From assembly GCF_001183545.1 (NCBI RefSeq), contig NZ_KQ236688.1, forward strand, positions 1,145,149 through 1,209,148: 64,000 bases of DNA, written 5' to 3'. The notes under the pieces are model-generated. The model searched no databases and had not been told where the DNA came from. It saw only the letters and a list, made by a program, of their open reading frames with translations. A program made the translations under genes and the position numbers. The DNA is from Cellvibrio sp. pealriver (GTDB lineage Bacteria > Pseudomonadota > Gammaproteobacteria > Pseudomonadales > Cellvibrionaceae). Positions 1 to 64,000 of this stretch are shown in pieces. Each line of letters opens with the position of its first letter. Within the stretch, counting starts at the first letter, position 1.

Positions 1-85
1 GCGGAACTTTGAATTGCATGCCAGTTGTTGGTATGTCGCAAAGTTTATCCGCTAATCTTTTACGTAAATGAAAAAGGGATTCTGT

Positions 86-565
86 GTGAAAGTGAAAAAT
101 GGTTTTACGTTGATAGAAATGATGGTGGTGGTAGCAATTATCGCCATTATTGCACTCATGGCAATGCCAACACCTGACCCTACCATCAGCCGCCGTCAGG
201 TGACCGAATCGGTTGAGTTAATCAGTGATTATAAAAAACTGGTCGAGTTTTATTACAAAAGCGCCAATGTGTTTTTAAAGAATAATCAGGAAGCCAATAT
301 TCCTCCCCCCGATAAACTGCTGGGTAATTATGTTGACCGTATCGATCTAAAAGATGGCGCATTTCATCTGCGTTTTGGCAACAAGGCACACCCGGAATTA
401 AAAGGTAAAACACTGAGTATCCAACCGATAGTGGTAAAAGACTCTCCCGAAAGCCCCATTTCCTGGAATTGTGGCAAAGCAGAAGCTCCGCCCGGTATGC
501 AAGCAGTAGGTGAGAACAGGACGGATATTGATATTAAACATTTGCCGCTGAACTGCAGAATTTAA
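86..565 (+). CDS. type IV pilin-like protein (prepilin)
   Basis: This is a class III prepilin-like protein of 159 residues. It has a short basic leader, MKVKNG, then the prepilin peptidase site G|FTLIE with the conserved Glu at mature position 5, and a hydrophobic helix rich in V, I and A. The mature part has only two cysteines near the C terminus, which could form the usual pilin disulfide loop. I chose the GTG at 86 because it gives the typical six-residue leader and has AAGGGA six bases upstream. An ATG at 68 in the same frame would add six residues and has no clear ribosome site. No other pilus gene is visible, so major pilin, minor pilin and type II pseudopilin remain open. Confidence 0.75.
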   Translation: MKVKNGFTLIEMMVVVAIIAIIALMAMPTPDPTISRRQVTESVELISDYKKLVEFYYKSANVFLKNNQEANIPPPDKLLGNYVDRIDLKDGAFHLRFGNKAHPELKGKTLSIQPIVVKDSPESPISWNCGKAEAPPGMQAVGENRTDIDIKHLPLNCRI

Positions 566-588
566 TCCGTAAATACGACGAGGCCAGA

Positions 589-1002
589 ATGGTTCATTTA
601 GAAAAAGATAACAGCGGTATTTATCGCCAAAAAATCCGTATCAATAACCACGAACTATTTGCTGATGTCAAAGCAGATGTGGGCGGTGAAGACAGCGCAC
701 CTGATCCACACGATTTGCTGGATTCTTCATTAGCAGCGTGCACGGCAATTACACTGACCATGTTTGCCAAGCGCCGTGGTATGCCATTGGAGTCAGTCAA
801 TATTGATGTTGAGCGCGATAGCTCAAAAGAAAAATCGGGCGAATATAATCTGGCGATGAATATTCAATTTGTGGGGGATTTAAGTGATGAACAGCGCGCG
901 CAATTATTGGGTATTGTAGAAAAATGCCCGATCCACAAATTGCTTTCGCACGCGACTATTAATATCAGCACTACAAGTAATATCAACCCTACAAGTGAAT
1001 GA
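589..1002 (+). CDS. OsmC family protein
   Basis: This 137-residue protein matches the small OsmC/Ohr/YhfA fold. It has an N-terminal beta region, then LLDSSLAACTAITLTMFAKRRG with the conserved Cys on the central helix, and a second conserved Cys in VEKCPIHKLL. The family consists of cytoplasmic dimeric thiol-dependent peroxidases that reduce organic hydroperoxides. The two cysteines form the redox pair. It lies 23 bases after the pilin gene and before a bidirectional terminator, so it may be read through from the pilin promoter. The exact subfamily (YhfA-like or OsmC proper) is not certain. Confidence 0.85.
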   Translation: MVHLEKDNSGIYRQKIRINNHELFADVKADVGGEDSAPDPHDLLDSSLAACTAITLTMFAKRRGMPLESVNIDVERDSSKEKSGEYNLAMNIQFVGDLSDEQRAQLLGIVEKCPIHKLLSHATINISTTSNINPTSE

Positions 1003-1034
1003 ATGTGTTGTGACTGTGTGTTTTAAATATGTAT

Positions 1035-1071
1035 TAAAAAATCCCGCCGAATAAACCGGCGGGATTTTTTT
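1035..1071. terminator. bidirectional rho-independent terminator
   Basis: An inverted repeat, ATCCCGCCG / CGGCGGGAT, with a short A-rich loop is flanked by A runs on the left and T runs on the right. It lies between two convergent genes (OsmC and the ene reductase), so it can terminate both. Confidence 0.9.
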
Positions 1072-1081
1072 ACCTGATTAC

Positions 1082-2191
1082 TCAGGTCTGTGGTTGGTAA
1101 GCAGGAAAATCAGAATATCCGCGTTCGTTTCCACCAAACAGTGCATCGGGAATGAGCTGTGCTAATGGCCAGTTGTTGGCCAGGCGCGCAGGCAAATCTG
1201 GGTTGGCAATAAACGGGCGGCCAAAGCCAACCATATCCGCATAGCCTTGCTGCAAAATAGCCTCGGCTGCATCTTTGGTGTATTTGCCGGTGACAAAAAT
1301 CGCGCCTTTTTTGAAGTTGTTGCGCAAGCGAATGCGAAATTCTTCAGTGACTTGTGGTGCATCGTCCCAATCGGCTTCTGCGAGATGTATATAAGCAATA
1401 CCTTGCGCCTGTAAAAATTGCGCCGCTTTTTGAATGGTTTCCAAAATTTCCGGGCAGTTCATACCGCGTGCGGTAATAAACGGAGCCAAACGGATACCAA
1501 CGCGCTCTGCACCAATTTCATTGACGATTGCTGTAACCACTTCTTGTAAAAAACGTAAGCGGTTTTCTTGCGAGCCACCGTATTCATCGGTGCGCTGGTT
1601 AGAGGTAGTCCGTAAGAACTGATCAATTAAATAACCGTTTGCTCCGTGAATTTCCACCGCATCAAAACCGGCTGCCATCGCGTTTGCGGCAGCATGGCGA
1701 TAATCCTCCACGATCTGTTTGATCTCATTTTGCGTTAATGCGCGTGGGGTGGGGCAATCCAGTTTTTCGCCGCTGTGTTTTGCCTCATCGTAAAACCAGA
1801 TTTGCCCTTGAAAAGGTACTGCAGAAGGCGCTACCGGAAGCTCGCCATTGTGAAACACGGGATGCGACATACGCCCCACGTGCCACAGTTGGTTAATTAT
1901 TTTTCCATTGTTTGCATGCACTGCCGCAGTGACTTTTTTCCAACCCTCGGTTTGTTCTGTTGAATAAATGCCGGGCGTAAATGAGTAACCTTTTCCCTGC
2001 GGGGAAATTTGTGTGGCTTCGGTGATGATTAAACCCGCACTTGCGCGTTGGGCGTAATAGGTCGCCATTAAATCCGTGGGGATGTCACCCGGTTGCGCGG
2101 AGCGGCAACGTGTCATCGGCGGCATCAGTATGCGGTTGTTGACGGTGAAATTACCTACGCTAAGTGGAGTGAACAACAGTGTATCGCTCAT
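1082..2191 (-). CDS. nemA: alkene reductase, old yellow enzyme family
   Basis: This 369-residue protein is an FMN-dependent NAD(P)H ene reductase of the old yellow enzyme family. It reduces activated C=C bonds in enals, enones, maleimides and nitro compounds in the cytoplasm. Seen: the N-terminal PMTR motif, the TIM-barrel core, and the active-site HGANGYLIDQFL followed by NQRTDEYGGS. The His/Asn pair there binds the substrate carbonyl. Length is as usual for NemA/OYE. It lies 48 bases downstream of the zinc-type alcohol dehydrogenase gene on the same strand, so the two probably form one operon for detoxifying electrophiles. A LysR gene is divergent to that operon. Confidence 0.9.
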   Translation of the reverse strand: MSDTLLFTPLSVGNFTVNNRILMPPMTRCRSAQPGDIPTDLMATYYAQRASAGLIITEATQISPQGKGYSFTPGIYSTEQTEGWKKVTAAVHANNGKIINQLWHVGRMSHPVFHNGELPVAPSAVPFQGQIWFYDEAKHSGEKLDCPTPRALTQNEIKQIVEDYRHAAANAMAAGFDAVEIHGANGYLIDQFLRTTSNQRTDEYGGSQENRLRFLQEVVTAIVNEIGAERVGIRLAPFITARGMNCPEILETIQKAAQFLQAQGIAYIHLAEADWDDAPQVTEEFRIRLRNNFKKGAIFVTGKYTKDAAEAILQQGYADMVGFGRPFIANPDLPARLANNWPLAQLIPDALFGGNERGYSDFPAYQPQT

Positions 2192-2239
2192 AGCTATTTT
2201 CCTGATTCTCGTTTGCCGTGTTGAATGTCAATGTTGGTT

Positions 2240-3262
2240 TTACGCTGGCCAATTTTCTAACACAAGCTTGCCAATGGTCGTGCCTGATTCCAATTGCGCG
2301 TGTGCCTTGCGCAGGTTTTCGGCATTGATTGGGCTCAATACGTCGGTAACGGTGGTAATGATGTGCCCTTCATCAATCAGTGCTGCAACCCGGTTGAGTA
2401 AATGGTGCTGTTCAATCATATCGTCGGTGTTGTAGAGCGAACGTGTAAACATAAATTCCCAGCTGAAACTGACGGATTTATTTTTCAGTAGGTTTAGATC
2501 CAGGTTGCTACTGGTTTCCACAATCGAACAAATATGCCCCTGGGGTTTAATTGCATCTGCCATGTTGCTCCAATGCTGGTCGGTGTTGTTCAGGCAAAAA
2601 ATATAATCGACATGATGAATGCCTTGCGCCTGCAGTTGTGCAAGAAACGGTTTGTGGTGATCGATAACCACATCGGCGCCCAATTTTTTACACCAATCCG
2701 AGGATTCGGCGCGCGATGCTGTTGCTATGACGGTGACATTGGTAAGTGCTTTGGCCAGTTGGATGGCAACCGAACCCACGCCACCGGCACCGCCAATAAT
2801 CAGTAGGTTTTTTGCCGGGTTATTTTTCCCTTGGGGAATCTGCAGGCGATCAAATAATCCTTCCCATGCGGTAATCGCGGTGAGAGGAATAGCCGCTGCT
2901 TGCGCGCTGCTGAGCGATTTTGGTTTATGGCCTGCAATACGCTCATCGACCAATTGGAGTTCACTGTTGCTGCCCGGCCGCGCAATGCTGCCAGCATAGA
3001 AAACCGGATCGCCCACCTTGAACAGGGTGACATCCTCACCCACAGCGACCACGCGTCCCGCGGCGTCCCACCCGAGAACGCGGTAGTGTTCCTCTACCTT
3101 GGGTTTGGGCGCTCGCACTTTGGTATCCACCGGGTTTACCGATATCGCCTCAACTGCCACCAGAATGTCATGACCGGTTGGTGTGGGCGCATCGAGTGTG
3201 ACATCGAGCAGGGATTCGGGGTTAGAGATGGGTAAATAGGCTTTAAGGGCAACGGCTTTCAT
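2240..3262 (-). CDS. zinc-type alcohol dehydrogenase-like protein (quinone oxidoreductase family)
   Basis: This 340-residue MDR-superfamily NAD(P)H reductase has a GroES-like N-terminal half and a Rossmann half with the nucleotide-binding motif IIGGAGGVGSVAIQLAK. The usual structural zinc cysteines are absent, as in the zinc-independent quinone oxidoreductase/ZADH branch. The start MKAVALKAY at 3262 is chosen because GGAG lies eight to eleven bases upstream. An upstream in-frame ATG would add 15 residues and run into the divergent promoter region. It is the first gene of a likely two-gene operon with the old yellow enzyme gene. A role in reducing quinones or reactive carbonyls is inferred. 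Confidence 0.87.
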   Translation of the reverse strand: MKAVALKAYLPISNPESLLDVTLDAPTPTGHDILVAVEAISVNPVDTKVRAPKPKVEEHYRVLGWDAAGRVVAVGEDVTLFKVGDPVFYAGSIARPGSNSELQLVDERIAGHKPKSLSSAQAAAIPLTAITAWEGLFDRLQIPQGKNNPAKNLLIIGGAGGVGSVAIQLAKALTNVTVIATASRAESSDWCKKLGADVVIDHHKPFLAQLQAQGIHHVDYIFCLNNTDQHWSNMADAIKPQGHICSIVETSSNLDLNLLKNKSVSFSWEFMFTRSLYNTDDMIEQHHLLNRVAALIDEGHIITTVTDVLSPINAENLRKAHAQLESGTTIGKLVLENWPA

Positions 3263-3317
3263 AAGGAATCGCTCCAGTGAGTAGTTATCTGTAGCCAGTG
3301 TAGGCATTGGATATTAT

Positions 3318-3336
3318 TTTGATAATCGTTATTCTG
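3318..3336. promoter_or_regulatory. possible LysR operator (dyad GATAA-TCG-TTATT)
   Basis: An imperfect dyad, GATAATCGTTATT, lies midway between the divergent alcohol dehydrogenase-like gene and the LysR gene. It has the length and AT-richness typical of a LysR T-N11-A site. The assignment rests only on position and symmetry. Confidence 0.3.
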
Positions 3337-3377
3337 TTTAAATGACTGTTAAATAATTTTTGATAATGGGTGATTTG

Positions 3378-4289
3378 ATGCCTAAAGCCTATTCCCTTCA
3401 GGATTTGGAATTTTTTCTGCGTGTGGCTGAAAGCGGCAATATGAGCGAAACCGCGCGCCAGATGAATATCACCAATGCGGCAGTGTCAGCGGCGATCAAG
3501 CGCCTGGAGCTTGCGTTGGATGTTAATCTGATTGAACGAACTACACGTAGCCTGCATTTAAGCGCGGCAGGGCAGAGCCTGATTCCTTATGTGCAGCAAG
3601 CCTTGGCAGTGTTGGATGACGCCGAGTCGGAACTGCGCAACCTGCAAACGGCAGTGGCTGGGGAGATCAGTGTGGGGCTGCCGTCTGATTTGGGGAGGCA
3701 TTTATTGCTGGATATTTTGGATGAATTCCAGCAGCAATTTCCGCGCGTGAGTTTGCGGCTGGATTTTTCCGATTTTATGCAGGATTTGTATCGCGATAAT
3801 TTGGATATGGTGATTCGCTACGGCGAATTAAAAGATTCCTCGCTTGTTGCACGCAAATTATGCGACAACCAGCGCATATTGGCGGCATCGCCTGCGTATA
3901 TCGCCCGTATGCCGCCACTGGACTCATTGGAAGATTTGGTCCATCACAATTGTTTGTATTTTTATCGCAATGACCGCCCTTACAATCAGTGGATTTTTTA
4001 TCGCGATGGAAAAACGATTGAAATCCCCATCCAAGGCAACCGTCACACCAATGACGGTGAAGTCGTGCGGCGTTGGGGGCTTGCAGGGCAGGGTATTGTG
4101 TATAAATCGGCGCTTGATTTGAGCAACGATATTGCACAGGGCAGGTTGGTGAAATTGTTAGAAGGTCAATACCAAGGGCAACTGACGCCGGTTTATGCGG
4201 TCTATAAACAACGTAAGTACCAGCCTTATCGGTTAACGGCACTGCTTAATCATTTTGAAAACAAATTGAAACAAAAAATTATCTATTAA
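3378..4289 (+). CDS. LysR family transcriptional regulator
   Basis: A 303-residue LysR-type regulator. The N-terminal winged helix-turn-helix has the usual pattern: LEFFLRVAESGNMSETARQM, then AAVSAAIKRLE and LIERTTRSLHL. A substrate-binding domain follows from about residue 90. The ATG at 3378 (MPKAYSLQDLEFF) is preferred because GGGTGA lies upstream and the DNA-binding domain then begins at the usual distance. TTG and ATG codons at 3360 and 3366 are alternatives. It is divergent from the dehydrogenase/ene-reductase operon, the classic arrangement for a LysR regulator controlling its neighbour, and sits 12 bases before the pirin gene. The inducer is unknown, possibly an electrophile or quinone. 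Confidence 0.9.
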   Translation: MPKAYSLQDLEFFLRVAESGNMSETARQMNITNAAVSAAIKRLELALDVNLIERTTRSLHLSAAGQSLIPYVQQALAVLDDAESELRNLQTAVAGEISVGLPSDLGRHLLLDILDEFQQQFPRVSLRLDFSDFMQDLYRDNLDMVIRYGELKDSSLVARKLCDNQRILAASPAYIARMPPLDSLEDLVHHNCLYFYRNDRPYNQWIFYRDGKTIEIPIQGNRHTNDGEVVRRWGLAGQGIVYKSALDLSNDIAQGRLVKLLEGQYQGQLTPVYAVYKQRKYQPYRLTALLNHFENKLKQKIIY

Positions 4290-4301
4290 GAGTATTTCAT
4301 C

Positions 4302-5159
4302 ATGACACTATTAATTCCGCCGCGTACACAGGACATTGGTTTTACCGTCAAACGTTTATTGCCATCGCGCATCAAGCAACGTGTTGGCCCATTTATTTTT
4401 GTCGATCACATGGGGCCAGCGCATTTTGAAGCGGGCACTACCGCAGGCGATGTGCGCCAGCATCCGCATATTGGTCTGGCAACGGTCACCTATTTATTTT
4501 CCGGTGCCATGATGCACCGCGATAGTTTGGGAAGCGTGCAACGCATAGAGCCGGGTGCGATTAATTTAATGACCGCAGGTAAGGGGATAGTCCATTCCGA
4601 GCGCTTGCCTGAGGATATTCGCGAGCAGCATGACACTGTTGAAGGTATCCAAACCTGGTTGGCATTACCAACAGCCGTTGAAGATTGCGATCCCTCATTT
4701 GCGCATTACGCGGCAGATGAAATTCCATCGGTAAATTTACCTGCACTGAGTGCGCGTGTTTTGATTGGAAGTGCATTTGGTGTTGAATCGCCGGTAAAAA
4801 CAGCGAGCAAAACAACTTACATTGATCTATCGCTCGGCGCAGAAACAAAATACCAACCGGATTTTCCGCAGCAGGAATTAGCGATTTATGTCGCATGGGG
4901 AAATGTGACCGTGAACGATGAGCCTGTGCCGGAATATCACTTGGCTGTGTTGGATGAACACGCGGTTATTTCCACGGTAAGCGGCGCGCGCATTTTATTG
5001 CTGGGTGGAGAACCTTTGGATGGTGAGCGATTTATTTTGTGGAATTTTGTTGCATCATCGCGTGAAAAAGTTCGTGCAGCGGGTGAGCGTTGGACAAACG
5101 GTGGTTTTGAAATGGTGCCCGGTGAAGTTGAGTGGATTCCATTGCCAACGATGAGTTAG
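4302..5159 (+). CDS. pirin family protein
   Basis: A 285-residue bicupin of the pirin family. The N-terminal cupin carries the metal-binding residues in FVDHMGP, HPHIGLATVTYLFSG and HRDSLGS, and the following GAINLMTAGKGIVHSE is a strong pirin signature. Bacterial pirins bind Fe or other metals. Some act as quercetin dioxygenases and others as redox-linked regulators. Only 12 bases separate it from the LysR gene, so the two are probably co-transcribed. With the divergent reductases they make a compact locus for quinone or electrophile handling (inferred). Confidence 0.9.
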   Translation: MTLLIPPRTQDIGFTVKRLLPSRIKQRVGPFIFVDHMGPAHFEAGTTAGDVRQHPHIGLATVTYLFSGAMMHRDSLGSVQRIEPGAINLMTAGKGIVHSERLPEDIREQHDTVEGIQTWLALPTAVEDCDPSFAHYAADEIPSVNLPALSARVLIGSAFGVESPVKTASKTTYIDLSLGAETKYQPDFPQQELAIYVAWGNVTVNDEPVPEYHLAVLDEHAVISTVSGARILLLGGEPLDGERFILWNFVASSREKVRAAGERWTNGGFEMVPGEVEWIPLPTMS

Positions 5160-5171
5160 GCGTTGTTACCA

Positions 5172-5203
5172 CCCCCCTTTGAAAAAGGGGGGCAGGGGGG
5201 ATT
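5172..5203. repeat. GC-rich hairpin repeat, also likely terminator
   Basis: A C6 run, TTTGAAAAA, and a G6 run form a stem, followed by CAGGGGGGATTAAAAAAT. A diverged copy is present near 28632. The element lies between two convergent genes (pirin and pgm), where its hairpin plus A/T tail could serve as a terminator. Similar small palindromic elements are dispersed in many genomes. Confidence 0.7.
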
Positions 5204-5209
5204 AAAAAA

Positions 5210-6850
5210 TTACGAAATCGCTTTATCCACAATCACCTGTGCTTCTGCAATCAACTGCTGCAGGTGTTCTTTGCCTTTAAAGCTTTCCGCATAGATTTTA
5301 TAAATTTCTTCCGTACCGGATGGGCGCGCCGCGAACCAGCCGTTTTTACTCATCACTTTTATGCCGCCGAACCCGACATTATTGCCCGGTGCATTGGTGA
5401 GGATGTTTTCAATTTTATCGCCCGCCAATTCAGTGGATGTAATTTGCGCTGGCGATAATTTTGACAAGGCTTTTTTCTGTGCGGTATTGGCTGGCGCTTC
5501 TACCCGTGCTTCCGCTGCATGACCAAATTCATCCGCGAGAATTTTGTAACACTCGCCAGGATCACGGCCAGTTTTGGCTTTTATTTCAGCGGACAATAGC
5601 GATGGAATAATGCCGTCTTTATCGGTAGTCCATACACTGCCATCAATGCGCAAGAATGACGCGCCGGCGCTTTCTTCACCGCCAAAGCCGAGTGATCCAT
5701 CGAACAAGCCCGGAGCAAACCATTTAAAACCGACGGGCACTTCGTATAAGCGACGCCCAATTTTTTTTGCCACATTGTCGATCATCGCGCTGCTGACAAC
5801 AGTTTTGCCAATCGCAGTATCGGCTTTCCACAACGGGCGGTTTTGAAATAAATATTCAATAGCAACCGCGAGGTAATGGTTGGGTGGCAATAAGCCGCAG
5901 CTGGGCGCAACAATACCGTGACGGTCGTGGTCGGCATCACATGCGAATGCGACATCAAATAAATTGCGACGATCAACCATGCCTTGCATGGTGTAGGCAG
6001 ATGATGGGTCCATCCGGATTTTTCCATCCCAGTCGGCCGTCATAAATGAAAATGTTTTATCGACTGCGGTGTTCAGGACTTTCAAGTTCAACTGATAATA
6101 ATCGGCGATCGCGCTCCAAAAATTCACGCCGGCTCCACCGAGTGGATCTGCGCCCATGTGCACATTGGCTCCACGAATTGCATCCATATCAATAACGTTA
6201 ATCAAATCTTTAACGTAGTTGTGTATGTAATCGTGGTGATGGGTAGTCGCTGATTTAATTGCCTGGTGATAATCCATGCGTTTTACATCGCGCAAATTAT
6301 TTTCCAGCAATTCATTGGCGCGCGCTTGCATCCAGTTGGTGATGTCGCTGTCAGCAGGGCCACCGTTGGGCGGGTTGTATTTGAAGCCGCCATTGTCGGG
6401 CGGATTGTGCGATGGTGTGATCACAATGCCATCGGCCAAGCCAGATGTGCGGCCACGGTTGTAGGTGAGGATGGCATGGGAAATGGCTGGTGTTGGCGTA
6501 TATTCGCCATCTTTGGCGAGCATGATTTCCACACCATTGGCAGCCAATACTTCAACGGCGCTGATTTGAGCTGGCTCGGAAAGTGCGTGAGTATCTATGC
6601 CCACATAGAGCGGCCCGGTGATGCCCGCTTGGGTGCGGTAATCGCAGATGGCCTGACTGATCGCCAATACATGGTTTTCGTTAAAGCTGGTATTGAACGA
6701 TGAGCCGCGATGCCCCGATGTACCAAAGCTGACACGTTGTTCAGGAATGCCTACATCCGGTTTGTTGCTGTAATAGGCATCAATTAATTTGGGCAGGTCT
6801 ACCAGCAATTCCGCGGGTAAAAGTTGTCCAGCCAGTGGGCTTGTGGGCAT
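5210..6850 (-). CDS. pgm: phosphoglucomutase, alpha-D-glucose-specific
   Basis: A 546-residue enzyme, the same length as E. coli Pgm. It interconverts glucose 1-phosphate and glucose 6-phosphate, linking glycolysis to glycogen, UDP-glucose and surface polysaccharide. Seen: FGTSGHRGS near the N terminus, the phosphoserine loop TPSHNPPDNGG, the Mg-binding loop DADHDRHG, the sugar-binding loop GGEESAGASFLR, and the C-terminal phosphate-binding RPSGTE. The start at 6850 (MPTSPLAG) has AGGAG five bases upstream and matches the E. coli N terminus. A start at 6919 would add 23 unsupported residues. It stands alone and ends against the convergent pirin gene. Confidence 0.95.
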   Translation of the reverse strand: MPTSPLAGQLLPAELLVDLPKLIDAYYSNKPDVGIPEQRVSFGTSGHRGSSFNTSFNENHVLAISQAICDYRTQAGITGPLYVGIDTHALSEPAQISAVEVLAANGVEIMLAKDGEYTPTPAISHAILTYNRGRTSGLADGIVITPSHNPPDNGGFKYNPPNGGPADSDITNWMQARANELLENNLRDVKRMDYHQAIKSATTHHHDYIHNYVKDLINVIDMDAIRGANVHMGADPLGGAGVNFWSAIADYYQLNLKVLNTAVDKTFSFMTADWDGKIRMDPSSAYTMQGMVDRRNLFDVAFACDADHDRHGIVAPSCGLLPPNHYLAVAIEYLFQNRPLWKADTAIGKTVVSSAMIDNVAKKIGRRLYEVPVGFKWFAPGLFDGSLGFGGEESAGASFLRIDGSVWTTDKDGIIPSLLSAEIKAKTGRDPGECYKILADEFGHAAEARVEAPANTAQKKALSKLSPAQITSTELAGDKIENILTNAPGNNVGFGGIKVMSKNGWFAARPSGTEEIYKIYAESFKGKEHLQQLIAEAQVIVDKAIS

Positions 6851-7009
6851 AAAAACTCCTGTTCGACTCGATTCTGCAGATGAATTACAAAGCGCTATAG
6901 TAACTCGCTTTGATTTCATTTCTCTATTTCATTTCTCAGTTCATTCATCTGCGAATACAACAGGCGTGCAGGCTGCAAACCAAACGAGCGCGAAAGACAG
7001 GCGCAATCC

Positions 7010-7513
7010 TTAGGCAACTAATTTTTTGCTGTCATCGAGTATTAAATTCCGATAGGTCTGGACAAAATCGTCAGCATTTCGCGTGGCACCTGTGCCGTTA
7101 TCAAAATGCGCTGCCCAGAGTGTGGCAAGACTGGCGAATTCAATAGGTTTTTGGAGGTCGATACCGGTGCGGCGGTAAATCATCCACGCCATGCCGGTTG
7201 AGTAACCCAGATTGGTGATGAGTTCGTTGTGAGGGTTTTTTAAAAATTGTTGCTGGCTGGCCATGCCACGCTGGAGTGATGCAAGCTCGGGAAATTGCAC
7301 CAGATATTGGTCCCATAATTCCCGATGTTTTTCTGCTGTGATCCGATAGATTCCCAAACCGTTTGTTTTTTGACAGAAACAATGTTGTCCCAATAACGAC
7401 TCCTGTGCAGCAGTGCCAAGCAGCAGGTTTTCAGCGGTATCAGAATCGTCATTAAGCAGTTGCAAGCAGGGTCTAATAACCAGCTCACGCAGTTCTTGTA
7501 CAGCAATACCCAT
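7010..7513 (-). CDS. hypothetical protein, lysozyme-like region
   Basis: A 167-residue protein with no signal peptide. I do not recognise a named family. The segment TAAQESLLGQHCFCQ followed by NGLGIYRITAEKH resembles the catalytic-Glu region of lytic transglycosylase or phage lysozyme-like folds, where a Glu is followed by G..Q and G.GL.Q. This likeness is weak. The start at 7513 is supported by GAGG five bases upstream; an upstream codon at 7543 lacks this. It lies between pgm and ald on the strand of pgm. It could be a remnant or relative of a phage-type peptidoglycan enzyme. Confidence 0.6.
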   Translation of the reverse strand: MGIAVQELRELVIRPCLQLLNDDSDTAENLLLGTAAQESLLGQHCFCQKTNGLGIYRITAEKHRELWDQYLVQFPELASLQRGMASQQQFLKNPHNELITNLGYSTGMAWMIYRRTGIDLQKPIEFASLATLWAAHFDNGTGATRNADDFVQTYRNLILDDSKKLVA

Positions 7514-7825
7514 AACAACCTCAATACGCCCCATTTTTGTCACAGCAGTGTCCTAAATTGTCAGCATTTATTGCCAACAGTACGGATTTACTCTCTGTAG
7601 TACCGTTTTTGCGGCGCGTCTGGTGTCAAAAATACGGTACATCGCATATCCAGCATAAGTCGCGCCAGTTTCATCTTTTATGAGGTTTTTGTTGTTTGTA
7701 GTTGTGTGTAGTTGTGTGTAGTTGATTGAAGTCATGTCTCGTTGCATCCCCATTTTCTGCCAAAAGCACAGCTATACTCGTTATTAATAGCAACGATAAA
7801 TATTCATAAATAGATAGGGTTTTTT
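7514..7825. other. intergenic region upstream of ald, with short tandem repeat
   Basis: This stretch holds the divergent promoter region of ald and the hypothetical gene. It contains GTAGTTGTGT repeated twice plus a partial third copy at 7698-7724. A 61-codon minus-strand frame (7568-7753) crosses the repeat. It has no ribosome site that I can defend and a composition shaped by the repeat, so I do not call it a gene. No clear regulator site is evident. Confidence 0.5.
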
Positions 7826-8944
7826 ATGCGTATTGGCATCCCGAAGGAAGTGAAAACAGGTGAAAACCGTGTGGCCCTGACACCAGCAGGTGCTGCGGAA
7901 TTACGCAGGGCAGGGCACAGTGTTTATGTGATGAAAAATGCTGGCAGTGCTTCAGGGTTTAGTGATGAGTCTTACCAACAGGCAGGGGCCTTGTTGGTGG
8001 ATTCATTGGAGGAGGTTTATGCCAGCGCAGAATTGGTTGTTAAAGTGAAAGAGCCGCAAACGGAAGAGTTTGCGCTATTGAGTGATCGTCATATTTTATT
8101 TACCTATCTCCATCTTGCTGCCAGCCGTTCATTGACCGAAGCATTGTTGTCCTCTGGTGCGAGTTGTATCGCATACGAAACGCTTGCAGATGCCCAAGGG
8201 CGATTGCCACTGTTGGCACCTATGTCGGAAATTGCCGGGCGTATGGCTGTGCAGGCGGGCGCGCATCATTTGGAAATGGCGCAGGGCGGAAAAGGGGTGT
8301 TATTGGGTGGAATTCCCGGTGTTACACCGGCCAATGTATTGATTTTGGGAGGCGGTGTAGTCGGTGCCAATGCCGCTGCCATGGCGGTTGGTTTGGGAGC
8401 ACAGGTGCGCGTTATGGATACCTCCATTGCGCGCTTGCGCTATCTGGATGATCTTTGGCGTGGCCGGGTGATCTGTGAGTACGCAGTGCAAGAGCGAATA
8501 GAGGCTTACGCACAGGATGCAGACCTGGTTATCGGGAGCGTATTAAATACCGGTGCCAGTGCGCCCAAGCTACTTGGCCGCGAATCGATCAAGCAAATGG
8601 CTAAGGGGTCTGTTTTGGTGGATGTGGCTATCGACCAAGGAGGATGTTTTGAGACCTCCCGCCCAACTACGCATCATCATCCTACCTATGTTGAAGAGGG
8701 AATAATCCACTACTGTGTTGCCAATATACCCAGTGCCGTTGGGCGCACGGCAACACTGGGTTTGACCAACTCGACACTTAGCTATATTTTGCGCCTCGCT
8801 GAATCAGGCTTGGCAGCATTGGCAACTGATGCCGGGTTTCGCGCTGGGTTGAATATCCATCGCGGCCAATTGATGCACGCTGCTGTGGCAAAGGTATTTT
8901 CGCTGCCTTTTACGGACGCAAGCCGTTTGTTGGATAAAGAATAA
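7826..8944 (+). CDS. ald: alanine dehydrogenase
   Basis: A 372-residue NAD-dependent L-alanine dehydrogenase catalysing reversible oxidative deamination to pyruvate and ammonia. Seen: the N-terminal MRIGIPKEVKTGENRVALTP signature, Lys in VKVKEPQ and His in TYLHLAA (catalytic pair), the Rossmann motif LGGGVVGANAAAMAVGLGA, and VDVAIDQGGCFETSRPTTH with the catalytic Asp. Length and order match the family throughout. It is monocistronic, with a divergent hypothetical gene on its left and a c-di-GMP gene 157 bases downstream. It likely serves alanine catabolism or nitrogen balance. Confidence 0.95.
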   Translation: MRIGIPKEVKTGENRVALTPAGAAELRRAGHSVYVMKNAGSASGFSDESYQQAGALLVDSLEEVYASAELVVKVKEPQTEEFALLSDRHILFTYLHLAASRSLTEALLSSGASCIAYETLADAQGRLPLLAPMSEIAGRMAVQAGAHHLEMAQGGKGVLLGGIPGVTPANVLILGGGVVGANAAAMAVGLGAQVRVMDTSIARLRYLDDLWRGRVICEYAVQERIEAYAQDADLVIGSVLNTGASAPKLLGRESIKQMAKGSVLVDVAIDQGGCFETSRPTTHHHPTYVEEGIIHYCVANIPSAVGRTATLGLTNSTLSYILRLAESGLAALATDAGFRAGLNIHRGQLMHAAVAKVFSLPFTDASRLLDKE

Positions 8945-8972
8945 TCACCTCGCGGTAAAAAAATGGATAGAT

Positions 8973-9013
8973 TCGGCACAAGAATATTCTTGATCTATAC
9001 TCAGGCCTGAGTA
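8973..9013 (+). promoter_or_regulatory. putative promoter with two perfect palindromes upstream of the GGDEF-EAL gene
   Basis: CAAGAATATTCTTG (8979-8992) and TACTCAGGCCTGAGTA (8998-9013) are both perfect palindromes, with centres exactly 20 bp apart. A sigma-70-like -10 box TATACT at 8996-9001 has a weak -35 TTCGGC 17 bases upstream. One palindrome therefore fills the spacer and the other covers the -10 and start. This looks like operator DNA. The binding protein is unknown. Confidence 0.45.
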
Positions 9014-9101
9014 AGCCGAGAATGCCTGTACGGGGCTTGCCCGCCTCACATTCACATAACGCCTACCCACAAACGAGAACAGTCCCGGAAACCCAAGGTT
9101 A

Positions 9102-11543
9102 ATGAGAGATAAAGCGCCTTCCTTTTTTAACGGCATCTCTTTCCAGCTTGCCAAAATCGGCATTATTCTGGCATTCGTTCTGAGCTTTTTATTGAGTTCG
9201 GTACAGCTATATCTGGATTTTTTGAATCAGGAAAAAGAACTCAAAACCCTCATTGATCGCGTTGTCCAAGTTGCGACTCCACCTGCTGTCCGCTCGGTAT
9301 CCACATTAGATGATGAACTTGCTTACGAGGTCGTAAACGGGTTGTTGCGCTACGGCTTTATTTATGAAGTCGTTATTTATGATGATACGGGCAACGTATT
9401 GGCACAGGGCAGTAGCACCCGTCCGGAAGTCAATACGCGGTGGTTGACCAATAAAATTACTGACAACACGCGCGAATACACCACCAATTTATTATTGCCA
9501 GGTTACAGCGACGGCACGTCCGGCAGTATTCGTTTTTCAGTGGATATGGATTTGGCATTGGAAGGTTTTTACAACCGCTCCAAAACCGCATTGATGACGG
9601 GATTACTGCGCAATATGTTTTTGGTGTTGCTGCTTTTTGTGGTGTTCTATTACACGCTGACCAAACCACTGGTGCGTTTGTCCCGCGAAATTAATAACAT
9701 CAATCCCGATCATCCGGGCGTTAATCGCCTCACGCATTTGCCCCCCCATCGCAAAGATGAATTGGCGCAGCTCATCGCCAGCTCCAATCAATTGTTGGAT
9801 ATTGTTGAACTGTCACTGGCCAAGCGTCGTGCAGTGGAATTGGCACTGCGCAAAAGTGAAGAGCATTTACGCCAAATTATTGATCACCTGCCGGTCATGA
9901 TCGGTGCGCGCAATATCGCTGGTTATTATTTGTTTGCCAACAAAGCACTGGCTAGCGAGTTGGGTTACACGCCTGACCAAATGCGTAATTTGCATGTGCG
10001 TCAATTGCTTAAAAATTCAGTGTTTGATATCGATACCATGCTCGCTAATGATTATCGCGTTATTCGCGGTAACGAAGAGCTTGATGTCATTGAAGAGCGA
10101 TTTGTCAGTGCAACGGGTAAGCAATTATTTTTACAAACGCACATTATGCCGCTGGCTTTTTATGATGAAAAAGTGGCTCTGATTGTATCGGTTGATATTA
10201 CCGAACGTAAAAACGCGCAGGCAAAAATGGAATTCATGGCGCATCACGATGCGCTCACCGGTTTGCCGAATCGCCTGCAATTAGTGGAACGATTGGAACA
10301 CGAATTGCGCCGCGCAGAGCGCCATGGTTATTTCGGGGCAGTATTATTTATTGACCTTGACCAATTCAAAACCATCAACGATTCATTGGGGCATCCAGTT
10401 GGCGACAAGGTGTTGGAAGTAGTTTCCGAACGCTTGCAACAGTCTGTGCGTGAAGAGGATTTGGTGGCACGTTTAAGTGGCGATGAATTCGTTGTGGTAC
10501 TGACGGTGCTTGACCAGAATATCGAAACAGCCGCTTTGCGTGCTGGTGAGATCAGCGAAAAAATCCGCACAATTATTTCCCAGCCTTATATCTACGACAA
10601 CATGGAGTTGCGTGTGACCTGCAGCGTGGGTGTTGTTGTGTATCCGGACAAAAATAATTCAGTGCATGAATTATTGCGCTATGCCGATACGGCGATGTAT
10701 CAGGTAAAAGAAAAAGGCCGTGACTCGATTGAATTTTTCAACGAAGAAATGGCCGATAAAGTCAGCCGCCAATTGACGATGGAAGGCGATCTGCATCGTG
10801 CGCTGGAAGAGTCACAATTCGAGCTATATTATCAGCCCAAAATCCATATCCAAACCGGACGTGTGGATGGTGCAGAGGCTTTGTTGCGTTGGAATCACCC
10901 CACTAAAGGGATGATATCGCCCGTCGAATTTATTCCGGTATTGGAAACCTCGGGTATGATTATCGATGTGGGTCAATGGGTGCTGGAGACGGCATGCAAA
11001 ACTCTGGTGAGATGGCAGCAAGCCGATTTGTGGCGGCCCGGTATGCGCATGAGCATCAACATCAGCCCGCGCCAGTTCCGTCGCGCCGCGTTTGCGGATG
11101 ATGTACTCGCAACCTTGGCAGAATATCCTATTCCTACAGACTCTCTGGATATGGAAATTACAGAAGGTATTGTTATCCAGCGCGTTGATGATGCCATCCA
11201 AACGATGACAACATTGAGCGAAAGGGGCATTAGTTTTTCATTGGATGATTTTGGTACTGGCTATTCTTCTATCAGTTATCTCAAGCGTTTGCCTGTGACT
11301 ACATTGAAAATCGATAAAGGATTTGTGCGCGATATTATCGATGACCGCAACGACCGTGTGCTGGTGGAAACTATTATTACCATGGGGCGCTTGTTGGATA
11401 TGGAGCTGGTTGCTGAAGGTGTTGAAGAAGCAGAGCAGCTGGCGATTTTGAAATCCTATGGTTGCGATTATTATCAAGGTTACTTGTCTAGCCAAGCCGT
11501 TCCTTTGGAAGCATTTGAGGAAATTTTAACGCGCGATAAATAA
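9102..11543 (+). CDS. membrane PAS-GGDEF-EAL cyclic-di-GMP protein
   Basis: An 813-residue inner-membrane signalling protein. Order: transmembrane helix about 17-39, periplasmic sensor about 40-167, transmembrane helix about 168-188, linker, PAS about 255-370, GGDEF about 378-545, EAL about 560-800. The GGDEF site reads SGDEF (459-463), a variant often still active. The EAL domain has E592-A-L, NISPRQF, EITEG, LDDFGTGYSS, LKIDKGF and VAEGVE, so phosphodiesterase activity is expected. AAGG lies just before the ATG. It is probably a bifunctional protein with net hydrolysis of c-di-GMP, controlling the motile/sessile switch (inferred). Two palindromes sit in its promoter region. Confidence 0.9.
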   Translation: MRDKAPSFFNGISFQLAKIGIILAFVLSFLLSSVQLYLDFLNQEKELKTLIDRVVQVATPPAVRSVSTLDDELAYEVVNGLLRYGFIYEVVIYDDTGNVLAQGSSTRPEVNTRWLTNKITDNTREYTTNLLLPGYSDGTSGSIRFSVDMDLALEGFYNRSKTALMTGLLRNMFLVLLLFVVFYYTLTKPLVRLSREINNINPDHPGVNRLTHLPPHRKDELAQLIASSNQLLDIVELSLAKRRAVELALRKSEEHLRQIIDHLPVMIGARNIAGYYLFANKALASELGYTPDQMRNLHVRQLLKNSVFDIDTMLANDYRVIRGNEELDVIEERFVSATGKQLFLQTHIMPLAFYDEKVALIVSVDITERKNAQAKMEFMAHHDALTGLPNRLQLVERLEHELRRAERHGYFGAVLFIDLDQFKTINDSLGHPVGDKVLEVVSERLQQSVREEDLVARLSGDEFVVVLTVLDQNIETAALRAGEISEKIRTIISQPYIYDNMELRVTCSVGVVVYPDKNNSVHELLRYADTAMYQVKEKGRDSIEFFNEEMADKVSRQLTMEGDLHRALEESQFELYYQPKIHIQTGRVDGAEALLRWNHPTKGMISPVEFIPVLETSGMIIDVGQWVLETACKTLVRWQQADLWRPGMRMSINISPRQFRRAAFADDVLATLAEYPIPTDSLDMEITEGIVIQRVDDAIQTMTTLSERGISFSLDDFGTGYSSISYLKRLPVTTLKIDKGFVRDIIDDRNDRVLVETIITMGRLLDMELVAEGVEEAEQLAILKSYGCDYYQGYLSSQAVPLEAFEEILTRDK

Positions 11544-11555
11544 CACAATAGGCAA

Positions 11556-12266
11556 TTAAAATAATCTGCCGAGTAAATAAGGCACCGCAGTTTCTACACG
11601 CATGATCCTTTCGCCTAAATGAACTGCATCAAACCCGATTTTTTTCAGTAACTCAATCTCATAATCAATAAAACCACCTTCAGGTCCTACTGCAAGGCTC
11701 AGTGAGTAATCAATGGAGCGCGGGCATTCTGTTTCGGTATAGGGGTGCGCAACCAACGCAGTCGTGCCTGCAATAATGCCTGGCAAATCGTCTTCCACAA
11801 ACGGTTTAAAGCGCTTGTGTAAATGCACCTTGGGCAATTGCGTATCGCATCCTTGTTCCAAACCTAAAATCAATTGTTCGTGAATTGCTTCTGGTTCCAG
11901 GAATGGCGTTTGCCAATAACTTTTTTCGACGCGATACGAGTTAATCAGATGAAGTTCTTTCACGCCTAACGTCGATATGGTTTGGAATATACGGCGTAAC
12001 ATTTTTGGGCGCGGTAATCCCAATATTAATGTTAATGGCAGTGGTGGTGGTGGTGCTTGTGTTACCTCTAACTCCAGCACTACTTCTGTCGCAGAGATAC
12101 TGAGCAGTGTTCCTTTGCCAATGAGCCCATTTAGCATTCCTACTTTATACGTCTCACCTGTTGTAGCGCCGTGTATTTCGCGGATATGAGAAAGCCGCCG
12201 TGCATCGCGAATGACTGCTTGGGTGGGTGATAGTAGATCGCCCTGTGTGAGTAGGATCAAGTTCAT
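11556..12266 (-). CDS. rsmE: 16S rRNA (uracil-1498-N3)-methyltransferase
   Basis: A 236-residue SPOUT-class methyltransferase that makes m3U1498 in 16S rRNA using S-adenosylmethionine. Seen: an N-terminal PUA-like beta domain and a C-terminal trefoil-knot domain with LGLPRPKMLRRI, LAVGPEGGF and LGERIMRVETA, the diagnostic RsmE cofactor motifs. The ATG at 12266 is preferred over an in-frame TTG two codons upstream. It converges with the GGDEF-EAL gene, ending 12 bases away, and lies downstream of the tRNA gene on the same strand. Confidence 0.93.
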   Translation of the reverse strand: MNLILLTQGDLLSPTQAVIRDARRLSHIREIHGATTGETYKVGMLNGLIGKGTLLSISATEVVLELEVTQAPPPPLPLTLILGLPRPKMLRRIFQTISTLGVKELHLINSYRVEKSYWQTPFLEPEAIHEQLILGLEQGCDTQLPKVHLHKRFKPFVEDDLPGIIAGTTALVAHPYTETECPRSIDYSLSLAVGPEGGFIDYEIELLKKIGFDAVHLGERIMRVETAVPYLLGRLF

Positions 12267-12360
12267 ACGCAATAGCAGAGGTAAGTGACAACAAGCATCC
12301 GGCAGTATTTGCCAAGAGTGTTTACTGTGACGCTATGGAAAAGAAAAGTCTGGAATTGAA

Positions 12361-12436
12361 TGGCGTCCCCGGCGGGAATCGAACCCACATCATACGCTTA
12401 GGAGGCATACGTTCTATCCAATTAAACTACAGGGAC
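12361..12436 (-). tRNA. tRNA-Arg(CCT), CCA encoded
   Basis: The minus strand folds as a 76-base tRNA. The acceptor GTCCCTG pairs with CGGGGAC, followed by G and an encoded CCA. The anticodon stem is TATGC/GCGTA with loop CTCCTAA, giving anticodon CCT (plus-strand 12400-12402). The T arm is GTGGG-TTCGATT-CCCGC. It decodes AGG. No attachment-site duplication was noticed nearby. Confidence 0.95.
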
Positions 12437-12486
12437 GCACCGCACATGCTGTGCGGCGCGGATTATATAGGGTTAGGCGAAAAACA

Positions 12487-12963
12487 TTAAGCCTTGGCGA
12501 CAGTATAGGACGAGGAGTATTGGGTTTTTGCACCTTGCGCATTATAAAGTGATGGTGCAGTGCCTTTGCCGCGCAAAAGCCCCAGCAGATGATTCACTGT
12601 TTGTTGGGTGCGTCCAACCAGTTTGCCGTTAATGTCATTCATTTTTTGGCAATCTTCAAATTCACTGATGACCAGTTTCCATTCATCGCGCAAGGATAGT
12701 GTTGCGGCGTTGCGTTGCAGAAATAAATCCCAGCCGTTGGCATTGGTAGGTAATCCAAGCGTGTTCAATATTTGTTGGCGTTGTTTGGCATTGGTATTGA
12801 GCTGATCAACAAGCACAATTTTTTGGTCAACAATCTGCTGCAGTTCATTCAATTTGCGTTGTTCGAGCAGGTTGCGTTCATCCACAAGTAATTGTTTGAG
12901 TTGTGAAACAGCAGCGGCATCCTGCGCAATCATCTGGCGCAGTGCATTGATATCGAGAGACAT
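12487..12963 (-). CDS. flgN: flagellar export chaperone FlgN
   Basis: A 158-residue, helix-rich cytoplasmic protein of the FlgN family, the chaperone for hook-associated proteins FlgK and FlgL. Seen: a mostly alpha-helical coiled-coil pattern (QLKQLLVDERNLLEQRKLNELQQ) and the typical C-terminal half before a low-complexity tail. The start MSLDINALRQM at 12963 has GAGG six bases upstream; an upstream codon would overlap the spacer after flgM. It is last in the order flgA-flgM-flgN on this strand, as in Pseudomonas, and is probably co-transcribed with flgM from the sigma-28 site at 13521-13547. Confidence 0.88.
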   Translation of the reverse strand: MSLDINALRQMIAQDAAAVSQLKQLLVDERNLLEQRKLNELQQIVDQKIVLVDQLNTNAKQRQQILNTLGLPTNANGWDLFLQRNAATLSLRDEWKLVISEFEDCQKMNDINGKLVGRTQQTVNHLLGLLRGKGTAPSLYNAQGAKTQYSSSYTVAKA

Positions 12964-13094
12964 AGCAACCTCTTCATTTTGTGATGGTACAAATTTGCGG
13001 GTGCAAATTGGGTGGCGCAAAACCGGTGGAGACAGATAAGAAAAGCGTCGGGGATACGCTTTTTTCAAGTGCCTTCGCCGCTACTCCGGGCGTG

Positions 13095-13409
13095 TTAGCC
13101 CAGCAGATCCTCTTGGTTGAGCATATTTTCAGCAATGCGCTCAGGATTAATTTCAAAACGACCTTCAGCAATGGCGCGTCTGATTTCGGCAACCTTATCC
13201 ATATCGACATCGGGTGCGCTGTTGATTTTGGTTTGCAGGCGACCCAGGTTTTGGGCTTCCTGACTCAGTACAACCTGATCACTCGCGCTGGGCGCAGCAG
13301 GAGTAGGGCTGGAAGCTTGGGTTTTTGCTTCTGGTGCCGGAGCTGCGGGCTTGCTGCGAGCACCTTTGGTGCCGACAGAATCCAGATTGTTGTTGGTGTT
13401 AAGGTTCAT
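13095..13409 (-). CDS. flgM: anti-sigma-28 factor FlgM
   Basis: A 104-residue FlgM. It binds FliA (sigma-28) and blocks late flagellar transcription until it is exported through the finished hook-basal body. Seen: a disordered N terminus rich in N, A, P and S, and the conserved C-terminal sigma-binding region KVAEIRRAIAEGRFEINPERIAENML. AGGGG precedes the ATG. A near-consensus sigma-28 promoter lies 112 bases upstream, so FlgM is made under control of the factor it inhibits, as in other gammaproteobacteria. flgN follows at 131 bases. Confidence 0.93.
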   Translation of the reverse strand: MNLNTNNNLDSVGTKGARSKPAAPAPEAKTQASSPTPAAPSASDQVVLSQEAQNLGRLQTKINSAPDVDMDKVAEIRRAIAEGRFEINPERIAENMLNQEDLLG

Positions 13410-13520
13410 TTTGTTTCCCCTATTGCTACCCTTGGCCTAAAAACCAGTAGTAGCGATTAACATCAGTAATGTCGCGGTTGCTATACGTGACAGGCGAGAG
13501 TTTTAGACTCTCTGATCTGG

Positions 13521-13547
13521 TTATCGACCAAACCCTGCCTAACTTTA
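13521..13547 (-). promoter_or_regulatory. sigma-28 promoter for flgM-flgN
   Basis: On the minus strand: TAAA, exactly 15 bases, then GTCGATAA. One base differs from the consensus TAAA-N15-GCCGATAA. The same -10 variant appears before fliC1 (31188-31214), which supports it as the local form. Confidence 0.85.
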
Positions 13548-13581
13548 GCAATTATTCGCACTAATTTAATAAAACATTCAC

Positions 13582-14340
13582 TTAAAACGTCCGCACAGTC
13601 CCTTGGCTAACCACGATACCGCTGATAATCCGCTCGGATGAGTTATTACGGACTCTGATCTTTTGTCCCACACGGCCATCTGCCATGGCAGTACCGGCGC
13701 TACTGACTTTGATACTGCCAGCGAGTGACTCCAGGCTCACAAGTTCACCGCGTTTGACAACTGTTGGAGCATCCAGAAGCGCCGTTTTGAAGGGTTCACC
13801 CTGGCTGATATTGCGCTTGGCTTGTTTACCAATAATGTCGTCAGTTGTTACCAAAAATGCTTGTCTGATACTGCTGATATTGACGAGGTGTGTAGCTACG
13901 TGGCTTTGATTAATTAATTCGCCACGGGCGATGCTGCCTTGTGCAACCGGTATTTCCCGGTAGATGCTCACTTGTGCCGGTATATGAACCGACCATTTTT
14001 TGCCGCTTTCGCATTCCGCTTTGACACTGATGTTGCCGCCATTGCCGGTACTATCCTGAAGGGTGAAGGCAGGTGTGGATTCACATCGGGCGAGGCGCAA
14101 GCGGTTATCGAGATTACTTACATTGATATCAATGCGTTCATGTGGAGTAGTTGAGTAGGTTTTCGCAAGGAATTGGGCAACATCTTGTTTCAGTTGATGC
14201 AGTGGATAAACGGGTGCCGCAGCGAGATTAATCGAGTAGAAAGACAAAATGACCCATGCGGCAATTGTGCCGTGGGTCTGGCGCGAAACGCTTCGTAACA
14301 AAGTTCGATAAAAACTTCTATAAAAACTAGGAAGTTCCAT
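13582..14340 (-). CDS. flgA: flagellar P-ring assembly chaperone FlgA
   Basis: A 252-residue periplasmic protein that helps FlgI assemble into the P ring. Seen: a basic N terminus with a hydrophobic signal segment AAWVILSFYSINLAAAP, then the SAF-like domain with VPVAQGSIARGELI and the C-terminal GQKIRVRNNSSERIISGIV typical of FlgA. The ATG at 14340 is preferred; an in-frame TTG at 14358 overlaps the likely ribosome site AGGA. It is divergent from cheV. A sigma-54 site at 14444-14459 faces it, so flgA is likely a middle-class gene separate from the sigma-28-driven flgMN. Confidence 0.9.
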   Translation of the reverse strand: MELPSFYRSFYRTLLRSVSRQTHGTIAAWVILSFYSINLAAAPVYPLHQLKQDVAQFLAKTYSTTPHERIDINVSNLDNRLRLARCESTPAFTLQDSTGNGGNISVKAECESGKKWSVHIPAQVSIYREIPVAQGSIARGELINQSHVATHLVNISSIRQAFLVTTDDIIGKQAKRNISQGEPFKTALLDAPTVVKRGELVSLESLAGSIKVSSAGTAMADGRVGQKIRVRNNSSERIISGIVVSQGTVRTF

Positions 14341-14397
14341 ATTTTGTCCTATCCTCAAGGGTAAGAACCGGGTGTCAGATTGAAAACAAAGAGTGAC

Positions 14398-14424
14398 TAA
14401 AGTCTGACGCTTTTTTGCCGCTAA
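14398..14424 (+). promoter_or_regulatory. sigma-28 promoter for cheV-cheR
   Basis: TAAA, exactly 15 bases, then GCCGCTAA: one mismatch to GCCGATAA. The predicted transcript start is near 14431, about 90 bases before cheV. It faces the sigma-54 site of flgA, whose predicted start is two bases away. Confidence 0.8.
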
Positions 14425-14443
14425 ACTGCTTTACAGGTATCAA

Positions 14444-14459
14444 AGCAAATAGTGTGCCG
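14444..14459 (-). promoter_or_regulatory. sigma-54 promoter for flgA
   Basis: The minus strand reads CGGCAC-ACTAT-TTGCT. The GG at -24, the GC at -12 and their spacing are all correct, with one mismatch to TGGCAC-N5-TTGCW. The predicted start is near 14433, directed towards flgA. Confidence 0.75.
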
Positions 14460-14520
14460 TAAATTTGTTGCCGTTCGGCTCATCGGGAACCGCAATACTG
14501 AGAATAAAAGAGGTAATTGC

Positions 14521-15477
14521 ATGGCTGGTGTAATGGATAGCGTCAATCAGCGCACGCAGCTGGTTGGGCAAAACCGTCTTGAATTGTTGTTGTTCCGGTT
14601 AGGTGGGCAACAGTTATACGGTATTAACGTCTTTAAAGTGAAAGAGGTATTACAGTGCCCGCAGCTTAATGCGATCCCGGGGCGCAGTTCGGTTGTGCGC
14701 GGTGTTGCGCACATCCGCGGCGGCACTCTGCCAATCATGGATATGAACCTTGCTATCGGCCGGCGTGAACTGCCGGATATCGAGAGCTGCTTTGTGATCA
14801 TTACTGAATATAACCGTACCGCTCAGGGGTTTTTGGTGCGTTCGGTAGAGCGTATCGTCAATATGAATTGGGGCGATATTCACCCGCCGCCCAAAGGTGC
14901 CGGTAAAGAACACTATCTGACTGCTGTTACCCAAGTGGATGGGCAGTTAGTGGAAATTATTGATGTTGAGAAAATCCTTGCCGAAGTTGCTCCGCCACGC
15001 GAAGAGGTGAGCGCGGGTGTGATTGAAGATGGCATTGCTGACCGGGTTGTGCAGAAACATGTCCTGATCATCGATGACTCCACTATTGCGCGCAAACAAA
15101 TCCAGCGTGTGGTAGAGGGGATGGGCATTAAAACAACGCTCAAGAAAGACGGCGCCGAAGGTTTTAAATATCTGCAGGACTTGCTGAAGGATGGCAAAGA
15201 TCCCTATGCCGAATTGGTGATGATTATCTGTGATATCGAAATGCCGGAAATGGATGGCTATACCTTTACGGCAGAGGTGCGCAATCATCCGGATTTGAAA
15301 AAGCTGCATATCATTCTGCATACCTCCCTCAGTGGTGTATTCAATGAGGCGATGGTGCGCAAAGTGGGTGCCGATGATTTCCTGGCAAAATTCCATCCGG
15401 ATGAGCTAGCCAAGCGCGTCAATGATCGTGTGTTGGCAATTACCGGTGAAAGCCTTTTACCGCCGGAAGAAGCGTGA
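14521..15477 (+). CDS. cheV: chemotaxis coupling protein CheV (CheW-receiver)
   Basis: A 318-residue protein with a CheW-like coupling domain (about 20-170: LLFRLGGQQLYGINVFKVKEVL, GVAHIRGGTLPIMDM) and a C-terminal receiver (about 180-310). The receiver has acidic IIDDS, phospho-acceptor Asp238 in CDIEMPEMDGY, and a Lys in FLAKFHPDEL. CheV links receptors to CheA and tunes adaptation. The start at 14521 has GAGGT upstream; the frame stays open further upstream but there it overlaps the promoter region. It is followed 54 bases later by cheR, a conserved pair in pseudomonads beside flgA/flgB. Confidence 0.94.
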   Translation: MAGVMDSVNQRTQLVGQNRLELLLFRLGGQQLYGINVFKVKEVLQCPQLNAIPGRSSVVRGVAHIRGGTLPIMDMNLAIGRRELPDIESCFVIITEYNRTAQGFLVRSVERIVNMNWGDIHPPPKGAGKEHYLTAVTQVDGQLVEIIDVEKILAEVAPPREEVSAGVIEDGIADRVVQKHVLIIDDSTIARKQIQRVVEGMGIKTTLKKDGAEGFKYLQDLLKDGKDPYAELVMIICDIEMPEMDGYTFTAEVRNHPDLKKLHIILHTSLSGVFNEAMVRKVGADDFLAKFHPDELAKRVNDRVLAITGESLLPPEEA

Positions 15478-15531
15478 TTTTGTGTTGCTGCGATCCGGTA
15501 GTGCGTAGCAACTGTTTTACATTGGGAATAT

Positions 15532-16410
15532 ATGATTAATAAAGAGTCTTCTCCTTTTGGCAAAACTCCAGGGCGTGACAATCTCGACCAAGCAGAGTTT
15601 GACCAATTTCGCCAGTTCCTTGAGGACGCTTGTGGTATTTCGCTCGGTGATAACAAGCAATATTTGGTAACCAACCGCATTCGCCGGATACTGGAAGAAA
15701 ACAATATTGCTTCTTTTGGTGAGCTGGTCAGGGTTTTAAAGCAAGGTTTCAACCGTAAGTTAAAAGATCAGGTGATCGATTCAATGACCACCAATGAAAC
15801 CTTCTGGTTTCGCGATAACTATCCTTACGATCATTTAAAAAATACGCTGCTCCCCCAACTAATGGCGGGTAATAATCGCATGTTTGGTCCAGTGCGTATT
15901 TGGTCTGCAGCCTGTTCGTCTGGCCAGGAGCCTTATTCCATCAGCATGATGGTGGAGGAGTACAAACGTCAGGCGATGGGTAATCTGGCGCGGCAGGTTC
16001 AGGTTGTTGCAACAGATTTGTCAGCGACTGTTCTGGAGCAGGCACGCAGAGGCGAGTACGACAAACTATCGGTTATGCGTGGTTTATCTGCAGATCGTTT
16101 GGAGCGTTACTTTGATAACCCGAATCCCACAACCTGGCGTGTTAAAAGTGTTGTTAAAGAGCGGATTGATTTTCGCTCATTAAATCTGATGGATTCCTAT
16201 GCCGGTTTGGGCAAGTTCGACATAGTGTTTTGCCGCAATGTGTTGATTTACTTCAATGGCGATCTCAAACGTCAGATTCTGCAAAAAATTCACGCCGCGC
16301 TAAAACCTCAAGGGATCCTGTTTCTGGGTTCATCAGAGGGGCTTGCAGGTGCTGCGGATTTGTTTGAAATGGTTCGCTGCGATCCAGGTATTCTTTATAA
16401 AGCGATTTGA
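15532..16410 (+). CDS. cheR: chemotaxis receptor methyltransferase CheR
   Basis: A 292-residue CheR that methylates glutamates of chemoreceptors with S-adenosylmethionine. Seen: the N-terminal helical domain (residues about 20-95) and the catalytic domain with TTNETFWFRDNYPY, the cofactor loop IWSAACSSGQEPYSI, ATDLSATVLEQAR, FDIVFCRNVLIYF and LFLGSSEGL. No C-terminal NWETF-binding extension or TPR region is present. It is in one unit with cheV and ends before a strong terminator, separating chemotaxis genes from flgB. Confidence 0.95.
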   Translation: MINKESSPFGKTPGRDNLDQAEFDQFRQFLEDACGISLGDNKQYLVTNRIRRILEENNIASFGELVRVLKQGFNRKLKDQVIDSMTTNETFWFRDNYPYDHLKNTLLPQLMAGNNRMFGPVRIWSAACSSGQEPYSISMMVEEYKRQAMGNLARQVQVVATDLSATVLEQARRGEYDKLSVMRGLSADRLERYFDNPNPTTWRVKSVVKERIDFRSLNLMDSYAGLGKFDIVFCRNVLIYFNGDLKRQILQKIHAALKPQGILFLGSSEGLAGAADLFEMVRCDPGILYKAI

Positions 16411-16437
16411 TTAAATTTCTCGCTTCTCCGTTATCAA

Positions 16438-16466
16438 AATGCCCGCATTAGCGGGCGTTTTTGTTT
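16438..16466 (+). terminator. rho-independent terminator after cheR
   Basis: GCCCGC-ATTA-GCGGGC followed by GTTTTTGTTTTT. It insulates cheV-cheR from the flgB transcript, which has its own promoter downstream. Confidence 0.9.
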
Positions 16467-16589
16467 TTGCCTCTGCCGTTTGAAAAGCGGAAATCCTTTG
16501 CCGCTTGGCGTTTGCCGCCTTCACCAGAGGGTGGTCTTTGATCTTAAAAAAATCATGTAAATCAAATAGATAAAATATATTTAGGCCTT

Positions 16590-16605
16590 TGGCACAGGGG
16601 TTGCT
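16590..16605 (+). promoter_or_regulatory. sigma-54 promoter for flgBCDE
   Basis: TGGCAC-AGGGG-TTGCT, a full match to the sigma-54 core consensus. The predicted start is near 16616, about 58 bases before flgB. Confidence 0.92.
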
Positions 16606-16673
16606 TTGTAGTTAGCAAACGCAGGTGTAAACCGTTTGGTTGCCACCTGAACTCACTGTGAGGGCAAGCTGAT

Positions 16674-17075
16674 ATGTCAATTTCATTTCAAAAAGCACTG
16701 GGCATCCACGAGACCGCGCTGCATTTCCGTTCAGAGCGTGCCAGCGTACTTGCCAACAACCTCGCCAACATCGATACCCCAAACTACAAAGCAAAAGATT
16801 TGGACTTCAAACAGGCGCTGAGCCAAAAAATGAATACGGGGCCAGGCTTTGACCTGACAACCACCCAAAACCGTCACATTGACGCGAGTGGTTTTGAAAC
16901 AGATAACGGTGATGTGTTGTATCGCACTCCACAGCAACCCTCTATCGATGGCAACACCGTTGAAGACCAAATTGAACACGCGGAATACATGAAAAACGCG
17001 TTGGCGTTTCAGGCGAGTTTCCAATTTTTAAATAGCAAATTTACTGGATTGCGCACGGCCATTCGCGGTGATTAA
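16674..17075 (+). CDS. flgB: flagellar proximal rod protein FlgB
   Basis: A 133-residue rod subunit of usual length. Seen: N-terminal helix with RASVLANNLANIDTPNYKAKDLDF, the shared axial-protein motif, and the C-terminal helix EYMKNALAFQASFQFLNSKFTGLRTAI. FlgB is exported by the flagellar type III apparatus and forms the proximal rod. GTGAGGG precedes the start. It is the first gene of flgB-flgC-flgD-flgE under the sigma-54 promoter at 16590. Confidence 0.95.
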   Translation: MSISFQKALGIHETALHFRSERASVLANNLANIDTPNYKAKDLDFKQALSQKMNTGPGFDLTTTQNRHIDASGFETDNGDVLYRTPQQPSIDGNTVEDQIEHAEYMKNALAFQASFQFLNSKFTGLRTAIRGD

Positions 17076-17132
17076 AGCAGGTAAGTGAAGTAGTTAATGC
17101 GTTTATTAAACGAATTTTGTAGGTATTGAATC

Positions 17133-17582
17133 ATGGCACTTGGAACTATTTTTGATATCGCTGGCACCGGTATGAATGCGCAAAGTTTGCGCTTGAACAC
17201 TACCGCCAGCAACCTGGCTAATGCGCAATCGGCCAGCTCCAGTGTGAATGAAGTGTATCGCAGCCGTCAGCCGGTATTTGCAGCAATACATCAAGATGCT
17301 ATGCGTGCTGCTGTCACCGAAGGTACTTACAGCGATAACGAAGTGGATGCCGCTGCCGGTGTGCAAGTGCTGGGTATTGTTGAAAGCGATGCGCCATTGC
17401 AACGCCGCTACGAACCCACGCATCCAAAGGCCGATGAAGAAGGTTATGTGTATTACCCGAATGTGAACCCTGTAGAAGAAATGGCCAACATGATTGCAGC
17501 ATCGCGCTCGTTCCAAATGAATGTGGAAGTGATGAATTCTGCGAAGCAAATGGTTCAACGTGTTTTAACTCTTGGTCAATAA
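17133..17582 (+). CDS. flgC: flagellar proximal rod protein FlgC
   Basis: A 149-residue rod protein. Seen: IAGTGMNAQSLRLNTTASNLANAQS near the N terminus, central YYPNVNPVEEMANMI, and the C-terminal heptad helix ASRSFQMNVEVMNSAKQMVQRVLTLGQ, all typical of FlgC. It lies 57 bases after flgB and 12 before flgD, in the same operon. Its length matches the family. Confidence 0.95.
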   Translation: MALGTIFDIAGTGMNAQSLRLNTTASNLANAQSASSSVNEVYRSRQPVFAAIHQDAMRAAVTEGTYSDNEVDAAAGVQVLGIVESDAPLQRRYEPTHPKADEEGYVYYPNVNPVEEMANMIAASRSFQMNVEVMNSAKQMVQRVLTLGQ

Positions 17583-17594
17583 AGGAGCTGAATC

Positions 17595-18296
17595 ATGAGC
17601 GTATCCGGTACTTCATCAGCCAATAGCGTCACTGACAATTTAAGCATCACTAAAAAAACAGAAACCAAAAAAAATACCAATGAGTTGGGCCAGGCTGCGT
17701 TTCTGGAATTGATGATTACGCAAATGAACAACCAAAACCCATTGAGCCCGCAAGACAACAGTGAATTTGTTGCTCAGTTGGCGCAATTCAGCTCGGTGGA
17801 AGGGTTGGAGCGTTTAAACAACAGCTTCAATAGTTTTATGTCCAATAATGCGTTGCAAGCGTCTTCTTTGGTTGGGCGCAGCGTAACGGTTGAATCGGAA
17901 AAAAGTACCTTGGTTAAAGGCGGTATTGTGGCGGGCAGTGCTGATCTGGCGTACTCCACAAATAATTTAAAAATTAATATTTACGACGAAGTTGGTGCGA
18001 TTGTACAAACAATCCCGGTTGGCGAAGTGCCTCAAGGTGAAATGGTATTCCGTTGGGATGGGCAAAATATGGAAGTGAATGGCAAGTTGCTTGATTGGGA
18101 AGCAGGTGATGATGCCGCGGCTGCGGGGCAATACCGTTTTGAAATTACCGCTGACCAAAATGGAAAAAATGAAGCCTTGAAAACATCGCTTAGCGCCAAT
18201 GTGAATAGTGTGACGATTGGTGAAAACGGCAAATTGATTTTAAACCTCGCGGGCATAGGCGCGGTTGAAGCGGAAAAAGTAAAACAATTTAACTAA
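17595..18296 (+). CDS. flgD: flagellar hook capping protein FlgD
   Basis: A 233-residue hook cap, needed to polymerise FlgE and then displaced. Seen: the N-terminal scaffold motif FLELMITQMNNQNPLSPQDNSEFVAQLAQFSSVEGL, followed by the FlgD Ig-like/tudor region with VFRWDGQN and AGQYRFEITA. AAAGGAG precedes the ATG. It sits between flgC and flgE, as in almost all gammaproteobacteria. Confidence 0.95.
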   Translation: MSVSGTSSANSVTDNLSITKKTETKKNTNELGQAAFLELMITQMNNQNPLSPQDNSEFVAQLAQFSSVEGLERLNNSFNSFMSNNALQASSLVGRSVTVESEKSTLVKGGIVAGSADLAYSTNNLKINIYDEVGAIVQTIPVGEVPQGEMVFRWDGQNMEVNGKLLDWEAGDDAAAAGQYRFEITADQNGKNEALKTSLSANVNSVTIGENGKLILNLAGIGAVEAEKVKQFN

Positions 18297-18415
18297 TCAT
18301 TAAACTTGAACACTTGGATTAGCTTTAGCAGTTGACTTAGATAGTTGAATGATTGATTTGAATTAATTGTTAGATAAAAAATCCTGAACGTTAAACGTTA
18401 TGGCTGAGGTGTAAT

Positions 18416-20884
18416 ATGTCTTTTAATACAGCGTTAAGCGGAATTCGTGCAGCTAATACTGATCTGCAAGTGACCGGTAATAATATCGCCAACGCCAGTA
18501 CCGTTGGTTTTAAATCGTCACGCGCTGAATTTGGCGATGTATACACGAGTACCTTGTTAGGTGGTGGTTCAAACACTGCAGGTAGCGGTGTGAATATCCA
18601 GAATATTCGCCAGCAATTTACACAAGGTAATTTGAAATTTACCCAAAACGAATTGGATTTATCGGTTAACGGTGAAGGATTTTTTGTTGTCGAAAAAAAT
18701 GGCGAGCGCTTGTATACCCGTGCAGGCACATTCGGGTTAGATAAGAATGGCTATATCGTGAATGGGACTGGCGCGTTATTGCAAGGCTTTGCAGCCGATG
18801 CAGAAGGTAATGTGAGTGGTATATTGAGTGATTTACGTGTCGATGTAAGTTCGCAAGACCCGCGCCAGACTACGGGTGTATTCGCATCTTACAATTTGGA
18901 TTCCAATGAATTGGTATTGGAGTCAACCGGACAACGTTTTTCTACCAATGGCACTGGTATCAGTAACGCGATACTTGGTTTAAAAGAACCGGTCACATCT
19001 ACCGTGGACATTGCCACAGCAACTGCATCGGCAGGTTCACCCATTGTTGTTGCTGTACCTAGTGCAGGCCCACCAGTGGTGGCAGCAACAGTGCTGCAGC
19101 TGTCGCGCACAGTACCTGGCAACCCTACAGCACAAACAGTGAATATCACTATCTCCCCAGGTACGTATAACAATTTGACCGCTGTCGCTAACGAAATTAA
19201 TAACCAAAACTTCAGTAGCCCTGTGCCATTGAATGTCCAAGCATTTGTGGATACTGACGGCAATTTAAAAATACGCGATCTCGCTGCGGGTGTCGCTTCT
19301 GATTTGGATATTTCAACCATTAGTGGTGCCAATGCCCTTACGACAGCAGTAGATGCGATTACTCCTGCAGATATTATTGTAGGGCAACCAAAAGTCACCA
19401 ATGATTACGCATCGCATACGTTGGTGATTCAAGGTCCAGGCACCACTGCACCTGTTACTTACATTAGTAAATACGGTGCCGGTGCAGATACAACCGCATC
19501 AGAATTAAATTCATTAGCAGGTATTAGTGCAACCGCGCGCACCACCGCGACTGTTTTGAGAGAAGTGCCGGCAAATCCTGGCCCACCAGCAACACCTGCT
19601 AAACCCTTTGTCAATAATACGGGGACGTTCACTCTCAATGGTGTGGTATTAACTTCTTCAACAGCAGTTGATATGACTGATTTGGCTGAGGAAATTAACA
19701 AGCTCAGCAAATCTACTTTATTTGGTATTACTGCAAGTGTTAACGAAACTACTGGTGATCTTGAAGTGGTATCGGCAACAGGGCGTGACCTTGACTTTTC
19801 GTTCGGTGCAGCAGGCGATGTAGTCGGTATTATTGGTAGTCAAGGTGTATTGCAAGAATTGGATACCATCACAACCCCTGCATTAGTTAACAGCGCCATT
19901 AAAGTGGGTGGTGAAATTACTGTTACCATGCAAGAGGGTTATTCGATTACCGCTAGCCAACCTACAACACCGGTGAGTGGTGGCATTTTGTTTGGCGCAA
20001 TTGGTGATCCGACTTTTTTTACTCCCGTGCCGATTAACGCATTTGATCCCAACGATCAAAAAACATTTAACCACGCAACGACTACGCCTGTGTATGACAG
20101 CTTGGGGAACGTTCACTCAATGCGTCAATATTTTGTGAAGCAAGCGTACGATCCTGCTGATCCGACAACATCGCCTAACCATTGGAAAATGTATGTGCAA
20201 ATTGATGGTCAAAACGTAGGTGATCCCGATCCAACTTTGCCATCACCAGACAATATCGCACCTACTATGGCGTCGTTTGATGTCCACTTCACACCTGAGG
20301 GCACCATCAATAGATCAATGACCGATGCCATCCTGATCTCCAACTGGACCCCGTTGGGTAAAGACGGGCAACCAGTAGGCGCGTTGGGACCATTGAATGT
20401 GTTGCAGGGCGGCACTATCCCTGTGGCTGAGCCACCAGCCAGCTCAAACTTTTTGATTGATCTTGAAGGCAGTACTCAATTTGGCAGTGTGTTTTCTGTG
20501 GAGGAATTGGACCAAAACGGTTACGCCACTGGCCGCTTGGCTGGGTTGGATGTGAGCAATACCGGTATTGTGTTTGCCCGTTTCACTAACGGTGAAGCGC
20601 AAGTATTGGGGCAGGTGGCTTTGGCTAACTTTGCCAGCGTGGATGGTTTGAAACCAACAGGCGATACCATGTGGGCGCAGACGTTTGAATCGGGTGAGGC
20701 GATTGTAGGTGCGCCAGGTTCATCGCAACTGGGCAACATTACCGCCGGTGCAGTAGAAGAATCCAACGTGGATTTGTCGGAGCAGTTGGTGAACCTGATT
20801 ATAGCCCAGCGCAATTATCAGGCGAACGCCAAAACCATTGAAACCGCAAACGCAACCACCCAGACCATCATTAACTTGCGATAA
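18416..20884 (+). CDS. flgE: flagellar hook protein FlgE, enlarged
   Basis: An 822-residue hook protein, about twice the enteric FlgE length. The conserved D0/D1 ends are clear: N-terminal FNTALSGIRAANTDLQVTGNNIANASTVGFKSSRAEFGD, and C-terminal EESNVDLSEQLVNLIIAQRNYQANAKTIETA. The extra length lies in the middle (about residues 190-540), rich in T, A, V and P. It includes an ING-type segment, TFTLNGVVL, like those in the flagellins. The insert should be exposed on the hook surface. A strong terminator ends the flgB-flgE unit. Frame and codon style continue without break, so this is not a fusion error. Confidence 0.93.
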   Translation: MSFNTALSGIRAANTDLQVTGNNIANASTVGFKSSRAEFGDVYTSTLLGGGSNTAGSGVNIQNIRQQFTQGNLKFTQNELDLSVNGEGFFVVEKNGERLYTRAGTFGLDKNGYIVNGTGALLQGFAADAEGNVSGILSDLRVDVSSQDPRQTTGVFASYNLDSNELVLESTGQRFSTNGTGISNAILGLKEPVTSTVDIATATASAGSPIVVAVPSAGPPVVAATVLQLSRTVPGNPTAQTVNITISPGTYNNLTAVANEINNQNFSSPVPLNVQAFVDTDGNLKIRDLAAGVASDLDISTISGANALTTAVDAITPADIIVGQPKVTNDYASHTLVIQGPGTTAPVTYISKYGAGADTTASELNSLAGISATARTTATVLREVPANPGPPATPAKPFVNNTGTFTLNGVVLTSSTAVDMTDLAEEINKLSKSTLFGITASVNETTGDLEVVSATGRDLDFSFGAAGDVVGIIGSQGVLQELDTITTPALVNSAIKVGGEITVTMQEGYSITASQPTTPVSGGILFGAIGDPTFFTPVPINAFDPNDQKTFNHATTTPVYDSLGNVHSMRQYFVKQAYDPADPTTSPNHWKMYVQIDGQNVGDPDPTLPSPDNIAPTMASFDVHFTPEGTINRSMTDAILISNWTPLGKDGQPVGALGPLNVLQGGTIPVAEPPASSNFLIDLEGSTQFGSVFSVEELDQNGYATGRLAGLDVSNTGIVFARFTNGEAQVLGQVALANFASVDGLKPTGDTMWAQTFESGEAIVGAPGSSQLGNITAGAVEESNVDLSEQLVNLIIAQRNYQANAKTIETANATTQTIINLR

Positions 20885-20904
20885 CAAAATCGCTTCGTTA
20901 CATA

Positions 20905-20936
20905 GCGGCAAAGAGCGGAAGCTCTTTGCCGCTTTC
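20905..20936 (+). terminator. rho-independent terminator after flgE
   Basis: A perfect 12-bp stem, GCGGCAAAGAGC / GCTCTTTGCCGC, with loop GGAA and a T-rich tail. It closes the flgBCDE unit before the sigma-54 promoter of flgF. Confidence 0.9.
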
Positions 20937-21015
20937 TATTGGGCTTTTATTCTTTTCTTCGTGATACAAATATAAAAGTCTTTTTAATTCAGTTGTTTAG
21001 GTGCCATTCAAACAT

Positions 21016-21031
21016 TGGCACTGCTCTTGCA
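21016..21031 (+). promoter_or_regulatory. sigma-54 promoter for flgF onward
   Basis: TGGCAC-TGCTC-TTGCA, a full match to the core consensus. The predicted start is near 21042. It lies inside the longest possible flgF reading frame, which shows that the true flgF start is further downstream. Confidence 0.92.
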
Positions 21032-21114
21032 AAATCTCCAGTAATGGCAAATCCGCCAAAAAACTAGCGGCATTTTTATTCCTTCATAAGGCTGCTAGCA
21101 CTGGAGACACAATC

Positions 21115-21858
21115 GTGGATAAAGCACTTTTTATCGCAATGACCGGTGCCAAGCACAACATGCTGGCGCAGGCCAATCGCGCCAATAATCTGGCTAATTT
21201 GAGCACTACCGGATTTCGTGCTGACTTTGAACAGTCGCGCAGCATGGGTGTGTATTACGGCGATGGCCAGCCAACCCGCGCGTATGCCATGACGGAATCC
21301 CCCCGCGCTGATTTCACGCCGGGCTCAATGATCGCCACCAACAATCCACTCGACGTTGCGATACAAGGTAATGGTTTTATTGCTGTGCAGTCACCTGATG
21401 GCACAGAAGCTTATACCCGTGCTGGCAACATGGCGGTAGATGCAACCGGCATGTTGCGCACTGCCAATGGTCTACCGGTATTAGGTGCTGGTGGGCCAAT
21501 CAACATTCCCGAAAATGAAAAAGTCCAGATCGGTGCTGACGGCATTATTTCCATTATCGGCCAAGGGCAGGGACCCGAGGCGATGGTGCAAGTCGGGCAA
21601 ATCAAATTAGTGAATCCCGATATTCAAAATATTGAAAAGGGCGATGACGGTTTGTTTCGCCAACGCGATGGTGAAATTGCCCTGCCTGCGGTTGAAGTGA
21701 CCTTGCGTAGCGGCATGCTGGAAAGCAGTAACGTCAATGCGATCGAAGAGTTTACGCAAATTCTTAGCCTCGCACGCCAGTATGAAATGCAAGTCAAGGT
21801 GATGAAATCGGCAGAAGAAAATTCCGCTGCATCTGCCCAGCTGTTGCAAATGTCGTAA
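21115..21858 (+). CDS. flgF: flagellar proximal rod protein FlgF
   Basis: A 247-residue rod protein. Start GTG at 21115 (VDKALFIAMTGAKHN) with GGAG nine bases upstream. A codon at 21001 in the same frame is rejected because the sigma-54 promoter lies within it. Seen: QANRANNLANLSTTGFRADFEQ, VAIQGNGFIAVQSPDGTEAYTRAGN, and the C-terminal GMLESSNVNAIEEFTQILSLARQYEMQVKVMKSAEEN. It heads the unit flgF-flgG-flgH-flgI-flgJ-flgK. Confidence 0.95.
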   Translation: MDKALFIAMTGAKHNMLAQANRANNLANLSTTGFRADFEQSRSMGVYYGDGQPTRAYAMTESPRADFTPGSMIATNNPLDVAIQGNGFIAVQSPDGTEAYTRAGNMAVDATGMLRTANGLPVLGAGGPINIPENEKVQIGADGIISIIGQGQGPEAMVQVGQIKLVNPDIQNIEKGDDGLFRQRDGEIALPAVEVTLRSGMLESSNVNAIEEFTQILSLARQYEMQVKVMKSAEENSAASAQLLQMS

Positions 21859-21906
21859 TTTTTTAATGCGTTTTTTCGTTCACGCATTTAACCAGAGGAA
21901 TAGATC

Positions 21907-22692
21907 ATGCACGCCGCACTCTATGTCAGCAAAACCGGTTTGTCTGCACAAGATCGCCAGCTCACTACCATTTCCAATAACCTGGCAAACACCAGCACTA
22001 TTGGTTTCAAGCGTGACCGCGCGATTTTTGAAGATTTGCTGTATCAAAACCAACGCCAACCCGGCGCGCAGCAAACGCAAGAAACTGAATTGCCATCAGG
22101 TTTGCAATTGGGTGCCGGTGTACGTGTAGTTGCAACACAAAAAGAATTTACCCAAGGCAATTTGCAAGTAACGGAGCAATCGCTCGATGTCGCAATTGAC
22201 GGCCATGGTTTTTTACAAGTACTGCAACCCGATGGCACTATCGCTTACACACGCAATGGCCAATTGCAAATCAATGGTGAGGGCCAACTTGTGAATGCAG
22301 ATGGTTATTTACTAGAGCCTGCGATTATTGTTCCCGAAGGTGCCAACAAAATTACCATTGGCGCAAACGGTACCGTTAATGCGTACACGCCCGGCCAGGT
22401 TGACCCACAACAGCTAGGCGATATTACTCTGGTTGATTTTATAAACCATTCCGGTTTGCAGCCCATTGGCGGCAACTTGTTTGTGGAAACTGTTGCCAGT
22501 GGAAACCCGATTCAGGGAACGCCCGGTGAAAATGGTTTGGGCGTAATAAAGCAAGGTATGTTGGAAAACTCCAACGTGGATATTGTTGAGGAGATGGTCA
22601 ACATGATCACCACCCAACGCGCTTACGAGATGAACTCCAAAGTCGTTTCCACTGCAGACCAAATGCTGCAATACATCACCCAAAATCTTTAA
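21907..22692 (+). CDS. flgG: flagellar distal rod protein FlgG
   Basis: A 261-residue distal rod subunit of the usual length. Seen: LYVSKTGLSAQDRQLTTISNNLANTSTIGFKRDRAIFEDLLYQ, the FlgG-specific loop region after DLLYQ, VAIDGHGFLQVLQPDGTIAYTRNG, and the C-terminal LENSNVDIVEEMVNMITTQRAYEMNSKVVSTADQML. AGAGGA precedes the ATG. It is 48 bases after flgF. Confidence 0.96.
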   Translation: MHAALYVSKTGLSAQDRQLTTISNNLANTSTIGFKRDRAIFEDLLYQNQRQPGAQQTQETELPSGLQLGAGVRVVATQKEFTQGNLQVTEQSLDVAIDGHGFLQVLQPDGTIAYTRNGQLQINGEGQLVNADGYLLEPAIIVPEGANKITIGANGTVNAYTPGQVDPQQLGDITLVDFINHSGLQPIGGNLFVETVASGNPIQGTPGENGLGVIKQGMLENSNVDIVEEMVNMITTQRAYEMNSKVVSTADQMLQYITQNL

Positions 22693-22707
22693 GTGAGTGA
22701 TTTAATC

Positions 22708-23427
22708 ATGCGCACTTTTCATGTTGGTAAAAAAATGTCGCTGACATTGTGGATATTAAAACTGTTCGCGTTAACGGCATTGGCAACATCGCTCAGCGGC
22801 TGTTTTACTAACAAAAAGCCAATGGCAGATGATCCTGCCTATGCACCCACAGTGGCAGCCAATATGCCTGTGCCGCAGCGTACAGAAGGTTCTTTGTATC
22901 AAGACACTTACGGTTTGAATTTATTCAATGATCGCAAAGCGCATTTTGTGGGCGATGTTATTACTGTGACCTTAAGTGAGCGCACCGTATCACGTAAATC
23001 ATCGGGTGTTACCACTAGCAAAAACAGTGGTGTCGATTTCAATGCTGGTCCTTTGCTAGGACAAAACCCAACGATTAAAGGTAACGAATTAACAACCACT
23101 CTGGAGCAGGCTAGAACTTTTGATGGCAGTGCCGATGCTGACCAAAGCAATAGTTTGCAAGGCAACATTACTGTGACCGTTGCTGAAATTTTGCCAAACG
23201 GCAATTTGATTGTGCGCGGTGAAAAATGGATCACATTAAATCGCGGTGATGAATTTATCCGCATCAGTGGAATTGTAAGGCCCGATGACATAGCACCTGA
23301 TAACACCATTGTGTCTACCCGTTTGGCGAATGCAAAAATTTCTTACAGTGGTTCAGGCGAATTGGCTAGCACCCAACAAATGGGGTGGTTGTCCCGCTTT
23401 TTTAATAGCGATCTTTGGCCTTTATAA
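22708..23427 (+). CDS. flgH: flagellar L-ring lipoprotein FlgH
   Basis: A 239-residue outer-membrane lipoprotein forming the L ring. Seen: a signal peptide ending in lipobox LSGC, then the conserved [58 protein letters not shown] and C-terminal [17 protein letters not shown]. The start is uncertain. A GTG at 22693 abuts the flgG stop, an ATG at 22708 is chosen, and an ATG at 22738 would also leave an intact signal peptide. Confidence 0.93.
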
Positions 23428-23464
23428 ACAAGCCCGCTGTCACTTTTTCTGTAGAGGTATTTTT

Positions 23465-24568
23465 ATGCGTAGTGTTTATTGTTTGGTGCTTGGCATCGCA
23501 TTGGTTTTCAGTAGTGCAGCCCAAGCTGAGCGCATTAAAGATATCGCCAGTGTTGCCGGTGTGCGTGCCAACCAATTGGTGGGTTATGGTTTGGTTGTCG
23601 GGTTGGATGGAACCGGTGACCAAACAACGCAATCGCCTTTTACGGTTCAGTCGTTCAACAGCATGCTCAAGCAGTTTGGTATTACCGTACCGGAAGGTGC
23701 GCGTATGCAAATGAAAAACGTCGCAGCGGTGATGATTCAAGCAGAACTGCCTGCGTTTGCAAAACCAGGGCAAACCCTTGATGTCACCGTCTCGTCTATT
23801 AGTAATGCAAAAAGTTTGCGCGGTGGCAGTTTATTAGTGACCCCCTTAAAAGGCCTCGATGGAAAAGTCTATGCCGTAGCCCAAGGTAATTTAGTGGTGG
23901 GTGGGTTGAGTGCATCGGGTAATGATGGATCAAAAATTACCGTGAATATTCCCAGCGCGGGCCGTATTCCGAGTGGTGCAATTGTAGAGCGTATGGTGGA
24001 AACCAATTTCGCTGCAGGTCAGCCGATTATTTTTAATTTGCATCGCGCGGATTTCACTACTGCCAATGCCTTGGCAAAAAGTATTAACGCCATGTTAGGG
24101 CCTGATATAGCGCGCCCAATGGACGCTGTTTCTATTATGGTGAATTCACCTGCGAACCCGGCGCAGCGCGTTGATTTTATTTCGATGTTGGAAAACATTG
24201 AAGTTACACCAGGTGAAGAAGTTGCCAAAGTGATTATCAATTCACGCACAGGCACCATCGTGGTTGGGAAAAATGTACGAGTGTCTCCTGTTGCAGTAAC
24301 TCACGGTAGCTTGACGGTATCTGTAGCAGAAAGTTTAACCGTAAGTCAGCCAAATGCTTTGGCGGGGGGGCAAACGGTTGTTGTGCCTAGCAGCAATGTA
24401 CAAGCCAATGAAGAAAATAATCCCATGTTTAAGTTTGCACCCGGTGCCAGTCTGGATGACATAGTACGTTCTGTGAATAACGTGGGTGCGTCGCCCAGTG
24501 ATTTGATGGCCATTTTGGAAGCGCTTAAACAATCCGGTGCGCTCAAAGCAGAGTTGGTGGTGATCTAA
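23465..24568 (+). CDS. flgI: flagellar P-ring protein FlgI
   Basis: A 367-residue periplasmic P-ring subunit. The start at 23465 is supported by AGAGG upstream and a normal signal peptide, [21 protein letters not shown]. An in-frame upstream start inside flgH would bury the signal. Seen: [43 protein letters not shown], the conserved [18 protein letters not shown] and [15 protein letters not shown]. FlgI depends on FlgA (encoded at 13582-14340) for assembly. The flgJ start codon directly follows its stop. Confidence 0.95.
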
Positions 24569-25780
24569 ATGTTACCTATCGACAGCAGTACAGGCATATC
24601 GCAAATCAAGGATTCCTATCTGGATCCTAATTCGCTGAATTCTGTTAAAGCAATGGGGCGCGATAAAGACCCGCAGGCATTAAAAGAAGTTGCGAAAAAA
24701 TTTGAAGCGATGTTTGTGCAGCAAATGTTGAAGACCATGCGTGAAGCCAATGAGGCTTTTAGTGAAGGTAATTATTTTGATAGCCAAACCACACGCTTTC
24801 ATCGCGACATGCTGGATCAGCAAATGGTGCTTAATTTAACCAGTGGTTCGGGTATTGGTTTAGCAGATCACTTTTATCAGCAAATGCTGAAAAATTATGG
24901 CGGCAACATGAAAGCGCCAGAGAATTCATCAAGTGCGCATGAGCTTGGAGATCTGTCAGACATTGTTGCACATCAGTCATTACCACAAGGTGATTCTACA
25001 AACGGAAGTGTAAAAGAAACGATTGGCGATCTTGGTGAATCTGCCGATGTATTGGGTGATTGGACCAACGATTTTATGCGCATGAGCGATAACTCGAATG
25101 TGCAATCGGTGTTGACAGGTGAGACGGATAAAGACGCTGATAATCCGGTTATTGTTGCGCCTTTCATCAATTATGCAGCAATGCCCACTCATTTGAACAA
25201 AGCTAAGTCTGCTGAGATTCGTGCAGGGCAGAAAGGCAGTATTAGCGATACCCAAGAAAATTTTGTCATGCTGTTGAAGCCCCACGCTGAAAAAGCAGCG
25301 GCAGAGTTGAATATCAATCCGGATGTATTGATTGCCCAGGTTGCATTGGAAACGGGTTGGGGCAAACACGTTATTCATGATAACCAGGGCAATAACAGTT
25401 TTAATCTATTCAATATTAAAGCCAATACCCACTGGCAGGGCGATAAAGTCAATGTATCTACACTTGAGTATCGCAATGGTATAGCGGCAAATGAAAAAGC
25501 AGATTTCCGTAAATATACCGATTACGCAGAAAGCTTTTCAGATTACGTGAGCCTGATGAAAAATAATCCGCGCTATGACGACGTATTGGCAGCAGGAACT
25601 GATTCAAAAAAATACGCAGAAGCATTGCAAGCCGCTGGCTATGCAACAGATCCCGAATACGCTAAAAAAATCAAACGCTTGTTGAATAGTGATGCGATCA
25701 AATCTGTAGGGGAACTCACCAGTACAGTGATTTCCACCTTTACTATGGCAGCGAAAGCTGGCCGCACATTCGTGGAGTAA
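24569..25780 (+). CDS. flgJ: flagellar rod cap / peptidoglycan hydrolase FlgJ
   Basis: A 403-residue two-domain protein, longer than enteric FlgJ (about 313). The N-terminal rod-cap domain (about 35-110) has KKFEAMFVQQMLKTMREA and FHRDMLDQQMVLNLTSGSGIGLAD. The C-terminal glucosaminidase-type domain (about 235-390) has the catalytic Glu in LIAQVALETGWGKHV and NNSFNLFNIKA. The link between them, about 110-235, is long and polar. FlgJ caps the growing rod and opens peptidoglycan. Its ATG follows the flgI stop with no gap, indicating translational coupling. Confidence 0.94.
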   Translation: MLPIDSSTGISQIKDSYLDPNSLNSVKAMGRDKDPQALKEVAKKFEAMFVQQMLKTMREANEAFSEGNYFDSQTTRFHRDMLDQQMVLNLTSGSGIGLADHFYQQMLKNYGGNMKAPENSSSAHELGDLSDIVAHQSLPQGDSTNGSVKETIGDLGESADVLGDWTNDFMRMSDNSNVQSVLTGETDKDADNPVIVAPFINYAAMPTHLNKAKSAEIRAGQKGSISDTQENFVMLLKPHAEKAAAELNINPDVLIAQVALETGWGKHVIHDNQGNNSFNLFNIKANTHWQGDKVNVSTLEYRNGIAANEKADFRKYTDYAESFSDYVSLMKNNPRYDDVLAAGTDSKKYAEALQAAGYATDPEYAKKIKRLLNSDAIKSVGELTSTVISTFTMAAKAGRTFVE

Positions 25781-25783
25781 GTC

Positions 25784-28549
25784 ATGAGCGGTATTCTCTC
25801 TAACGCCGTATCCGGCTTGCAGGCTAGCCAAAATGCACTGCGTACAGCAGGGCATAATATTTCTAATGCAAACACTGCTGGCTATTCGCGCCAGGAAGTG
25901 AATTACGTTACCCGTCCGGAACAAAATGCAGGCGGTGCTGGCTTTATTGGTTCTGGTGTTACGACTGCTTCTATTGAGCGTGTGGTCAATGAATTTGTAA
26001 CGGCCCAGTTGCGTTTGGATACCTCTACGTTTAATCAGCTAAATAAATTCAATGCCAATATTGGCAAAATGGATAAGTTGCTTGCTGATACGAGCACCGG
26101 TTTATCCGGCGCATTACAATCCTTTTTTGCTGCGATGCAAAACGGCGCGAACGATCCTGCATCTACTCCAGGGCGCCAATTAATTGTGACTGAAGCAGAA
26201 AGCATGAGCATCCGCTTCAATAATCTCAATCAGCGTTTTACCGATATTGAAAAAAGTGTAAACGGTGAAATTCGCACTGTAACCGAACAAGTGAATTCAC
26301 TAGCACAATCTGTTGCATCACTTAACCAATCTATTGGCGAATTGCGTGCATCCGGTAGTGGTAATCCCCCGAATGATTTACTGGATAAGCGCGATGAAGC
26401 CTTACGTAAATTATCTGAACTGGTATCTATACAAGTTGTTAATCAGGGTGATGGCGATGTCAACGTATTTATCGGTAATGGACAGCCATTGGTGATTGGA
26501 ATCAAATCCAGTAATTTTAATGTGACCAATGATGGCAAAATCCAATTGACGGGCAACAACTCCAATGTTGACGTTACCTCCCAAATTACCGGCGGGCAAT
26601 TGGGTGGTTTGGTAGGGTTTCGTGAACAGGTGCTTTTGCCTTCGCTGAATGAATTGGGGCGTATTGCATTAACAATGGCCGATCAATTCAACACCTTGCA
26701 GCAGGAAGGTATTGATTTGGATGGTGATTACGGCCAGCGTATGTTTGGTGATATCAATGATCCGGTACTTGCAGCAAACCGTGTTGCACACGGAAATAAT
26801 GCGTTGCCTTTTGATCGGATCATCTCGGTTACTATTGATGACACTAACAAGTTAAGCACCAGTGATTATTTGTTTGAAATCGTGCCTGGCTCAAGTAATT
26901 ATTTAATTACACGCCTTTCAGATAAAACGGTAGTGGAGCAGGGCACCTTGTCCGGTGCATATCCCACCAGCATTTCGTTTGACGGTGTTAGCGTCAATCT
27001 AACCAGTGGTTCTTTTCAAGGTGGCGATAAATTCACAATTCAGCCAACTAAAAATGGCTCACGCGATATTCGTGCTGAAATAAAACGCCCGGAAGATTTG
27101 GCATTCGCTTCGCCCGTGCGCACAGCAAGTAATACCAGTAATGCGGGCAGTGGTCTTATCAGTGCGGGCGAAGTGTTAAGTTTGGTGGATGCCAATGGCA
27201 ACCGTTTGCCAGCATTTTCAAAACCGGGTGAGTTATCGCCACCTATTTTGATTCGCTTCACATCTGAAACAACCTATGAAGTGCTGGATAATAGTGACCC
27301 AACCAACCCAAAACATTTGGTGCCTGCATTACGCGAACAAATTTTCATTCCAGGCAGTAGCAATAATATTTTTACTGGCGACATTGGTGAGCATATTGTT
27401 GTTGGAAATGGTAGCCGGTTAGGCTTGCCGGAAGGGCGCTCACCACAAGTGGTAACGGCACTGAGTGACCCCCTCGCCAAGAACGGCTATTTGGCAGAGC
27501 AGTTACACTTTACGATTAAAGACCCCGTTACCGGTTCACTCAGTACCAGAATGCTTACCACCGTGCCCGGTGCAACGGCGATGGAGACCGCTGCGCAAAT
27601 AAGTTCTGTGTCCGGTGTGTCAGCTCGCGCGTTTACCACGGCAACGCTCACGGATTTAAATTTAGCAACAGCAGATCTCGCACCACCCACACAACTTTAT
27701 ATTAATGGCCAACCACTGATCCAATATAACCCGGGTAATACCGCATTCCATGTGGATGTACCTAATTATACGGTTGATGGTGAATCTGCATTTAATGACT
27801 ACCTCGCACAGCAAATTAACAACAACCCCAATTTAACCAGCTTGGGAATTCGCGCACAAAGCAGCACTAATCCAATTACAGGTGCACCAGAATTAAAATT
27901 GGTTGCGTCATCGGGTGTGGATCTGGATATCCGCTTGAAATCTTCATCTAACAGCAGTGTTGATGTGAATGACAGCAATGGAAATCCTAATGTCCGTTTG
28001 CAGGGTGCAGATACCGGCGCAGGTGAACTGCAAGGTATTGTGGTGGGTGGAAGAATTGATATTACGATGGCAGATGGTGTTAGTCTCAGAACGGTTCCCA
28101 CCGATAGCCCATTATTTGGCGATAGCACGCGCGATACTTTTGCAGGCTCTTCTTTTATTGGTTATCAGGTTGCCATCAGCGGCCAGCCAAAAGCAGGGGA
28201 TACATTTACGGTTGGTTTTAATACCAACGGGTCCAACGATAATAGAAATGCGTTGGCAATGGTTGCGCTTGAATCGCAAGGTATGATGCAAAACGGAACT
28301 CTTACTCTTGAAGATGGTTATGGCAAGTTAGTTGAAGAAGTGGGTACTAAAAGCAGTCTTTCAAAAATCAATACTGAAGCAAGCAAAAGTTTGTTAGAAC
28401 AAACCCAAACCATGCGCGACAGTATTTCCGGCGTGAACCTTGATGAAGAAGCAGCAGACTTAATTAAGTTCCAACAGCTTTATCAGGCTAATGCCCAAGT
28501 GATTTCTGTTGTGCGTGAATTGTTTGATACCCTTCTCAGTTCACTGTAA
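25784..28549 (+). CDS. flgK: flagellar hook-associated protein FlgK, enlarged
   Basis: A 921-residue hook-filament junction protein (enteric FlgK is about 550). The ends are conserved: GILSNAVSGLQASQNALRTAGHNISNANTAGYSRQEV and C-terminal SGVNLDEEAADLIKFQQLYQANAQVISVVRELFDTLL. The extra length is in the middle (about 330-800), with ING-like segments such as LYINGQPL. GGAG inside the end of flgJ serves as its ribosome site, three bases separating the genes. FlgK is escorted by FlgN, encoded at 12487-12963. Confidence 0.94.
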   Translation: MSGILSNAVSGLQASQNALRTAGHNISNANTAGYSRQEVNYVTRPEQNAGGAGFIGSGVTTASIERVVNEFVTAQLRLDTSTFNQLNKFNANIGKMDKLLADTSTGLSGALQSFFAAMQNGANDPASTPGRQLIVTEAESMSIRFNNLNQRFTDIEKSVNGEIRTVTEQVNSLAQSVASLNQSIGELRASGSGNPPNDLLDKRDEALRKLSELVSIQVVNQGDGDVNVFIGNGQPLVIGIKSSNFNVTNDGKIQLTGNNSNVDVTSQITGGQLGGLVGFREQVLLPSLNELGRIALTMADQFNTLQQEGIDLDGDYGQRMFGDINDPVLAANRVAHGNNALPFDRIISVTIDDTNKLSTSDYLFEIVPGSSNYLITRLSDKTVVEQGTLSGAYPTSISFDGVSVNLTSGSFQGGDKFTIQPTKNGSRDIRAEIKRPEDLAFASPVRTASNTSNAGSGLISAGEVLSLVDANGNRLPAFSKPGELSPPILIRFTSETTYEVLDNSDPTNPKHLVPALREQIFIPGSSNNIFTGDIGEHIVVGNGSRLGLPEGRSPQVVTALSDPLAKNGYLAEQLHFTIKDPVTGSLSTRMLTTVPGATAMETAAQISSVSGVSARAFTTATLTDLNLATADLAPPTQLYINGQPLIQYNPGNTAFHVDVPNYTVDGESAFNDYLAQQINNNPNLTSLGIRAQSSTNPITGAPELKLVASSGVDLDIRLKSSSNSSVDVNDSNGNPNVRLQGADTGAGELQGIVVGGRIDITMADGVSLRTVPTDSPLFGDSTRDTFAGSSFIGYQVAISGQPKAGDTFTVGFNTNGSNDNRNALAMVALESQGMMQNGTLTLEDGYGKLVEEVGTKSSLSKINTEASKSLLEQTQTMRDSISGVNLDEEAADLIKFQQLYQANAQVISVVRELFDTLLSSL

Positions 28550-28575
28550 ATCTTCTGTATCACATTAACTCCTTA

Positions 28576-28664
28576 ATCTCCTCTTGTTTCTCTTTAAAAG
28601 CCCCTCTTTAAAAAGAGGGGTGTCAAACTCCTCCCTTTGAAAAAGGCAGGCTGGGATGGATTAA
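28576..28664. repeat. degenerate copies of the GC-rich hairpin repeat
   Basis: Two units lie in the flgK-flgL gap. The first is a hairpin CCCCTCTTTAAAAAGAGGGG (28601-28620). The second is CTCCCTTTGAAAAAGG followed by CAGGCTGGGATGGATTAAAAAT, clearly related to the element at 5172-5203. The perfect 28601 hairpin could attenuate or end the flgF-flgK transcript. Confidence 0.65.
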
Positions 28665-28707
28665 AAATCTCTGCTTTTTTAATTTCACATTTTCATTCCA
28701 TAAAAAT

Positions 28708-28723
28708 TGGATCAAATCCTGCA
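28708..28723 (+). promoter_or_regulatory. weak sigma-54-like site upstream of flgL
   Basis: TGGATC-AAATC-CTGCA keeps GG at -24 and GC at -12 with correct spacing, but three other core bases differ. It lies after the repeat/terminator and 58 bases before flgL, so a promoter here would make sense. Confidence 0.35.
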
Positions 28724-28780
28724 TTGGTAGACTGTAAGTAATCAATGAGGCAAACATTTGCCGCTTTAGAGGAGTTGGTC

Positions 28781-30664
28781 ATGCGCGTATCCACCTCACA
28801 AATTTATAACATCGCAACTCTGGGAATGGGGCAGGCGCAGTCTGCGGTCACCAAAACCCAGGAGCAAATGGCTACCGGTAAAAAAGTATTATCGCCTGCG
28901 GATGATCCTGTGGCCGCGACGGCCATTTTACGCCTCAATCAGGAATTGGCACGCACTGAGCAGTACGGAAAAAATATTAATATTGCCGAGTCCAACCTGA
29001 ATCTTGAGGAATCGACAACGCAAACGGTTATCGACCTTGTCCAACGTATGCGCGAGCTTGCAGTGAAAGCAGGTAACACCGCGGTTTATACGTCTACCGA
29101 TTACAAAGCATTGGCAGCAGAAGTAGATACGCGAATAGCTGAGCTTGCGAATTTGCAAAATACCCGCAATGCATCGGGCCAGTATATTTTTGCGGGCTAC
29201 AAAGGTGATACCAAGCCATTTGTCAGTGATATCGGCGGAAATTTCACTTACATGGGCGATGAAGGGCAATTGCGATTGCAAGCGTCTACATCGGTTACTG
29301 TGGCGGTAAGTGATTCAGGAAAAAGATTATTTGTTGATATTCCCAGCGGGCATAACACATTCACTACTTCTGCTGGTGCAGGTAACAAAGCAATTCCTCC
29401 GGCAGTGATTTCGGTAGGTGAGGTGATCGACCAGCAAGAGTTTGATCGCCTTTATCCGGAAGACTTACAAATTACCTTCACCAAAAATGGCTCAGCGGTA
29501 AATTTCACTGTTACTGAACGGGCAAGTGGAAAAGTATTGCTACCTGCACAGCTGTACATTCCGGGCGATGATATTGAAGTCGCGGGTGCGAAATTTAAAA
29601 TTCTGGGAAACCCTTATGCGGGTAATCCGGCTATTCCTGCCGAACTGGATTTTGGTGCAGTAGGTGCATTCGATTTCTCCGTAACGCCGACGAATATTGC
29701 TATTACCGTCGGTGGAAAAACAGAAACCCTGTTACTCGATCAAAACGTGACTAACGCAACTGATTTGGCTGCTGCATTAAACAGTACTACCGGCACGCCC
29801 AGTAACGCAGATAAATTAGCCAAATTAGGTGTAGTGGTTGATTCAACCGGCTTTCAATCGCCAACCGGTTTAAATATTACTGTGCGCAATGGTACGCCAG
29901 ACACCGACACTGCGTTAGGGTTTAACACGCAAAGTAATGGAACGACATCTGTTAATTTGCCATTTGCATTTGGTGTGGCAACCGATTTCAGTGCATCGCC
30001 TGCAACGTTTCAGTTGGAAGTGAATGGGAGAACGGAATCCATTACTTTCAATCAAAACATCACCAGCGCTGCTGATTTGGCCAACGCATTCCGTACACCC
30101 GACAATGCTGCAAAGCTTGCGCGGTTGGGAGTCACGGTTACCGATCAGGGATTAATTTCAAATACCAATGCTCCAATTACTATTAAGGGCGGGAACCTGA
30201 ATATCAATAACGTTACAGGTTTGAGTACGCAGGATACGGGTACATCATCAACGCGCGGTGTACTCATCGAAACGGGCGATAGTTTTTTTGTAGAGTCCAC
30301 CAATAAACAAGGGCTACTCACTACACTGACTCGTTTCAGTGAGGCGATGAAAACAGTGGTAGATTCACCAGAGAGCAAAGAGGAGTTGGCCAAAATCGTT
30401 GCCAAGACGTTGACCAATTTGCAAAACGCAGTCACCAATCTTACGTCCGTGCAGGGTGAGATGGGATCGCGCTTGAATACTCTGGAGAGCAGTAAAGAAT
30501 TGAACCTGGATATTACGCTCTCAACCAAGACGGTATTGAAAGGTTTACAGGATCTGGATTATGGCGAGGCGTCCATTCAACTGTCCATGCAGACATTGGT
30601 GCTCAATGCCACACAACAAAGCTTTTCCAAAGTAAGCCAGTTATCGCTTTTTAGTTATTTATAA
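28781..30664 (+). CDS. flgL: flagellar hook-associated protein FlgL, enlarged
   Basis: A 627-residue hook-filament junction protein, about twice the enteric length (317). The start at 28781 (MRVSTSQIYN) has AGAGGAG upstream; an in-frame ATG at 28745 is rejected. The N-terminal D0/D1 has QEQMATGKKVLSPADDPVAA. The C-terminal half has LNTLESSKELNLDITLSTKTVLKGLQDLDYGEASIQLS. The middle holds two related units of about 95 residues (near 29655-29940 and 29955-30240), each with an [AL]x[VI]xGx[TR]E core followed by NITxAxDLAxAF-like text. This looks like an internal duplication. Confidence 0.93.
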   Translation: MRVSTSQIYNIATLGMGQAQSAVTKTQEQMATGKKVLSPADDPVAATAILRLNQELARTEQYGKNINIAESNLNLEESTTQTVIDLVQRMRELAVKAGNTAVYTSTDYKALAAEVDTRIAELANLQNTRNASGQYIFAGYKGDTKPFVSDIGGNFTYMGDEGQLRLQASTSVTVAVSDSGKRLFVDIPSGHNTFTTSAGAGNKAIPPAVISVGEVIDQQEFDRLYPEDLQITFTKNGSAVNFTVTERASGKVLLPAQLYIPGDDIEVAGAKFKILGNPYAGNPAIPAELDFGAVGAFDFSVTPTNIAITVGGKTETLLLDQNVTNATDLAAALNSTTGTPSNADKLAKLGVVVDSTGFQSPTGLNITVRNGTPDTDTALGFNTQSNGTTSVNLPFAFGVATDFSASPATFQLEVNGRTESITFNQNITSAADLANAFRTPDNAAKLARLGVTVTDQGLISNTNAPITIKGGNLNINNVTGLSTQDTGTSSTRGVLIETGDSFFVESTNKQGLLTTLTRFSEAMKTVVDSPESKEELAKIVAKTLTNLQNAVTNLTSVQGEMGSRLNTLESSKELNLDITLSTKTVLKGLQDLDYGEASIQLSMQTLVLNATQQSFSKVSQLSLFSYL

Positions 30665-30772
30665 GTTTCATCATTTCTACGCAGGTCACTTATCTTTTGC
30701 TAATCTTGCTTTATAGCGTTAGTCTTCCTTTGGCTATTATTAAGAGTTGTTCTATCACCAAGAGTTGTATTT

Positions 30773-31099
30773 ATGGATATCAACCCTTTGCTTGACCCTT
30801 TGGTTCGTGCGCTCAGTCAATCAAAAGCTCTTTTGTCTCTTGCCCAGGCGGGCGATTGGGAATCGTTTGAAACCTTGGTGCAACAGCGTCAACAGGGGCT
30901 TTTGTCGCTGAGTGACCATGAATACCTTCAATCATTGGCGCAAGCCGATCTTGAGGCAAAAGCTGCAGGCCTTATTGAAGAAATCCAACTGATTAATAAA
31001 GAGTTATCGGCACTTGCTGAAACGAACCGTGAAAGCACGGCGTCAGAATTGCGTCAAAATGGAAAGGCAGCCAAGGCGATTGATGCCTATGGTGGTTAA
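30773..31099 (+). CDS. FliT-like flagellar export chaperone (putative)
   Basis: A 108-residue helix-rich cytoplasmic protein. Its size, the pattern LLSLAQAGDWESFETLVQQRQQGLLSL and the helical C terminus resemble FliT-type chaperones, which bind FliD. It lies between flgL and fliC1. FliT is usually encoded with fliD and fliS, so placement here is unusual. The family call rests on a weak sequence likeness and context. The ribosome site is poor (AAGAG). No promoter is evident, so read-through from flgL is likely. Confidence 0.6.
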   Translation: MDINPLLDPLVRALSQSKALLSLAQAGDWESFETLVQQRQQGLLSLSDHEYLQSLAQADLEAKAAGLIEEIQLINKELSALAETNRESTASELRQNGKAAKAIDAYGG

Positions 31100-31187
31100 T
31101 TGACGGTTTGCATGCTTTTTATAACTCTTAGTGCTTATTTCAAATAATTTTTTGTACAAAAAGTTTATTCCTGCCATAAAAAATTTC

Positions 31188-31214
31188 TAAAGCTCCTTCT
31201 GGATGTGTCGATAA
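31188..31214 (+). promoter_or_regulatory. sigma-28 promoter for fliC1
   Basis: TAAA, exactly 15 bases, then GTCGATAA. One base differs from the consensus, and it is the same variant as at flgM. The predicted start is near 31221, giving an untranslated leader of about 107 bases. Confidence 0.88.
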
Positions 31215-31327
31215 CCTAGTTAGAAGTGCTGATTAAGCTGTTAGCGTCAGACTTCATCAACCGACACTAGCAGCATGGCCTTCCTACTTGATCAGCCACT
31301 GCGTACTTTAAATCCAGGAGATTCATC

Positions 31328-33442
31328 ATGGCTTTAGTAATTAACACAAACGTCGCCTCTCTGAATGCTCAACGTCAGTTGATGAGCTCAGGCAACGCGC
31401 TTGACCGCTCCACCGAGCGTTTGTCTTCCGGTATGCGTATTAACTCAGCAAAAGACGACGCTGCCGGCTTGGCAATTGCCAACCGTATGACTTCACAAGT
31501 TCGCGGTCTTGACCAAGCAATCCGTAACGCTAACGACGGTGTATCTCTGATTCAAACCGCTGAAGGTGCGCTGTCAGAATCAACCAACATCCTGCAACGT
31601 ATGCGTGAACTGTCAGTACAGTCCGCAAACGGTATCTATAACGCCAGCGACCGCCAAACACTGAATGCCGAGGTAAAACAACTCGTATCAGAATTGGATC
31701 GTATCGCTAAAACCACCGCGTTCAACGGCCAAAACCTGTTAGATGGCAAGTTGGGTAAAGTAGAGCTGCAAGTCGGTTCAGTGGCTAATCAAACAGTCGA
31801 ATTAAAAGTGCCAGCGATGGATGCCAAAACTCTGGGTATGGGTTCTACCAGTGTGGATTTGATGGGCGGTGCCTCGAATTTTAACAATCTGACCACTGGT
31901 GCTGCGCCTGCGGTAGGTGTGCTCAGAGAAGGCAGTATTTTGATTAATGGCCAGTCAATCATTAAAGGTACTGATTCCTTCAACGGCACTAGCGACACTG
32001 ACCAGGAGTTATTAGACCATATCAATACCAATGTGAATGGTGTAACTGCTTCTACCTATGCTGTAGCAAGTGCGACTGATGCAGGTGACGGTGTTTTACT
32101 GTCAACTGATAAAGTAGTTGTTACCCTGGCTAACCTCGACGGCACTACCACCGCAATTGATATTGGTGGTGGCACCAAAGGCACCAGCAGCTTGGCTGAA
32201 TTGGTTGACAAGATGAATGCCGAAAGCGGTGGTAAATTTACCGCGACTATTGGCGATGATGGCAAATTGTCTATCTCTGCAGAAAACGTGTCTTCTATCA
32301 CCGTAACAGACGCTGCTACTGCGTTGGGAACTGGTATTACCACTGCTGCGAATGCTCGCATCGTCTTAAAGGCAGACAATGGTGATCCTGTTACTGTGAC
32401 CCGTGGCTCTATTGGTACCTTAGCTCAGTTGGATGCACTGGGTTTCCGTGAAAATGATACTGCAGGTGTTGTAGAGGGTTATGCTGCAGGAAATGGCAAC
32501 TTGGCTTCCGGCGATTTAAAGATTAATGGTGTTGATATCCCTGCAACCACAACTGATCAAACTGTGGCGAACCCAGCCTTGGCTGCGAAAGTTGCTGCGA
32601 TCAATTCGGTATCCAGCGAGACCGGTGTGACTGCTACTGCATATACCTCTGCGGTACTGGACTTCAGTGCAATTTCACTGGCGACCTTGGTTGGTGCTGA
32701 TGATATCTCGCTCAATGGTGTTGACATCACGGTTGCTGCTGGTACTGCGACCACAACGATGGCAGATTTGGCCAAAATGTTTAATGACAAGACAGACCAA
32801 ACTGGTATCACCGCTACCGTCAGCGGAACCCGCTTGTTGCTGGAAGGCAACGTATCCCAAATTTCGTTTGGACTGGGCTCTGCTGCTGCAGCAACTGATG
32901 TCAACGCAATTTTCGTTGATGGTGGTGGTAGCTTCGTTAAATTTGGCTATGGAAATACAGCGCCAGCTGATATGACTTCGGCAACTCCTGCTACTGTCAC
33001 TGCAGCAGGCGGTATCAAGCTGACCAGTAATAACGGCAACCCAATTCAGGTTGATGTGAAAGATGCCGCAGCAACTACCAAGACTGGTTTGATTGATTCA
33101 AACGTAAGTGCAGGTGGAGCGTTTGGCGCTGCTATCGCGTCAATCAGCATCGATACCGCTGCGAACGCTCAAAAGGCGATTAAGGTAATCGACAACGCAT
33201 TGACCACCATCAGTGATGTGCGTTCAGAGTTGGGTGCGATCAACAACCGTTTGGACTTCACCATCTCTAACTTGGCGAACATCTCAGAGAAGACTTCATC
33301 AGCACGTTCACGTATCACTGATGCTGACTTCGCTGCAGAAACTGCAAACCTGAGCCGTTCACAAGTGTTGCAACAAGCAGCCTCGGCGATGTTGGCTCAG
33401 TCTAACGCTCGTCCACAACAAGTACTGTCTCTCTTGAGATAA
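31328..33442 (+). CDS. fliC: flagellin 1, enlarged
   Basis: A 704-residue flagellin. The N-terminal D0/D1 (1-165) has [36 protein letters not shown] and [14 protein letters not shown]. The C-terminal D1/D0 (about 610-704) has [37 protein letters not shown] and ends LLR. The variable middle of about 440 residues contains Flagellin_IN-type motifs (ILINGQSI near 202, LKINGVDI near 395, ISLNGVDI near 457). GGAG precedes the ATG. It is transcribed from the sigma-28 site at 31188, and a hairpin separates it from flaG. Ends nearly identical to the second flagellin show they are paralogues. Confidence 0.95.
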
Positions 33443-33451
33443 TACAGGCTA

Positions 33452-33496
33452 CTTCCGGGCTAGCTAATCCCAGCTAACCCGGAAGAACATTTTTAG
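33452..33496 (+). terminator. hairpin between fliC1 and flaG (terminator or attenuator)
   Basis: CTTCCGGGcTAGCT and AGCTAaCCCGGAAG form a long stem with one mismatch, then AACATTTTTA. The weak T tract suggests partial termination, which would set flaG below fliC1. Confidence 0.75.
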
Positions 33497-33509
33497 TGAG
33501 GAACAGATT

Positions 33510-33896
33510 ATGAATGACATCACTAAAGTTGCTTCGAATCCGGTACAAGCGAAAGCTTCGCCGGTTTCGTCGTTGCCTGGCGCAAGAGGTCAAAAAACCG
33601 GCAATGATTTGCCGCCTGCCGCTGAAGCGGCAAGATCTTTACCTAAAGATCCTGTCAATTCTCAGGCGGTACAAGAGCGAGTCCAAGCGGCTGTGGCGCA
33701 AATGAATGAATATATTCAGTCAACACAGCGCGATTTAAACTTCTCATACGATCCCGATTCCGGTGAAACCGTTGTGAAAGTTTTGGATCGCGCAACGCAA
33801 GAAGTTATTCGTCAAATTCCTGATGAAATTTTCTTGCGGTTGGCTCAGAGCCATACGCCAGATGAGCCTGGTCAGTTGTTTAGTGCTCAGGCATAA
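33510..33896 (+). CDS. flaG: flagellar protein FlaG
   Basis: A 128-residue FlaG-family protein. Seen: a low-complexity N terminus rich in P, A and S, then QAAVAQMNEYIQSTQRDLNFSYDPDSGETVVKVLDRATQEVIRQIPDEIFLRLAQ, the conserved FlaG core. FlaG affects filament length in Vibrio, Campylobacter and Pseudomonas; its mechanism is not settled. GTGAGGA precedes the ATG. It follows fliC1 by 67 bases, as is common in polarly flagellated bacteria, and ends in a strong terminator. Confidence 0.93.
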   Translation: MNDITKVASNPVQAKASPVSSLPGARGQKTGNDLPPAAEAARSLPKDPVNSQAVQERVQAAVAQMNEYIQSTQRDLNFSYDPDSGETVVKVLDRATQEVIRQIPDEIFLRLAQSHTPDEPGQLFSAQA

Positions 33897-33960
33897 AACC
33901 TTTTTAAAACAATAGGTTGTAGATGTTTTAATGGGTTTGTTTGGTGGGTGTTTTAAAGCG

Positions 33961-33991
33961 AATAGGGCAGCGAAAGCTGCCCTATTTTTTT
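33961..33991 (+). terminator. rho-independent terminator after flaG
   Basis: AATAGGGCAGC-GAAA-GCTGCCCTATT followed by T5. An 11-bp stem with a GAAA tetraloop, closing the fliC1-flaG unit. Confidence 0.93.
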
Positions 33992-34355
33992 ATCAAAAAC
34001 ATAACGAGAGTTCTTAAATATTTTTAAATTTTTTGTTTTATTTTTTTAATAAAAATTAAAAAAATATTCAGCAAGTTTGCATTTTCAATAAGCGTTAATG
34101 GCGTTTTGGATAAGCGCGCTTTTTCTCCTTAAAAATGTTTTGGCATGGTCTGTGCAAAATCGGCTTTAGGCGACCGTATAGAAATCCTGTTTGTTGCAAC
34201 CTCCGGTCATACAGTGGGTAGCAAATTTCTTAAAAGTCTTGCCACGAAGTTCTGACAGTCCATGCAAGTCGATTAACAGATGGCTTTGAACTTCATTAGT
34301 CGGCTTGTCACAGCAATAGAAACTGTGAACAGGAACAATCATTAGGAGATTTATT
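33992..34355. other. AT-rich gap and long leader region upstream of fliC2
   Basis: No gene is supported here. The first part (about 34010-34075) is almost pure A/T with long T and A runs, typical of curved or upstream-activator DNA. It is followed by a sigma-54-like site (34141-34156) and then about 190 bases of potential untranslated leader ending in TTAGGAG before fliC2. A 70-codon minus-strand frame across 34166-34378 overlaps the fliC2 start and looks spurious. Confidence 0.6.
34141..34156 (+). promoter_or_regulatory. sigma-54-like site upstream of fliC2
   Basis: TGGCAT-GGTCT-GTGCA has correct GG/GC spacing with two mismatches in the core. No sigma-28 match was found in the same gap, unlike fliC1. 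The candidate before fliD (39251) shares the TGGCrT-N5-GTGC form. Confidence 0.45.
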
Positions 34356-36413
34356 ATGCCTCTAGTCATTAACACCAATGTCGCTTCCTTGAATTCACAG
34401 CGTCAATTGATGAGCTCAGGAAATGCGCTCGATCGGGCAAGCGAACGTTTGTCCTCTGGCCAACGTATTAATTCTGCGAAAGACGATGCTGCAGGCTTGG
34501 CGATTTCTAACCGCATGACGTCGCAAATCCGCGGTCTTGACCAAGCGATCCGTAACGCGAACGACGGTGTGTCGCTGATCCAAACCGCGGAAGGTGCCTT
34601 GCAGGAATCGACCAACATTTTGCAGCGTATGCGCGAACTTTCCATTCAGTCCGCTAACGGAATTTATTCCGATGCAGACCGCAAAACACTGGATGCGGAA
34701 GTACAGCAGCTGATTTTGGAATTGGATCGTATTGCGACTTCAACATCCTTCAACGGCCAAAAATTATTGGATGGTTCGCTTGGAAAAGTGGATCTGCAAG
34801 TCGGTTCCGATGCAGGCCAAACCATCACCATGAAAATCCCCGCCATGGATGCAAAAACCTTGGGTATGGGCTTTGTGGGTGTGGATATGTTGGGCGGTCA
34901 AATTGACCTTTCAACACTGTTGATCAATGAAAACGACATTTTGATCAATGGCCAATCTATCGCTAAATCACTGGAGAGCTTTAACGGCTATGCATTAGCT
35001 GGCCCACCAGTAGTTCCTGCGCAAACACTGGATAAATTAATCAATTTGATTAACAAAAATGTGTTGGGTATTGATGCCTCAACTTACGCTCAGGCAACAG
35101 CAACAGGTGCTGGTACCGGTGTGCTTGAGGAAGGGCAAGTATTTGAAATTGCGATTACCAAACTCGACGGAACACAAACCACTATTCAGGTTTCCAACAC
35201 TCAAAACCTGAAAGAATTGGCAGACAAGATCAACACTGAAAGCGGCGGATTATTAAATGCTGCAGTAGGTGAGAACAGTAAGCTCAGTATTGCCGGTATT
35301 AATGTGGCGAGCTTCACCATTACTGATGGTAGTGTGCCTGCAAACTCGGCAGGCGGTAATATCAATGGTACTTATGCAGGTCGTTTGGTGCTTGAGTCTG
35401 AGTATGGTGATCCAATTACGATTACCCGTGGTTCAACCGGAACGCTGGCGCAACTGAACGCACTTGGTTTCCGTGAAAATACCAACCCGGGACAAGTAGA
35501 AGGTATTGGAATTACAACACCTGCTGCTCCCTGGAATGTGGGCGACTTGTCAATCAATGGTGTGATTATCTCCAATAAAAACACCGATAGCTTGTTAGGA
35601 AAAGTCAACGCGATTAATGCCTCACAACAAGATACCGGTGTGACCGCAGAAGTATTTGCAACGACCACACTGGATTTTGGTGGTATCGATTTAACAGCCA
35701 TTACGTCGCCGCTCCTGATGAATGGTGAGCCGATTAATATCAGCGGCTTAACCAGTATTTCAGAAGTGGTTGCCGCCTTTAACGCGAAATCCGACGTGAC
35801 CGGTGTTAGCGCGTCGTTGTTGGGAACCCGCGTCGTATTAGAGGGGCACACTGCAGCAATCACGTTTGGTGTAGATGGCACCAACGATGGATTGGTAGAT
35901 CTGAATGCTGAAAACCTGCAAATCCAAACAGGTACTGCAGCGCCCGCGACAATCAATGCTGCGACAGAGTCTGTAGCAGGCGGCATTAAATTGACCAGTG
36001 CTAATGGTTCACCTATCAGTATCAAACTTGGACCTAATGCGGTTGCTGCAACACTCGGCTTGCTTGAGTCCAACGTAACGGCTGACGGTGCATTCGGTAC
36101 TGCGATTGCGTCTATCAGTATTGATTCAGTTGAAGGTGCACAAAAAGCGTTGGGTGTTATCGATAACGCGTTGACCACCATTAACGATGCTCGCTCGCAG
36201 TTGGGTGCAATCAATAACCGCTTGGACTTTACTATGTCCAACCTGGCAAACGTGTCTGAAAAGACATCGGCCTCGCGTTCGCGCATCGTGGATGCGGATT
36301 TTGCGGCAGAAACCGCTGCATTGAGCCGTGCACAAGTCTTGCAACAGGCAGCCCAAGCGATGTTGGCGCAAGCCAATGCTCGCCCTGAGCAGGTATTGCA
36401 GCTGCTCCGGTAA
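34356..36413 (+). CDS. fliC: flagellin 2, enlarged
   Basis: A 685-residue flagellin paralogous to flagellin 1. The first 165 and last 90 residues are nearly identical to it; the middle is diverged but laid out in the same order, with IN-type motifs DILINGQSI near 193, DLSINGVII near 396 and LLMNGEPI near 454. It ends LLR like flagellin 1. AGGAG precedes the ATG. It has its own upstream region with a sigma-54-like rather than sigma-28 site, and its own terminator. The two subunits may build different filament segments or be made at different times (inferred). Confidence 0.95.
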
Positions 36414-36457
36414 GTCAGGTTTTCGATACACAGAAAACACAGCGCCTTCCGGCACTT

Positions 36458-36493
36458 AAAAAACCGTCGCAATTATGTTGCGGCGGTTTTTTT
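36458..36493 (+). terminator. rho-independent terminator after fliC2
   Basis: AAAAAACCGTCGCAA / TTGCGGCGGTTTTTT with loop TTATG. The stem has one G-T pair and ends in a T run, overlapping the earliest possible start of the next reading frame. Confidence 0.93.
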
Positions 36494-36562
36494 ATGCTTT
36501 TTTTCGGCCAGTTTCAAAGAGCTCGGCTAGTCTTAAGGAAGCGAAAAACCGGATTGCAATGC

Positions 36563-39211
36563 ATGATCAATATTAGGCGTATGCCAGCAGCACTGTGGGT
36601 GTTGCGTATTCTTTTACTGGCGTTGGTGTATGTGATTGCCGGGCGCTTGTCGTTACTTCTAGCCATTCCTCCTGGCTTTGTCACCGGATTGTTTCTTCCA
36701 TTGGGAATTGCGTTAGGTGCTGTGCTGATCTGGGGATACTCAATGGGGGTTGGGGTTTTCCTCGGCTCTTTGTTGCTGAATATTTCTGTCAGTAATGCTT
36801 CTGAACTGTCCGCACCGGTTGTTTTACTCGCGGCTGAAATTGCCAGTGGCAGTGTGTTAGCAAGCCTTGCAGGAGGCGCGCTGATTCGTCACTTTGTGGG
36901 GTTCCCGGATAGCCTGACCGATGAACGGAAAATTTTTGCGTTTTTTGCGTTGGGAGGTCCTGTTGCTACCGGTTTAAGTGCAAGTGTAGGTGTATTGGCA
37001 TTGTGGGTTAATGATGTCATCCAAGCCAAACAAATCCTGTATAGCTGGTGGACCTGGTGGGCGGGCGACACAATTGGTGTATTGATCGCTACACCGTTGA
37101 TGTGTGTGTTGTTTGCAGAGCCGCAGCATTTTTGGCGAGGGCGTCGTCTTACCGTAGGCGTACCGCTGGTTGTGAGCAGTCTGATTGTGGTTGCTGTGTT
37201 TGTTATGTCGAGTAACAACGAACAAAAAAAACTCGCTGATCAATTTCAGCAGCAAGCGCGTTTAGTTGATGATGCGGTTCAATCCAGTATGTCGGATGTT
37301 GTTTATACACTAGCAACATTGCGCGGATTATTTTCAGCCTCAGAAGAAGTTACCCGTGAAGAGTTTTCAGCATTTATCAATGATGTGCTTGTTGATAAGC
37401 AGGGCGTGTCCGGATTTTCATGGAACCGGCGAATAATGCATAGTGAACGTGTTGCCTTTGAAAATGAAATGCATGCAGAAGGTATAACGAGTTTTTATAT
37501 TAATGAAAAAAATACCAATGGCGCATTCAGTGTCGCTTCTGAACAAGAAGAATATGTTGTTATTACTTATGTGGAACCATGGTTAGAAAATGCGTCTATT
37601 TTGGGGTTTAATGTTGCATCTGATCCCACTCGCGCAATTGCTGTGAGCCGCGCACGGGATAGTGGCGCATTTGCGATGACACAACCAGTGCAGCTGTTGA
37701 ACGATACTCAACGATCACCAGGTGTGATTGTGTATTTCCCCGTGTATGACACGATCAAGCGCTTGCATACAGCAGTAGAGCGCAGAGAACATATTTTGGG
37801 CTATGCAACAGCGATTGTGCGTATTGGTGATCTGATTAATGCCGCAGTAATCCCGTTCTCATCTGATGACTTTCATCTCGACATTGTTGATGTGACGGAG
37901 CCTGATACGCCGCATGTATTTTATCGTGTAGGCGAATCACATGTGCCGTCTTACGCACAAGAACTTATCTATCAGAAAGAAATTGCTATTGGTGGTAGGG
38001 TGCTGCTGTTGGCAATTAACCCGACAGAAAAATTTTTAAATGAGCATGTCAGTTTGCAATCCTGGTTCGTATTGGCTGGTGGTTTGTTGTTTTGCAGTTT
38101 GTTGGGTGGTTTTTTGCTGTTGATCAGTGGCCGGACACAGCATATTACCAATCTGGTTGAGCAACGTACTAAAGAGCTGGCTGCTATTTTGGAGAATGCG
38201 GTCGAATCGATATTGGTAGTGGATGAACATGGTGTTATTCAAAAAGCAAATCAGGCTGCAGCAAAACTGCTTCACTATCCTCTGGAGCAATTTCCCGGTT
38301 TGCATATCGTGGATTTAATTCCGGGGTTAAGCGATGCATTTGTATCCAATAGTACGCAAACAGTAGCACCTGAATTGCGTGAAAGCGTCGGGCGCTGTAG
38401 TAGTGGAAAAGAAGTGGCTATCGAGATGAGTGTTAGCCCTGTGGAAATCCATGACCGTAAATTTTTTACCTTTATCATTCATGATGCGACTGAGCGGCGT
38501 AAAGTAGAGCGCTTAAAAAGTGAATTTATTTCTACCGTTAGTCATGAATTACGAACGCCCTTAACATCAATAAAAGGCGCGTTAAGTATTGTCACCAGTG
38601 GCAGCATGGGCGAGCTTCCCAAAAATATAAATGACTTACTGGGAATTGCCAGTAGTAATGCGGAGAGATTATCCCGGTTGGTAAATGACATTCTGGATAT
38701 AGAAAAATTGGAATTCGGTAAGGTGCAACTAACCCTTAAGCCGCACAGGGTGTATCCATTGTTGCAACAATCTATCGAGCAAAATTTTGGGTATGGCGCA
38801 CGTTATGGGGTGACCTTACAGTTGGATGCACCTTCAGAAACTGCCATGGCTGCAGTCGCCAATCTCGATTCAGACCGCTTCTTGCAAATCATGGCCAACC
38901 TCATATCGAATGCGGTGAAGTTTTCTTTTCTGGATGGGGTTGTGAGGGTGGTGCTGGTGAGTGAAGGAGACAACATTAAAATATCGGTCATTGATGAAGG
39001 GCAGGGTATGGCAGATGACTTCCGCCAACATATTTTCAAGAAATTTGCCCAGGCTGATTCGTCAAACACCCGGCGACGCGATGGAACCGGATTGGGCTTG
39101 AGTATTACCAAGGTCATTATTGAGCGGATGGGCGGAAAAATTGACTACCGCTCTACTTTGGGTAAAGGAACCACATTTTTCTTTACCTTGCCTCTTTATA
39201 CTGGCGATTAA
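36563..39211 (+). CDS. MASE1-CHASE-PAS sensor histidine kinase
   Basis: An 882-residue membrane kinase. Order: MASE1-like membrane region with about eight helices (1-220), a periplasmic CHASE-type sensor (about 225-450, containing GVSGFSWNRRI and GVIVYFPVYD), a transmembrane helix near 490-510, PAS (about 525-630), HisKA with His661 in STVSHELRTP, and HATPase with NLISNAVKFS, DEGQGM and GTGLGLSI. All kinase motifs are intact, and there is no receiver. An earlier in-frame ATG at 36494 is in the terminator, so the ATG at 36563 is used; its ribosome site is weak. It sits between fliC2 and fliD, an unusual place. Partner and signal are unknown. Confidence 0.88.
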   Translation: MINIRRMPAALWVLRILLLALVYVIAGRLSLLLAIPPGFVTGLFLPLGIALGAVLIWGYSMGVGVFLGSLLLNISVSNASELSAPVVLLAAEIASGSVLASLAGGALIRHFVGFPDSLTDERKIFAFFALGGPVATGLSASVGVLALWVNDVIQAKQILYSWWTWWAGDTIGVLIATPLMCVLFAEPQHFWRGRRLTVGVPLVVSSLIVVAVFVMSSNNEQKKLADQFQQQARLVDDAVQSSMSDVVYTLATLRGLFSASEEVTREEFSAFINDVLVDKQGVSGFSWNRRIMHSERVAFENEMHAEGITSFYINEKNTNGAFSVASEQEEYVVITYVEPWLENASILGFNVASDPTRAIAVSRARDSGAFAMTQPVQLLNDTQRSPGVIVYFPVYDTIKRLHTAVERREHILGYATAIVRIGDLINAAVIPFSSDDFHLDIVDVTEPDTPHVFYRVGESHVPSYAQELIYQKEIAIGGRVLLLAINPTEKFLNEHVSLQSWFVLAGGLLFCSLLGGFLLLISGRTQHITNLVEQRTKELAAILENAVESILVVDEHGVIQKANQAAAKLLHYPLEQFPGLHIVDLIPGLSDAFVSNSTQTVAPELRESVGRCSSGKEVAIEMSVSPVEIHDRKFFTFIIHDATERRKVERLKSEFISTVSHELRTPLTSIKGALSIVTSGSMGELPKNINDLLGIASSNAERLSRLVNDILDIEKLEFGKVQLTLKPHRVYPLLQQSIEQNFGYGARYGVTLQLDAPSETAMAAVANLDSDRFLQIMANLISNAVKFSFLDGVVRVVLVSEGDNIKISVIDEGQGMADDFRQHIFKKFAQADSSNTRRRDGTGLGLSITKVIIERMGGKIDYRSTLGKGTTFFFTLPLYTGD

Positions 39212-39250
39212 GCTGATTTAAAGGGTTTTTCCGCATAAAAATACAGGAAT

Positions 39251-39266
39251 TGGCGTAGTTTGTGCT
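39251..39266 (+). promoter_or_regulatory. sigma-54-like site upstream of fliD
   Basis: TGGCGT-AGTTT-GTGCT keeps the GG and GC dinucleotides at the right distance with three core mismatches. It is 113 bases before fliD, in the gap after the kinase gene. Confidence 0.4.
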
Positions 39267-39378
39267 CCTGTTGAATATAAGGAGAATCTTTCCTTAAAAA
39301 GCGGCAAAACCGGCTAAAGTTTACCCGTGTGCTGCCGCTAACTTATAGCAAGCGGTAATTTTTGGCGTGGAGGTACCT

Positions 39379-41439
39379 ATGGTGAGCAGTACATCGAGCA
39401 CAACCAACAATAATGGCGCGACAGGTTCCAGCATCATCAGTGCGCTGGGGACTGGCTCTGGTATTGACTCGAATAAGCTGGCTGACCAGTTAACTGAAGC
39501 CGCCCATATGGTGCAGTCAAACAGGCTGACCTCCAAAAAAACCTTACTGGAAACCCAGATATCTGATTACGGCTTGCTGCGTAGCTCTTTATCCAAACTT
39601 GAAACAGCGGCAGCCGCTTTGGGTAGCTCCGATACATTTAACGCCAAATCGCTATCGGTGCCTGATACCAACCTCCTGAGCATCACCAAATTGGATGCGA
39701 AAGCGGCTGCAGGCGGCTATCAAATCAAAGTCGAGCAAACAGCTCAGTCCCAATCACTCAGTTCCGGTACGTTTAGCTCCATGACTGACCCTATTGGTAA
39801 AGGAACCTTGGTCATCCGTTTGGGGGAGTGGAATGCAGGATTAAACGATTTTGAAGTTGACTCTAGCAAAACTGCCGGCGGGACAATCACTATCGATGAT
39901 GGGAACAACTCATTGATTGGTCTGCGCGATGCAATCAATAAAGCAAATATGGGTGTTTCTGCCAGCATCGTGAGTGATGGTGGTTCTTATAAGCTGCTCC
40001 TGACATCCAAGTCGGGTGCCAAGAATGAAATCGAAATCACCGCAACAGAAGATCCCGGTGCACTTGGCCTTGCCAGTTTTAATTTCAATGAAACCACGCG
40101 TAATTTGACCCAACAACAAGAAGGGTTGGATGCAAAAGTGCGTGTGAATGGCTTATTGGTAAGCCGCGAATCCAACCAAATCAAAGATGTTATCGATGGT
40201 TTGGAGTTTGATTTATTCGGTGCCTCGTTGACCGAAACTATCAGTATTTCAATTAATGAAGATAAATCGGTTGCAGAAAAAACCATCCGTGACTTTGTAA
40301 CCGCATACAACACGTTTAAGACAGAAGTTGAGAAACTGGTTGGTTTTGATGCGGAACTGAAAGATTACGGCAGTTTGAAAACTGATCCTCTAGCAAAAAA
40401 CCTGATGCAAGGTATCCGTAATTTTCTCTCCAGTTCGATCCCTGGATTAAGCGATGGTTTTACCGCACTTTCCAGTTTGGGTATTCGCACTGAGAGGGAC
40501 GGCTCGCTGAAAATTATTGAAAATGAGGAAAATACAGGTTTTCGCGCAGCAATCGATACCCATTTCGATAAGGTGCGTGATTTGTTTGTTCCCAAGGTTT
40601 CAGCGTCGGTTACGAACCTTGAAGTTTCCAAGTACACAGCAAAAAGTAAACCCGGTACTTATGATGTTGTGATTACCCAGCAACCATCAAAAGGTAAGCT
40701 GACCGGCGCAGCAATAGGCGTTGCGTTTCCATTAGATACCACCGGTAAGGATTACAACTTCAAGTTGAAGTTAGACGGCACCGAAACTGCTTTGATTACA
40801 TTACCTGCCGGAAAAACCTATACAACGGAAGGTGAGTTGGCTGCTGAAATCCAAAGCTTGATCAATCTGGATAGTAACCTGAAAACCGTGAAATCAACGC
40901 TGGCGGTGAGTGTTGAGGCAGGAAAGTTGGTATTCACATCCAATACTTATGGCAGCTCCAGTAAAATTGAATTTACAGCGATATCGAGCGATATGGCGGA
41001 TTTGGGGATTGCTCTCGGTGCTGGCGTATCGGGTACGGATGTTGGTGGCACTGTCGCCGGACAAGCAGCGTTTGGTTATGGCAATGTATTACTACCTGCA
41101 TTGGGATCTGATGCAGAGGGCTTGAGCATGACAGTGCAACCAGGCGCAACTGGAGGCACTATTACATTTTCACGCGGCTTTGCTGGTGGTTTGACCAATA
41201 TTGTGAATGACTACCTCAAATCATCTGGTGTCATCAAAGAGCGTGAAGACAATATTAATAAAGAGATTAAGGGAGTCAAAGAAGATGAAACTGATTTGAC
41301 TCGCCGCAGCGATGCCTATAGAGCGCGTCTGATGGCGCAGTTCCAGGCGATGGAGTCAATTGTCCGCTCGCTCAACTCTACGGGCGATTTCTTGGACGGT
41401 ATTCTTGATCGTTTACCTTTCACATCCAAAAACAATTAA
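39379..41439 (+). CDS. fliD: flagellar filament cap protein FliD
   Basis: A 686-residue filament cap, longer than enteric FliD (about 468). Seen: N-terminal GTGSGIDSNKLADQLTEAAHMVQSNRLTSKKTLLETQISDYGLLRSSLSKLE, the FliD_N signature with GAG/GTGSGID. The FliD_C region has REDNINKEIKGVKEDETDLTRRSDAYRARLMAQFQAMESIVRSLNSTGDFLD at the C terminus. The ATG at 39379 has GGAGG six bases upstream; the GTG at 39367 overlaps this site. Its stop codon lies in the first of two tandem terminators. fliS does not follow, unlike in Pseudomonas and Vibrio. Confidence 0.94.
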   Translation: MVSSTSSTTNNNGATGSSIISALGTGSGIDSNKLADQLTEAAHMVQSNRLTSKKTLLETQISDYGLLRSSLSKLETAAAALGSSDTFNAKSLSVPDTNLLSITKLDAKAAAGGYQIKVEQTAQSQSLSSGTFSSMTDPIGKGTLVIRLGEWNAGLNDFEVDSSKTAGGTITIDDGNNSLIGLRDAINKANMGVSASIVSDGGSYKLLLTSKSGAKNEIEITATEDPGALGLASFNFNETTRNLTQQQEGLDAKVRVNGLLVSRESNQIKDVIDGLEFDLFGASLTETISISINEDKSVAEKTIRDFVTAYNTFKTEVEKLVGFDAELKDYGSLKTDPLAKNLMQGIRNFLSSSIPGLSDGFTALSSLGIRTERDGSLKIIENEENTGFRAAIDTHFDKVRDLFVPKVSASVTNLEVSKYTAKSKPGTYDVVITQQPSKGKLTGAAIGVAFPLDTTGKDYNFKLKLDGTETALITLPAGKTYTTEGELAAEIQSLINLDSNLKTVKSTLAVSVEAGKLVFTSNTYGSSSKIEFTAISSDMADLGIALGAGVSGTDVGGTVAGQAAFGYGNVLLPALGSDAEGLSMTVQPGATGGTITFSRGFAGGLTNIVNDYLKSSGVIKEREDNINKEIKGVKEDETDLTRRSDAYRARLMAQFQAMESIVRSLNSTGDFLDGILDRLPFTSKNN

Positions 41440-41469
41440 TTCGCGTAATTAACCTTACGCGAATTTTTA
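41438..41469 (+). terminator. rho-independent terminator overlapping the fliD stop
   Basis: An 11-bp perfect stem, AATTCGCGTAA / TTACGCGAATT, followed by TTTAT. It begins inside the fliD stop codon. Confidence 0.85.
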
Positions 41470-41471
41470 TC

Positions 41472-41506
41472 CAGATGTGCATGATATGCACATCTGCAGT
41501 TTTTTT
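41472..41506 (+). terminator. second tandem terminator after fliD
   Basis: An 11-bp perfect stem, CAGATGTGCAT / ATGCACATCTG, with a 3-base loop, then CAG and T7. Together with the preceding hairpin it seals the flagellar region. Confidence 0.85.
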
Positions 41507-41642
41507 ATTTCCCCACATTTTTTGATCGCTTATTGTTCTTTGCTGTATCGTGATCTTTGAATCATAGTTTGTTATATACCTATTCTTTAGCTATTTGATA
41601 AATGAGCCGTTTAATTATTCACAATTAAAGGTTGGGTAGCTT

Positions 41643-42332
41643 ATGTCAAAGGTATTCGCACTTATTCCTGCGCGCGGTTGGTCTAAAAGCCTGTGGCAAA
41701 AAAATATTGCGCCTGTATTAGAGCAACCCCTGATTGCATACAGTATTCAGGCTGCCCATGGTTCAGAAGTTGTCGATGCAATTTATGTATCGTCCGATGA
41801 TGACCAGATTCTGTCTGTAGCCCACTACTATAATACAGAGCGATTAAAGCGCGATCCGCATCTCGCAGAAGATGAATCACCACTGGATGCTGTCGTGGCA
41901 GAATTTATTCACCGTATTAAACCGGCGGCGAAGGATATTATTATTTTATTAAAACCCACATCACCGCTACGCACGGCAAGGCATATTCGTGAAGCCTTGG
42001 CTGAGTTTAAGGATTTCCCTACTTGCCGCAGCCTTATTAGTGTTTATGAAATCAATAATGCGTATGTCAGAGCTTATGTTGGCGGCGGAGAGTTTTTGCA
42101 TCCTTTAGCGGGTGAGCATTCGTCGTATTATTGCAGGAAAGACCTGCCATCGCTTTACATGCCCAATGGTGCAATTTATATCTTTAAAGTTGACGATTTT
42201 ATGCGCGAGGAGAAAATTCCACTCACGCATACTATTCCTTATTTGATGCCAGCGTCTGACAGTATTGAGGTGTGTAGCGCAAACGATTTGCAATTGGTGG
42301 AAAATCGTTTGCGCGAGAGAGCCAATTTCTGA
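41643..42332 (+). CDS. CMP-sugar synthetase-like protein (acylneuraminate cytidylyltransferase family)
   Basis: A 229-residue member of the family that activates sialic, pseudaminic or legionaminic-type acids with CTP. Seen: FALIPARGWSKSLWQKNI, where the family normally has IPARGGSKGIPRKNI; also YVSSDDDQIL, LKPTSPLRTARHI and NGAIYIFKVDD. The glycine-to-tryptophan change and loss of the GIPR part fall in the nucleotide-binding loop. The gene follows the flagellar region, and such enzymes often feed flagellin glycosylation, but no other pathway gene is present. It could have lost activity or changed substrate. Confidence 0.78.
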   Translation: MSKVFALIPARGWSKSLWQKNIAPVLEQPLIAYSIQAAHGSEVVDAIYVSSDDDQILSVAHYYNTERLKRDPHLAEDESPLDAVVAEFIHRIKPAAKDIIILLKPTSPLRTARHIREALAEFKDFPTCRSLISVYEINNAYVRAYVGGGEFLHPLAGEHSSYYCRKDLPSLYMPNGAIYIFKVDDFMREEKIPLTHTIPYLMPASDSIEVCSANDLQLVENRLRERANF

Positions 42333-42342
42333 ACGACATTGC

Positions 42343-43089
42343 TTAGGGGGATTTTTTCAGTTCTTCCGCTTCTTTTTTTAGTGCTTCTTCAAATTCAAGT
42401 TGTTCCTGTTCAAGTTCGCGTTGCTTTTTATCCGCGTCAGGCAGTAACGGGGTGAGTTGTTTCTGCGCTTTTTTCTGTGCATTTTCTGTTGCTTCATTCA
42501 CGGTGGCATCGACTTTTTGATTGACCTTCTCCGCTACCGCTTCCACAGGGTTATTAATAATATCCTGAACATTTTCCAATGCTTTTTGTTTTTCTTCGAC
42601 GGCTTTTTTGGCCGCCTGTGCTTTGTCGTAAGCACGTTGTAGTTCTTGTGGTAGCACGGGAGTAAGTTTCTCTTTTGCCCCTTCGATTTGTTCAGAGAAT
42701 ATTTCGGGAGTGCCATCTTTAATCAGCATGACCGCCATTTGGTTGGTGTCTGCATTCCAGACCATGGCTGCCTTGTCGGTAATGGCTTTTGCTTGCGGTG
42801 GTGCATAGCGGGATGCCACATAAAACAGGGCGCCTTCCTGTTGGATTTCCTGGGCGGTGCGTAGCAACTTCATGGTGGGCTCATACTTATCGCCCAATAA
42901 TGCCGTCATCCGGTCCTTAATGATGGGGGCTTCAAAAAAGTTGACTTCATTCGGGTCGAACCCCACCAATGGTTTTAAGAATGACCACATAAGCTTGCTT
43001 TGTAATTGGTTGCCGATTAACAGCGATGAGACGCAAGCAGAAAGAAACAGGCAAATACACATAATGGAGAGTGGTTTGATCAAGCGCAT
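42343..43089 (-). CDS. lipoprotein of unknown function
   Basis: A 248-residue predicted lipoprotein. The N-terminal signal MRLIKPLSIMCICLFLSAC ends in a lipobox with Cys19. The middle has no recognised domain. The C-terminal third (from about 160) is strongly charged, rich in A, E, K and Q, and predicted coiled-coil (KAVEEKQKALENVQ, QRELEQEQLEFEEAL). It converges with the cytidylyltransferase gene, 10 bases between stops, so there is no room for a terminator. I do not recognise the family. Confidence 0.8.
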   Translation of the reverse strand: MRLIKPLSIMCICLFLSACVSSLLIGNQLQSKLMWSFLKPLVGFDPNEVNFFEAPIIKDRMTALLGDKYEPTMKLLRTAQEIQQEGALFYVASRYAPPQAKAITDKAAMVWNADTNQMAVMLIKDGTPEIFSEQIEGAKEKLTPVLPQELQRAYDKAQAAKKAVEEKQKALENVQDIINNPVEAVAEKVNQKVDATVNEATENAQKKAQKQLTPLLPDADKKQRELEQEQLEFEEALKKEAEELKKSP

Positions 43090-43291
43090 AAAGAATCCGT
43101 TGAATCCGTCAGTAGAATTAGGGCGGCAGTGTACGCAATGGGCGATATAACGTACATAAGCTGTTTTTAGTCCGGGTTGGTTGTTTCCTGTGCTATTGCA
43201 GTTGCACCCACAGTTACTTCCGTAAATAACCTCAAATTATGCAAGGTTATTTGCTATATTTTGATTTTCTTTCATACACAAGGAAAGCGTC

Positions 43292-44041
43292 TTGAAAATT
43301 TTAGTAGCTATTAAGCGCGTACCGGATGCAAATACTCAGGTGCGTCCCTTCGCAGATGGAAACGGTGTAAATGTTGCCAATACCAAAATGGTGTTGAATC
43401 CATTTTGCGAAATTGCAGTCGAGGAGGCCATCCGCCTTAAAGAGCGTGGCATCGCCAATGAGGTAGTGGTTGTCAGTATCGGTGCTTCAGTCGTGCAGGA
43501 ACAGTTACGGAGTGCCCTGGCATTAGGAGCGGATCGCGCTATCCATATTTTGTCGGATATACCTCTGGAGCCATTGGGTAAAGCCAAGGTGTTGGCTGAT
43601 GTCGTCAAGCAAGAAAATCCGGGGTTAGTGCTGTTGGGTAAGCAATCTATTGATGGCGACCACAACCAGATTGGCCAGATGCTGGCAGCCTTATGCAAGT
43701 ATCCTCTGGCGACATTTGCCTCGCAAATCGAGCTAAAAGGCAATGAAATATGGGTGACGCGAGAATTGGATGCCGGCCTGCAAACCCTTGCGCTCTGTTT
43801 GCCTGCCGTCGTTACAACAGACTTGCGCCTTAATGAGCCGCGTTATCCCACTATGCCGAATATTATGAAGGCGCGCCAGAAACCGCTTGCTATTATTCCC
43901 ATCGCTGAATTGGCCGTGGATGTTGAACCCCGTTTGCAAGTATTGGGTTATCAGGCTCCAGCTGAACGTAAGCCCGGCATTAAAGTGGGTAGTGTGGCGG
44001 AGTTAGTGGAAAAACTGCGGCAGGAGGCCAGGGTGATATGA
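43292..44041 (+). CDS. etfB: electron transfer flavoprotein subunit beta
   Basis: A 249-residue EtfB, which holds AMP and, with EtfA, carries electrons from acyl-CoA and other dehydrogenases to ETF:ubiquinone oxidoreductase. Seen: KILVAIKRVPDANTQVR, NPFCEIAVEEAIRLKE, GKQSIDGDHNQIGQMLAA and the signature VTRELDAGLQTLALCLPAVVTTDLRLNEPRYPTMPNIMKARQKP. The start is TTG at 43292, fixed by AAGGAAAG just upstream and by the family N terminus. It overlaps etfA by four bases (ATGA). Confidence 0.95.
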   Translation: MKILVAIKRVPDANTQVRPFADGNGVNVANTKMVLNPFCEIAVEEAIRLKERGIANEVVVVSIGASVVQEQLRSALALGADRAIHILSDIPLEPLGKAKVLADVVKQENPGLVLLGKQSIDGDHNQIGQMLAALCKYPLATFASQIELKGNEIWVTRELDAGLQTLALCLPAVVTTDLRLNEPRYPTMPNIMKARQKPLAIIPIAELAVDVEPRLQVLGYQAPAERKPGIKVGSVAELVEKLRQEARVI

Positions 44042-45006
44042 GTGCAACACATGAATCACGCGCAGCATTGGTTGTTATTGAGCTTGATGGTACAGAGTTT
44101 TGCGATATCAATTGGAGAGTGATGGGCGCTATTGCCCGCCTGCGGGAATTTGGCGCATTGAACGTGGACTTGTTGCTGGCAGGATGGAAATGTGGATCGG
44201 CTGTTGATATTGCCGCGGCAATTCCGGGAGTCCGGCAAGTTCTGGTAGTGGATGACGAACGCTGTGAATTCCAGCTAGCAGAGGTTTTTGTACCTTGGCT
44301 GGCAGCGTTTGTTGATGGTTATTCTTACGTGCTGATCGGTGCAACGACATTCGGTAAAAATCTGTTGCCGGGTGTGGCCGCTCTTGTTGATAGCCAGCCC
44401 GTGACCGATGTCATCGCCATAGAAGCACACAATGTCTTTGCTCGTGCTTGTTACGCCGGTCGGGTAGTTGAGCGTGTTGCAAACCTGCAGCCAATCCAGT
44501 TACTGAGCATTCGCGGTACTGCGTTTGCTGCAATCACGCAGAGAAGCTCATCGATTCCCGCACCCATAACAAGGCTCACACCTCCGGCCACTCAGGAGCA
44601 TAGCCGTGTTGTCCAGCAGGAGCGGGTGGCTTCTGAACGGCCAGAGCTCACATCGGCACGGGTTGTAGTCTCTGGTGGGAGAGGGATGCAAAGCCGTGAG
44701 AATTTTCAATTACTGTATCGATTAGCGGATAAGTTAAGTGCAGCGGTTGGTGCATCCCGCGCGGCCGTCGATGCTGGTTTTGCTACAAATGACATGCAGG
44801 TTGGCCAGACGGGTAAGGCGGTTGCCCCGGAGTTGTATATCGCAGTGGGTTTGTCGGGCGCAGTTCAGCACCTGGCGGGTATGCGTGATGCCAAGGTAGT
44901 CGTGGCAATTAATAACGACCCGGATGCCGCTATTTTTCAGGTGGCAGACTACGGGTTGGTCGCAGATTTATTTGAGGCGGTGCCTGAATTGATTGGGCAT
45001 TTGTAA
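44038..45006 (+). CDS. etfA: electron transfer flavoprotein subunit alpha
   Basis: A 322-residue EtfA that binds FAD. The C-terminal FAD domain is well conserved: RVVVSGGRGMQSRENFQLLYRLADKLSAAVGASRAAVDAGF, QVGQTGKAVAPELYIAVGLSGAVQHLAGM and INNDPDAAIFQVADYG. The N-terminal half is more diverged than usual, with a loop rich in P, S and T near 185-210. The start overlaps the etfB stop by ATGA, so the subunits are translationally coupled. Confidence 0.94.
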   Translation: MSATHESRAALVVIELDGTEFCDINWRVMGAIARLREFGALNVDLLLAGWKCGSAVDIAAAIPGVRQVLVVDDERCEFQLAEVFVPWLAAFVDGYSYVLIGATTFGKNLLPGVAALVDSQPVTDVIAIEAHNVFARACYAGRVVERVANLQPIQLLSIRGTAFAAITQRSSSIPAPITRLTPPATQEHSRVVQQERVASERPELTSARVVVSGGRGMQSRENFQLLYRLADKLSAAVGASRAAVDAGFATNDMQVGQTGKAVAPELYIAVGLSGAVQHLAGMRDAKVVVAINNDPDAAIFQVADYGLVADLFEAVPELIGHL

Positions 45007-45098
45007 AGCTGATAAGAAGTCGGCTTTTACCGGCAATTTTCGCTACAATGCCGCCCCTGTAGTTACTCATCAACTTTATCTTTTCAGGTTTTTTGCGC

Positions 45099-45296
45099 AT
45101 GACATTCGAACAATTCGAAACTTGGGCCATGTATATTTGTGTTGGTGGCCTGGTAGTGTTTATGTTTTTTATTGTGTGGGATCTCGCTAAAAAATCCAAA
45201 GCTGGCAAGTTTGGCACGTTCGTGCTGTTTGGTGTGCTTGGGTTTGCGATTATGGTTTTCGTTATCAAAGAAGTATTTGTCCACATGCTCGGTTAA
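45099..45296 (+). CDS. small membrane protein, DUF2788-like
   Basis: A 65-residue protein with two predicted transmembrane helices (about 8-29 and 40-62) separated by the basic linker AKKSKAGKFG. This layout and the KSKAGKFGTFVLF motif resemble the DUF2788 family of small inner-membrane proteins, whose function is unknown. The ATG at 45099 is preferred over an in-frame TTG two codons earlier. It follows etfA by 92 bases and may share its transcript. Confidence 0.75.
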   Translation: MTFEQFETWAMYICVGGLVVFMFFIVWDLAKKSKAGKFGTFVLFGVLGFAIMVFVIKEVFVHMLG

Positions 45297-45350
45297 ATCG
45301 CTGACATTTATTTTTCAGTTAATCACCCGGCAACTACAACTGGATACTCT

Positions 45351-47549
45351 ATGTTTCATTTTTTTGTTCCCGCCACCAAGGTACAAAAAGACCGTGCCAT
45401 TATGCGCGAAACAGATGCGCGCGTGGCCAAGTACAGCCGACGCGGATTGATACTGAATTTCATCGTCTTTGTACTGTGTTTGGCTTTTGGTGATTTTCAG
45501 GAAAAAGAACACAACCTTGCCATTGTTCTGGTGACCGGCCTGCTGCTGGTAACACTCGGGCGCAGTTACTATCTCTTCCGTTTTGACACTCTCTATGCGC
45601 GTGCACCAGCGCGCTGGCGTAACCAATACTTCTTTGCATCTTGCCTTGGTGCTGCCTGGTGGAGTGTGATTCTGGTGACGCTCACTTGGGTACAAGGAAT
45701 GCGTGATGAAACGCTGGTGATGTGGCTGTACTCAGTAGTGTTTTATTCCAGTGTTGCCAACGTATTTGCGCCATACAGGCATTTTCTTAGTTTGTATTTG
45801 GCGATAGGGCAAATTCCTGCTGCTATTACCGCAATTTTGTTAGGCACTGCAGAAGGAGCCCTTTACGGCAGCATTATGCTGGTGTTTTACGTGATGCTCA
45901 GCCACCAGGGCAAAGTGACATCACTGGCGTATTGGGAACGCTTGGAGGCGCACTATTCGCTGCGTGAGCGCGCTCAAGGGTTGGAAAATGAGAAGCGTAG
46001 CTCGCAAGCCCAAATTGAATTAAAAAATGAATTTCTGGTTAACCTCGGGCAGGAAATTCGTTCATCTATTAGCGATGTAATGAGCACCTTGTCATTGATA
46101 GATGACAGTCAATTATCAGAGCATCATCGCGAATTATTAACTACCGCCAACAAAGCCGCTGGTAGGCAAATCGATCTGGTTAATAACGTCGTCGATTTTT
46201 CCAAAATTACTACGAAGACCCTGGTGCTCGATGAAGTTGAATTTGATTTGCGCAGGGTTTTGGAAAAATTTGTTCAGGATTTTACGCTCGATGCACACCA
46301 GCAAGGCATAGAGCTGTATTACAACTTTGACCCTAATATGCCATTGCGGGTGAAGGGTGATGTCACGCGCTTGAACCAAATTCTGGCAACACTGCTCAAC
46401 CATACACTGAAAGCCAGCCGAATAGATCATGTTTATATTGAGGCTCGTTTTCATCAGGAGCAGGATGACTTTGGTGAGTTACAAGTCATAATCAGTGACA
46501 GCGAGAAAAATGTCGCAGGTGAAAATGACCCGGAAGCCTATGAGAGCAAACAGACAGGTATTGGTTTATCTATTTGTAAAGGTTTGGCTGAATGCATGGG
46601 TGGCAGTATTCACCTGCGCGAAAATAAAAATCGCGGCAACCGGATTTTTATCAATGTCGCTTTGCAAGTCATTTCCCATGAAGAACGTCGATTTGGCTCT
46701 GAACAAAAATTGCGTGGAAAGCGCGCACTATTAGTGGATTTGCCGGATAGTAACGCCAATGCACTGGCAGACGAAATTAATGCGTGGGGCATGACAACGA
46801 CAATCGTGGCGGGGCAAGAGCAAGCCATTGCCAAGTTACGTGAGCAGCGAGCTAATTCAGCTCCGTTTGATATGGTGCTCATTTTTACCAAGCTGAATAA
46901 TATGAATGGTTTGGCGCTGTCCCGTGAAATTGTGGCTCACCCTGATGTTGCGGATGTAAAACAAATTATTGCGATGAGTATTTTGCAGAGCGATAGTCCG
47001 GAAATGAAATTGCATCTGCGTACGTATCCGCAAGTCAGCATTATTGAAAAACCTATCATGCGTCGTCGTTTGCTTGATATTGCAGTGCAAAAATTATTAA
47101 ACCTGAATAGCGAAGACGAGCAACGCAAAACAAGCGATAAAGACACGGTTGGAATGTTGGTGATGCCCCGGGTTTTATTGGTAGAAGATCATCGCGTCGA
47201 TCAAATGGTAATTAGCGCTATGCTCAAAAAGCTCGGCTGTTATGTGCAGGTAGCGCAAAATGGTTTGGAAGCGGTAGAAATTGTTGAAAAAGAACGCTTT
47301 GATTTGGTGTTGATGGATTACGACATGAAAGAGCAGGACAGTATTGTTGCTACAGAGAAAATCCGTAACTACGAGCGGATGACACACAGTTTGCGCCATC
47401 TGCCTATTATTGCAGTAACCTCAGCTCAGTCTGAAGCGGATCAAGATGTCTATTTGTCGGCGGGAATGGATGATCATATCAGCAAGCCGATCCGTTACGA
47501 TGACTTGGATGCGCGGCTCCAACGCTGGCTGGAAAAGTCCAACACCTAG
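45351..47549 (+). CDS. membrane hybrid histidine kinase with degraded kinase core
   Basis: A 732-residue protein: about six membrane helices (30-190), a short coiled coil, a kinase-like core (220-440), and two receiver-like domains. Where active kinases have the H-box SHEIRTP, it reads GQEIRSS with Gln234 in place of His. The N-box reads LLNHTLKA with no Asn at the expected place, and the DxGxG box is missing, though TGIGLSI remains. The first receiver (about 455-570) has Phe512 at the phospho-Asp place. The second (about 605-725) is intact with Asp656. It may therefore be a receiver-output scaffold phosphorylated by another kinase. The ATG at 45351 has only a weak ribosome site. Confidence 0.85.
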   Translation: MFHFFVPATKVQKDRAIMRETDARVAKYSRRGLILNFIVFVLCLAFGDFQEKEHNLAIVLVTGLLLVTLGRSYYLFRFDTLYARAPARWRNQYFFASCLGAAWWSVILVTLTWVQGMRDETLVMWLYSVVFYSSVANVFAPYRHFLSLYLAIGQIPAAITAILLGTAEGALYGSIMLVFYVMLSHQGKVTSLAYWERLEAHYSLRERAQGLENEKRSSQAQIELKNEFLVNLGQEIRSSISDVMSTLSLIDDSQLSEHHRELLTTANKAAGRQIDLVNNVVDFSKITTKTLVLDEVEFDLRRVLEKFVQDFTLDAHQQGIELYYNFDPNMPLRVKGDVTRLNQILATLLNHTLKASRIDHVYIEARFHQEQDDFGELQVIISDSEKNVAGENDPEAYESKQTGIGLSICKGLAECMGGSIHLRENKNRGNRIFINVALQVISHEERRFGSEQKLRGKRALLVDLPDSNANALADEINAWGMTTTIVAGQEQAIAKLREQRANSAPFDMVLIFTKLNNMNGLALSREIVAHPDVADVKQIIAMSILQSDSPEMKLHLRTYPQVSIIEKPIMRRRLLDIAVQKLLNLNSEDEQRKTSDKDTVGMLVMPRVLLVEDHRVDQMVISAMLKKLGCYVQVAQNGLEAVEIVEKERFDLVLMDYDMKEQDSIVATEKIRNYERMTHSLRHLPIIAVTSAQSEADQDVYLSAGMDDHISKPIRYDDLDARLQRWLEKSNT

Positions 47550-47603
47550 CAATCAGGTCTGCGCAAAGAAGCGTTTATATTCGTAAACTTACAAGCTGGG
47601 TCA

Positions 47604-47636
47604 AAATGCCGCTGATAAAATCAGCGGCATTTTTAT
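47604..47636 (+). terminator. rho-independent terminator
   Basis: A 12-bp stem, AAATGCCGCTGA / TCAGCGGCATTT, with a 5-base loop and a T-rich tail. It ends the pseudokinase transcript. Confidence 0.92.
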
Positions 47637-47778
47637 TTTCAGGGAGCTGAATTTAAAACTATGCTGTAACGCATGTACAGGTTGTAGCATCACTGCATTG
47701 TTATCGTAAAACTACTATAAAAACCAAATAAACCATCAAACACTACACATAAAACAAACAGCGCATAAAGGGTTGGCA

Positions 47779-50700
47779 ATGAACAGAGCTCATCAGAGTA
47801 ATACCGTTTCGTCTGTCTTGATATCGATTCTCCAGTTTGTGGGAGCGGTAGCAGTCATTTTTGGCTTGGCAGCTTGTGGAAAAACAGAACCACCCGCGAG
47901 TACCGCAAAGCAGGAACAACCCACGCAAGAAACCGTTGTGGGAGCAAAAATACTGGTGTTCAGTAAAACAGCAGGCTGGCGCCATGATTCTATCCCGGCA
48001 GGTATTGAGGCTCTGAAGAAGCTGGCAGCTGAAAACCAATTTACCGTTGTTGCAAGCGAGGATTCCGGTTTATTTACCGACGCTGAGCTTAGTCAGTTCA
48101 ATGCGATTATCTTTTTAAACACAACGCTTAATATCCTTGATGAAAATCAAGAACTGGCAATGGAGCGATACATTCAAGCCGGTGGAGGTTTTGTTGGTAT
48201 ACATGCGGCAGCAGATACGGAGTGGGAGGGTGATTGGTTTTGGTATCGCAATCTGGTTGGGGCTGTCTTTAAAAATCATCCGAATGAGCCAAGCAATGTG
48301 CAAATGGCAACGGTCAATTTCACCGATAAAAAACACCCTTCAACTGAAAAAATGCCAGATGAATTTTCTATGGCAGATGAATGGTACAACTATCGTGACA
48401 TGTATGAATTTATCAACGTTGTAGCCAAGGTTGATGAATCTACCTATGTTGGTGGTGAGCATGATCACGATCATCCTATCTCTTGGTATCACGAATACGA
48501 TGGCGGTCGTGCGTTTTATACCGGTATGGGGCATTCGGCTGAGGTTTATTCCAATCCCGATTTCCTGAAACATTTGTTGGGTGGTATCACCTATGCGGTT
48601 GGCCTCAATCATCGTCCTGGTTTTACACCGCGTTTGGATTACGCCAAATCGCGCCCTGAAAACAATCGTTTCATTAAAAAAACCTTGGTTGAAAATTTGG
48701 ATGAGCCAGTAAAGCTGGCGTTTTTTCCTAATGGCGATGCCCTTATTGCGCTACGCCCAGGGAAATTCCAGCGCATTGAATACAAAACCAATCAACTAAG
48801 TGATGCCGGTAAATTGTTGACTGCATATGATAAATTTCAGGAGTGGGGTCTGGTTGGTGTTGCGGTAGATCCCGAGTTCGCCACAACCCAGGCGATTTAT
48901 GCTGCGTTCACCACGAAAGATGCAGCAGGAAATGTACATCAGCGATTGTCTCGTTTTTTGTGGCGGAACAATCAAGTAGATGCAGAGACAGAACAATTAA
49001 TTCTGGAATATCCGATCGACAATAACTGCTGTCATACCGGTGGCGATTTACAATTTGGCCAAAATGGCGAATTGTTTTTCTCAACGGGTGATAACACCAA
49101 CCCGCATGATCAAGATGGTTACGCCCCTGTAGATCTTCGCCCCGGCATGAAGAAAAATGATGGTATGCGCGGACCCGGCAACACTCAGGATCTGCGCGGT
49201 AAAGTATTGCGCATCAAGCCGAAAGCAGAAGGCGGATACGATATTCCGGAGGGCAACCTGTTCAGCGATGCAGCCCAAGGTCGTCCGGAAATTTACGTAA
49301 TGGGCGCGCGCAATCCCTACAGCATTACTTACGATAAAAAAACCAGCACATTGTTTTATGGTGACGTCGGGCCTGATGCAAGCAACGATTCTGAAGAAAA
49401 AGGTTCGCGTGGTTACGATGAAGTTAACCGTGTAACAGCGCCAGGAAATTTCGGTTGGCCGTTAGTGATTGGCCAAAATCGCCCTTACAAACAATACGAT
49501 TACGTCAATAAAAAATCAGGCGAGTTTGTTGATGTAAATGCTCCTGTTAATTACTCACCGAATAATACCGGGGCAAAACAATTGCCACCTGCACAACCTG
49601 CATTTATTGCTTATCCCTATGGTATTTCGGATGTTTTCCCTGAGTTAGGTACTGGTGGACGCACGGCGTTGGTGGCTGACGTTTATCGTGCGAATGAGTA
49701 TCCAGAGTCAGTGAATCGCTATCCGGCGTATTACAACGAAAAATTATTTATTGTTGATTTTATGCGAGCCTGGGTAAAAGCCGTAAGTTTTGATGAGCAA
49801 GGCCGCATTCACAAGATCGAACCTTTTGCTCCGCAGATTAATTATGCATTACCGATTGATGCGCGCTTCTCTCCTGATGGTACCTTGTATGTACTTGAAT
49901 ACGGTATGTCGTGGTTCACTGGAAATCCGGACGCTCGTCTTGCCCGTATTGAATATGTAGGTGCAGGTAACCGTCCGCCTGTTGCAGAAATCACAGTTAA
50001 TAAAACCCAGGCGGGAATTCCTGCTGCTATCCAGGCGTCAGCCAAAAAGTCTATCGATCTCGACAGCGACAAGATGGTTTATAAATGGGTATTGGCGTGT
50101 GCAGATAATAGTTGTCCCGAGCGGCAGTTAGGCGATGCTCTTGATGTAAACTTATCATTCGATAAAGCCGGGAAATACAATTTAGCGTTAACCGTTACCG
50201 ATGTGCACGGTGCCGTATCATCAACAAGCACCCAGCTTGAAATTGGTAATGAACCATCGCAGATTGAATTTTCATTAAACCAAAATCAATCATTTTATTG
50301 GGCTGATACGAACAAGTTGGATTACACCTTCACTGTTCACGATAAAGAGGATGGTGCCGTTGCTGAAATTGCCAACGCTAATCCGTTAATTACATTTGAG
50401 TATATTTCACCGGTTGGTGAAAAAGGTCAGGGACATCAGGTTGTTGATGTCATCCAACAAGCGAAAGCATTGATTGATGCCAATAATTGCCTTGGTTGCC
50501 ATAAAGTAGATGAAAAATTGGTTGGTCCGGCATTTCGCGATGTTGCCCGCAAATATCAAAATGACCCCAATGCAATTAAGTACCTGGTTAATAAACTGGC
50601 TAACGGTGGTGCCGGCGTTTGGGGTGAGATGAATATGCCAGGCTTCTCTGGTTTGAGTGAGGCAGATCGCACTGCACTGGCCACGTATGTTTTGTCGTTA

Positions 50701-51300
50701 GCCGAGGATAACTCGCCTGAAGCCTTGCCTTTGTCTGGTGTAGTAGCGCTTGATTCCCATCGTAAAAGCGTAACGGCCTTAACAGGTAACTCTCCTTACG
50801 TTAGTCTCGGGGAGGCATATAAGTTTTCAGCCAGTTATACCGATAAAGGTGCGAATGGCATGCCGCCGATCAAAACGGTTCAAGAGTTCAAGTTAGTCCC
50901 TTATCGTTTTGATTTTGATAGTGTATTTAATCCGGACTTGGCATCCAAAGGTGTAGCGCAAGATACGTTCAGGGAAATCAAGACGATTAAATTTAATGCG
51001 GATGATAATTGGGCTGGCTTTGCGATAGGCCGATATGATTTGTCGTCAGTGAAGTCTTTAAAAATTGGAGCGTTATTTTTCAAAGAGCCAACCAAGTGGT
51101 TAGTTGAAGTTCGTCGTGGAGATGCACAAGGTGATGTATTAGCGCAAGGCGTACTGACCTCTCAGGAGTTGAAAACCTATGGTCGTACAGGGATTGCATT
51201 AAAAGAGTCTACAGGTTTCTTCGATGTGTATATCCAGATAAAACCTGAACAAAAAACCTCTGCAGAGCTGCGCTTGCAAGATATTAGTTTTGAAAAATAA
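47779..51300 (+). CDS. ThuA / sugar dehydrogenase / PKD / cytochrome c lipoprotein
   Basis: A 1173-residue envelope protein. Order: lipoprotein signal ending LAAC (Cys33); a ThuA-like glutamine-amidotransferase-fold domain (about 50-275: ILVFSKTAGWRHDSI, GGGFVGIHAAADTEW); a PQQ-type glucose/sorbosone dehydrogenase beta propeller (about 295-720: GLVGVAVDPEF, YPIDNNCCHTGGDLQFG); a PKD-like domain (about 735-820); a class I cytochrome c domain with C904-x-x-C-H and likely axial Met953; and a C-terminal beta domain of about 180 residues. AAAGGG precedes the ATG at 47779. It probably oxidises a sugar outside the inner membrane and passes electrons to its own haem. Similar fusions are best known from Bacteroidetes, suggesting transfer. 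Substrate unknown. Confidence 0.88.
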   Translation: MNRAHQSNTVSSVLISILQFVGAVAVIFGLAACGKTEPPASTAKQEQPTQETVVGAKILVFSKTAGWRHDSIPAGIEALKKLAAENQFTVVASEDSGLFTDAELSQFNAIIFLNTTLNILDENQELAMERYIQAGGGFVGIHAAADTEWEGDWFWYRNLVGAVFKNHPNEPSNVQMATVNFTDKKHPSTEKMPDEFSMADEWYNYRDMYEFINVVAKVDESTYVGGEHDHDHPISWYHEYDGGRAFYTGMGHSAEVYSNPDFLKHLLGGITYAVGLNHRPGFTPRLDYAKSRPENNRFIKKTLVENLDEPVKLAFFPNGDALIALRPGKFQRIEYKTNQLSDAGKLLTAYDKFQEWGLVGVAVDPEFATTQAIYAAFTTKDAAGNVHQRLSRFLWRNNQVDAETEQLILEYPIDNNCCHTGGDLQFGQNGELFFSTGDNTNPHDQDGYAPVDLRPGMKKNDGMRGPGNTQDLRGKVLRIKPKAEGGYDIPEGNLFSDAAQGRPEIYVMGARNPYSITYDKKTSTLFYGDVGPDASNDSEEKGSRGYDEVNRVTAPGNFGWPLVIGQNRPYKQYDYVNKKSGEFVDVNAPVNYSPNNTGAKQLPPAQPAFIAYPYGISDVFPELGTGGRTALVADVYRANEYPESVNRYPAYYNEKLFIVDFMRAWVKAVSFDEQGRIHKIEPFAPQINYALPIDARFSPDGTLYVLEYGMSWFTGNPDARLARIEYVGAGNRPPVAEITVNKTQAGIPAAIQASAKKSIDLDSDKMVYKWVLACADNSCPERQLGDALDVNLSFDKAGKYNLALTVTDVHGAVSSTSTQLEIGNEPSQIEFSLNQNQSFYWADTNKLDYTFTVHDKEDGAVAEIANANPLITFEYISPVGEKGQGHQVVDVIQQAKALIDANNCLGCHKVDEKLVGPAFRDVARKYQNDPNAIKYLVNKLANGGAGVWGEMNMPGFSGLSEADRTALATYVLSLAEDNSPEALPLSGVVALDSHRKSVTALTGNSPYVSLGEAYKFSASYTDKGANGMPPIKTVQEFKLVPYRFDFDSVFNPDLASKGVAQDTFREIKTIKFNADDNWAGFAIGRYDLSSVKSLKIGALFFKEPTKWLVEVRRGDAQGDVLAQGVLTSQELKTYGRTGIALKESTGFFDVYIQIKPEQKTSAELRLQDISFEK

Positions 51301-51363
51301 AGCGGATACTTATAGCTAATCAGGATTGTTAACTTCTTAATTGAATTGGTTAATTTCGTTTAC

Positions 51364-51393
51364 CAAAAAAACCACGCGTGCGTGGTTTTTTTA
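51364..51393. terminator. bidirectional rho-independent terminator
   Basis: A palindrome, AAAAAAACCACG-CGTG-CGTGGTTTTTTT, between the convergent ThuA-fusion gene and the diguanylate cyclase gene. Confidence 0.92.
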
Positions 51394-51437
51394 TTGCTGG
51401 TATTTTGTTGCTTCTATTATTATTGTTGAATTGTGAA

Positions 51438-52373
51438 CTACGAGTTTGCCTCGGCAATTGCGTCTGCACTGACAACACAGTTTCTGCCAAATTTTTTTGC
51501 CATATACAATGCATTATCAGCACGTTCAAAAAAGTCATTGATGTGCTCCTTGGTGGAGCCTTGGTAAGTAGCTATGCCAATGCTGATGGTCATATTAAAA
51601 ATTTTACCATTGTGTGAAATAGCGGTTTCAGCAATTTGCTGGCGAATACGTTCGGCGATAATTTTGGCTCCTTCGGAATCTGTTTTTCCAAGTACAACCA
51701 CGAACTCCTCGCCGCCATAGCGGAAGGTGATATCACTGCCACGGCACACGGATTGGATATTTTTAGCTATTTCACGCAACACCATGTCACCACGGTTATG
51801 TCCGTATTCATCGTTAATTTTCTTGAAAAAATCAACATCGATGATTAACAGGGATAATGAAGTGTGGTGGCGCTCTGCCATTTGCAACTCGCGGCGTAAG
51901 GCTGTATCCAGGGCGGCGCGATTGCCCAGCATAGTAAGAGGGTCAAGCAGCGCAAGGCGCATGGCAGATTGATAGCGGATTGAATTACGCAGAGGATAAA
52001 TTAGCGAACTCAATAAAAACTCCAGCGTGATTAATTCTGCTTCAACGAAGCGCTTACTGCGGCTGAAAATGATCTCACCCAAATAGCCTTCATCTGTGGT
52101 CAAGCGATAATCGCAGTGGTGCAGGCATTCACGGCCCACTTTCAAGACATTGATATCGTCACTGAATTTGAAAACCAGGCCCGATACGTTGACCAGGGGT
52201 TGGATGTGTTTATAAAACAGATTGAGAATTTCCCCGGTGTCCAGGCTCATTTGTAACGCCTGTGACAGGCGAACCCGCGTGCTGAGCTCCTGTTCAGGTG
52301 TCAGGGGGATGAGAGGAATGTTGGCTGCGCCATTTACCTGATGGGAATTAGTCACCAGAGTCATGTCTCGCAT
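51438..52373 (-). CDS. diguanylate cyclase (GGDEF)
   Basis: A 311-residue cytoplasmic diguanylate cyclase making c-di-GMP from two GTP. An N-terminal GAF-like segment (about 30-135) precedes the GGDEF domain (about 140-305). The active site is GGEEF (220-224). RGSD at 211-214 lies exactly five residues upstream, an intact I-site for product inhibition. Other motifs: DPLTMLGNR, DVDFFKKINDEYGH and SIGIATY. The ATG at 52373 has AGG upstream. The 223-base leader holds a hairpin and a 20-bp palindrome. It is the only stand-alone cyclase in the window. Confidence 0.93.
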   Translation of the reverse strand: MRDMTLVTNSHQVNGAANIPLIPLTPEQELSTRVRLSQALQMSLDTGEILNLFYKHIQPLVNVSGLVFKFSDDINVLKVGRECLHHCDYRLTTDEGYLGEIIFSRSKRFVEAELITLEFLLSSLIYPLRNSIRYQSAMRLALLDPLTMLGNRAALDTALRRELQMAERHHTSLSLLIIDVDFFKKINDEYGHNRGDMVLREIAKNIQSVCRGSDITFRYGGEEFVVVLGKTDSEGAKIIAERIRQQIAETAISHNGKIFNMTISIGIATYQGSTKEHINDFFERADNALYMAKKFGRNCVVSADAIAEANS

Positions 52374-52480
52374 ATTCTTTACCTGTCACGTTAAAGGTTA
52401 TTCGTCGCCTAATTGCCGTTTTTGAATAATTAGGCGTCAGTGAAAGGTGTTTAGCGAAATTCGTGCCAGTCGATTTTTAT

Positions 52481-52500
52481 ATTTTAATAGCTATTAAAAT
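52481..52500. promoter_or_regulatory. perfect 20-bp AT-rich palindrome
   Basis: ATTTTAATAGCTATTAAAAT is perfectly self-complementary. It lies between cpxA and the diguanylate cyclase gene, both on the minus strand. It may be an operator for the cyclase gene or part of the cpxA terminator. A second, imperfectly looped inverted repeat, CGCCTAATT / AATTAGGCG, lies at 52406-52436. Confidence 0.45.
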
Positions 52501-52596
52501 CAATTACTTACTGGATTAAGTTGATGTTGACTGGGGAGGTTGTCGTCAGGAAACTAGCGAGTCGATAGGTGTAAAGCGGAAACATTTTGCCGCCAG

Positions 52597-53994
52597 TCAA
52601 AAGTTTGTCGGCAACAGTATGCATAGACAGAGACCGCCAGTGGGGCGGTTTTCTGCCCAGATACGTCCTTTGTGCAAAGATACACTGCGATGGGCAATGG
52701 CAAGCCCCAAGCCGTAACCACCACTCTCGCGTGTGCGAGCCTGATCAGTACGGAAGAAAGGTTGGAATATATCGTCAAGGGCATCTTCAGGTACGCCAGG
52801 CCCCTGATCCATGATGTCTATACGATAGTGTTCTCCATCACCGGTTTTATCCAGTTGGATACAAATTTCGGAATTGTGGGGGGTGTAGAGTATTGCGTTA
52901 CGCAGGGTGTTCTCGAACACGCCCACCAACATGTTCCCATGGGTTGAGACCAGCGCTTCTTCCAAAGGTGATTTGAAACGGATATTGATGTTTTTATCGT
53001 AGGCATCCTGTTGGTAGTTATCCATCAGGGTTTGCAGCATGCTGACCAAATCCACAGCGTCATCCAGCACCCAGCTATCTTGCCCTTGAACAGGTAATGT
53101 CAAAATTTCGGTGATAATGTCATTGAGATAATCTGCCGCTTGTTTGATGCGCGCTAACTCATTATCCACAACCCCATTGCTGCGCTGACGCGCCAATGCG
53201 AGTGCGATTTGCAACCGTGCCAGAGGGGTGCGCAGCTCATGGGAGACATCTTTGATTAGACGTTTCTGTTCTTGCATGGATTTTTCCAGCCGCTCGGTCA
53301 TGTGGTCAAAGTCGCGACCAAGTGCCGCAATTTCATCGTTGCGCCCACGGAATTGCTCGCTAATGCGCACACTTAAATCGCCACGCGCAATTTGCTGGGT
53401 AGCTTTTTGGAGTGTGTTGATGCTGCGGGTGAAATGACGTGCAAGAAAAAAACAGGCAGATCCACTGACCAATATTGATACCAGTAATAACGGCCAAATA
53501 TTATCGAGGAAAAGTTCCCAAATAATATCCCGATCCTGACCTTCATCACGCCCGGCTGAAATGGTAATTAGCTTCACGCTATTGCCATCACTTAATGTTA
53601 TGTAGCGCCCGAATAATTTACGGTTGCGATCCTGTACCTTATCGAATGGGTGTTTAAAGGTGAGGCGTGGAGCCAGGAACATGACTCCTGGCGGCAGTGG
53701 GCGATCAAGCAGATCGCGATTTTCCTTATCGACGACGTACACAAATCGGGTTGACCAGGCAGGCATTGCACGCAAGTCCTGAATCAACTGTTGTGTGTTG
53801 CGGTTAACCGCATTACCTACCATTTGGAAGAGTAAACGTTTTGCGGGGTCATCATCATTGGTCATGCTGCTGTGTTGCAGATTGCCGTCAGGCGTCATGT
53901 CAAACCAATGCACAACAATATTGGTGCCGATAATAATCGCCACCGTAATCAACCAAAATGTAAGAAATATTTTTAGATAAAGACGTGTCATCAA
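52597..53994 (-). CDS. cpxA: CpxA-like sensor histidine kinase
   Basis: A 465-residue inner-membrane kinase. Transmembrane helices at about 8-30 and 163-185 flank a periplasmic domain of about 130 residues. HAMP follows (186-240), then HisKA with His252 in IKDVSHELRTPLARLQ and HATPase with DQGPGVPEDALDDIF and SGGYGLGLAIAH. The FFRTDQARTRESGG segment and order match E. coli CpxA. It senses envelope stress and phosphorylates CpxR, whose gene overlaps it by four bases upstream. A cpxP-like gene is divergent, as in enteric bacteria. Confidence 0.88.
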   Translation of the reverse strand: MMTRLYLKIFLTFWLITVAIIIGTNIVVHWFDMTPDGNLQHSSMTNDDDPAKRLLFQMVGNAVNRNTQQLIQDLRAMPAWSTRFVYVVDKENRDLLDRPLPPGVMFLAPRLTFKHPFDKVQDRNRKLFGRYITLSDGNSVKLITISAGRDEGQDRDIIWELFLDNIWPLLLVSILVSGSACFFLARHFTRSINTLQKATQQIARGDLSVRISEQFRGRNDEIAALGRDFDHMTERLEKSMQEQKRLIKDVSHELRTPLARLQIALALARQRSNGVVDNELARIKQAADYLNDIITEILTLPVQGQDSWVLDDAVDLVSMLQTLMDNYQQDAYDKNINIRFKSPLEEALVSTHGNMLVGVFENTLRNAILYTPHNSEICIQLDKTGDGEHYRIDIMDQGPGVPEDALDDIFQPFFRTDQARTRESGGYGLGLAIAHRSVSLHKGRIWAENRPTGGLCLCILLPTNF

Positions 53995-54698
53995 TTTACA
54001 GGATCATCATCGTTCATCGTTAGCATGTACCCGGCACCGCGTACATTGATGATCAGATCCTTTGATGAGCCTGCAGCAGTAATTTTTTTGCGGATGTTGC
54101 TCACATGCACATCGATACTGCGATCGTAGGGGGTCAGTTTGCGGTTAAGTGCTTGCTCGGTCATGTCATCTTTGCTGATGACCTGTCCTGCGCGGCGCAC
54201 CAGTATTTCCAGTACGCTAAATTCAGTTCCGGTAAGGGCGACTTCCTGATTTTCCCAGGTTGTCGTACGTGTTCCCAAATGCAGTGACAATTTTCCGGAG
54301 GTGAGTCGCTCAACGCTGCTGGGCGATGCTTCTTTTTGATTGGCGCGACGCAAGATAGCGCGGATGCGCGCAACCAGCTCGCGAGGGTCACAGGGTTTGG
54401 ATAAATAGTCATCGGCACCAATTTCCAGCCCGATAACACGGTCAACAGTATCGCCTTTAGCGGTGAGCATGATTACTGGTGTTTGATTGTGCTGGCGCAA
54501 ATTTTTCAACACATCAAAACCATTGCGCACGGGCAACATCACATCAAGCACTATGACGGAGTAGGGATGCTTCAAAGCAAGATCAAGAGCCGTTTGTCCA
54601 TCAAAAGCGGTATCTACAGAGAAACCTTCGGTTTGGAGGTATTCGGTCAATAATTGACTGAGTTCTTTGTCGTCGTCGATGAGCAGAACTTTAAGCAT
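53991..54698 (-). CDS. cpxR: CpxR-like response regulator
   Basis: A 235-residue OmpR/PhoB-type regulator. The receiver (1-120) has IDDDKELS, phospho-acceptor Asp52 in VLDVMLPVRNG and Lys in YLSKPCDPREL. The winged-helix DNA-binding domain (about 135-230) has LTGTEFSVLEILVRRAGQVISKDDMTEQ and the end VRGAGYMLT, typical of CpxR. Translation of cpxA is coupled through the ATGA overlap. A TTAAC direct repeat in the gap to cpxP is a candidate for its own binding site. Confidence 0.9.
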   Translation of the reverse strand: MLKVLLIDDDKELSQLLTEYLQTEGFSVDTAFDGQTALDLALKHPYSVIVLDVMLPVRNGFDVLKNLRQHNQTPVIMLTAKGDTVDRVIGLEIGADDYLSKPCDPRELVARIRAILRRANQKEASPSSVERLTSGKLSLHLGTRTTTWENQEVALTGTEFSVLEILVRRAGQVISKDDMTEQALNRKLTPYDRSIDVHVSNIRKKITAAGSSKDLIINVRGAGYMLTMNDDDPVN

Positions 54699-54775
54699 GG
54701 TCGTATCTAATCCCCTGTTGGAAGGCGCTGAGTGTGCACCAGCCCTTGTTGAGAGTCATGATTCTTTGGAATTCA

Positions 54776-54790
54776 TTAACCAATCTTAAC
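54776..54790. promoter_or_regulatory. candidate CpxR box
   Basis: TTAAC-CAATC-TTAAC is a 5-5-5 direct repeat with the geometry of the CpxR site GTAAA-N5-GTAAA. It lies in the gap between divergent cpxR and the cpxP-like gene, where an autoregulated Cpx system would have it. Confidence 0.55.
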
Positions 54791-54884
54791 ATTATCCTGA
54801 CCATAATGGATTCACAGGCTCGGATACAGGCTGCCGGGCATGAGAGCTGAACCAGCCTGATCACATTGCCAGAGGAATATTGTT

Positions 54885-55388
54885 ATGAAATCGATCACGT
54901 TATTGTCTGTTGGAGTCGTCTTGTTAAGTGCTGCCAGTGTAATGCCGGCTATGGCGGGAAGTTCAGGAAAGCACTGCGATGTTAAGCATCATATCGGCCA
55001 GTGGGGTGGGCATGATGGTATGGGTGAGCGTGAGCTTCGTCACCTGAGGCACGCTTTGGATTTGACCGATGAACAAAAAGCAACACTTGCAAGCCAGCGT
55101 GACACCAATAAAGCAGAACGCGAAGCGCTTCATGCCAAGTTGTCTGGAGCGCGCGCGGCATTGACAACGGCTGTTGAATCCGGAGCGAATGACGCTGAGT
55201 TGGCGGTGTTGGCTGATACCTTGGGCAAATTGCAAGCTGAACAAGTGTTGGCAGGCTTGAAGGCACGGCAAGCGTTTTTCGCCATACTGACAGATGAGCA
55301 AAAGGCAAAAATGGCTGAGCTCAAGACCAAACGTATGGAGCGTAAAAAAGAACTTAAATCGGAGCGCAAAGAAACCCAATCGTCATAG
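54885..55388 (+). CDS. CpxP/Spy family periplasmic chaperone
   Basis: A 167-residue periplasmic protein with a signal peptide ending AMAGS. It has two LTxxQ motifs (LTDEQ at 60-64 and at 135-139), the hallmark of the CpxP/Spy/CnrX-like family, and is almost all alpha-helical after a His-rich segment (CDVKHHIGQWGGH). It likely acts as the Cpx accessory inhibitor and/or as a chaperone under envelope stress. AGAGG precedes the ATG. It is divergent from cpxRA with a candidate CpxR box between. Cys31 and nearby histidines could bind metal. Confidence 0.87.
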   Translation: MKSITLLSVGVVLLSAASVMPAMAGSSGKHCDVKHHIGQWGGHDGMGERELRHLRHALDLTDEQKATLASQRDTNKAEREALHAKLSGARAALTTAVESGANDAELAVLADTLGKLQAEQVLAGLKARQAFFAILTDEQKAKMAELKTKRMERKKELKSERKETQSS

Positions 55389-55415
55389 TTAATCAGTGTT
55401 ACTTCTTTTTTGGCT

Positions 55416-55441
55416 AAAAACCCCGCTTAGCGGGGTTTTTT
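55416..55441 (+). terminator. rho-independent terminator after the cpxP-like gene
   Basis: AAAAACCCCGC-TTA-GCGGGGTTTTTT, a perfect 11-bp stem with a T run. Confidence 0.93.
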
Positions 55442-55580
55442 ATTGGCGGATGATGGATTGGATCTAATTTCCGGATTAGTCCCCATATCGGGCTTGCTTG
55501 TATAAAGCATTCTTGGGAAAATCCGCGCCGTTTTTAGCGATCCTGCTATCTCCTGTTTATTCCTGCTTCCCGAGGTTATC

Positions 55581-56126
55581 GTGGCACAGATAGGTCTGTT
55601 TTTTGGTAGTGACGAAGGTAATACCGAGCGCGTTGCTTATCGTATCCAAAATCGTTTTGGTGTTGATGTTGTTGACGTTCGCGATATCAGTGATGCCACA
55701 CAATTGGATTTTGCCAATTACGACAAAATTATTTTGGGAATTCCCACATGGGATTTTGGCCAGATTCAATCGGATTGGGAAGAATTTTGGGATGATATTG
55801 CTGCGGTAGATTTTTCGGGTAAACAAGTTGCGTTATTTGGCTTGGGCGACCAATTTGGATACGGTGATTATTTCCTTGATGCGATGGGAATGCTGCATGA
55901 TGTGATTATCCAGTCCGGCCCTGAAATAGTGGGGCATTGGCCAACGGATGGTTACGAGTTTGAAGCATCAAAAGCAGAAATTCCCGGTGCAGGCCATTTT
56001 GTTGGTTTGGCATTGGATGAAGATCAGCAAGAAAATTTGACGGCGGATCGTTTGAACCGTTGGTGCACCCAAGTTCATGTTGAATTCGGTTTGGATTCAC
56101 CGCTAAATCTACTGGATGACAATTGA
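55581..56126 (+). CDS. fldB: long-chain flavodoxin
   Basis: A 181-residue FMN-binding electron carrier. Seen: the phosphate loop FFGSDEGNTERVA, IILGIPTWDFGQIQSDWEEF, VALFGLGDQFGYGDYFLDAMG, and the extra strand of long-chain flavodoxins in GYEFEASKA. The phosphate loop has SDEGNTE where most have S.TGNTE, as in the FldB/FldP-like group. GTG start with CGAGG upstream. It stands alone between two terminators. Assignment to fldB rather than fldA is likely but not proven. Confidence 0.88.
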   Translation: MAQIGLFFGSDEGNTERVAYRIQNRFGVDVVDVRDISDATQLDFANYDKIILGIPTWDFGQIQSDWEEFWDDIAAVDFSGKQVALFGLGDQFGYGDYFLDAMGMLHDVIIQSGPEIVGHWPTDGYEFEASKAEIPGAGHFVGLALDEDQQENLTADRLNRWCTQVHVEFGLDSPLNLLDDN

Positions 56127-56155
56127 TTGCAAAGCGCTATTCCGCTTGAATCTTC

Positions 56156-56187
56156 AAAAATAAAGGACGCATATGCGTCCTTTATTT
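56156..56187. terminator. bidirectional rho-independent terminator
   Basis: A near-perfect palindrome around AAAGGACGCATATGCGTCCTTT with A and T flanks, between convergent fldB and cmoB. Confidence 0.93.
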
Positions 56188-56204
56188 TTTACTGCAAGAG
56201 CGTT

Positions 56205-57182
56205 TCAAGCTTCTGCCACGAAAACGGCACGAATGGGAGCAGGGTGCCCTTCAGCCGTCAAAGCAGGATTATCAGGGTGTAAAAATTCAGGTAGAGAATG
56301 AAAACGCATCCATTCTGTGGAGCGTTGTTCTTCTGTGGTGGTTGGACAGACATCGACTACGCGTGGATTACTAAAGCCCATCTTGCGCAGCCATGACAGC
56401 ATGGTTGCGCAGCTTGGTAAAAACCACACATTATTCATCATGCCATAGCGCCCCTCGGGTACTAATACATCCCCTAGTTCGCCCTCAATAACTAATGTCT
56501 CTAGTACAAGTTGTCCGCCGGGGCGCAGGGTATTTTTTAATTCCAGCAAATGATCCATTGGCGAGCGGCGATGATAAAAAACGCCCATTGAAAAAACCGT
56601 ATCAAACGCTTGCAATTTTTCTGGTAAATCTTCGATACCAAGCGGCAAAACATCTACAGGATAATTAGCACCGGCAAAATGTTTTACCATGTGAAATTGC
56701 ACAATAAAGCGTGGCGACGGGTCAATACCAATTACGCGTTTTGCACCTTCGCCTAACATGCGCCAGCAGTGATAACCATTGCCACAGCCTACATCAAGAA
56801 TTAGCCGATCTTTTAATGGTGCGAGGTGAGGAAGAACCCGATCCCATTTCCAATCAGAGCGCCATTCGGTATCGATGTGGATGTCATGGATGAAATAAGG
56901 GCCTTTGCGCCACGGAATGAGTTCCTGCAATGCTGTACGAATGTCATCGCGTGTCGCTTCATCACAATCGCTACGAGAGCCAATTTGTACGCGTTGTGAT
57001 AATTCAATCTGACTGGCAACGACACTAGGGAGTTTTGCTAGTGAGGCTTTCCAGCCAGCCAGATCGCCGTAACGTTTTTCACACAACCCAGCAGCGATTT
57101 GTTCGGGAAGTTTGTCTGCCCATGCAGCAAGAGGAGAATCTTTTAACGCGAGTAATAAAGTGTCGTAATGAATAGAGGTCAC
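56205..57182 (-). CDS. cmoB: tRNA U34 carboxymethyltransferase CmoB
   Basis: A 325-residue methyltransferase-fold enzyme that transfers the carboxymethyl group of Cx-SAM to 5-hydroxyuridine-34, making cmo5U in tRNAs. Seen: LIPWRKGPYFIHDIHIDTEWRSDWKWDRV, the cofactor site LILDVGCGNGYHCWRMLGEGA, and the conserved MGVFYHRRSPMDHLLELK. The length matches E. coli CmoB (323). It lies 29 bases downstream of cmoA, the producer of its substrate. Confidence 0.96.
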   Translation of the reverse strand: MTSIHYDTLLLALKDSPLAAWADKLPEQIAAGLCEKRYGDLAGWKASLAKLPSVVASQIELSQRVQIGSRSDCDEATRDDIRTALQELIPWRKGPYFIHDIHIDTEWRSDWKWDRVLPHLAPLKDRLILDVGCGNGYHCWRMLGEGAKRVIGIDPSPRFIVQFHMVKHFAGANYPVDVLPLGIEDLPEKLQAFDTVFSMGVFYHRRSPMDHLLELKNTLRPGGQLVLETLVIEGELGDVLVPEGRYGMMNNVWFLPSCATMLSWLRKMGFSNPRVVDVCPTTTEEQRSTEWMRFHSLPEFLHPDNPALTAEGHPAPIRAVFVAEA

Positions 57183-57211
57183 GGCTTTTCTTCTGTAACA
57201 GTATTGGTTAA

Positions 57212-57946
57212 CTATTTGATGGCAATCAAAGAGGCAAAATTAAAACATTGAAACCAGACATCGACGCTGTGGAATCCTGCAAGGCGCAATCGTTGGCGAT
57301 GTGAGTCGAGTGTTTCAGGAACCAGATAATTTTCGATTGCTGCACGCTTTTGCGCAATTTCCAAATCGCTGTAGCCATTGGCGCGCTTAAAGTTGTGGTG
57401 TAACTCAGTCATTAGTTGCTGATGTGGCTCATCATCAAATACGACTTTTTCAGAGATGATTAACACTCCGCCAGGATTTAACCCTGCGCAAATACGGCGC
57501 AACATTTCTAACCGTTCTTCGATTGCAATAAACTGCAAAGTGAAATTTAACACTGCCATAGACGCATTATGGATATTCACATCCTGAATTTGCGCTTCCA
57601 TCAATTCCACTGGAATTTCACCGCTGTCTGCTGCGATTACTTGTGCGCAGCGGGCAATCATTGCCGCTGAGTTATCGACCCCGATGATTTTGCAATTAGC
57701 GGCCTGAATACGATGACGCATTGCCAGAGTGGCTGCACCAAGTGAGCAGCCCAAGTCATAACATTGACTATTGGCCTGAACGTAACGCTCTGCCAGGTTG
57801 CCAATCATATTAATAATCGTGGCGTAACCTGGAACCGAACGTTTGATCATGTCAGGGAAAACATCGACAACGCGTTGGTCAAATGCAAAGCGGCTAACGT
57901 CTGCCAGTGGATTGGCGTAAATAGTATCGGAATTGTTTTTTTGCAT
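57212..57946 (-). CDS. cmoA: carboxy-S-adenosyl-L-methionine synthase CmoA
   Basis: A 244-residue enzyme making Cx-SAM from SAM and prephenate. Seen: [24 protein letters not shown], the cofactor motif [33 protein letters not shown] and a C-terminal [22 protein letters not shown], all as in E. coli CmoA. It is the first gene of cmoA-cmoB and divergent from the EAL-CBS-GGDEF gene. Confidence 0.96.
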
Positions 57947-58104
57947 AATGCTGACTGGTTAGTGGCACATTTATCAGGAAGTAATGATGTGTGCATTGTA
58001 CTCTGCAAATGTTTATGACAACAAATTAAGAAATTCATAAAAGTGTCATATTTCTGAAGGAATATTTAAAAAATCGATTCTCATCCGTTATAAGTTGTCT
58101 ATCT

Positions 58105-59883
58105 ATGTCCTTGCAGAGTCCCGTCCTTAATCCCATCACCCTGCAGCAAGAGTTAAGGCGCTTGATTGAGTTCAAGCTGCTTACGCCAGTATTTCAACCC
58201 ATTATAGCGCTAGAGAATCCCCGAATTATTGGTTATGAAGCGTTAATTCGCGGTCCGCAAGATAGCCCGCTCCATAGACCGGATTTGCTGTTTTCCATCG
58301 CACGCGAGTCGCGCTTGTTAGCCAGTTTGGAATTTGCCTGCCGCGAGGTGTCCTGCGAGCGTTTTGCCGAGTTGGAGCTGCCTGGAAAATTATTTCTGAA
58401 TATGAGCCCTATCAGTTTTACTGATAGTCAATATCGCGATGGAGTTACCCGCGAAATTTTGCAGCGTGTCGGGCTGGATGCTGAGCGCGTGGTGTTTGAA
58501 TTGACGGAGAGTCAGCCACTGGATGAGCTCGATTTGTTAAGGGCAGCGTCAGATCACTTCCAGCGTCAGGGATTTGCTGTTGCGCTGGATGATTTGGGTG
58601 CGGGCTATGCAGGCTTGCGTGTATGGAGTGAGTTGTGCCCTGATTATGTCAAGATTGACCGGCATTTTATTAGTGGCATAGATAAAGATCCTGTAAAACG
58701 CGAATTCGTGCGTGCCATGCTGGATATTGCCCATCGTATCGGCCATAAAGCAATTGCAGAAGGAATTGAGACGGCAGCGGAATTTAATACCCTGATGGCA
58801 ATGGGGGTTGAGTACGCGCAGGGATATTTTATTGCCCATCCCCATGCAAATCCCTCTACAGTCCTGCCTGAAAAAATAACGCAGCTGGCCGGTATATCCA
58901 GACCTCGCTATCAAGATCACTTTACCCGCACGGTAAGTGAAATTGTTACGGATTCTGTGAGTATTCGTTCAACCGAATCCGCCGAAAACGTGGTGAAAAT
59001 GTTTCGTGCAGATGTTCGCTTGAGTTGTGTTCCAGTTGTTGACGGTGAAACACCGCTGGGAATGGTGAGTCGCGCAGAATTATTAAATATTTTTTCGCGC
59101 CGCTTTGCGCATGAATTGCATGCCGAAAAGCCAATAAAAGATTTCATTAGTCCACTATCAATTATTGTTGATATCAATACCGAACTTAAAGCAGTAGGGC
59201 AAATTATCAGTGAGGATCCACAGCAAAATCTCAGTGTAGATTTTATTGTGTGCGAGCAGCAGTCTTATCGTGGTGTGGGTAAAGTACGTGATCTGTTGCG
59301 TGCAATTACCGAAGAAAAATTACGTGCAGCACGACACAGTAATCCATTGACCCAGTTACCCGGAAATGTTCCCCTGTATGAGTGCGTTGATCATTTGTTA
59401 CTGACCCAAAAAGAATTTGTCGTGGCCTATTGCGATATTAATCACTTCAAACCTTTCAATGATGCATTTGGTTACAGTGCAGGTGATGAAGTGATACTGC
59501 AATTGGGAAAAATTTTAAGTGAGAGCATAGACGAGCGATGTGATTTTGTTGGCCATGTAGGTGGCGATGATTTTATCCTGGTTTTTTGTAGTACCGATTG
59601 GCAAGAGCGCTGCGAGCAAATATTGCACAAGTTCAAAAGTGTCAGTCACCAATTCCTGCCTGGCAATTCGCCAGAATACTGGAGTTTTGATCGTCAGGGG
59701 CAGCGGCAAAAATTTGGAGCATTAACCTTGGCAATAGGTTGTGTCACTCCTGATGTGAACCTATGCAAAACCCATCATCAAGTGTCGCAGTTACTGGCTG
59801 AGGCCAAACACAGTGCCAAAATGCAAGGCGGCAACCAATTGTTCCAATCTCGCCGCCGCAATCCTCCTGTCGATGCGAACTGA
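58105..59883 (+). CDS. EAL-CBS-GGDEF cyclic-di-GMP protein
   Basis: A 592-residue cytoplasmic protein. EAL domain (about 20-265): E45-A-L, LNMSPISF, ELTESQ, LDDLGAGYAGL, VKIDRHFI, AIAEGIE, all present, so phosphodiesterase activity is likely. A pair of CBS motifs (about 285-400) probably binds a nucleotide and regulates. The C-terminal GGDEF-like domain (about 410-580) has GGDDF (486-490). This may be a cyclase or a GTP sensor; an I-site is not seen. There is no membrane segment. It precedes a receiver-TPR/kinase/FHA gene set on the same strand by 91 bases. Confidence 0.9.
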   Translation: MSLQSPVLNPITLQQELRRLIEFKLLTPVFQPIIALENPRIIGYEALIRGPQDSPLHRPDLLFSIARESRLLASLEFACREVSCERFAELELPGKLFLNMSPISFTDSQYRDGVTREILQRVGLDAERVVFELTESQPLDELDLLRAASDHFQRQGFAVALDDLGAGYAGLRVWSELCPDYVKIDRHFISGIDKDPVKREFVRAMLDIAHRIGHKAIAEGIETAAEFNTLMAMGVEYAQGYFIAHPHANPSTVLPEKITQLAGISRPRYQDHFTRTVSEIVTDSVSIRSTESAENVVKMFRADVRLSCVPVVDGETPLGMVSRAELLNIFSRRFAHELHAEKPIKDFISPLSIIVDINTELKAVGQIISEDPQQNLSVDFIVCEQQSYRGVGKVRDLLRAITEEKLRAARHSNPLTQLPGNVPLYECVDHLLLTQKEFVVAYCDINHFKPFNDAFGYSAGDEVILQLGKILSESIDERCDFVGHVGGDDFILVFCSTDWQERCEQILHKFKSVSHQFLPGNSPEYWSFDRQGQRQKFGALTLAIGCVTPDVNLCKTHHQVSQLLAEAKHSAKMQGGNQLFQSRRRNPPVDAN

Positions 59884-59974
59884 GTATTCCCACTCAATAA
59901 ACCAGCAATAATAACCCTAGCACTCACATAATCCTGAGCTATCCTTACTGTGATTTCTTTCTGGAGGTAAAGGC

Positions 59975-61621
59975 ATGGCTGATCTTGGCTATTACAAGAT
60001 GCACGCGCTGATTATTGATGATTTCGAAAATTTCCGTGGCACGCTCTACAAAATGCTGATGGATCTGGGCATAGGGAATGTTGATACTGCAGCCAGTGGG
60101 GAAGAAGCACTGCGTTTTTGCAAAGCACGTACGTATGACCTGATTCTCTGTGATAACAATCTTGGCAAAGGCAAAAGTGGCCAGCAGGTATTGGAAGAGC
60201 TTCGCTCGACTGAAAATCCATGCTCCGACAGTCTATTTATACTGGTTTCGGCTGAGTCTAGTAAAAGCATCATTATGGCGGCTTATGACTATGAGCCGGA
60301 TGCTTATCTTGCCAAACCCATAACTCCCAAAGCGCTGGATCAACGATTGGGTCGCCTGATCGAACAGCGTGCTGAACTAAAAGCGGTCCAGGCCGCCCAA
60401 AAAGCAGGCGATTACCAACAAGCAATCAAACTATGCAAAGAGCTAATTGCTGGTGGAAGCCGTCACGCCAATAGTTGTCAAAAACTGTTAGGTCAACTCT
60501 ATTTAGCTGTCAACGATGTTGCAGCCGCAGAAGCGCTTTACCGCACTGTATTGGATAATCGCGAATTGGAGTGGGCACAGTTGGGGATGGTAAAGACAAA
60601 ATTGGCGCAGCATGATTATCTGGGCGCACAACAGTGGCTGGAAAACATTTTGCAGGGCAATCCCCTGTGCATGAAAGCCTATGATTTACAGGCAGAGCTT
60701 TTCAAGCTGCAAAATGATACGGAGGGGTTGCAAAACATTTTGCAGAAAGCGACCGATATTTCACCACTGTCTATTCTTCGGCAACAAGCTTTGGGTGATA
60801 TTGCGCAACAAAATAACGATTTGGTTACGGCTGCAAACGCGCTAAGACGTGCAGTTAAACTTGGTGAACACTCCTGTTTTGATAAAGCAGAAGTACATTC
60901 ATTATTTGCCCAAACCACAATTGATTTACATTCAATTGATAAAGAGCTGGCTAAGCCTTTGGTTCGCGATGCAATCAGTTGCATTATTAATTATGAAGAT
61001 AATTTTGGTAAGACCCAGCTTAAAAAGGCAGAGTCATTACTGCTGGAGAGCCAGTTGCAGGTGTGTGCTGGCGATCAGCGCCGTGCGCAAGAAGCACTGA
61101 GTAATGCGCAAACAGTTTTGGGCAATACCAAGGATGCCGATGCACTCCCTGTGCAGATTGAAATGGTTCGCGCATTGCGCGTGCTTGGTAAAACAGATGA
61201 GGCGCAGAGGCGCTTGACGGATTTGTTGCAGCATTATGCAAGTAATGAAGACCAGTTGCAGAAGCTGGATGTTTTATTGGACGAGCCGCGCAGTGAAAAG
61301 AATAAGCTGATGGTGGCCGAAATCAATAAAAAAGGGATTGCTGCTTACAATGCCAAAGATTTTTCCGCTGCGGCAGATTCTTTCAAAATTGCATTACAAA
61401 AGCTGCCCAATCATGTTGGTCTTCGCTTGAACTATGTGCAAGCAATGATCGATAAATTAAAGAGTAATTTTGAACAATCCACGAATGAAAAAATCCAGCA
61501 GGCGTTTACCAAAGCGAGCGCAATTATTTCCACTCAGCATCCCCAGTATCAGCGTTATCGCCAGTTAAATGAGGTATATACCAATCTGGTAAAAGCCTAT
61601 GAAAAAAATAGCCGAGGTTAA
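59975..61621 (+). CDS. response regulator with TPR output domain
   Basis: A 548-residue cytoplasmic protein. The receiver (about 8-130) has acidic LIIDDFENF, phospho-acceptor Asp60 in DLILCDNNLGKGKSG and Lys in AYLAKPITP. The rest is helical with several TPR-like repeats (AGDYQQAIKLCKELI near 145, AAAEALYRTVL, LGAQQWLENILQGNP, NAKDFSAAADSFKIALQ near 470). There is no DNA-binding domain, so output is through protein contacts. AGG lies upstream of the ATG. The histidine kinase gene starts two bases after its stop, so they form one operon and are probably partners. Confidence 0.88.
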   Translation: MADLGYYKMHALIIDDFENFRGTLYKMLMDLGIGNVDTAASGEEALRFCKARTYDLILCDNNLGKGKSGQQVLEELRSTENPCSDSLFILVSAESSKSIIMAAYDYEPDAYLAKPITPKALDQRLGRLIEQRAELKAVQAAQKAGDYQQAIKLCKELIAGGSRHANSCQKLLGQLYLAVNDVAAAEALYRTVLDNRELEWAQLGMVKTKLAQHDYLGAQQWLENILQGNPLCMKAYDLQAELFKLQNDTEGLQNILQKATDISPLSILRQQALGDIAQQNNDLVTAANALRRAVKLGEHSCFDKAEVHSLFAQTTIDLHSIDKELAKPLVRDAISCIINYEDNFGKTQLKKAESLLLESQLQVCAGDQRRAQEALSNAQTVLGNTKDADALPVQIEMVRALRVLGKTDEAQRRLTDLLQHYASNEDQLQKLDVLLDEPRSEKNKLMVAEINKKGIAAYNAKDFSAAADSFKIALQKLPNHVGLRLNYVQAMIDKLKSNFEQSTNEKIQQAFTKASAIISTQHPQYQRYRQLNEVYTNLVKAYEKNSRG

Positions 61622-61623
61622 TT

Positions 61624-62346
61624 GTGACTCCTACAACTGATCAACCATCTGATAATGGAAACACTGGACAAGTGCCGATTGATTTTGCGTTTGTGTTAGC
61701 TTCCAGTGTTCACGATATGAAAAATTCACTGGGTATGTTGTTGCATACCTTGGCTGCAATGATGGAAATCTCTCCGCCTAAAGATGCAGAGCAAGCACGG
61801 TTTTTTTCCACCTTGGAATACGAAGCAGCACGGATAAATGGTGAATTGGTTCAGTTACTATCACTCTACAAGATGGATGAAAAAACCCTGGCGATAGTGA
61901 TAGATGAGCATCATGCTATCGATATTATTGAAGAACAAATTGCCCGGAACGACACTTTATTAAAATCAAGGAATATTGATATACAAATTGATTGTGATTC
62001 TGATTTGGTTTGGTATTTTGATAATGAATTGGTAGGCGGTGTATTAAATAATCTGATCGTAAATTGTGCGCGCTACTGTAAAAAGCAACTATTGGTGAGC
62101 GCAACAGAAGAGAACGGCTTTTTATGTATCGCAGTAGCAGATGATGGCCAAGGGTATCCTGATAACATGCTCTTGGGGCCGTTGCCGCAAGCTGCAGTAT
62201 CTTTTAATTCCGGCAATACCAAGCTGGGTTTGTTATTCGCGCGCAAGGTGTTGGAATTGCACAAAACCAAAAAAGGGCAGGGATATATGACAATTGCCAA
62301 TAATGGACCTTTGGGTGGAGGAGTGTTGAAATTATATTTGCCTTAA
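61624..62346 (+). CDS. soluble histidine kinase, likely partner of the receiver-TPR protein
   Basis: A 240-residue cytoplasmic kinase without sensor or membrane segments. His30 sits in SSVHDMKNSLGML, an HDxKN-type H-box. The HATPase part has NNLIVNCARYC, VADDGQGYPDNM and TKLGLLFARKVLELH. The GTG start lies two bases after the upstream stop (GGTTAATTG), consistent with coupling. The short form suggests that its signal comes from a partner protein, perhaps the TPR domain or the FHA protein. Confidence 0.85.
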   Translation: MTPTTDQPSDNGNTGQVPIDFAFVLASSVHDMKNSLGMLLHTLAAMMEISPPKDAEQARFFSTLEYEAARINGELVQLLSLYKMDEKTLAIVIDEHHAIDIIEEQIARNDTLLKSRNIDIQIDCDSDLVWYFDNELVGGVLNNLIVNCARYCKKQLLVSATEENGFLCIAVADDGQGYPDNMLLGPLPQAAVSFNSGNTKLGLLFARKVLELHKTKKGQGYMTIANNGPLGGGVLKLYLP

Positions 62347-62435
62347 TGATGCCGGATACATACTGGTTGGGTGTTGAAATCACCTGTTCGCTATTGCATC
62401 ATCTAAGCTTACGTTTTCCATTTCAGGTTTGTCTT

Positions 62436-63311
62436 ATGCTCAAAATCCGCTTCAAAGATAACAAATACAATGCGGTATGGCTGGTTGAGCCAAAAATCAC
62501 CATAGGTCGCTCAGCAACAAATGCACTGGTCATCGACGATCCCCTTGCCAGCGATGTCCATATGGAGGTGTTGGTTGATAATGAGCATTTAACGCTGCGG
62601 AATTTGATACCTTCACAGCCAGTAATAGTAAATGGACAGGCGGTTACCGGTGCTTGTGAACTAAAACCGGATGATCAGATCAGTTTGGGGCGGGTTGAGC
62701 TTGTCGTAATTGACCCCAAGCGCGAAGCCAAAATTGTTGCAGAAGAGTCAGCCAGTGTAACGCAGTTGCGCACGCCACAAGTGACAGGCTGGTCTCTCAA
62801 AGCTCACCACACGGCCTTGGCCAACCGCGTATATCCGCTAAAAGACATTAATGTAATTGGTCGCTCCAACGACTGTGACATCAGTCTGGCGGCTGCGCAT
62901 TTATCCCGCCGTCACGCCCAGCTGCAAATTATTGATGGTATGTTGTTTGTCAAAGATTTGGACTCAGCGAATGGTACCTTTCTGAATGGTAAACGCGTTG
63001 CCGAAGCCAGAGTAAGGCGTGGCGATGAGTTGCGGTTTGATGCGCTGACATTTGGTGTAATGGGGCCTACCGACGATATGGCCAAAACGACAGTGCGCAA
63101 AGCCCCGATAAAACCCGAAGTACCTGAAATAAAATCCAGACCTTCACGGGAAAAAACATCGGCACCAACGCGTGCCTCGTCACCAAATCGGTCATCGGCA
63201 GCGATGCAACCAAAACCCGCGCCTGATAACGCCAAGGGTAAATTTGGCTTAATTTTCCTGGGTGTATTGGCTGTTGTGGTTATAACAACCCTGATCCTAA
63301 CGCGAAAATAA
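62436..63311 (+). CDS. double-FHA membrane protein
   Basis: A 291-residue protein with two forkhead-associated domains and a C-terminal membrane anchor. FHA1 (about 1-95) has ITIGRSATNALVI and a degenerate HMEV. FHA2 (about 125-205) has the full set: VIGRSNDCDISL, LSRRHAQLQ, and DLDSANGTFLNGKRV, so phospho-threonine binding is expected. A Pro/Ser/Lys-rich linker (about 215-265) leads to helix FGLIFLGVLAVVVITTLIL and a tail RK. The ATG at 62436 is chosen because FHA1 begins there. It follows the kinase gene by 89 bases. No Ser/Thr kinase or phosphatase gene is seen here. Confidence 0.87.
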   Translation: MLKIRFKDNKYNAVWLVEPKITIGRSATNALVIDDPLASDVHMEVLVDNEHLTLRNLIPSQPVIVNGQAVTGACELKPDDQISLGRVELVVIDPKREAKIVAEESASVTQLRTPQVTGWSLKAHHTALANRVYPLKDINVIGRSNDCDISLAAAHLSRRHAQLQIIDGMLFVKDLDSANGTFLNGKRVAEARVRRGDELRFDALTFGVMGPTDDMAKTTVRKAPIKPEVPEIKSRPSREKTSAPTRASSPNRSSAAMQPKPAPDNAKGKFGLIFLGVLAVVVITTLILTRK

Positions 63312-63385
63312 TTATTGAAGCTTTGCAGGAAATGGCCGAGAACCTGTGATGCCACAGACAGATACTGCCGCACTCAGGTGATCTT

Positions 63386-64000
63386 ATGAATATTTCCTCT
63401 CTAAACAATCCCTCTGTTTCAACAAGCGTACCTGGCAATAAAGCAGCTGGTACGCCAGTGGATGCAGATAAGTTGGCATCCAACCCCGGCGGTTTCACGC
63501 AGGGTGGAAAAAGCAGCATCGTCACAGCAAGTACAGTGCTGTCGGCCAGTTTTGAGGATAAACGTCAAACTGCCCTGCAAATAGTTAACCGCACACTCAC
63601 GCAGGCTTATGAAAAAATCAGCTCGCGAGGGCAGGCTGCAAGTGCAGAATATGAAACTTTTGAGCCTCTGACGGCTGAAAAAGTTGCTAATAATATTCTT
63701 GGGTTTATCGAGCGCAGGCTGCAAATGGATGTCGCTGACGGTGCTTCCCAAGAGGAGCTACAAGCGCGGTTAGAGGCAGGATTGGCTGGCTTTAAAAAAG
63801 GCTTCGCAGAAGCGAGTGAAAAGCTGGAGGCGCTGAGTCTCTTATCACCGGAGATTAAAGCTGATATCGGTCAAACCTATGATCTGGTGCTTGAAGGTGT
63901 GGATGAACTGCGAGCTAAATTTATCCAGTCTGCTGTTGAAGAAGCGCCAGCCAAATCATCTAACTCTGCTCCAGAGATTGTGAAAACCGCATCACCCAAA
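63386..64000 (+). CDS. DUF5610-like protein, cut by window end
   Basis: The first 205 codons of a gene running off the right edge. An N-terminal Ser/Pro/Gly-rich region (1-45) is followed by helical text with TAEKVANNILGFIERRLQMDVADGASQEELQARLEAGLAGFKKGFAEASEKLEAL, which I recognise as the DUF5610-type core. The function of this family is unknown. AGGTGA precedes the ATG. It is not separated from the FHA gene by a terminator. Confidence 0.8.
   Translation, partial: MNISSLNNPSVSTSVPGNKAAGTPVDADKLASNPGGFTQGGKSSIVTASTVLSASFEDKRQTALQIVNRTLTQAYEKISSRGQAASAEYETFEPLTAEKVANNILGFIERRLQMDVADGASQEELQARLEAGLAGFKKGFAEASEKLEALSLLSPEIKADIGQTYDLVLEGVDELRAKFIQSAVEEAPAKSSNSAPEIVKTASPK

Follow-up and report, generated by a model that had tools for sequence, protein, structure and literature searches.

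In the gap between flgA and cheV in Cellvibrio, the core of a sigma-28 promoter appears to share bases with an enhancer of the FleQ type, both facing a sigma-54 promoter with a nearly constant helical spacing. The two would form a composite element: since the enhancer of flgA and the core promoter of cheV occupy the same DNA, FleQ with its sigma-54 polymerase and the sigma-28 polymerase would exclude each other. We give this reading a probability of about 0.55. Judged from the arrangement of the sites, flgA and cheV are probably switched on only one at a time in Cellvibrio and its close relatives. Overlapping and mutually exclusive promoters are already known; what would be new is the sharing of a FleQ box and a sigma-28 core promoter.

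Gene order and promoters

The window is the whole stretch of 64,000 nucleotides that was analysed. In the Cellvibrio flagellar region that it contains, flgN (12487-12966; PF05130), the anti-sigma-28 gene flgM (13095-13409; TIGR03824), which lies downstream of flgA, and flgA itself (13582-14340; TIGR03170 and PF13144) are read leftward on the minus strand. Rightward on the plus strand are cheV (14521-15477; CheW and receiver domains according to Pfam), cheR (15532-16410; PF01739) and then basal-body genes. A gap of 180 bp separates the flgA ATG (14340) from the cheV ATG (14521). The closest CheV among the best 80 of 446 named relatives is that of a Cellvibrio sp. (96% identical).

The first-pass annotation placed a sigma-28 promoter on the plus strand of this gap and, facing it, a sigma-54 promoter on the minus strand; both sequences match their consensus. 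The sigma-28 promoter of cheV-cheR, TAAAGTCTGACGCTTTTTTGCCGCTAA, spans 14398-14424 (+), with the -35 from 14398 and the -10 at 14417-14424. It reads TAAA-N15-GCCGCTAA and is near-consensus, matching at 12 of 13 scored positions; at the sequence level it belongs with sigma-28 promoters, having TAAAG-N14-GCCGATAA-like elements and an N15 spacer. The sigma-54 promoter of flgA, CGGCACACTATTTGCT, spans 14459-14444 (-), with the -24 near 14457-14458 and the -12 near 14445-14446. It has the sigma-54 pattern TGGCACG-N4-TTGCW, with GG-N10-GC.

By itself, the pattern TAAA-N14-16-GCCGNTAA shows no enrichment across the genome (33 matches vs 44 for the reversed control). At 12 of 13 positions or better with an N15 spacer, the window holds four sites, and each of them precedes a late flagellar gene (cheV, flgM, a flagellin gene or fliD). 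The separate flgM promoter, TAAAGTTAGGCAGGGTTTGGTCGATAA, lies at 13521-13547 (-) and also scores 12/13; through it, free sigma-28 would feed its own inhibitor too. The flagellin is long (704 aa, 31328-33442, +), has a Flagellin_IN match and is preceded by its strong sigma-28 promoter at 31188.

As a rule of thumb, transcription starts 7 nt past a sigma-28 -10 and 12 nt past the GC of a sigma-54 -12. This promoter geometry predicts starts at 14431 (+/-2, plus strand) for cheV and at 14433 (+/-2, minus strand) for flgA, reproducing the near-coincident starts of the first-pass annotation. As the predicted starts differ by 2 bp, neither core promoter is more than 30 bp downstream of the opposite start, each predicted RNA runs through the opposite gene's promoter, and the two footprints should overlap. 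On geometric grounds the two holoenzymes should be unable to occupy the gap together, as had been claimed.

Conservation and spacing in relatives

Relatives were collected in three ways. The family sample, drawn from 144 genomes, comprises 83 loci with a CheV match of at least 64% identity; a partial match in G251, matches of about 50% (g98 and second copies) and weaker ones were left out. A search at the level of the taxonomic order (116 genomes) gave 49 loci, four of which are within the 83 (one being the window itself); matches of other genomes at E ~1e-99 and weaker were left out. The total is 128 loci, of which 125 have a divergent flgA (L013, L015 and L118 do not). The third set is the best 80 of 446 named relatives, which are mostly Pseudomonas; five of its contigs are common to the other locus set.

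A flgA sigma-54 site scoring at least 8.5 is present in 115 of the 125 loci. Relative to this site, the -10 of the best sigma-28 site (at least 10/13) lies at -29 to -26 in 37 of the 115 loci, at -39/-38 in five, at -49/-48 in three and at -19 in one; the remaining loci have it at scattered offsets or lack such a site. By shuffling, 0.12 loci would be expected between -35 and -24 (115 loci, shared ancestry ignored).

The first-pass annotation had proposed scanning related genomes for both motifs and their spacing. Within the genus the pair is kept in 21 of 21 genomes; the -10 offset is -29 to -26 in 20 of them and -39 in one. Correspondingly, the predicted starts are separated by 1-4 bp in 20 genomes and, with roughly one extra helical turn, by 14 bp in the other, while the distance from the cheV start to its ATG ranges over 81-179 nt. 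Averaged over the 21 genomes, identity to the window is 0.82 for the sigma-28 block, 0.87 for the sigma-54 block and 0.86 for the cheV Shine-Dalgarno region; the remainder of the gap has an identity of 0.37-0.57.

Helical phasing was tested on nine lineages picked by hand, with p 0.0036, a post hoc value that is suggestive only; offsets beyond -60 and L070 (the second g101 member, at -58) were left out. A period of 9.5-10 bp fits better than 10.5 bp. In Marinobacter sp. BGYM27 (L195), facing sigma-28 and sigma-54 promoters with predicted starts 1 bp apart are out of phase (offset -24), and the locus has no FleQ-like box.

A FleQ-like box downstream of the flgA start

Under the sigma-28 promoter lies a FleQ-like box in two registers. 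The outer register, GACTAAAGTCTGAC (14395-14408), is a strict GWC-N8-GWC box over the sigma-28 -35, at offset -49. The inner register, GACGCTTTTTTGCC (14406-14419), lies over the sigma-28 spacer and reaches three bases into the -10; its right half-site is GCC and not GAC or GTC, so that it matches only the relaxed pattern, and its position is that of the strict box in Pseudomonas. The first-pass account of the gap was correct for the promoter pair and incomplete in missing this box, which likely sets the spacing of the promoters and would make the exclusion three-way.

The 14-bp GWC-N8-GWC element emerges when loci are anchored on the sigma-54 site, even where no sigma-28 promoter lies on it. 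To the left of the flgA sigma-54 site, 117 loci contain 42 strict boxes, 19 at -50 to -48 and 18 at -40 to -37; these two clusters hold 37 of the 42, with about 0.07 expected per offset. Outside the loci in which a sigma-28 promoter is superposed on the box, 26 of 73 have an in-phase strict box vs 0.68 expected, and out-of-phase intervals contain no strict box in the same 73 loci; both kinds of interval were set after the clustering had been seen. Among the best 80 of 446 relatives, 41 of 44 named Pseudomonas loci have the box at -39/-40, often as GTCGGAAAAATGTC.

In 51 distinct boxes the middle reads RRAAAAWT; the outer G and C of the half-sites are fixed by the search itself. The flgA box resembles the published FleQ boxes GTCaNTAAAtTGAC and GTCAaAAAAtTGAC, which are quoted in a passage of PMC6120874. 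The genome encodes a FleQ homologue, which has a PF06490 match and whose best solved-structure match is P. aeruginosa FleQ. At the sequence level, then, flgA has what a FleQ enhancer has: a GTC-N8-GAC-like 14-bp box at a fixed and phased place from the sigma-54 site.

Other sigma-54 sites of the genome were compared. A box in the same band is found at fliL (strict, -38) and fliE (relaxed, -49); in the window, flgB and flgF have sigma-54 sites with no strict downstream box, as do flhA and a fleSR-like locus elsewhere in the genome. As a negative control flgB carries little weight, since FleQ activates P. putida PflgB in E. coli as well (passages of PMC5026340). A gene for a ParA-like ATPase (C2:1511134, minus strand, L217) has a sigma-54 site with a strict downstream box at -37; a ParA-family gene is in the FleQ ChIP list shared by two Pseudomonas in the part of PMC6120874 consulted.

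The same source, as far as its passages go, sets the limits of such matches. Matches to the FleQ box abound, with 536 in one Pseudomonas genome of which most are unbound, and the consensus is loose and unsettled, one ChIP-seq study having been unable to derive one. FleQ ChIP-seq in P. fluorescens and P. putida lists flgA and cheV-3 among the targets, at less than base resolution (PMC6120874).

The first-pass annotation treated flgA as a middle gene. This is doubtful; the FleQ-like downstream box and the direct activation by FleQ in P. putida suggest that flgA belongs to the FleQ class. Since the sigma-28 promoter sits on the place of the FleQ-like box, the near-fixed promoter spacing is probably the geometry of FleQ relative to sigma-54.

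Superposition of the sigma-28 promoter on the box

A sigma-28 promoter covers the place of the box in one register in 42 loci. These are the 37 with offsets of -29 to -26, the five at -39/-38 less L024, and the one at -19. L024 was dropped by eye (weak -10, CTT at spacer positions 8-10); L068, L073 and L076 (-49/-48) are not counted. In 38 of the 42 loci (38/43 with L024) the spacer reads GWC at positions 8-10; G is at position 8 in 41 and C at position 10 in all 42. The GCC of the -10 is the next half-site, 11 bp on. In the window's three other strong sigma-28 promoters, spacer positions 8-10 read CTT, ACC and GGC.

A strict box is held by only 11 of the 42 superposed loci, and by 9 of 21 in the genus. 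The usual inner box of these loci ends in GCC, which is also part of the sigma-28 -10; this right half-site may be a compromise between the two elements. Conservation of the outer GAC is weak (10/42). In two g100 loci the -10 lies on the other half-site (-49/-48).

In a FlgA tree of the 83 family loci, 41 of which are carriers, the superposition requires six changes, at least four of them forced by well-supported branches. Most carriers stand together and a few are scattered; gain is indistinguishable from loss. The superposition is absent from 42 of the 83 loci, about half, and is one lineage's solution and no rule.

A nested variant, in which the sigma-28 -10 falls on the sigma-54 -24 (L017, L018 and L208), was rejected as a class, its counts being not clearly above those of shifted controls. 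In these three loci, as also in L182 and L190, the flgA sigma-54 site lies wholly within a sigma-28-like promoter; the CGGC of the -24 is the reverse complement of the GCCG of the -10.

The distribution of the superposition bears on whether the overlap matters. Both promoters may be real and their overlap a harmless economy of no regulatory weight. The sigma-28 promoter could have arisen easily in so small a gap, given that a FleQ half-site with a G after it comes close to GCCG; the 42 family loci that live without superposition are in keeping with this, as are the lineages that place the sigma-28 site elsewhere in the gap. However, the pair is kept in every one of the 21 genus genomes while the remaining gap has diverged, and the spacing stays in helical phase. 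We regard an idle overlap as possible but rather unlikely.

The GWC in the spacer might instead be a site for another protein or a part of the sigma-28 promoter, with the spacing arising from polymerase contact or from ancestry. This would fit the degeneracy of the inner box in most superposed loci and the looseness of the FleQ consensus. An origin in the sigma-28 promoter is at odds with the other strong promoters of the window, which lack GWC, and the element stands at the same place where there is no sigma-28 promoter (26/73 loci; in Pseudomonas 41/44, among the best 80 of 446 relatives). An owner other than FleQ is improbable on these counts. Hardly credible is a third possibility, that the transcripts regulate each other by base pairing, for which only the complementarity suggested in the first-pass annotation speaks: since each predicted RNA runs away from the other, the two have only about 3 nt (14431-14433) in common, which contradicts the proposal unless the true starts lie well upstream.

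Proposed mechanism

In the composite element, FleQ would occupy the box, a short way past the flgA start, and activate the sigma-54 polymerase that faces it. The cheV-cheR sigma-28 promoter of Cellvibrio and close relatives would be written over this FleQ place, so that one half-site falls on its positions 8-10 and the following one on the first three -10 bases. Early, when sigma-28 is held by FlgM, FleQ and the sigma-54 polymerase would be on the DNA and cheV would be blocked. Once FlgM is exported, the sigma-28 polymerase would take the site and cover both the FleQ seat and the flgA -12 region; flgA would then be lowered.

If this model is right, the same DNA serves one sigma factor as enhancer and another as core promoter, and geometry orders two stages of flagellum building. 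The gap would be a small and directly testable case of sigma-factor hand-over. The conserved, phased flgA box could also sharpen the unsettled FleQ consensus, and the loci would form an evolutionary series of box only, box plus promoter, and promoter elsewhere.

A more ambitious version, which we consider speculative and probably wrong, is a double-negative toggle. One stretch would serve as FleQ enhancer, sigma-28 core promoter and site of polymerase competition. FleQ and sigma-54 would drive flgA and read through into flgM, and FlgM would hold sigma-28 off; freed sigma-28 would evict FleQ and lower both flgA and FlgM, with commitment at hook completion. The need for FleQ to face the sigma-54 polymerase would explain why the helical phase is conserved. 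Read-through from flgA into flgM has been suggested for V. cholerae in part of a review, which gives the flgA promoter there as RpoN-independent. Any reliance of the toggle on read-through is weakened by flgM having a sigma-28 promoter of its own.

Comparison with other systems

Jyot et al. (2002) reportedly describe FleQ-activated sigma-54 promoters, with 'atypically downstream' in the title. In P. aeruginosa, FleQ is reported to act from close by at flhA, fliE and fliL (passages of PMC6120874). As at these promoters, the FleQ-like box of Cellvibrio lies just downstream of the sigma-54 start, also at fliL and, in relaxed form, at fliE; unlike at these promoters as described there, the place of the flgA box doubles as an opposing sigma-28 core promoter.

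The gap between flgA and cheV3 of P. putida is similar to that of Cellvibrio. According to passages of PMC5026340, FleQ activates PflgA directly in E. coli, PflgA is partly RpoN-dependent and the opposite PcheV3 is partly FliA-dependent. Loss of fliA raises a PflgA fusion about 2-fold (PMC5026340), in partial agreement with the proposed exclusion; PflgB rises without fliA as well, so general sigma competition is also possible in P. putida. The Pseudomonas loci read differ from Cellvibrio in that the box at -39/-40 has no sigma-28 site scoring at least 10 on it.

At P. putida PbcsD, a FleQ site overlaps a putative sigma-70 promoter, and a block by overlap has been proposed (passages of PMC6424431). 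The likeness to Cellvibrio is that FleQ would block another holoenzyme by overlap. In PbcsD, as described there, FleQ is a repressor only, whereas in Cellvibrio the box should act as an enhancer too, and it is a sigma-28 promoter that would be blocked.

A start map of P. syringae has 103 promoter pairs within 100 bases, 17 of them with overlapping motifs (passages of PMC3247240). The flgA-cheV gap shares with overlapping or divergent promoters that show transcriptional interference a mutually exclusive occupancy set by geometry. It would differ from them in general by the use of two alternative sigma factors of one cascade, by a shared enhancer and by a phase that is conserved across genera. 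In the literature covered (titles, abstracts and passages, with few subscription journals), no sigma-28 promoter on a FleQ box and no account of the flgA-cheV gap in Cellvibrio was found.

Leader sequence of flgA

The flgA leader contains CCTATNCT (AGNATAGG on the flgA strand) at 14348-14355 of the window, and the same sequence occurs in the flgA leaders of relatives. It may be an extended ribosome-binding or leader element. Within 300 nt of cheV it is found in 0 of the 44 named Pseudomonas loci among the best 80 of 446 relatives. Near the flgA start codon it is present in 82 of 125 loci, mostly 6-15 nt away.
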